IMG/VR virus record: IMGVR_UViG_3300017763_000201
Span: 1-23,373 of that record
Source of the DNA: a virus
Direction: 5' to 3' (one strand)
DNA: 23,373 bases
Position numbers and translations under genes: made by a program. The notes beneath the pieces are model-generated. The model worked only from the letters and a program-made list of their open reading frames with translations. It made no database searches and had not been told where the DNA came from. Positions 1 to 23,373 of this stretch are shown here, one piece after another. Numbering within the stretch: the first letter of the stretch is position 1; each line of letters starts with the position of its first letter.

Positions 1-662
1 CCAGTGCTGGTACATGCGTAAATGGTTCCCAGGAGACCCTGCACCGTGTGCTTGCCTTGCGACATATGGAACTACCTGTGGGAGATTTTATAACTGATGC
101 TCTCACCAATGACGTTCCGAAGTTGGCACGGGAGTTGTTACTTTCCAATGTCAAAGACGAAGAAAACCACGACTTGGCATTGTCTTACATCGCCGATGCT
201 TACGGTACTGATCCTGAAGCTGAGAGGGAAGCACTCCTCCTCCGAGAAGCGTGGACTTCGCATCCTGATCACACGATCCTTAAAGCGATGGTGGCCGAGC
301 GTGCAATTTTCTTCGTTCTACTTCCCTTTTTACGGTTTAATGGTGACGCTGGAATGCGAACAGTATCTGCCGATATCTCCAGGGACGAGCAAGTACATGT
401 TGCAGCAAACTCCATTGTCTGCAAAGAACTCAACCTCGTGGCTTCCCCCAGCCTAGATAAGTTGCGTAAGGCGACTATTAACTGGGTGATGCAACCACTA
501 GGTACAAATACTACCTCTCAATATTTAGATAAAAAATTCTGGCTCGATTCTAGTGATCGGCTGATGTATGAGGGAAAAGCACCTCAACTTTCTGCCACCA
601 AATCAGCTCGTATGCCAGCGTTTTTCGAACATAGCAATGTCAACCTCCCCTCATACGCTTAA
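1..662 (+). CDS. Ferritin-like diiron protein, ribonucleotide reductase beta-like (5' end outside window)
   Basis: The reading frame is open from the left edge (frame starting at base 3), so the start codon lies upstream and the gene is partial. The helical protein carries two ExxH diiron motifs, one at about nt 159-170 (EENH) and one at about nt 387-398 (EQVH). A further helix between them holds a likely ligand Glu at about nt 297. This E...ExxH arrangement is that of the ferritin-like R2 family. T7-like cyanophages such as P-SSP7 carry a ribonucleotide-reductase-domain gene in the DNA-metabolism block just before the structural genes, which fits this position. The inferred role is to supply the radical or metallocofactor for making deoxynucleotides during phage replication. 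No catalytic alpha subunit is visible here. Other ferritin-like diiron oxygenases remain possible. The gene ends 25 nt before the next small gene. Confidence 0.65.
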   Translation, partial: SAGTCVNGSQETLHRVLALRHMELPVGDFITDALTNDVPKLARELLLSNVKDEENHDLALSYIADAYGTDPEAEREALLLREAWTSHPDHTILKAMVAERAIFFVLLPFLRFNGDAGMRTVSADISRDEQVHVAANSIVCKELNLVASPSLDKLRKATINWVMQPLGTNTTSQYLDKKFWLDSSDRLMYEGKAPQLSATKSARMPAFFEHSNVNLPSYA

Positions 663-687
663 CCTCTTAGAGACTAAAGGTATTCAA

Positions 688-825
688 ATGAATGCCTTAG
701 TACAAGAGATGAATGAAACATTCCCACCAGTACAACCCAACCCTTCACAACCAATCGAACAGATCATGTATCAAGCAGGTCAACGAGATGTTGTGGAGTG
801 GTTCTTAAATCAATTGCAGAATTAA
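688..825 (+). CDS. Small hypothetical protein (45 aa)
   Basis: This is a short ORF between the RNR-like gene and the proline-rich gene. The same frame stays open upstream to about 568 inside the previous gene, but the ATG at 688 is preferred: it lies after the previous stop and has an AAGG seven bases upstream. The N-terminus is proline-rich. The C-terminus, about residues 25-45, looks like an amphipathic helix rich in Gln and containing a VVEWF core. I know of no function. Short ORFs of this kind recur just upstream of the portal region in cyanopodoviruses, so it may be a minor virion or assembly factor, but that is inference from position only. Confidence 0.6.
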   Translation: MNALVQEMNETFPPVQPNPSQPIEQIMYQAGQRDVVEWFLNQLQN

Positions 826-827
826 CC

Positions 828-1079
828 ATGTGTTTAGGCGGAAACCAACGATCAGCTCCAAAGCCACCACCACTTCCACCAGCTACACCACCACCAGCTC
901 CAGCTCCTGAACCAGCTCCAGCTCCAACAGACCTTCAATCTAATAAAGAAGGTACTAAGTTGAAATCAAAATCAAGTGCTAGAGAGAGGCAAGGTATTGT
1001 CAACAAAGGTTCAGGACAACTACGGATCCCTCTCAATACAGGTACTGATAAAGCACCTAGTGGAGGACTAAATGTATAA
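828..1079 (+). CDS. Proline-rich small protein upstream of portal (T7 gp7.3-like by position)
   Basis: The protein is 83 aa and starts at the ATG two bases after the previous stop. An earlier in-frame start near 798 would overlap the upstream gene and is less likely. Residues 10-34 are a Pro/Ala-rich extended segment of PPP and PAPAP units. A lysine- and serine-rich linker follows, then a C-terminus ending in an LRIPLNTG segment and GLNV. The last 8 nt overlap the portal start, so the portal may be translationally coupled to it. Proline-rich small proteins of this layout, often beginning with a Gly-rich stretch, commonly precede the portal in T7-like phages. T7 gp7.3, a tail-assembly protein, sits in the equivalent place. 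Homology to gp7.3 is not demonstrated here. Confidence 0.6.
   Translation: MCLGGNQRSAPKPPPLPPATPPPAPAPEPAPAPTDLQSNKEGTKLKSKSSARERQGIVNKGSGQLRIPLNTGTDKAPSGGLNV
1062..1066 (+). promoter_or_regulatory. Ribosome binding site for the portal gene (GGAGG)
   Basis: A full GGAGG lies five bases upstream of the ATG at 1072. It is one of the few classical Shine-Dalgarno sites in the window and fixes the portal start inside the end of the preceding gene. It stands out because most genes between 4.2 and 10.1 kb lack such a site. Confidence 0.75.
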
Positions 1080-2694
1080 GGCAAGACTACGTTACGCAGA
1101 ACTACAAGGGGGACGTTCACAGTTCCTAGATGTAGCTCGTGAATGTTCTCGCCTTACACTTCCTTACCTTGTCAAAGATGATGACAGTGGTGAAACACAT
1201 AAGAATCTTCCTACTCCATGGCAATCAGTAGGAGCTAAGTCAGTTGTCAACTTAACTTCTAAGTTGATGCTGGCTCTCCTACCTCCACAGACTACCTTCT
1301 TTAAGCTGCAGTTACGTGACGACAAGCTCGGCACTGAACTACCACTAGAGATGAAGTCTGAAATGGAACTCTCCTTTTCTAAGATGGAGAGAATGGTCAT
1401 GGATTATATCAATGCATCTAATGATCGTGTTGTATTAAACCAGGCAATCAAACATCTGATTGTCAGTGGTAATGCACTGGTCTATATGCATAAGGATGGT
1501 CTTAAGTGCTTCCCATTGAACCGCTTTGTTGTCAACAGAGATGGTAATGGTAATGTACACGAGATTGTAACCAAAGAGATTATCTCTAAGAAACTACTTG
1601 GGTTTGAAATACCTGAGCGTAAGCCTAATGCTGTCGGACACGATGGTATTAATAGTAATGGCAAAGATGATGACGTAGAGGTGTATACCTATGTCCGCAT
1701 GGATGAGAAGAGTGGTCGGTGGACCTGGCATCAGGAGGTAGACGATAAGATCGTTCCTGATAGCCGTAGCACCGCACCTAAGTCTGCCTCACCCTGGTTA
1801 GTTCTTCGCTTTGCAAATGTAGATGGTGAAGATTATGGTCGTGGACGTGTAGAAGAATTCCTAGGTGATTTCAAGTCACTTGAGGCACTCTCTCAGGCCC
1901 TTGTAGAAGGCTCTGCAGCAGCCGCTAAAGTAATCTTTACTGTATCCCCTTCAAGTACAACTAAACCCGCTGCCCTGGAGCGTGCAGGCAACGGAGCGAT
2001 TATTCAAGGCAGACCTGATGACATTGGTGTTGTACAAGTAGGAAAGACAGCTGACTTCAGAACAGCTGCAGAGATGGCTAACAATATTGAGCGTCGTCTA
2101 CAAGATGCGTTCCTTATTCTTGCTGTTAGACAGTCAGAACGTACAACTGCCCAAGAGGTCCAACTCACTCAACTTGAATTGGAACAGCAACTTGGTGGAT
2201 TGTTCAGCCTACTGACTGAAGAGTTCCTTAGACCTTATCTAGCTCGCACTCTACTTGTTCTGCAACGTAGTGGTCAGCTACCTAAGATCCCTAAAGACTT
2301 TGTACGTCCACAGATCGTGGCTGGTGTTAATGCACTTGGCCGTGGCCAAGATCAACAGAGTCTTACTCAATTCATTACAACGATTGCTCAGACAATGGGT
2401 CCTGAAGCAATTCAAAAATACATCGACCCTGCAGAGTATCTGAAACGTCTTGCTGCAGCCCAAGGTATTGATTACCTCGGCTTGATTAAGACACCACAAC
2501 AACTGCAAGGTGAGAAGCAAGAACAGATGCAGATGGCACAACAGCAATCACTTGTTGATCAAGCTGGTCAACTTGCCAGTGCACCAATGATGGACCCAAG
2601 TAAAAACCCTAATTTAGATGGCAACCAAACGGCGCAAGCCAACCCAGACGGAGCCGGAACGGACGGCCCGGAAGGTTTCGAACCCCCCAACTGA
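1072..2694 (+). CDS. Portal (head-tail connector) protein, T7 gp8 family
   Basis: The protein is 540 aa, close to T7 gp8 (about 536 aa). It forms the dodecameric ring at the capsid vertex through which DNA is packaged and ejected. Family hallmarks are visible in order: an N-terminal helical segment with the SVGAKSVVNLTSKLMLALLPP stretch (about residues 50-70), a central beta-rich and helical body with the SPWLVLRFANVDGEDYGRG segment (about 240-260), and a Gln-rich C-terminal tail (about 460-540). The start is set by GGAGG. The last 77 nt overlap the next ORF in another frame, and that overlap is unusually GC-rich (46 of 68 bases at 2621-2688). The stop is preceded by a run of six C. The extreme C-terminus (Gly/Asn/Asp-rich) looks poorly constrained. 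Confidence 0.95.
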   Translation: MYKARLRYAELQGGRSQFLDVARECSRLTLPYLVKDDDSGETHKNLPTPWQSVGAKSVVNLTSKLMLALLPPQTTFFKLQLRDDKLGTELPLEMKSEMELSFSKMERMVMDYINASNDRVVLNQAIKHLIVSGNALVYMHKDGLKCFPLNRFVVNRDGNGNVHEIVTKEIISKKLLGFEIPERKPNAVGHDGINSNGKDDDVEVYTYVRMDEKSGRWTWHQEVDDKIVPDSRSTAPKSASPWLVLRFANVDGEDYGRGRVEEFLGDFKSLEALSQALVEGSAAAAKVIFTVSPSSTTKPAALERAGNGAIIQGRPDDIGVVQVGKTADFRTAAEMANNIERRLQDAFLILAVRQSERTTAQEVQLTQLELEQQLGGLFSLLTEEFLRPYLARTLLVLQRSGQLPKIPKDFVRPQIVAGVNALGRGQDQQSLTQFITTIAQTMGPEAIQKYIDPAEYLKRLAAAQGIDYLGLIKTPQQLQGEKQEQMQMAQQQSLVDQAGQLASAPMMDPSKNPNLDGNQTAQANPDGAGTDGPEGFEPPN

Positions 2695-2854
2695 GAAACC
2701 TGAACTCATTGTAGAAGAACCAGTTGCCAAGTTAGGCAACATGAAGGTCCGAAAGATTGGAACACCAACCTTAGGACGTACACCGAACTACGTAGAAACA
2801 ATCGGACTAGGACACTTAGAAGTAATTACAGCACATGGCAACACTGACGTATGA
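2618..2854 (+). CDS. Small ORF overlapping the end of the portal gene
   Basis: The 78-aa ORF begins inside the portal gene (77-nt overlap, +1 frame relative to it) and overlaps the scaffold start by 20 nt. The N-terminal third, encoded in the overlap, is basic and low-complexity. The C-terminal two-thirds is more protein-like (VRKIGTPTLGRTPNYVETIGL). A TAG immediately precedes the ATG at 2618, so this frame begins exactly there. The position, between portal and scaffold, is one where cyanopodoviruses carry a small conserved ORF. Its function is unknown to me. An alternative is expression as a portal extension by +1 slippage on the C run at 2683-2688 (see findings). Confidence 0.55.
   Translation: MATKRRKPTQTEPERTARKVSNPPTEKPELIVEEPVAKLGNMKVRKIGTPTLGRTPNYVETIGLGHLEVITAHGNTDV
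2621..2688. other. GC-rich island at portal 3' end
   Basis: By hand count 46 of 68 bases are G or C, against roughly 21-28 per 60 in ordinary lines of this window. It coincides with the two-frame overlap of the portal C-terminus and the next ORF and ends in a run of six C before the portal stop. Confidence 0.85.
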
Positions 2855-3620
2855 TCCAACCCCTGCTGATCAACCTGAATTCTCTGAAGAAGAGCTTGAC
2901 TCACTACAACGTGGTGAGGAGATGGCAGGTGAAGAACAGCAGCTACTAGCAGGTAAATATACCAATGCTGAGGAACTAGAGAAAGCTTATATCGAACTTC
3001 AAAAGAAGCTAGGTAGTGGAGAAGAAGAAGATGGGACTCCCTCTTCAGTAGAAGAAGAGGAGACAGTAGAAGAAGAGATAGAGGTATCAGCTGGTGAAGT
3101 ACTCATTACTGATGCTTCACTTGAGTATGCAGAGAGTGGTCAACTATCTCCTGAGACTATGGAGAAGTTCGGCAGTATGTCTTCCCAAGAATTGGTTGAA
3201 GCATACATGCAACACCGTGCTAATAACCCGCAAGAAGAAGCAGCACCTGTTGCTGATCTTACTGATTCACAAGTCAATTACATTAAGAACCAAGCAGGTG
3301 GTGAAGAGTCTTACAACACACTTGTCTCTTGGGCAGGTGAGAATTTACCTGAGCAATACGTAGCTGCTTTCGACAACATCGTAGAGAGTGGCAATGTAGA
3401 AGCTATCACCATTGCTGTTGCTGGACTTCGTTCACAGTATGAACAGGTAAATGGTTACGAAGGCAAGATGCTATCTGGTAAGGGTGCTCCACAACAAGTG
3501 GATGCATTCCGTAGTCAAGCAGAAGTTGTACAAGCTATGGCTGACCCTAGGTATGACAACGATCCTGCATATCGAAATGATGTATTTGAAAAACTCTCAC
3601 GATCCAATATTGATTACTAA
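2835..3620 (+). CDS. Capsid assembly scaffolding protein, T7 gp9-like
   Basis: This is a 261-aa, strongly acidic, Gln/Glu-rich protein directly after the portal block and upstream of the capsid gene, where T7 has gp9 (307 aa). Residues about 10-85 are dominated by Glu, including EEEDG and EEEETVEEE runs. The remainder is predicted helical with further acidic segments, ending in an aromatic tail. Scaffold proteins guide capsid protein into procapsids and are then released. Sequence conservation in this family is low, so the call rests on composition, size and position. It starts within the preceding ORF without a clear Shine-Dalgarno. Its stop overlaps the hli start by one base (TAATG). Confidence 0.85.
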   Translation: MATLTYDPTPADQPEFSEEELDSLQRGEEMAGEEQQLLAGKYTNAEELEKAYIELQKKLGSGEEEDGTPSSVEEEETVEEEIEVSAGEVLITDASLEYAESGQLSPETMEKFGSMSSQELVEAYMQHRANNPQEEAAPVADLTDSQVNYIKNQAGGEESYNTLVSWAGENLPEQYVAAFDNIVESGNVEAITIAVAGLRSQYEQVNGYEGKMLSGKGAPQQVDAFRSQAEVVQAMADPRYDNDPAYRNDVFEKLSRSNIDY

Positions 3621-3811
3621 TGACAGCAATTAAAGAAGACGGTGGCCGTCTGAATATGTACGCAATTGAACCCCCTATTGAAATTATGGAAGTTAACGAA
3701 ACTCACAATGTAAAGGCTGAACGTCTCAATGGACGCTTGGCAATGCTCGGCTTTGTAGCTGCAGTAGTCAGCTATGTATTCACCGGTAAGCTTGTCTTTG
3801 GTGTGTGGTAA
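3620..3811 (+). CDS. hli: High-light-inducible protein (Hli/HLIP)
   Basis: The 63-aa single-helix member of the chlorophyll a/b-binding superfamily has the diagnostic AERLNGRLAMLGFVAAVV stretch at residues 33-50. It contains E34 and N37 of the ExxNGR chlorophyll-binding motif, and the membrane helix is followed by a short C-terminus. Hlips sit in the thylakoid membrane near photosystem II and help protect it from excess light. Phage copies are thought to support photosynthesis during infection. The gene begins on the scaffold stop (1-nt overlap) and overlaps the following mini-gene by one base, so it is embedded in the structural operon. In P-SSP7-like phages hli and psbA likewise sit before the capsid gene, but here 2.2 kb separates the two. 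Confidence 0.95.
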   Translation: MTAIKEDGGRLNMYAIEPPIEIMEVNETHNVKAERLNGRLAMLGFVAAVVSYVFTGKLVFGVW

Positions 3812-3930
3812 TGGCACATACAAAGGGCCACAAGAAACCAGCAACCAGTAAGTCTTGTTGGAAAGGATACAAGAAAGAAGGAACAAAAGTTAAGGCTGGT
3901 AAAAAAGTAAACAACTGCAAAAAGAAATGA
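3811..3930 (+). CDS. 39-aa Lys/Cys-rich mini-protein (CWKGYKKEG motif)
   Basis: The ORF starts at the ATG that overlaps the hli stop (TAATG) and ends by a 4-nt ATGA overlap with the RlpA-like gene. It is too short for default ORF calling, but both tight junctions support it. The protein is very basic (roughly one third Lys) and contains a CWKGYKKEGTK segment, a Gly-Lys spacer, and a VNNCKKK tail. The motif order CWxGY...KxGxK...NC resembles a short tail found on many marine phage proteins. I recall the motif but not an established function. The two Cys residues, about 20 apart, could bind metal or form a disulfide. Confidence 0.65.
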   Translation: MAHTKGHKKPATSKSCWKGYKKEGTKVKAGKKVNNCKKK

Positions 3931-4223
3931 TAGGTGTCGGAGCTACACTTCTCCTTATGGCAAGTTGGTATGGACCTGGATTCAATGGGAACCTTACAGC
4001 TAACGGAGAACGCTACAATCAACACGCGAGTACAGCAGCACATAAGACACTTCCTTTTGGGACCAAACTGAAAGTTTGTTATCAAAGTTGTGAGGTTGTT
4101 CGTATCAATGATCGCGGACCTTTCATACCTGGACGCTCCCTTGACCTAAGTAAAGGTACAGCTGAACGCATTGGTTTTATCCATTCAGGTATAGGACAAG
4201 TAAAAGTTACACGTTTGAATTAA
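3927..4223 (+). CDS. RlpA-like double-psi beta-barrel peptidoglycan hydrolase
   Basis: The 98-aa protein is essentially a bare RlpA domain. After a short hydrophobic N-terminus (residues 1-11), it has ASWYGPGFNG at 12-21, TANGERYN at 24-31, TAAHKTLPFGTKLKV at 36-50, VVRINDRGPF at 57-66 and GRSLDLSKGTAERIGF at 69-84. E28, H39 and D62 align with the active-site region known from Pseudomonas RlpA, a lytic transglycosylase acting on glycan strands stripped of stem peptides. In cyanophages such a gene is a lysis candidate. The N-terminus could be a weak signal or anchor, and a second in-frame Met at residue 11 would remove it. The start overlaps the previous stop (ATGA). Two Cys residues (51 and 55) lie close together. 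Confidence 0.88.
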   Translation: MIGVGATLLLMASWYGPGFNGNLTANGERYNQHASTAAHKTLPFGTKLKVCYQSCEVVRINDRGPFIPGRSLDLSKGTAERIGFIHSGIGQVKVTRLN

Positions 4224-4225
4224 TT

Positions 4226-4453
4226 ATGTCACCACAAGCACCCTCACCGCATGGACGTTATTCATCGCGGCAAATGGAAACAGGTATCAGCGTACCTGAA
4301 CACGATCATATTTCACTGATTAATAACGCTGACGGAAATCCCACCCAAGTCATCTACAGGACAGGTGGGTCATCTGGAACTATTGTAGGGACAGTAGTTA
4401 TGTCTTACAACTCTACAAGTGGTTTCTTAGAAACAGTACAAAAAATACAATAA
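4226..4453 (+). CDS. Hypothetical protein (75 aa), possible virion protein
   Basis: The ATG lies 2 nt after the RlpA-like stop, with an AATTAATT leader and no Shine-Dalgarno. It overlaps the next gene by one base (TAATG). The protein has a Pro/Ser-rich N-terminus with SRQMETGISVPEHDHIS, then a probable beta-strand region with VIYRTGG, GTIVGTVVMSY and FLETVQKI. The C-terminal strand pattern resembles short phage structural subunits, but I do not recognise a family. Immediate linkage to the collagen-like genes makes a role in a surface fibre or its attachment plausible, though unproven. Confidence 0.6.
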   Translation: MSPQAPSPHGRYSSRQMETGISVPEHDHISLINNADGNPTQVIYRTGGSSGTIVGTVVMSYNSTSGFLETVQKIQ

Positions 4454-5013
4454 TGATTAAACTTCACCCCATTACTGGTCAAATAGTTTACGCACCTGAC
4501 TTCGGTCCGATGGGACCAGTAGGTGAGACTGGAGATAAAGGAGACGAAGGTGAGCAAGGACCACAAGGTGTAGAAGGTAAGCCCGGTCTTAATGGAAAGG
4601 ATGGTGTAAGAGGTTCAAGGGGAAGTACTGGTACTCCTGGCGAAAACGGACTTGGAATACTCAGTGGAGCAGAGCCACCTGATACTGATCTAGGTAGACC
4701 TGGAGAGTTCTATATTGATTACTCTGCTTGGGTTATTTATGGTCCCAAGGGAGCGGAGTACTGGCCCCCAGGATGCTCAATTATTGGACCTGCTGGTAAA
4801 GCTGGAACACCAGGACTAAATGGTGTTGACGGTATTGACGGTGTTGACGGTGTTGACGGTATTGACGGGCCACAAGGTCAAGCCGGTCCACCAGGTCAAC
4901 AAGGTCCCCCAGGTATTCAAGGGCCACGTGGTTCACAAAGTTTCCGAACTTCAGAGCAAACTAACGGACAACAAGATAATAGTTACAAAGGTATTAATGT
5001 CTATTCAAAATAA
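4453..5013 (+). CDS. Collagen-like protein with two Gly-X-Y blocks
   Basis: The protein is 186 aa. Uninterrupted Gly-X-Y runs occupy residues 18-68 and 112-161. A folded insert of about 43 residues separates them, with FYIDYSAWVIYGPKG, a pattern seen in phage fibre and collar proteins. The second block includes GVDGIDG repeats encoded by a 9-bp DNA tandem repeat (4822-4866) and ends in PPG/PRG units. The C-terminus is polar and rich in Asn, Gln and Ser. Collagen-like domains in phages form trimeric rods in tail fibres or head decorations, so this is probably a virion surface fibre. The start overlaps the previous stop by one base. A second collagen-like gene follows after a 6-nt gap. Confidence 0.85.
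   Translation: MIKLHPITGQIVYAPDFGPMGPVGETGDKGDEGEQGPQGVEGKPGLNGKDGVRGSRGSTGTPGENGLGILSGAEPPDTDLGRPGEFYIDYSAWVIYGPKGAEYWPPGCSIIGPAGKAGTPGLNGVDGIDGVDGVDGIDGPQGQAGPPGQQGPPGIQGPRGSQSFRTSEQTNGQQDNSYKGINVYSK
4822..4866 (+). repeat. Five tandem 9-bp units in collagen-like gene 1
   Basis: The units are GGTGTTGAC or GGTATTGAC in the order GTT, ATT, GTT, GTT, ATT, encoding Gly-Val-Asp or Gly-Ile-Asp. The only variation is one base, so the array probably grew recently by slippage. Copy-number change would lengthen the collagen rod in three-residue steps without breaking frame. Confidence 0.9.
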
Positions 5014-5019
5014 TTTATT

Positions 5020-5877
5020 ATGCCGTATCAATTCAGCCCTATACCGGGCTTTACACAGAGAGTAGGAGGAGGGGGTGCAACTGGCCCACAAGGCCCACAA
5101 GGCCCTGCCGGTGCAGACGGTGCAGACTCAACAGTTGTCGGTCCACAAGGTCCTGCCGGAGCTGATGGAGCTGATGGAGCTGATGGAGCTGATGGAGCTG
5201 ACTCAACAGTTGCAGGTCCTGAGGGACCACAGGGTGACCCAGGCACCAACGGTACTGATGGGACCAACGGTACTGATGGTACTGATGGTACTGATGGTAC
5301 TGATGGTACCAACGGTACTAACGGTGCTGGATTCACTGGGGGTTCTTACAACTCTGGAACAGGTGTAGTTACATTTACATCTGACGACGGACTTGGTTTT
5401 AGTACAAGTGACTTGCGAGGTGCTGCTGGATCTCCGGGTGCTTCTATTTTAGTAGCCAGTTATAGCGATACCTCTGGTGGGCAAAACGTTAATAGCACAA
5501 CTGCTACCCGTCTTACTGATATCACTAACACTGTTATCGAAGACTCTCCATACAGCAACTCTTCAGGTGTCATTACTATCTCTACAACAGGTGTGTATGA
5601 AATATATGCTTCTGTAGGTGTGTTTGGTAGTACAGGTAATTACCGCTATACTGCTGAACTAGACGTTCGTTTAAATAACACTGTGGTTGCCCGTCAGAGA
5701 GGTGCTTATGTTCGTAACGGATCTGGTTCAAGAGATAGTTATGTTAACGTTTCTACAATCATAGATGTCACAGCTGGTCAGACTATCGATTTCACCATTA
5801 GGCGGATTAATACTACGTCTGGTAATGCTGTGACCGTTGCTGATACTTCTCGTATCCTTATTAAGAAGCTTCAATGA
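5020..5877 (+). CDS. Collagen-like protein with C-terminal C1q/TNF-like domain
   Basis: The protein is 285 aa. After a short Gly-rich N-terminus, Gly-X-Y repeats run from about residue 22 to 104, dominated by GAD, GTD and GTN triplets. A short linker follows (GSYNSGTGVVTFTSDDGLGF at about 108-127). The last 140 residues (about 145-285) are a beta-rich globular domain with VYEIYASVGVFG, LDVRLNN and VTAGQTIDFTIRRINTTSG. This arrangement resembles a C1q/TNF-like trimeric jelly roll, which typically nucleates and caps collagen triple helices. It is likely a trimeric virion fibre or knob that binds a host surface. The leader AATAATTTATT has no Shine-Dalgarno. A terminator hairpin follows the stop directly. 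A C1q fold is inferred from pattern and not proven. Confidence 0.82.
   Translation: MPYQFSPIPGFTQRVGGGGATGPQGPQGPAGADGADSTVVGPQGPAGADGADGADGADGADSTVAGPEGPQGDPGTNGTDGTNGTDGTDGTDGTDGTNGTNGAGFTGGSYNSGTGVVTFTSDDGLGFSTSDLRGAAGSPGASILVASYSDTSGGQNVNSTTATRLTDITNTVIEDSPYSNSSGVITISTTGVYEIYASVGVFGSTGNYRYTAELDVRLNNTVVARQRGAYVRNGSGSRDSYVNVSTIIDVTAGQTIDFTIRRINTTSGNAVTVADTSRILIKKLQ
5158..5202 (+). repeat. Five tandem 9-bp GGAGCTGAT units
   Basis: Four exact GGAGCTGAT copies are followed by GGAGCTGAC, encoding Gly-Ala-Asp. Near-perfect DNA identity, including the synonymous positions, points to recent slippage expansion inside the collagen-like rod. Confidence 0.9.
5242..5322 (+). repeat. Nine 9-bp units encoding Gly-Thr-Asp/Asn
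   Basis: Units of the form GG(N)AC(Y)RAY encode G-T-N or G-T-D in the order N, D, N, D, D, D, D, N, N. The four central GGTACTGAT copies are identical. Outer copies vary at synonymous positions, as expected of an array expanding from its centre. Confidence 0.88.
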
Positions 5878-5883
5878 TTTAGT

Positions 5884-5918
5884 AAGGGAGCACCTCAGAG
5901 TCGGACTCCCTTTTCTTT
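5884..5918 (+). terminator. Rho-independent terminator between collagen-like gene and psbA
   Basis: A 7-bp stem AAGGGAG (5884-5890) pairs with CTCCCTT (5906-5912) around a 15-base loop. It is followed by a T-rich run (TTTTCTTTT, 5911-5919). It starts 7 bases after the collagen-like stop codon. It would separate the upstream structural block from psbA, leaving about 60 bases for any psbA promoter. Confidence 0.75.
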
Positions 5919-5981
5919 TGCCTGCCCTGGCACTAAATGGGTCTTACTTACTAGAACAAAAAACAATGAATTACTATTTAA

Positions 5982-7064
5982 ATGACCGCTACAATTCAAC
6001 TACAAAGACAACAGAATAACACTTGGCAGCAATTCGTAGAGTGGGTAACTTCTACTAACAACCGACTTTATGTGGGTTGGTTTGGTGTCCTTATGATCCC
6101 TACGTTGTTAGCAGCAACGACTTGTTTCATCATTGCCTTCATCGCAGCACCACCTGTAGACATCGACGGCATCCGCGAGCCTGTTGCAGGTTCATTACTT
6201 TATGGAAATAACATTATCTCAGGGGCAGTCGTCCCTTCCTCTAACGCTATTGGTCTCCACTTCTATCCAGTGTGGGAAGCAGCTTCACTCGACGAGTGGC
6301 TCTATAACGGCGGACCATTTCAACTCGTTGTCTTCCACTTCCTCATTGGTGTGTACGCATATATGGGACGCGAATGGGAACTTAGTTATCGACTTGGAAT
6401 GAGGCCTTGGATCTTTGTCGCATACTCTGCTCCTGTTGCGGCTGCGTCCGCAGTATTCCTGGTGTATCCCTTTGGTCAAGGCTCGTTCTCCGATGCTATG
6501 CCTCTGGGTATTTCAGGAACCTTTAACTACATGTTCGTCTTCCAGGCAGAACATAACATTCTCATGCACCCGTTCCACATGCTCGGTGTTGCTGGAGTTT
6601 TCGGTGGCTCACTATTCAGTGCTATGCACGGGTCACTTGTTACGTCCTCGCTCATTCGTGAGACGTCTGAAGAGGTAAGTCAGAACTATGGATACAAGTT
6701 CGGACAAGAAGAAGAGACTTACAACATTGTCGCCGCTCATGGTTACTTTGGTCGTCTCATATTCCAGTATGCTTCTTTTAATAATAGCCGTAGCCTCCAC
6801 TTTTTCCTTGCCGCTTGGCCGGTGGTAGGTATTTGGTTTGCAGCACTGGGAGTATCAACAATGGCATTTAACCTTAATGGCTTTAACTTCAACCAATCCA
6901 TCCAGTCCAGTGACGGCCACGTCGTCAACACCTGGGCAGATATCCTCAACCGAGCTGGTCTCGGAATGGAAGTCATGCACGAGCGCAACGCTCACAACTT
7001 CCCGCTTGATCTTGCGTCAACTAGCGCCACACCTGTGGCCTTGATTACCCCTACTATTGGATAA
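5982..7064 (+). CDS. psbA: Photosystem II D1 reaction-centre protein
   Basis: This is full-length, 360-aa D1, with residues numbered one higher than in typical cyanobacterial D1. All key positions are visible: tyrosine Z Y162; oxygen-evolving-cluster ligands D171, H333, E334, H338 and D343, with the C-terminal processing site after A345; H191, the partner of tyrosine Z; the P680 ligand H199; non-haem iron ligands H216 and H273; and QB-site S265. E131 (standard position 130) is the high-light-type residue, not Gln. The protein would replace photodamaged host D1 in the thylakoid and keep electrons flowing during infection. Hand counts of three 60-base lines give 28, 33 and 32 G+C, against 21 and 22 in virion-gene lines, consistent with separate ancestry by transfer from a host. 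A terminator lies upstream. The leader is AT-rich without a Shine-Dalgarno. Confidence 0.98.
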
Positions 7065-7069
7065 CTAAA

Positions 7070-7222
7070 ATGAGTTACACAGGACTAACAACTGAATACA
7101 AAGTAAAGACTACAGGAGATCGTTTATTCATCCCTGTTAATGCACCTAAAGCAACCAAAGCAGAACAAGTAGCACAGTGTTTGAAAGTGTCTCCTAGCGG
7201 TTCACAGTCAGTAGCAAGTTAA
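7070..7222 (+). CDS. Hypothetical protein (50 aa) after psbA
   Basis: The ATG lies 5 nt after the psbA stop, and the gene overlaps the next ORF by one base (TAATG at 7220-7224). The protein is soluble-looking: YKVKTTGDRLFIPVN suggests a short beta hairpin, followed by an Ala/Lys helix (KATKAEQVAQCLK) and a Ser-rich tail. I do not recognise it. Position suggests co-transcription with psbA. Confidence 0.55.
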   Translation: MSYTGLTTEYKVKTTGDRLFIPVNAPKATKAEQVAQCLKVSPSGSQSVAS

Positions 7223-7401
7223 TGAAAAAGGCAGCCTTTAGATTGGTTGCCGGAGTGATTTCCATCCAGCTTTTAATATTGGCTGGAGTTCTAATTGGAT
7301 GCTTTAGTACTAACTCAGATAAATGTACTGGATCTAAGGTGTCTGAACTCATGACATATATTACCGCCCAAAGTTTTGCACTATACGCAGCTGAAAAATG
7401 A
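7222..7401 (+). CDS. Small membrane protein, holin candidate (59 aa)
   Basis: The N-terminus is Lys/Arg (MKKAAFR), followed by a strong hydrophobic helix at about residues 8-28 ending at a Gly-Cys. A polar segment with Cys comes next (STNSDKCTGSK), then a second, less hydrophobic helix (ELMTYITAQSFALYAAEK). The topology is one membrane span plus a semi-amphipathic C-terminal helix. The ATGA overlap with the C39-like gene ties its translation to a putative cell-wall enzyme. This pairing is typical of holin plus hydrolase cassettes. The Gly-Cys at 26-27 could instead be a lipobox (ILAGVLIGC), but the long N-terminal segment makes that uncertain. Confidence 0.65.
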   Translation: MKKAAFRLVAGVISIQLLILAGVLIGCFSTNSDKCTGSKVSELMTYITAQSFALYAAEK

Positions 7402-8063
7402 TTAAACTTACAGATGCTGCTCTCTACTACAAAGAAGAGAGTCAGCAAGTAGAAGCCTTTGAATGGCTACAGACGCAGGTAGACCCTACTACTCTTGAAA
7501 TCTTTGGCCAAAAATATAGGGACAAACCAGAAGGTCTAGTTGCTAATCCTCTTTCTGTTGAGTATCAATCACAGAATGATAATACTTCTGGAACTGGTTA
7601 TCGTGAATGCTTCTCTTCATCCATGGCAATGATTGCTATGTATTGGGGGAAGGTACATAACGATGATGAGTACAACACTATTCGTTCTAAGTATGGAGAC
7701 ACAACAGATGCTTCTGCGCAGCTTGCTGCTCTTCGTTCACTTGGACTTAACCCATCCTTTGTAACTAATGCCTCCGTTCAGACACTCCAAAATGAGATTG
7801 ATAATGCTCGTCCTGTTGGTGTTGGTTGGTTACATCACGGCACACCCAACGCTCCTAGTGGCGGTGGTCATTGGAGTGTGGTTATTGGCACTTATGAAAG
7901 TGGTGTAATTATGAATGACCCCAACGGTGAGGCTAACCTTGTCGCTGGTGGTTACACAAATAATTTGAATGGATCAAGCCTTAAGTATTCCTATAAAAAC
8001 TGGGAGCCTCGTTGGTCTCCTGGTGGAAAGAATGATGGTTGGTGCATGATAGTCAAACCTTGA
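7398..8063 (+). CDS. C39-like papain-fold cysteine peptidase
   Basis: The protein is 221 aa. Residues about 1-45 form a helical module (ALYYKEESQQVEAFEWLQ) like the N-terminal domain on several phage wall enzymes. Residues about 55-220 match the C39-like papain fold. Candidate catalytic residues are C71 in YRECFSSSMAMIAMYWG, H158 in GGGHWSVVIG and D174 in IMNDPNGE. All three are present, so an active enzyme is expected. Substrates are not evident. With a small membrane protein directly before it and another just after, a peptidoglycan peptide-cleaving lysis role is plausible. Processing of a phage or host protein is the alternative. The start uses an ATGA overlap. Confidence 0.82.
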   Translation: MIKLTDAALYYKEESQQVEAFEWLQTQVDPTTLEIFGQKYRDKPEGLVANPLSVEYQSQNDNTSGTGYRECFSSSMAMIAMYWGKVHNDDEYNTIRSKYGDTTDASAQLAALRSLGLNPSFVTNASVQTLQNEIDNARPVGVGWLHHGTPNAPSGGGHWSVVIGTYESGVIMNDPNGEANLVAGGYTNNLNGSSLKYSYKNWEPRWSPGGKNDGWCMIVKP

Positions 8064-8074
8064 ATCCTTATGAC

Positions 8075-8314
8075 ATGCCATTTTTAGAAGTAATTGTAAC
8101 CAGCATAATCGCATCCTTGACTGGGTTAGGAGTTCTTACTTCTAGATATAACAAGCAATTAGAAAATTTAGATCAAAAAATAGATGCCGTTGAGCTGACC
8201 ATCGCAAAGGATTACGTATCCAAGGATTGTTTTAATACAATTATAGAACGTGTAGAAACTCACATGGTACGAATAGAAACCAAACTCGACAACATTATTA
8301 TTCAAAAACAATGA
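8075..8314 (+). CDS. Membrane-anchored coiled-coil protein, holin/spanin-like (79 aa)
   Basis: A hydrophobic N-terminal helix (about residues 3-24) is followed by a heptad-like polar helix (NKQLENLDQKIDAVELTIAK). The C-terminal coil YVSKDCFNTIIERVETHMVR ends with IETKLDN. A single N-terminal span plus a long coil is the layout of inner-membrane spanin subunits and of some holin-like phage proteins. The start at 8075 is preferred because it comes after the C39-like stop. An earlier alternative near 8039 would overlap that gene and add a polar leader. It ends by an ATGA overlap with the next ORF. Function is inferred from topology and neighbours only. Confidence 0.65.
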   Translation: MPFLEVIVTSIIASLTGLGVLTSRYNKQLENLDQKIDAVELTIAKDYVSKDCFNTIIERVETHMVRIETKLDNIIIQKQ

Positions 8315-8466
8315 TCACTTTAATTAAGCCTATTCTATTTACATTCATAGCATCACGTCCAGTAAAGCAGTTAATTGTTGAACTTCTAGAGGCACTAGTT
8401 AAGAGGACAGATAACCCTCTTGATGACATTGTTGTTTCTAAAGTCAGAGCTGCACTACTATCGTAA
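8311..8466 (+). CDS. 51-aa hypothetical protein before the capsid leader
   Basis: The ATGA overlap with the preceding gene supports translation. The N-terminus is weakly hydrophobic (LIKPILFTFIA). A helix follows (RPVKQLIVELLEALVKRT), then the segment DNPLDDIVVSKVRAALLS, a pattern I associate with short conserved cyanophage proteins of unknown role. It could be a second small membrane-active protein of a lysis cluster. Its last 39 coding bases form the 5' part of the tRNA-like fold described separately. Confidence 0.6.
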   Translation: MITLIKPILFTFIASRPVKQLIVELLEALVKRTDNPLDDIVVSKVRAALLS

Positions 8467-8500
8467 TGGTTGTAGGGAGGTTCGATTCCTCCCAACGGTA
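8428..8500 (+). other. tRNA-like fold with canonical T-arm, degenerate D-arm
   Basis: The T-arm is textbook: a GGAGG stem (8476-8480), loop TTCGATT and CCTCC (8488-8492). The next seven bases CAACGGT (8493-8499) pair fully with ATTGTTG at 8428-8434, with two G-U pairs, giving an acceptor stem at exactly tRNA spacing (73 nt with A8500). An anticodon stem of four pairs (8454-8457 with 8467-8470) encloses a loop reading TCG, but U33 is A and the fifth pair is mismatched. The D-arm lacks GG and a good stem, and no CCA is encoded. The 5' half overlaps the coding region of the 51-aa gene. It may be a decayed tRNA 3' end, a tRNA mimic or an RNA-processing signal. It is not called as a functional tRNA. 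Confidence 0.4.
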
Positions 8501-8532
8501 TTGGTAAAGGCCCGTACGCGGATACCCTCTAC

Positions 8533-8544
8533 CTGTCTAGACAG
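8533..8544. repeat. Perfect 12-bp palindrome in the capsid leader
   Basis: CTGTCTAGACAG is its own reverse complement. It is flanked by CCC (8525-8527) and GGG (8546-8548), which could extend a hairpin across an internal loop. It could be an RNA hairpin, a cleavage site or a dimeric protein site. Confidence 0.7.
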
Positions 8545-8572
8545 TGGGAAAGACTACATACAAATTAAATAA

Positions 8573-8586
8573 CTCAGACGTCTGAG
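8573..8586. repeat. Perfect 14-bp palindrome overlapping the pre-capsid terminator stem
   Basis: CTCAGACGTCTGAG is self-complementary over all 14 bases. Its last three bases are also the first bases of the terminator-like stem at 8584, so the two RNA hairpins cannot form in full at once. Confidence 0.75.
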
Positions 8587-8612
8587 AGTTCAAAGTAAAC
8601 AACTCTCTTTTT
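8584..8612 (+). terminator. Terminator-like hairpin immediately before the capsid gene
   Basis: GAGAGTT (8584-8590) pairs perfectly with AACTCTC (8601-8607) around a 10-base loop, followed by TTTTT (8608-8612) and further A/T. It ends 9 bases before the capsid ATG, leaving no room for a promoter between them. It is therefore either a leaky attenuator or a 5' stabiliser. The whole 8467-8621 gap (155 bases) contains no ORF and is filled by this, the palindromes and the tRNA-like 3' half. Confidence 0.65.
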
Positions 8613-8621
8613 ATTATTACA

Positions 8622-9671
8622 ATGACTTCTTCATGGTCTCCCCTCCCCGGTACTCCCCCTAACACGAGTATCACGGCGACGGGTAACATTAACAAAACTC
8701 CTGGTCTTGGTCTTACCCAAGGCGGAGCAGATTACGACGCTAAGTATGCAACTTATCTCAAGTTGTTTAGTGGCGAGATGATCAAAGCTTACGAGTCTAG
8801 CTGCATCGCTAAAGGCACAGTTCAGAATCGTACTCTTAAGAACGGCAAGTCTTTGCAGTTCATCTACACAGGACGTATGACTGCTGATTATCATCAGCCT
8901 GGTACTCCTATTCTTGGATCTGGTGATCCTCCAGTGGCTGAAAAGACCGTGTTGATGGATGACCTTTTGGTTGCATCAGCATTCCTTTATGATTTGGACG
9001 AGACCCTTGCGCATTATTCTTTGCGTAGTGAGATCTCTGCCAAGATCGGTCACGCTCTTGCCGAAGCATACGACAAGAAAATCTTCCGTACCATTGCTTT
9101 GTCTGCACGTCAGGCACACCCCATCACTGCAGCTCCAGGCCCTGAGCCCGGTGGTTCTGTGATCAAGTTGGGTGCAGGTAATGAGTTCAATGCACAAGCA
9201 ATTGTTGATAGCTTCTTCGAGGCTGCTTCAATTCTCGATGAGAAGAATGTGCCACGGGCAGGTCGCTCTGCTGTGCTGTCTCCTCGTCAGTACTACGCCC
9301 TGATCTCTCAGGTCGATAGCAACATCCTTAACCGTGATTATGGCTCCTCACAGGGAAACATGAACTCCGGTGAAGGTCTCTATGAGATCGCTGGTATCTC
9401 CATCAAGCGTTCCAACAACCTTCCATTTATGGCCGGTACTGTTGCACGTGTCAATGGTGAGAACAATGATTACTCCGGTGACTTCTCTGCTCACTGTGGT
9501 CTTATCTACGGTCGTGACGCAGCTGCTGTTGTCGAAGGCATCGGTCCTTCTGTTCAGACAACTGGTGGTGATGTGAAGGCTATGTATCAAGGCGACATGA
9601 TCATTGGCCGCTTGGCAATGGGTGCCGATTGGTTGAACCCTGCCGCTGCTATTGAACTTCAGGCTGCTTGA
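8622..9671 (+). CDS. Major capsid protein, T7 gp10-like
   Basis: The protein is 349 aa, close to T7 gp10A (about 345), with the HK97-type capsid fold expected of the family. Recognisable stretches are YLKLFSGEMIKAYE (about residues 44-57), a long helix after LDETLAHYSLR (about 130-140), the AVLSPRQYYALIS segment (about 220-232) and a C-terminal GADWLNPAAAIEL. It forms the icosahedral shell. It follows the structured leader and has no Shine-Dalgarno upstream (TTATTATTACA then ATG). No slippery heptamer is visible at the 3' end, so a T7-style 10B frameshift product is not supported. G+C (27 of 60 in one line) is higher than in the tail genes, as expected for a highly expressed gene. Confidence 0.96.
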   Translation: MTSSWSPLPGTPPNTSITATGNINKTPGLGLTQGGADYDAKYATYLKLFSGEMIKAYESSCIAKGTVQNRTLKNGKSLQFIYTGRMTADYHQPGTPILGSGDPPVAEKTVLMDDLLVASAFLYDLDETLAHYSLRSEISAKIGHALAEAYDKKIFRTIALSARQAHPITAAPGPEPGGSVIKLGAGNEFNAQAIVDSFFEAASILDEKNVPRAGRSAVLSPRQYYALISQVDSNILNRDYGSSQGNMNSGEGLYEIAGISIKRSNNLPFMAGTVARVNGENNDYSGDFSAHCGLIYGRDAAAVVEGIGPSVQTTGGDVKAMYQGDMIIGRLAMGADWLNPAAAIELQAA

Positions 9672-9676
9672 TCATT

Positions 9677-9862
9677 ATGGCTTCTAATATTACCGCTGGT
9701 ACTCAGCAGTATGCAGAAGTAACCTCCGCTACAGGTTTGGCGGGTTCTATTACTCAGGACCCGTTGACACCTGTTGAGGCAGGTAACAACTCTGCAACTT
9801 CTGCCTATACAACTACAGGAAGTAGTGGGACTCCAATACCCGATCAAACTCCTACACCTTAA
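9677..9862 (+). CDS. 61-aa hypothetical protein after the capsid gene
   Basis: The ATG at 9677 follows the capsid stop by 5 nt with leader GATCATT. An in-frame TTG at 9668 overlaps the capsid end and is less likely. The protein is Thr/Ser/Gly/Ala-rich, almost without charge, and ends in a Pro/Thr tail (GTPIPDQTPTP). Such composition is common in small head-decoration or accessory structural proteins. Its place in the capsid unit, before the terminator, agrees, but no family is recognised. Confidence 0.6.
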   Translation: MASNITAGTQQYAEVTSATGLAGSITQDPLTPVEAGNNSATSAYTTTGSSGTPIPDQTPTP

Positions 9863-9871
9863 TAATTTATT

Positions 9872-10027
9872 ATGGCAACTACAACTCGCTACTGTGTAGC
9901 AAAAACTCAAAAAGGCTATGGCACTGCTGTAGTCTCATCTGCTGTTAAGTCTGAGACTGAGCAGTGGACTGGTGGATTGGCTTACCCGCCTTCTGCTTCA
10001 ACAACTCGGCTAGCACCTACTAGCTGA
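9872..10027 (+). CDS. 51-aa hypothetical protein before the capsid-unit terminator
   Basis: The leader is AATAATTTATT directly before the ATG, the same 11 bases as before the second collagen-like gene. The protein starts MATTTRYCVAKTQKGYGTAV, continues with a Ser/Thr-rich segment with WTGGLAYPP, and ends in LAPTS. It is soluble with no membrane segment. It stops 8 nt before the terminator, so it is the last gene of the capsid transcription unit. A minor virion or decoration protein is possible, but there is no recognisable homology. Confidence 0.55.
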   Translation: MATTTRYCVAKTQKGYGTAVVSSAVKSETEQWTGGLAYPPSASTTRLAPTS

Positions 10028-10035
10028 TTACTACT

Positions 10036-10062
10036 GGGAGTCCTTCGGGGCTCCTTTTTTTT
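10036..10062 (+). terminator. Strong UUCG terminator after the capsid unit (T-phi equivalent)
   Basis: GGAGTCC (10037-10043) pairs with GGGCTCC (10048-10054), with one G-U pair, across a TTCG tetraloop. Eight T follow (10055-10062). This is the best terminator in the window. In T7 the late terminator T-phi lies in the same place, just after gene 10 and before gene 11. Confidence 0.93.
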
Positions 10063-10091
10063 ATTCATTCTTATTGAGAACGATAATCATT

Positions 10092-10727
10092 ATGACTGCA
10101 TCAACTTTTCCCGAACCAGTCCCAACTATCTACAACACCGACACCGAACTGTCCGCCGTGAACTCGGTACTTGGGGCAATCGGGCAGAGTCCAGTCCAAG
10201 ATCTTAGCTACGAAAACCCAGAAGTTTCCTTTGTCTTCAACCTCCTTATGGAGTGTTCATTAGATGTACAGAACGAAGGGTGGGTATTTAACACAGAGAA
10301 TAACTACCCCATTGCTCTTAACTCTGATAATGAACTTCGTGTTCCTCAAAACATCCTTAGGATTGATGTAACTGAAGGTCAGGTTTTCAGATACACAGAT
10401 CTTGTCCGTAGAGACGGACGAATCTACGACAAGTTAAACCATACATTTAAGTTCCAAGCACCTGTCAACTTTGATGTTGTTTGGTTATTCCCCTTCAATG
10501 ATCTACCTTCCGTATTCAAACGCTACATCACCTACAAGGCGTCTGGTAGAGCAGCTACCCAGTTAGTCACCAACCCACAACTAACACAGCTTCTAGCTCA
10601 ACAGGAGGCTTACTCACGAGCTGCTTGTATGAACTACGAATGTGAGCAAGGTGACTATACCTTTATGGGTTGGCCTGGTCATACTGCTTACCGTCCTTAT
10701 CAACCCTTTCAAACTCTTGCAAGATAA
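10092..10727 (+). CDS. Tail tubular protein A, T7 gp11-like
   Basis: The protein is 211 aa (T7 gp11: 196 aa). The ATG at 10092 is preferred over an in-frame TTG at 10074 because the mature-looking start MTASTFPEP follows an AATCATT leader and the extra residues would be RTIII. The hallmark N-terminal region LSAVNSVLGAIGQSPV (about residues 20-35) is followed by LLMECSLDVQNEGWVFNTE. Both are typical of the gp11 gatekeeper fold, which docks under the portal and links it to gp12. The C-terminus is aromatic and polar. The stop is directly followed by the gp12 ATG with no gap (TAAATG). Confidence 0.93.
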   Translation: MTASTFPEPVPTIYNTDTELSAVNSVLGAIGQSPVQDLSYENPEVSFVFNLLMECSLDVQNEGWVFNTENNYPIALNSDNELRVPQNILRIDVTEGQVFRYTDLVRRDGRIYDKLNHTFKFQAPVNFDVVWLFPFNDLPSVFKRYITYKASGRAATQLVTNPQLTQLLAQQEAYSRAACMNYECEQGDYTFMGWPGHTAYRPYQPFQTLAR

Positions 10728-13400
10728 ATGGCAGGCATTACTCAACAGGTTCCAAACTATATCTTTGGAATATCAGAACAACCAGATGAATTAAAAGTTC
10801 CTGGACAGGTAAGAGATCTAAAGAATGCTCTACCTGATGTAACACGTGGTCTACAGAAGAGACCTGGTAGTGCTTATGTAAATACATTAAGTGCTCAATC
10901 AGATGCTAAATGGTTCCACATATACAGAGATGAAAGTGAGCAATACATTGGTCAAGTCACTAATAGTGGTTCTGTAAAAATATGGGACGTTACTACGGGC
11001 AACCAACTCACTGTTACGGGTGACCAATCATCCTATCTTGCCTTTAGCGATAGTGAAGATGTTCAGGTATTGTCAGTTAATGATTATACCTTCCTTACAA
11101 ACAGAAAGAAGGTGACACAAATGTCATCTAGCAAGAGTCCTGCGAAGGTAAATCAAGCATTCATTTCATTGAAGCAGATTAAGCCTGGTACTCAGTATGC
11201 TTTGGATATTAGTACTCCTGGTAGTGGTGTTAGCAATTCATTTAATAGAGCTACTAATATTGAGATATCTGATTACCCGTATGATTCGGGTACGGATTAT
11301 CCAGGCAACGGTAATTGCAGGTACGCTGCTAGACAGTTATTCCAATCAAGTAATAATGTTTGGTTTGAATTAGACGTTCGCTGTATTGGTGCTATTGAAC
11401 CTGGAAGTGATGGTGAGAACGCTTATGATTCTTATACCAGTACTGCTACTTTAAAGTTTGGTGGTGAGAACCAAAGTGTAGGCACAACCCATGAAGTTTT
11501 AATGACTAATGGTAAGGATGGTGGATACTGGACAGTAAGAGTTACCGATGTTTCTCCTGTAACTGCTCGCGCTAACATTGCTTTAGTCCGTCCAACACCT
11601 ACACCATTTGAAGGACTTGGGGCTTCTGCTGATTCTATTTTACAAGGCATCACTGCACCTTTACAGGCTGCTGGTTTCACTGTTAAGCAGATCGGTTCTG
11701 GTATTTATATCACCCGTAGCTCACCCTTTGTTGTCTCTGCTCCAGATGACACATTGATGACCATCATTCAGAATAGTGCTGATGATGTATCCCAACTACC
11801 TTCAAGTTGTAAGGATGGATATGTTGTCAAGGTTGCTAACAGTGGAGAGGATGAAGATGATTACTATGTGAAATTCATTGGAGACAATGGTGATGGTCCT
11901 GGTGTATGGGAAGAAACCGTAGCACCTGATCTTAAAACAAGCTTTAATGCTTCTACTATGCCTGTACAACTGGTGAGGCAGAGTAATGGGTCATTCAACC
12001 TTGAAACTACAGATTGGGAAGACAGGCTAGTTGGTGATAATAAAACCAATCCAGAACCTTCCTTCGTAGGCAAGACTATTAACAAGATGGTCTTCTTTAG
12101 GAATAGGTTAGGCATCTTATCTGATGAGAACATCGTCTTATCTAGACCAGGAGACTTCTTTAACTTCTGGAATAAGACAGCTACAACTGTTGTTCCTATT
12201 GACCCTATCGATCTATCTTGTAGTAGCCAGACTCCTGCTGTTCTGTATGAAGCACTAGAGACCAATGCAGGTCTTGTGATGTTTGCTGAGAACCAGCAGT
12301 TCCTGATGACTACTGACAGTGATATCTTTAGTCCACGTACTGCCAAGATCAATGCACTGTCAACCTATAACTACAACATTAGATCTAGACCAGTTTCGTT
12401 AGGTACTAGTATTGCATTCTTGAATAACGGTGGTAATTACACCCGTATGTTTGAGATGACGACAGTAAATAGAGATACTGAACCACAACTGATTGAACAA
12501 AGCAAACTGGTATCTAAATTAATACCACTTGACTATGACTTAATTGCGGAATCAAAGGAGAATAACTTCATTGCTTTGGCTAGTAAGACATCCAATGAGT
12601 TGTGGGTTTATCGTTACTTTAATACTGGTGAAAAGCGTATCCAATCTGCTTGGGTGAACTGGGATCTAGCAGGTGATGTTCTATATCATTGCCTGATGGA
12701 TGATGTTTATTACGCTGCTTTGAAGTTTGAAGATGATACTATCATTTTACAGTCAATTGACATTAGGCCAACAGATGGTACTCAAGTTGATTCCTATCGA
12801 ATCTACATGGATAACATGGTTGAAGTGCCTAGCAGTTCTCTTACTTATGATCCATTCACTTTAACCACATCCTTCACTAAACCTAGTGGATTCCCTTCTA
12901 ACGATAGGTTATCAGTCTTCACCTTAGAAGATGGTAACAACCAAGGTAGGTTTGAGAATGTCACAGTAGATTCAGGTACCATTACAATTAGTGGTGATTG
13001 GACAGATACAGGTTTAACACTTGGATATTTGTTCGAGATGCTTGTTGAGTTCCCTACTATCTACCCACAACAGAAGCAAGGTGAATCAGTCAGATCTGAT
13101 GTTAGGTCTTCATTGACTGTACATCGTGTGAAGCTAAACCTTGAAGATGCTGGTGTCTATGAATCTACGCTTAGCCGTAAAGGCAAACCTGACTATATTC
13201 AGCTTTATGAATGTAGAGAACAGGATGGATATAAAGCCAACTCTGTAGCCTTTGCTCAGAACAAAGATCAAACTATACCTATCTATGAACGTAACACTAA
13301 CGTCTCATTAACACTTACATCTAGTCATCCTTCACCTTGTACATTGATTTCAATGAACTGGGAAGGTGATTACAACCCACGATATTATAAGAGTGTCTAA
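10728..13400 (+). CDS. Tail tubular protein B (nozzle), T7 gp12-like
   Basis: The protein is 890 aa, longer than T7 gp12 (794). The start MAGITQQVPNYIFGISEQPDELK and the VRDLKNALPDVTRGLQKRPG segment (about residues 28-47) are the strongly conserved N-terminus of this family. The beta-propeller-like core includes NKMVFFRNRLGILSDENIVLSRPGDFFNFW (about 455-484), another family signature. A C-terminal beta region follows, ending in NWEGDYNPRYYKSV. It builds the tail nozzle through which DNA passes. A long reverse-strand ORF inside it is a coding shadow. The 3' end overlaps the gp13 start by 8 nt. Confidence 0.95.
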   Translation: MAGITQQVPNYIFGISEQPDELKVPGQVRDLKNALPDVTRGLQKRPGSAYVNTLSAQSDAKWFHIYRDESEQYIGQVTNSGSVKIWDVTTGNQLTVTGDQSSYLAFSDSEDVQVLSVNDYTFLTNRKKVTQMSSSKSPAKVNQAFISLKQIKPGTQYALDISTPGSGVSNSFNRATNIEISDYPYDSGTDYPGNGNCRYAARQLFQSSNNVWFELDVRCIGAIEPGSDGENAYDSYTSTATLKFGGENQSVGTTHEVLMTNGKDGGYWTVRVTDVSPVTARANIALVRPTPTPFEGLGASADSILQGITAPLQAAGFTVKQIGSGIYITRSSPFVVSAPDDTLMTIIQNSADDVSQLPSSCKDGYVVKVANSGEDEDDYYVKFIGDNGDGPGVWEETVAPDLKTSFNASTMPVQLVRQSNGSFNLETTDWEDRLVGDNKTNPEPSFVGKTINKMVFFRNRLGILSDENIVLSRPGDFFNFWNKTATTVVPIDPIDLSCSSQTPAVLYEALETNAGLVMFAENQQFLMTTDSDIFSPRTAKINALSTYNYNIRSRPVSLGTSIAFLNNGGNYTRMFEMTTVNRDTEPQLIEQSKLVSKLIPLDYDLIAESKENNFIALASKTSNELWVYRYFNTGEKRIQSAWVNWDLAGDVLYHCLMDDVYYAALKFEDDTIILQSIDIRPTDGTQVDSYRIYMDNMVEVPSSSLTYDPFTLTTSFTKPSGFPSNDRLSVFTLEDGNNQGRFENVTVDSGTITISGDWTDTGLTLGYLFEMLVEFPTIYPQQKQGESVRSDVRSSLTVHRVKLNLEDAGVYESTLSRKGKPDYIQLYECREQDGYKANSVAFAQNKDQTIPIYERNTNVSLTLTSSHPSPCTLISMNWEGDYNPRYYKSV

Positions 13401-13833
13401 TTACATCCACCCGCTAACAAAAGAAGCTGCCTTAGAGGTGGCTTCTAACTTAAGACCAGATGATTATAGAGAAGTAGTAGAAGGCCATGGACATGATCCA
13501 ATGGTCGTTCTACCTCTTGCTCTTGATCTACCCAATTCAATATACTTCACTGTGCCTAACGGCAAGACTGCCGGATTAGCCGGTGTCGATGAACTAGGTT
13601 CTGTCTGGATGTTATGTACACCAGAGATTGAAAAATACCCACACCTTTTTGTAAGACAAGCCAAAAAGTATATTGATTCACGACCAGAGAATTTACTTTG
13701 GAACATAGTTGACAAACGTAATAGAGTACATCTAAAGCTACTAAAGTTCTTAGGTTTTCATTTCTTACGTGAACTCAAACATGGTCCTAACAACCTGACC
13801 TTTATTGAATTTTGCCGTGTGCGAACCAGTTAG
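13393..13833 (+). CDS. Internal virion protein A, T7 gp13-like (GNAT-like fold)
   Basis: The protein is 146 aa (T7 gp13: 138). The likely start is the GTG at 13393, which overlaps the gp12 stop by 8 nt and gives MSNYIHPLTKEAALEVASNLRPDDYREV. This is the usual gp13 opening, in which a short strand and helix resemble N-acetyltransferases. An upstream GTG at 13366 is possible but would extend 9 residues into gp12. Later blocks are IYFTVPNGKTAGLAGVDELG and HLKLLKFLGFHFLRE, also GNAT-like. T7 gp13 is needed for virion assembly, and enzymatic activity is not established. The next gene starts inside the last 17 nt. Confidence 0.85.
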   Translation: MSNYIHPLTKEAALEVASNLRPDDYREVVEGHGHDPMVVLPLALDLPNSIYFTVPNGKTAGLAGVDELGSVWMLCTPEIEKYPHLFVRQAKKYIDSRPENLLWNIVDKRNRVHLKLLKFLGFHFLRELKHGPNNLTFIEFCRVRTS

Positions 13834-14581
13834 TATTATCAGTGGTGTATTGGGAGCAGCTAGTTCTGTTGCTGGCCACGTAGGACAACAAAATGCAGCC
13901 GATGCAGCTAACGCTGGAAGGATTGCCAATTACAAGTATCAATTAAAAGTACGAGAAAACAATTGGATGCGCACCAAATCCAATTGGGAGAACGATAAGA
14001 TTAACTATGAGGAGTCTGTAGCTGATAACTCTTTTGCTGCTCAAGAGGGTTATGCAAGGGCACAGCGTCAACTCAACGAACAGTTCAAAGCAGCTGCATT
14101 CTCTGAACAGGGTGACATGGTCAAACTGTTAGAAAGTACAGGAGTAATGGCAGCATCTGGTCGAACAGGCAGATCTGCTCAACGTGTTGATGATTCAATG
14201 ATGGCCGCCTTTGGCAGGAACAATGCCGCCAAAGCAGCAAGTCTTGCTAGTTCTAAAGAAGGTTATCAACAACAAGTTGAGGATATTCGTAGACAGCAAC
14301 GTGATGAGAATGAGTCAGCCTTTGATCAGGTTGCGTTCGCTCCGATACCTGACATGGCTCCACAGAAGCCTCAGATGGAGAAGGGGCCTTCTGGTGTTGG
14401 CCTTGCCTTAGGACTTGCTGGAGCTGGTTTAGGTGCCTATCAACAGCATCAATCACTACAGGCTCCAAAGGCTTTTGGTAATGAAGGAGCAGGTTCATTA
14501 AAGATCCCACAAATGCCATCTTCATATAAACCTTCTTATGCTCCATCTGATTGGGGAACTTTAAATAACAGGTACTTCTAA
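13817..14581 (+). CDS. Internal virion protein B, T7 gp14-like
   Basis: The protein is 254 aa (T7 gp14: 196). The preferred start is the GTG at 13817, 17 nt before the gp13 stop, giving MCEPVSIISGVLGAASSVAGH, a typical gp14 N-terminus. A TTG further upstream at 13805 is unlikely. A hydrophobic stretch at residues about 5-22 is followed by a long Ala/Gln-rich helical region to about 170. A Pro-rich linker and a second glycine-rich hydrophobic segment (VGLALGLAGAGLGAY, about 193-208) come next. In T7, gp14 is ejected first and forms an outer-membrane pore, and the two hydrophobic stretches fit that. The stop is directly followed by the gp15 ATG. Confidence 0.9.
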   Translation: MCEPVSIISGVLGAASSVAGHVGQQNAADAANAGRIANYKYQLKVRENNWMRTKSNWENDKINYEESVADNSFAAQEGYARAQRQLNEQFKAAAFSEQGDMVKLLESTGVMAASGRTGRSAQRVDDSMMAAFGRNNAAKAASLASSKEGYQQQVEDIRRQQRDENESAFDQVAFAPIPDMAPQKPQMEKGPSGVGLALGLAGAGLGAYQQHQSLQAPKAFGNEGAGSLKIPQMPSSYKPSYAPSDWGTLNNRYF

Positions 14582-17464
14582 ATGGAACAAAGAGCATATC
14601 AATCTGGTCTAGTACAACAGGCTGGATTCCAACCAAAGAAACGAGCTAAGTTCGATAAGCAACGTGCAGCATTCGATGCACAAGCACAACGTAATCAAGC
14701 AACACAAGCTCAAACAATCAGAGATAACAATGCTGTCAATCAAGCTAACGTTAGACAGTCGAATAAAGATCTTGAAGCACTCTCTGCATTTTCTTCTACC
14801 CTTACTGAGAAACTTGTTGAGGATAAACAGAAGAAGAATGAAGAGGAGATGCAACGTGGTGTCATGATGGCTTACACCGAAGGTGTGCCTCAAGAACAAC
14901 AGGATTCCTTTGATTCAGAAGAGCAAGAATTAAATAATCTTAACGAGTCAACAATCAAGGCTGCAAATAAGATTGAAGGAAAAACAGGTAATGTATTCCT
15001 AGGTGAGAAAGTAAGGAGTATGTCTGGATGGGCAGCCTATGGATATGCCATGGGTAAGGCTCAAAATGGTGGACAAGAGTATGCACTCTTCCAAGCACAG
15101 GCAGCTGACACTGTGGTGAATGTAACCACTGAGTCAGGTGAAGTAAAACCACTTACTTTAGCTAGTGCTAATACACCTGCTGAATATGCTGCTGTTCAAT
15201 CACAGATCCGTTCTGAGTTTCTTAAGCAATACTCAGGGATGAACCCTGCACTGTTGAATAAGTACCTGTTCCCCTCTATGAGAGATCAGGAAAGCAAGGC
15301 ACTTATAAAGTTCTCTAGGGAACGTGGAGAAGCTATTAAGAAGGATCGTACTACACGAGCTAGTGACTTATTAACTTCAGCAATTAATAGTGCTACTAAT
15401 CCTGGTGAGGCAGCACTATCATTTATTAATCAGACTGCAGGTGATTTAGGTGGCAGGAAAGAAGCAAGAGCAGAAGCACTAAGAGTCATCCGGCTCGGTA
15501 TCAAGAGTGGTGCTATCGATAAGGATACTGCAATTGCTCTCGCAAATTCAGAAATAACCATTGAAGGACTTGGCAGAAAGAAAGTCAAAGAGATGTGGGC
15601 AGAATTTGGTGATCTTGAGCAGGAAGTAATCAATGAAGGGATGAAGGACTTTAAAGCTGAGCAAGCTGCTTTAGAATTAGATGCCCAGAAGTATGCCCAG
15701 AATGCATATAAGAATACCGTAGGCAGTGAACAGGAAGGTAATTTCTTAACCGAAGCAGAGAAGGATCTGATGATCCAAGAATCTCAAAGAAGGTTTGGTT
15801 ATGTCAATCCTATCTTGCAAAACCTTAAGACCAAAGGTGACTTACGTGATGAAGATGCAGAGATACTTATTCAAAACAAATTAAGAGCAGGATTAGGTCT
15901 TACGCCATCTGATTTACGTGGTGTCTCATCTGAGATGTTCCAAAAATATAGAAATGAAATTAAGGTAGGTGGAGATTCACTTGCTATCTCTAAAAGAGAT
16001 AAGGACTTCGCTGAGGCTGATATTATATCAGCCATTAACGAAATTCTTCCTGGTAATGATGGTATAAAGGAGAAGACTCAAAAGTGGACTCGTGTTAACC
16101 GTCGTGCCCAGAACTACTTCTTAGAACAGTATCAACTTGCTGCACTAGCCTCTGAGAATAGTGATATGGCATATGATGTAGCCATGAAAAAAACATTGGC
16201 TAGGATCGAATCTAAGTCCTTTGAAGGTAAGTATAAAGGTGCTTTAAACCTAGAATATGGTGATGAAGTAAAAGAAGGTAAGAGAACTCTTGCTCGGTGG
16301 TCACGTAGTCAAACTGAAGATGGTGTTCCGTTCTACACATCTGCTTCTACTCAACTCATTCCTGATACTGAAGATGATATACAAGTATTAATTGACTCTG
16401 TAAAGCATGGTAATTTCAAAATCCCCCCAATATACAAACAACTCGCTTCAGGCATTCGCATTCTGTCTGCCTTTGATTTGGCCCGAGCACAATACATGGC
16501 TGCCACTGGGGAAGACCTAGTACCTCCAGCAGCTGAACAAGTCACAGGAGAAATGGATGCTGAATTCCAACGACTCCTTAAGTATCGTCCTACATCAGCA
16601 CGTACCCGCCAAGCAATGGTTGGTACAGGTGATAGACGATTCTTAGATCTTGTTGCCTCTGAAGAGAGTGAAGCTTTTGGTGGCTATGATGCTTATAACA
16701 AAGGTGGTAACTATAACGGAACCGTAGCTTATGGTTCTGGTAATAGTGCTGAGGATAATAGGTATGGTAAGCCTATCTCACAATTAACTGTTGGAGAGAT
16801 CAGGAAACTACAAGCAGATGGTCAACTACATGCTGCTGGTCGTTACCAGTTTATTAAAGGAACATTTGCAGAAGTAGCAGATGAACTTGGTCTATCTAAT
16901 GACACTGTATTTGATGCTGCTACCCAAGATCGTATGGCTATTAGTCGTGCTAGGTGGCGTGTCAATCACTATGGATTGAAGAGTCTTAACCAAGAATGGG
17001 TGGGGTTACGTAAAGTATCTCAATCACAAATCAACTCTGCATATGCTTCTATCGATCCTTATAACCAACCTGATGTACTTACTCCTGGTCTACGTAAGCT
17101 TGCTTATGTGACTGGTGACATTGGACCTACTTCTACTGGTGAACACCTTGACGTGAAAGATGCTAGTGGACAACGCTTCCACCACAGAGCACTTGATAAG
17201 TATGTTGAGATAGATGACCCGGAATTTGGAACCATCTCTCTAGGTGATCTAAGGGAAAAGACAGGTTTTGTTGGAGATAGTTTTGATCAACATAAGGCTA
17301 GAGGTTCACACGGCATTGACTACGGTTCTGCCAGTGGATCAAAGGTTTACGTCAAGAACGGCGCAACTGTTGTCGGATCAGTACCTACTGAGCACGGTGA
17401 CAAAGTAACAATTCAACTACCTACGGGTAAACAATATACATTCTTACATGGGAATTCAGCATAA
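14582..17464 (+). CDS. Internal virion protein C, T7 gp15-like, with C-terminal lysozyme-like and truncated M23-like domains
   Basis: The protein is 960 aa, much longer than T7 gp15 (747). Residues 1-660 are mostly helical and Gln/Lys/Glu-rich, as in the periplasmic channel protein. A lysozyme/transglycosylase-like domain begins near 688: FLDLVASEESEAFGGYDAYN with candidate catalytic Glu among E694, E695 and E697, then GRYQFIKGTF (GRYQ 753-756). Residues about 880-960 resemble the start of an M23 metallopeptidase: GSHGIDYGSASGSKVYV, with H910 and D913, then YTFLHGNSA at the very end. The HLH motif that completes the M23 site is absent. These domains would open the cell wall during DNA ejection. 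In T7 that enzyme is at the gp16 N-terminus. The stop overlaps the gp16 ATG (TAATG). Confidence 0.9.
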   Translation: MEQRAYQSGLVQQAGFQPKKRAKFDKQRAAFDAQAQRNQATQAQTIRDNNAVNQANVRQSNKDLEALSAFSSTLTEKLVEDKQKKNEEEMQRGVMMAYTEGVPQEQQDSFDSEEQELNNLNESTIKAANKIEGKTGNVFLGEKVRSMSGWAAYGYAMGKAQNGGQEYALFQAQAADTVVNVTTESGEVKPLTLASANTPAEYAAVQSQIRSEFLKQYSGMNPALLNKYLFPSMRDQESKALIKFSRERGEAIKKDRTTRASDLLTSAINSATNPGEAALSFINQTAGDLGGRKEARAEALRVIRLGIKSGAIDKDTAIALANSEITIEGLGRKKVKEMWAEFGDLEQEVINEGMKDFKAEQAALELDAQKYAQNAYKNTVGSEQEGNFLTEAEKDLMIQESQRRFGYVNPILQNLKTKGDLRDEDAEILIQNKLRAGLGLTPSDLRGVSSEMFQKYRNEIKVGGDSLAISKRDKDFAEADIISAINEILPGNDGIKEKTQKWTRVNRRAQNYFLEQYQLAALASENSDMAYDVAMKKTLARIESKSFEGKYKGALNLEYGDEVKEGKRTLARWSRSQTEDGVPFYTSASTQLIPDTEDDIQVLIDSVKHGNFKIPPIYKQLASGIRILSAFDLARAQYMAATGEDLVPPAAEQVTGEMDAEFQRLLKYRPTSARTRQAMVGTGDRRFLDLVASEESEAFGGYDAYNKGGNYNGTVAYGSGNSAEDNRYGKPISQLTVGEIRKLQADGQLHAAGRYQFIKGTFAEVADELGLSNDTVFDAATQDRMAISRARWRVNHYGLKSLNQEWVGLRKVSQSQINSAYASIDPYNQPDVLTPGLRKLAYVTGDIGPTSTGEHLDVKDASGQRFHHRALDKYVEIDDPEFGTISLGDLREKTGFVGDSFDQHKARGSHGIDYGSASGSKVYVKNGATVVGSVPTEHGDKVTIQLPTGKQYTFLHGNSA

Positions 17465-20400
17465 TGAATAGTTTTATGCCAGGTATCGAAGTAGATGCTG
17501 ATGCAGTAGAACAACAAGCAGATAATCTTGAGCAACAACTTCAGGATAATGCTACTTTTGTTGAGACATTAGAACAAAATGAAGAAGAAAAAGCTACGGC
17601 TGACAAGCAAGAACAAGAACAACTAGATGACCCACGCTCTGATGGTGTGGGTTTCAATGTACCGGACATTGCTGCAGAAACCAAAGCAGCTGTAACTGGT
17701 GGTCTACAAGATAGTATCTCTTCTGGAGCTACGTTGTTTGAACGAACCGGTGACATGTTCAACGGTGAGATGGCAGCAGCTGGTGATGATTACAAACCTG
17801 AATGGGATCCTACGGGTGCTGATGGTGAGAACAAGATTGTCACCAATACATGGTGGGGTGATTTCCTTAGGAGAGCTATCCACTTCGGTACAATGGCTGG
17901 TGCCACAGTACTTGCTGCTAAAGGCATTGCTGCCCTTGGCATCGGTGCAGGTGTTAGCGCAGGTGCTGGATGGTTAGCAGGAGGTGCTACTACAACACTT
18001 GGTAAGTTTGGTGCAGCATCTGCTGTTAGTGCTATCGGTGACCTAGGTTCTAAATACTCTCAAGATGACAACGCTTTAGGTGTATTAAGAGATCGGTATG
18101 GATTTATCGATACCCCAATTAGTACTAAAGATACTGATCATCCTGCTGTAATGACAGTAAAGAACATGGTCGAAAGCATGGGCATAGGTACTGTTATGGA
18201 AGGCCTAGGTATGCTCATCAAACGAGGTACTAAGGTTAAAGTTAAAGATGTAGACGGTAACGTCAAAGAAGTACCTGCAGAAGAAGTACAACTTAAAGAA
18301 GCTGCTGAACGATCTGAATCAATCAAGGAACAGGTCGAGACACGTGGTAAGGAACAGTTCAATGAAGAGGGTTTTGGTGCTTACAAGAACCAACCTATCT
18401 CTGATCCTTGGCAAGGTTCACCTACATCTACAGGTAAGGCTGATGTTGCACTTGAACAACTAAGTCGTACCCGTAATGAATGGGGTGCCGAGATGGGTAG
18501 TACTTATAGCCAAACTACACCTTCTGAACTCAATCGTTATGTTCAATCTAGTGGTCTTCCTGATGACATCATCATTAAGAAGGCAGAGGAACTGATGAGT
18601 GCTCCTAAGTTCAAAGAAGGTATGGCAGCTATCAAGTCTGGTAGAGCTACACCTAAAGAAATTTGGGGTGAATCTATTGAGATGTACACTGATATTGTTC
18701 AAGGACGAGAGATATTAGATATCAATAAGGACGAATTCCTTGATCGTTTGATGTCTGACTCTTATGTGAAAGATGGTGTGGAACTGATGAACCCCTCTAA
18801 GATTGCCGCTACTGATCTTATCGTTGGTTCACTTATGCGTGAAGCACGTGACCTTGGAATGGCAGGTCGTGAACTAGGAGACATTGCTGACCTTGGTGCT
18901 AAAGACGGTCCTGCTGAAAGGCTTATGGACATGATGATCACTCTTAACACTGAAACACACAAGGCCAGGTTTGATTGGTCACAAAGTGGTAAAGAAATTG
19001 GTGTTGGTGTAACACGTAAACCTAGTAAGTCTCTGAAGAGAGAAGCGAAACAAATCCTCAAGGACCTGAAGCAAGAATCCAAAGAGTCTCTATACACGAT
19101 GCTCCAACTTGCTAACAAGGATACTGATGATTCATTGATGAAATCTATCTTTGAGTATGTCTCCCAATCTAATGATCTTCGTAACTTTGAAGATCTAGAG
19201 AGTTGGGCCAAGAAGAAACTTAAAGGTGGTGAATTTAATGGACGTAAGGAAACTGGAAAGCTTATTGATGAACTCGGTAAGGTTATGGTTAATAGCGTTC
19301 TAAGTGGACCTAAAACGCCTGTAAGGGCAATCATGGGCACAAGTAGTGCAACCTTCCTTAGGCCTCTTTCAACTGCCTTAGGAGCCGCCCTAGGTGGTAA
19401 TGGACAGGTAGCGCGTGCTTCGCTAGCTAACCTCAATGCAATGGTACAGATGATACCTGAAGCATTCACAATCTTTAAGACTAAAGTTAACTCTAACTTT
19501 GCTGGTGATATTAATTCAAACCCTAGTCGATTTATCGAACAAGCAAAAAGTACAGATGCTGTTGAGTGGGAACTCATGGCAAAGTTCTTTGAATCAGATA
19601 AAGCTACAAAAGGACAGAAGGGAGCTTGGCGAGCAGCTAACGTAGCTAAGAATATTAATAACAATAACCTCTTTACTTACTCCACTAAGTTGATGCAGGC
19701 CACTGACGATACCTTCAGGGTGTTAATGGCTCGTGGTCAAGCTAGACAGATGGCGATGATGGAAGCCATGAAAAATGGTACTGACATCACTCCTAAACTA
19801 ATGAAGGAGTATGAGGCTAAGTTCCAGAACCAAATCATTGACTCTGACGGTACTATTCGTACAGAGACTGATGGTGGTGCAGCTCTTGCCTATGGAACTA
19901 AAGAAGTCACCCTCACTAAACAACTAGACGGCTTTGCTGCTGCTCTGGATGATGCATTCCAAAAGACACCGTGGGCTAAACCCTTCTTCCTGTTTGCACG
20001 TACCAGTGTGAATGGATTGGAACTGATGGGTAAGCACACGCCTATTGTCAATCGTCTTATCAAAGAGAACCAACTGATTAGTCAAGCAACTTCTCAAACC
20101 CTTGAGGATGTTGCACAGTATGGAATCATGAATGCTGACCAACTAGCTAATGCTAAGGCTCTAATGAAGGGTCGTGTAGCTATTGGTTATGGTGTCGTCT
20201 CTATGGCCTCTATGGCTGCTCTGAGTGGCAACCTACGTGGCAATGGCCCTACTGACAGACAGATGCGTCAGGTATGGAAAGATGCTGGATGGAAACCTAA
20301 CACCATCAAATTAGGTGATGTATGGGTGAACTACGAAGCATTTGAACCTTTCAATATAATGCTTACCACTATTGCTGATATTGCTGATCACAGTCAGTTG

Positions 20401-21252
20401 ATGGGTGAAGAGTGGACCAAGGATGCACTGCAAAAGTATGCCCTAGTGGTTGCTAGTGGTGTTACCAGTAAGTCTTACATGGCTGGACTACAACAGTTCA
20501 CTGACTTGTTTGCTGGTGACCCTAAAGCCTTTTACCGAATGGGTGCAGGACTAGCTAACAACCAAATCCCTTTGTCATCCTTACGTAATGAAATTGGTAA
20601 GATATTGAGTCCCGGTATGCGTGAACTTAGTTCTAGTTTTGCTGATCAAATCCGTAACCGTAACCAAGGGTTAGAACTGCTTGCTGGCAAACCTTTACCT
20701 ATTAAGTATGACATGCTCAGTGGTAAACCAATCAATGAGTGGGATCTACCTACCAAACTATTTAATGCTGTAAGTCCTATCCAATTCAATTTGGATGAGA
20801 CACCAGGCAGAAAGATGCTATTTGAAAGTCAGTATGACATGCGTATGTCAGTCATGTCTGCACCTTCTAATCCTCCCATCAGTCTTCGAGATAACGCAGT
20901 ACTTAGGTCTGAATTCCAGAAGTCTATGGGTAACCAAGGTTTAGACCTTAAGCTCAATAACTTAGCTGAACGTGAAGATGTACAGCTGTCAATGAAGCAG
21001 ATGAATGCTGACAGAGATAAAGGTGGTCCTTCAAAGATGGGTGAACCTATGGATTACCTACACAACCGACTGATCAAACGTGCATTCGATAGAGCACGTA
21101 AGAAGGCTTGGGCAGATATTGCTCAGGATCCACGTGTACAAGAACTGATTGAAGAGCAACGTGGTATTGATCGTCTTAACTACAACACTAAAACAGGCAA
21201 CCGCTCAGGACGCCAAGAAGCCTTGGAAAACTTACAAACTATGCACAAGTAA
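17464..21252 (+). CDS. Internal virion protein D, T7 gp16-like, without N-terminal transglycosylase
   Basis: The protein is 1262 aa (T7 gp16: 1318). Residues 1-60 are acidic and Gln-rich and contain no SLT motif. A long Ala/Gly-rich hydrophobic region spans about 141-191 and could insert into the inner membrane. The rest is helical and charged, with conserved-looking blocks such as GPKTPVRAIMGTSSATFLRPL (about 617-637) and KPFFLFARTSVNGLELMGKHTP (about 839-860). In T7, gp16 helps form the trans-envelope conduit and drives the first part of DNA entry. Size, position after gp15 and the membrane-active stretch support the call. A 300-aa reverse ORF within it is a shadow. The stop is followed directly by the tail fibre ATG. 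Confidence 0.9.
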   Translation: MNSFMPGIEVDADAVEQQADNLEQQLQDNATFVETLEQNEEEKATADKQEQEQLDDPRSDGVGFNVPDIAAETKAAVTGGLQDSISSGATLFERTGDMFNGEMAAAGDDYKPEWDPTGADGENKIVTNTWWGDFLRRAIHFGTMAGATVLAAKGIAALGIGAGVSAGAGWLAGGATTTLGKFGAASAVSAIGDLGSKYSQDDNALGVLRDRYGFIDTPISTKDTDHPAVMTVKNMVESMGIGTVMEGLGMLIKRGTKVKVKDVDGNVKEVPAEEVQLKEAAERSESIKEQVETRGKEQFNEEGFGAYKNQPISDPWQGSPTSTGKADVALEQLSRTRNEWGAEMGSTYSQTTPSELNRYVQSSGLPDDIIIKKAEELMSAPKFKEGMAAIKSGRATPKEIWGESIEMYTDIVQGREILDINKDEFLDRLMSDSYVKDGVELMNPSKIAATDLIVGSLMREARDLGMAGRELGDIADLGAKDGPAERLMDMMITLNTETHKARFDWSQSGKEIGVGVTRKPSKSLKREAKQILKDLKQESKESLYTMLQLANKDTDDSLMKSIFEYVSQSNDLRNFEDLESWAKKKLKGGEFNGRKETGKLIDELGKVMVNSVLSGPKTPVRAIMGTSSATFLRPLSTALGAALGGNGQVARASLANLNAMVQMIPEAFTIFKTKVNSNFAGDINSNPSRFIEQAKSTDAVEWELMAKFFESDKATKGQKGAWRAANVAKNINNNNLFTYSTKLMQATDDTFRVLMARGQARQMAMMEAMKNGTDITPKLMKEYEAKFQNQIIDSDGTIRTETDGGAALAYGTKEVTLTKQLDGFAAALDDAFQKTPWAKPFFLFARTSVNGLELMGKHTPIVNRLIKENQLISQATSQTLEDVAQYGIMNADQLANAKALMKGRVAIGYGVVSMASMAALSGNLRGNGPTDRQMRQVWKDAGWKPNTIKLGDVWVNYEAFEPFNIMLTTIADIADHSQLMGEEWTKDALQKYALVVASGVTSKSYMAGLQQFTDLFAGDPKAFYRMGAGLANNQIPLSSLRNEIGKILSPGMRELSSSFADQIRNRNQGLELLAGKPLPIKYDMLSGKPINEWDLPTKLFNAVSPIQFNLDETPGRKMLFESQYDMRMSVMSAPSNPPISLRDNAVLRSEFQKSMGNQGLDLKLNNLAEREDVQLSMKQMNADRDKGGPSKMGEPMDYLHNRLIKRAFDRARKKAWADIAQDPRVQELIEEQRGIDRLNYNTKTGNRSGRQEALENLQTMHK

Positions 21253-23373
21253 ATGGCTAACAACACATGCGCTCAACCCCCTGAGTTATATCAGGGTGAT
21301 GGATCAACAACTAAATTTAGCTTTCCATTTCAATACATCAAACCTGCAGACATTGCAGTTTTTCTTTGGAATGATCTCACAAATAAATATGATAAGTGTA
21401 CATTAGTTGATTCTAATGCTTGCACTGGACAACCAACTGAATACTACTTTGATAACTCCACACCAGTTGAGCTAACATTTTGTGTTGCTCCAGGTTTACC
21501 ACCTACTAACCGTCCTGATGACTTCAGCAATATAAGTATTGCAAGAGAGACTGACATTTGTCAGATGGTATCTTATTTCTATCCTGGTACGTCTATCCGT
21601 GCTCAGGATTTGAATAATGACTTTACTCAAATTCTACTTGCTATTCAGGATCTACCTGAACAAGTACGTAGGCTATTAGCTGAAGCAACTATTAGTGTAG
21701 ATCAAATTGAACCTCTTATCCGAGAGGTTGATATGGATGCAGCTACAGTATGGGATGACACTAGTCTTCCTACTAGTGGTGCTGCCAAACGATATTTTGA
21801 AAATCTTTATCAAACTCAAGAACCTACAGGTAGAGTTGAAAAAGGTAAAATTTGGTGGGATTCACAGCCAGACGGTACAACTCTTGTAAAAATGTGGACT
21901 GGTTCTGAATGGGATCCAGTTAAAATATATCCGACAATCAAAGAGTCTGATATGATCAACTCTACAAGTTGGGATGATACTACTATCCCAACGAGTGGAG
22001 CAAGCAAACGATATTTTGAAAATCTTTATCAATCAGAACCACCGGACCCTAATAAAAGGTATGAGCGAGGAAAGCTTTGGTATCAACGATACACAACCAA
22101 TCTAGGTAAAGAGATCCAAGCTTTTTCAATCTATGATGGTACTACTTGGCAGACAATTACAGCTGGCGAGGTAGTTCCCAATCCTTTTACACCACAAAGT
22201 ATTCTGTATGTTGATCCTCAAGGTGATGACAACAACCCTGGACGTAGACCTGACGAAGCATTTCGCACTATTAAACGTGCGGTAGAGGTCGCTAACACAG
22301 CAACGCCAGGCACAGTTTCGACTGTAAGTACAGCCACTTATGACAACGTTAGTGGCTTTGTCAATATCACAACAGCAGCTAACCATAATTTAATTAGTGG
22401 TATTACAGTTACGTTGTCTCCAATGCTTTGGAGTTGTACTGATGGACAGGCTCAATTCCCTAGTTCAAATAAACAGTTCAGAATTTCTTCAGTAACTAGT
22501 TCTACAACATTCAGAGTTTATGCAGGACCAACTGAAAAGGAACACACTTATGTCTCCGGTGGTGTAGTAACACCTAAGGATGCACGTCTAGGTGATGCCT
22601 ATACAGTCCGTTGTGCTCCTGGTGTCTACGCTGAGAAGTTCCCAATTCAAGTTCAAGCTAAGAACCTAGCCATCATTGGTAGTTCTTTGCGTAATACTTA
22701 CATTCACCCTGACATCAGTGGTGAAGCTGTAGCTGGACAGCAGGGCGGTGTTGATATTTATCCAGGCGAACTGAAGACCATGTTTGAGTTGGACAGTGGT
22801 TCCTATCTCACTGGATTCACCTTTGCTGGCTTGAAGAGTCTTGGAACTCGTGGCAATGGTGGCATTGACCCTGACCCAACCTATGGATTACCTCCACAAC
22901 AAGGCTGGGTAGCGTCTCATAGGCAAGGTGCATTCATTACTAAGTCGCCTTACATCCAAAACTGTACGCACTTCTCTGATCTTCAAACTGATAACGCCAA
23001 CTTTGACCCTAACTTCTTAGCCGGTGAAGGTGGTGATACAACATCAGGCCCATCAGGTGGTGGCATCCTTGTGGACGGAGAAAGAGTTGATGTTTCATCT
23101 CCTCTACGTTCCTTTGTTGTAGATAGTTTCACGCAGATTTCACTCGGTGGACCCGGTGTAACTTGTACCAACAATGGATATGCACAGCTTGTTTCCTTCT
23201 TCGGCACTTTCTGTTGGTATCACGCCAAATCTCTTAATGGTGGACAGCTTAACCTCAGCAACTGTACTTCTGACTTTGGTCAATATGCACTGATCGCTGA
23301 TGGTAAGTCTGCATCACCTATCTTCTCTGCTGCTCTTAAAGATGATGTAGCTGCTGGTGATCAATTTATTGAA
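21253..23373 (+). CDS. Tail fibre protein, T7 gp17-like N-terminus with beta-helix body (3' end outside window)
   Basis: The frame is open for 707 codons to the right edge. Residues 1-150 match the gp17 tail-attachment domain: ELYQGDGSTTKFSFPFQYI near the start and YPGTSIRAQDLNNDFTQIL near 118-136. Two copies of a 73-residue module follow (starting W167 and W240), each with a WDDT...PTSGA..KRYFENLYQ block and a G.(I/L)W...W strand pattern. From 317 the protein changes to YVDPQGDDNNPGRRPDEAFRTI, then APGVYAEKFPIQVQAKNLAIIGSS. This is a right-handed parallel beta-helix pattern like that of large virion proteins in T4-like cyanophages. It probably recognises or digests a surface glycan. It begins directly after the gp16 stop (TAAATG). 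Confidence 0.88.
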   Translation, partial: MANNTCAQPPELYQGDGSTTKFSFPFQYIKPADIAVFLWNDLTNKYDKCTLVDSNACTGQPTEYYFDNSTPVELTFCVAPGLPPTNRPDDFSNISIARETDICQMVSYFYPGTSIRAQDLNNDFTQILLAIQDLPEQVRRLLAEATISVDQIEPLIREVDMDAATVWDDTSLPTSGAAKRYFENLYQTQEPTGRVEKGKIWWDSQPDGTTLVKMWTGSEWDPVKIYPTIKESDMINSTSWDDTTIPTSGASKRYFENLYQSEPPDPNKRYERGKLWYQRYTTNLGKEIQAFSIYDGTTWQTITAGEVVPNPFTPQSILYVDPQGDDNNPGRRPDEAFRTIKRAVEVANTATPGTVSTVSTATYDNVSGFVNITTAANHNLISGITVTLSPMLWSCTDGQAQFPSSNKQFRISSVTSSTTFRVYAGPTEKEHTYVSGGVVTPKDARLGDAYTVRCAPGVYAEKFPIQVQAKNLAIIGSSLRNTYIHPDISGEAVAGQQGGVDIYPGELKTMFELDSGSYLTGFTFAGLKSLGTRGNGGIDPDPTYGLPPQQGWVASHRQGAFITKSPYIQNCTHFSDLQTDNANFDPNFLAGEGGDTTSGPSGGGILVDGERVDVSSPLRSFVVDSFTQISLGGPGVTCTNNGYAQLVSFFGTFCWYHAKSLNGGQLNLSNCTSDFGQYALIADGKSASPIFSAALKDDVAAGDQFIE
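21786..21813 (+). repeat. Direct repeat copy 1 in tail fibre gene (28 bp)
   Basis: A 28-bp stretch is identical to 22005-22032. It encodes KRYFENLYQ plus part of the preceding codon. The copies are 219 bp apart, exactly 73 codons, and lie in the same frame. Confidence 0.9.
22005..22032 (+). repeat. Direct repeat copy 2 in tail fibre gene (28 bp)
   Basis: This is the second copy of the 28-bp repeat. Flanking bases differ while the encoded module is conserved, so the identity is either recent gene conversion or strong constraint. Confidence 0.9.

Follow-up and report, generated by a model that had tools for sequence, protein, structure and literature searches.

Gene 10 of phage T7 has its own promoter, and in mitochondria the ends of mRNAs are set by tRNA processing, an arrangement termed tRNA punctuation. 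Transfer RNAs are natural cut sites, at which RNase P and RNase Z act, and in E. coli a stem close to the 5' end of a message hinders its 5'-end-dependent decay by RNase E. Phage Syn5 is reported to have two phage promoters, with transcription from one of them extending over 37 kb (PMC3950665). If transcripts of this length from few promoters are typical of such phages, a separate capsid message would need a cut. The HDV-like theta ribozymes are known mainly from gut phages, as their description has it (PMC10879173), and functional RNA homodimers are said to be rarely observed in nature (PMC7357161). Against this background we describe a structured leader RNA 5' of a viral capsid gene, which makes testable the question of how a phage polymerase with few promoters gives the capsid gene a message of its own.

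The window, by which we mean the whole stretch of DNA analysed here, comprises positions 1-23,373 of the IMG/VR record IMGVR_UViG_3300017763_000201, a virus record of 23.4 kb. Its major capsid protein gene, identified by tblastn, occupies 8622-9671 on the plus strand with the ATG at 8622-8624, and the leader lies directly 5' of it; all leader features given below are likewise on the plus strand. The capsid gene matched 1354 records of the phage collection in the tblastn search, and the 17 at 60-80% identity are cyanophage major capsid proteins. As these closest capsid relatives are cyanophage proteins and a psbA-like frame is seen by eye at 5982-7064, we call the window a T7-like cyanophage. 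Two frames with collagen-like GPQGPAG-type repeats (4453-5877, by eye) lie 5' of the psbA-like frame. On the 3' side of the capsid gene, a terminator-like hairpin with a long T-run at 10036-10055, which stands first in the list from the 20 kb scanned, occupies the place of the T7 late terminator. Pseudomonas phage LUZ100 is reported to have a strong terminator directly 3' of its capsid gene and to be T7-like in that respect (PMC10134795).

A sequence-only reading of this DNA had pointed to palindromes and a terminator-type hairpin in front of the capsid gene, and its description of them is exact. The 12-nt palindrome Pal1 (CTGTCTAGACAG, 8533-8544) and the perfect 14-nt palindrome Pal2 (CTCAGACGTCTGAG, 8573-8586) were confirmed by direct reading and by script, and according to the script they are the sole perfect palindromes of at least 12 nt in the 23,373-base window. 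The hairpin of 7 bp, here called HP6 (8584-8607; GAGAGTT 8584-8590 with AACTCTC 8601-8607, that is GAGAGUU/AACUCUC in RNA), was the terminator stem of that reading; it shares 8584-8586 with the 3' arm of Pal2 and is followed by TTTTT at 8608-8612, which ends 9 nt 5' of the capsid ATG. Its point that the T-run and the ATG leave no room for a promoter also holds: sigma-70-like matches occur only at chance level, two of them overlapping 8589-8623, with 29 found in 20 kb where 35.8 are expected. An inverted-repeat search of the window with the settings used (minimum arm 10) reported none, probably because the palindromes are spacerless and the arms of HP6 fall under the minimum of 10. The computed energies are -5.7 kcal/mol for the Pal2 hairpin and -6.9 kcal/mol for the hairpin at 8584-8607. 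Thermodynamic stability was discarded as evidence, with z-scores of -0.59 for 8455-8640, -0.05 for 8501-8624 and -0.61 for 8565-8621, the energies being no lower than in shuffles; chance is judged here only by comparison with relatives and controls. A larger RNA leader, overlooked by the sequence-only reading, has these hairpins as its 3' part and, by sequence comparison, recurs in hundreds of related virus sequences.

For this comparison capsid loci were gathered from IMG/VR (the best 80 or fewer per search) together with named phages. The set started at 388 loci or records; a candidate core was recognised in 354 of them, and 342 were kept; the 180 representatives have a k-mer overlap below 0.30, of which 178 remained after removal of L303 and L301, and 173 have a start codon. 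Shuffles preserved base content alone in the searches for the core pattern, for Pal2 and HP6, and for the T-element acceptor and tRNAs, and preserved dinucleotides in the counts of palindromes of at least 10 nt and of 4-nt loops. The general layout upstream of the capsid start is a 5' element, a conserved core, Pal1 or a nearby hairpin, a hairpin HP4 and Pal2, to which some leaders add an HP6 hairpin before the start codon.

The core (8501-8533) was delineated by a strict pattern, RNAalifold, pair counts and the minimum-energy fold. Its outer stem P1, which has the same basis, pairs 8503-8506 with 8530-8533 and 8508-8510 with 8526-8528, and encloses a conserved C (8511), an inner hairpin P2 (8512-8514/8519-8521) with a UACG loop (8515-8518), and an AYAM internal loop (8522-8525). 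The strict pattern was written as G-C-[3-4 bp stem, 4-nt loop]-A-Y-A-M-C inside the longer stem P1, with YNMG or GNRA loops; 256 of the 354 candidate cores carry a UACG loop. Upstream of the capsid gene this pattern is found in 313 of 329 loci, these being the loci with 330 nt upstream, near-identical ones included, against 1/329 in shuffled sequences and 0/329 in the reverse complement; inside the capsid gene it is found in 0 of 388 stretches. The pattern itself demands pairing, and therefore it is these controls, rather than raw pair counts, that show the core to be real.

A first MAFFT alignment (A1, 117 sequences) put inner stems of 3 and 4 bp out of register. The alignment A2 holds 51 of the 88 representatives with 3-bp inner stems, picked for a common P1 register, and thus leans towards structure. 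On A2, RNAalifold predicts 10 pairs, of which 8 are changed on both sides; 98.2% of the cells pair, against 76.5% when shuffled and at most 53.7% when slid, and covariation is 0.595 against 0.184 shuffled and 0.136 for the best slid version. Two of the five covariation measures are weak: the 8 both-side-changed pairs compare with 5.8 in shuffles (11 of 500 shuffles reach 8), and the 18 further pair types compare with 16.4 (reached in 105 of 500). The bases of the internal loop are invariant across the 51 aligned sequences, and the minimum-energy fold of 8501-8624 includes the core stem. Taken together, the comparison shows that the core stem-loop is under selection as an RNA.

Single forward copies of the core are present in the window and in the stretches analysed of S-CBP3 (35.8 kb), Syn5 (40.9 kb) and P-SSP7 (41.1 kb), in each case 5' of the capsid gene, and P-SSP7 has one additional match on the reverse strand. 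Eleven more forward matches among the loci fall outside the 330 nt upstream; four of these (in L079, L188, L296 and L303) we read as true cores that insertions have displaced, and the other seven as chance matches. Among 12 more distant records the pattern occurs in 8, namely the roseophages CRP-114, CRP-171 and CRP-403, the Prochlorococcus phages P-SCSP1d and P-SCSP2, the pelagiphage Eistla, Bordetella phage BB8 and Rhizobium phage RHEph01; the strict form was missed in HTVC011P (where a core is present by eye), LUZ100, YIMV22061 and ProddE. CRP-227 carries the core too. In L074 an apparent inverted part-copy of the leader is seen by eye at the contig end, where the locus starts, perhaps as an assembly artefact.

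No Rfam 15 family matches the window at its gathering score, and over 8300-8700, with E up to 5, a sub-threshold tRNA is the sole match. An Rfam scan of 17 other loci returned tRNA, glutamine-II and group I intron matches only. Group I introns lie in the capsid-gene region of six relatives (L188 1299-1528, L194 1326-1553, L295 2100-2327, L296 1293-1519, L297 2100-2327 and L303 1408-1616). Glutamine-II riboswitches lie upstream of the capsid leader in L083 (894-950), L061 (2645-2698), L094 (381-432), L188 (855-908), L295 (907-964), L297 (905-964), L303 (870-924) and L092 (376-429), and Rfam gives no glutamine-II match in the window. We found no description of the capsid leader in the literature searched, of which few subscription papers were within reach, for this conserved RNA 5' of a cyanobacterial-virus capsid gene. 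Nearest to it come theta ribozymes in position (PMC10879173) and palindromic RNA dimers in loop type (PMC7357161), and we class it with neither.

Directly 5' of the core the window has a tRNA-like element, here termed T type (8459-8500), recognised from its sequence and from an Rfam tRNA match at 8428-8500 that, with 15.3 bits and E 2.2, falls short of the gathering score of 29; ARAGORN finds no complete tRNA in the window. The sequence provides a T-arm, GGGAGG (8475-8480) with CCUCCC (8488-8493), closed by the T-loop UUCGAUU (8481-8487). By eye we propose an acceptor, UAUCGU (8459-8464) with ACGGUA (8495-8500), joined by a linker at 8465-8474; an unrestricted acceptor search in the window scored a different pairing. 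A T-loop hairpin is present in 77 of 178 representatives, and 65 of these 77 T elements have an acceptor of at least 5 bp at the expected place, against 15.5 in shuffles. Complete tRNAs are found by ARAGORN in 12 of 345 loci, ending 10-11 nt 5' of the core C, which is the start of P1; eight of the twelve are tRNA-Cys and similar in sequence.

In other relatives the place of the tRNA-like element is occupied by a hairpin, termed H, with a CACCTCAGAGTCGGA-type loop. Its 168 matches have a nearly constant loop of 15 nt (CACCTCAGAGTCGGA in 105 of them) on many different stems, as in L089 and L091. The flanking stems fall into 58 distinct types if the empty one is counted, the script having found no flanking stem in 8 matches. 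The H stem ends 11-17 nt 5' of the core C in 155 of the 168. By script, the 180 representatives divide into 75 of T type, 88 of H type and 17 of neither, such that 163 have T or H just 5' of the core. In P60-type phages an insert is seen by eye between the T or H element and the core, and inspection of the 8 distant core-bearing phages shows neither element directly 5' of the core. The comparison shows that T7-like cyanophages keep the leader, and that most relatives have a tRNA-like element, a tRNA or an H hairpin just 5' of the core.

We give about even probability to the view that 8459-8612 is one modular leader RNA of the capsid gene, constituting a tRNA-punctuated, structured mRNA 5' end and not an attenuator; its role probably lies in RNA processing and stability and not in switching a terminator. 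As a processing boundary, the tRNA-like or H element would be cut by RNase P on its 5' side and by RNase Z or a similar activity on its 3' side. The mature capsid mRNA would then start near 8501 and carry the P1/P2 stem at its 5' end, and P1, two nucleotides from the new end, would shield this abundant message, released from a long transcript, from 5'-end-dependent RNase E decay. More tentatively, Pal1 and Pal2 may be sites of self-complementary pairing, and HP6, overlapping Pal2 near the start codon, may tune access to the start region. We know of no processing enzyme for the H element. The sequence-only reading had also allowed that its hairpins might be stabilising 5' structures left by cleavage, which comes near to this model; the likely structure, nevertheless, is the stem at 8503-8533, which it had not reported.

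Host RNase E is reported to rise during P-SSP7 infection, and antisense RNA to cover nearly the whole of the phage transcripts (PMC9692554); such antisense RNA could mask the fold of the leader. The record annotation of LUZ100 gives the order promoter phi7 (20586-20635), tRNA-Asn (20831-20906) and capsid gene (21192), and has no promoter between phi7 and the capsid gene. Its feature T14 (20769-20868) is labelled a terminator, though not called rho-independent. LUZ100 was studied by ONT-cappable-seq, and the methods of that study describe a window of -60 to +40 (PMC10134795). If T14 is such a window, the 3' end would lie near 20829, about 2 nt 5' of the tRNA, as would fit an RNase P cut. A second 3'-end feature, T15, lies between the tRNA and the capsid gene, and since LUZ100 has 22 such features in total, the position of T14 beside the tRNA may be due to chance. 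Against the leader model are the unexceptional fold energy, the two weak covariation measures, the H matches devoid of a stem, the inserts of the P60-type phages, the lack of the strict core in 4 of the 12 distant records, LUZ100 among them, and the 8 others, which show no T or H element directly 5' of the core.

The palindromes have properties of their own. Pal1 overlaps P1 by one base and has another, 8544, in common with HP4 (8544-8557), a GUGG-GAAAGA-CUAC hairpin of the minimum-energy fold; in relatives HP4-like GAYAGA or GAGAGA loops are seen by eye on other stems. A Pal1 of at least 8 nt is present in 117 of 173 leaders, with 10 different 4-nt centres. The sequence-only reading had let its case depend on conservation of the stems in relatives, and they do recur: a Pal2 of at least 8 nt is present in 164 of the 173 leaders, and HP6-type stems (score at least 9) are found in 67 of the 164, against 7.9 with shuffled tails. 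Pal2 has 84 distinct sequences, including a few runs of A/T only, and uses 14 of the 16 possible centres. Perfect palindromes of at least 10 nt occur in 165 of 173 leaders (16.7 when shuffled), and two or more in 81 (0.95 when shuffled), counts that, like those of the Pal2 sequences and of the self-complementary loops and centres below, take the representatives as independent, which is true only in part. Palindromes are not confined to the leader, there being others of at least 12 nt elsewhere in S-CBP3 (7), Syn5 (11) and P-SSP7 (12).

These features bear on a second reading, compatible with the processed 5' end, which we regard as possible though less probable: at high mRNA level the capsid mRNA would form a homodimer through Pal1 and Pal2, the hairpins opening into an intermolecular duplex and HP6 unzipping, with a change in translation or stability. 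Among 4-nt loops on stems of at least 6 bp, 157 of 174 are self-complementary, against 2.3 of 38.8 in shuffles, and the central dinucleotide, which cannot pair within a hairpin, is self-complementary in 235 of 252 cases where 25% is expected by chance. Such centres point to pairing beyond that within a single hairpin, and the single mismatches inside palindromes (36 G-U against 2 A-C, and 7 others) point to the sense RNA. By computation, Pal2 regions gain -15.8 kcal/mol on dimerising with their natural centres and -4.9 kcal/mol with permuted ones (n=164), and in the computed dimer of 8565-8615 alone a 14-bp Pal2 duplex replaces HP6. These energies are computed, however, and the best computed dimer of the whole leader of the window pairs Pal1 while HP6 stays folded; as the method cannot show the Pal1 and Pal2 duplexes together, this result speaks neither for nor against the HP6 switch. 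A Pal2 of 8 nt is missing in 20 of 348 leaders, including those of P60, S-CBP42 and SS120-1, and the S-CBP clade has a GAGAGA-loop hairpin (by eye) near the place of Pal1.

A stronger form of this reading, which we consider a doubtful prospect, is that capsid mRNAs self-pair at two sites free in sequence and selected for self-complementarity, such that concentration-dependent pairing would rearrange the start region and the mRNA would sense its own concentration. A hypervariable self-recognition tag had been suspected from 32 pairs of centres with similar 40-nt flanks, and was dropped when, in 120-nt windows, the centres differed in just 3 of 56 close pairs (at least 90% identity outside the centre); by this sequence measure Pal2 centres are not fast-evolving. 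The self-complementary centres are the surprising part of the leader, a rule under which its hairpin tips could pair with their own copies.

That the core might instead be a new self-cleaving ribozyme, cutting at its own 5' end in a theta-like position behind phage tRNAs, we think unlikely. In its favour, the core immediately follows a tRNA in 12 of 345 loci and has invariant internal-loop bases in the 51 aligned sequences, and theta ribozymes are reported to cleave at tRNA 3' ends (PMC10879173). Against it, inspection of the core shows no HDV-type topology: P1 and the inner hairpin are a single base apart, which leaves the core with no P2 strand of the HDV type. A theta or HDV ribozyme was rejected on the nested pseudoknot P1-P2-P3, which is not seen by eye, and on the empty Rfam result for ribozymes in the window.

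That the core works as double-stranded DNA, as a promoter for the phage RNA polymerase, is very improbable; compensatory stem changes are unexpected of duplex DNA. The string ATTGG...CCCGTA does resemble the reported Syn5 promoter, ATTGGGCACCCGTAA (PMC3950665), and for LUZ100, as for T7, a local phage promoter of the capsid gene is reported (PMC10134795), but no Syn5-promoter match within 3 mismatches lies in the leader, and phi7 of LUZ100 is upstream of the tRNA. The sole Syn5-type match within 3 mismatches in the window is at 11014-11028 on the minus strand, and the promoter reading was rejected on this count. This match has one mismatch and lies antisense in the large frame 10728-13400, the chance expectation for matches with up to 3 mismatches being 0.28. 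We give hardly more credit than to the weakest reading to the proposal that the tRNA-like part is a mere phage attachment site or a decaying, functionless tRNA gene; related phages have integrases and complete tRNAs are here in a minority, but the T elements retain their acceptor pairing and an unrelated H hairpin holds the same place in nearly half of the representatives.

HP6 bears on the weakest reading, the transcription attenuator of the sequence-only reading, in which Pal2 would be the anti-terminator and 8584-8612 the terminator. The overlapping helices it described are true alternatives, and their overlap recurs: 60 of the 67 strong HP6 stems overlap Pal2 by 3-6 nt, in a search that began at the Pal2 centre and so favoured overlap. 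HP6 ends 5-11 nt 5' of the start codon in 53 of the 67, and 14 nt from it in the window. The T-run is unconserved, with at least 4 T in the 5 nt after the stem in 10 of the 67, the window being among them. The RNA polymerase of the related phage Syn5 is reported to pass a T7 terminator in vitro without stopping (PMC3950665). Recurrent pairing in which no conserved T-run follows is not what a terminator needs, and with a related polymerase said to pass a terminator, and no ligand sensor or leader peptide identified by Rfam and the ORF list, attenuation is unsupported and we consider it the most improbable of the readings.

The processed and stabilised 5' end that we prefer can finally be set beside the described systems. 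With the T7 gene 10 leader and the ompA 5' stem it shares a structured 5' end on an abundant structural-protein message; unlike T7 gene 10, it has no identified promoter, its 5' boundary being the tRNA-like or H element. In tRNA punctuation, as in mitochondria and perhaps in LUZ100, a tRNA stands directly before the message and its processing would set the 5' end, whereas our leader usually has a reduced tRNA-like element or an H hairpin, with a predicted cut. Transcription attenuators likewise have alternative overlapping helices 5' of a gene, but the leader differs from them in having no conserved U-tract and no identified sensor. Theta ribozymes are described as structured RNAs directly 3' of phage tRNAs (PMC10879173), and the leader resembles them in that position; it differs in having no visible pseudoknot strand and in sitting 5' of a capsid gene. 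Lastly, the palindromic dimer motifs of the HIV-1 DIS, the oskar 3'-UTR and hatchet are, as described, self-complementary and able to pair between copies (PMC7357161). The leader has this in common with them, yet its centres vary among phages while self-complementarity stays, and it often has two such sites, for which the dimer is a computed one; if these sites do pair between molecules, the capsid leaders of T7-like cyanophages would provide an example from nature of functional RNA homodimers.
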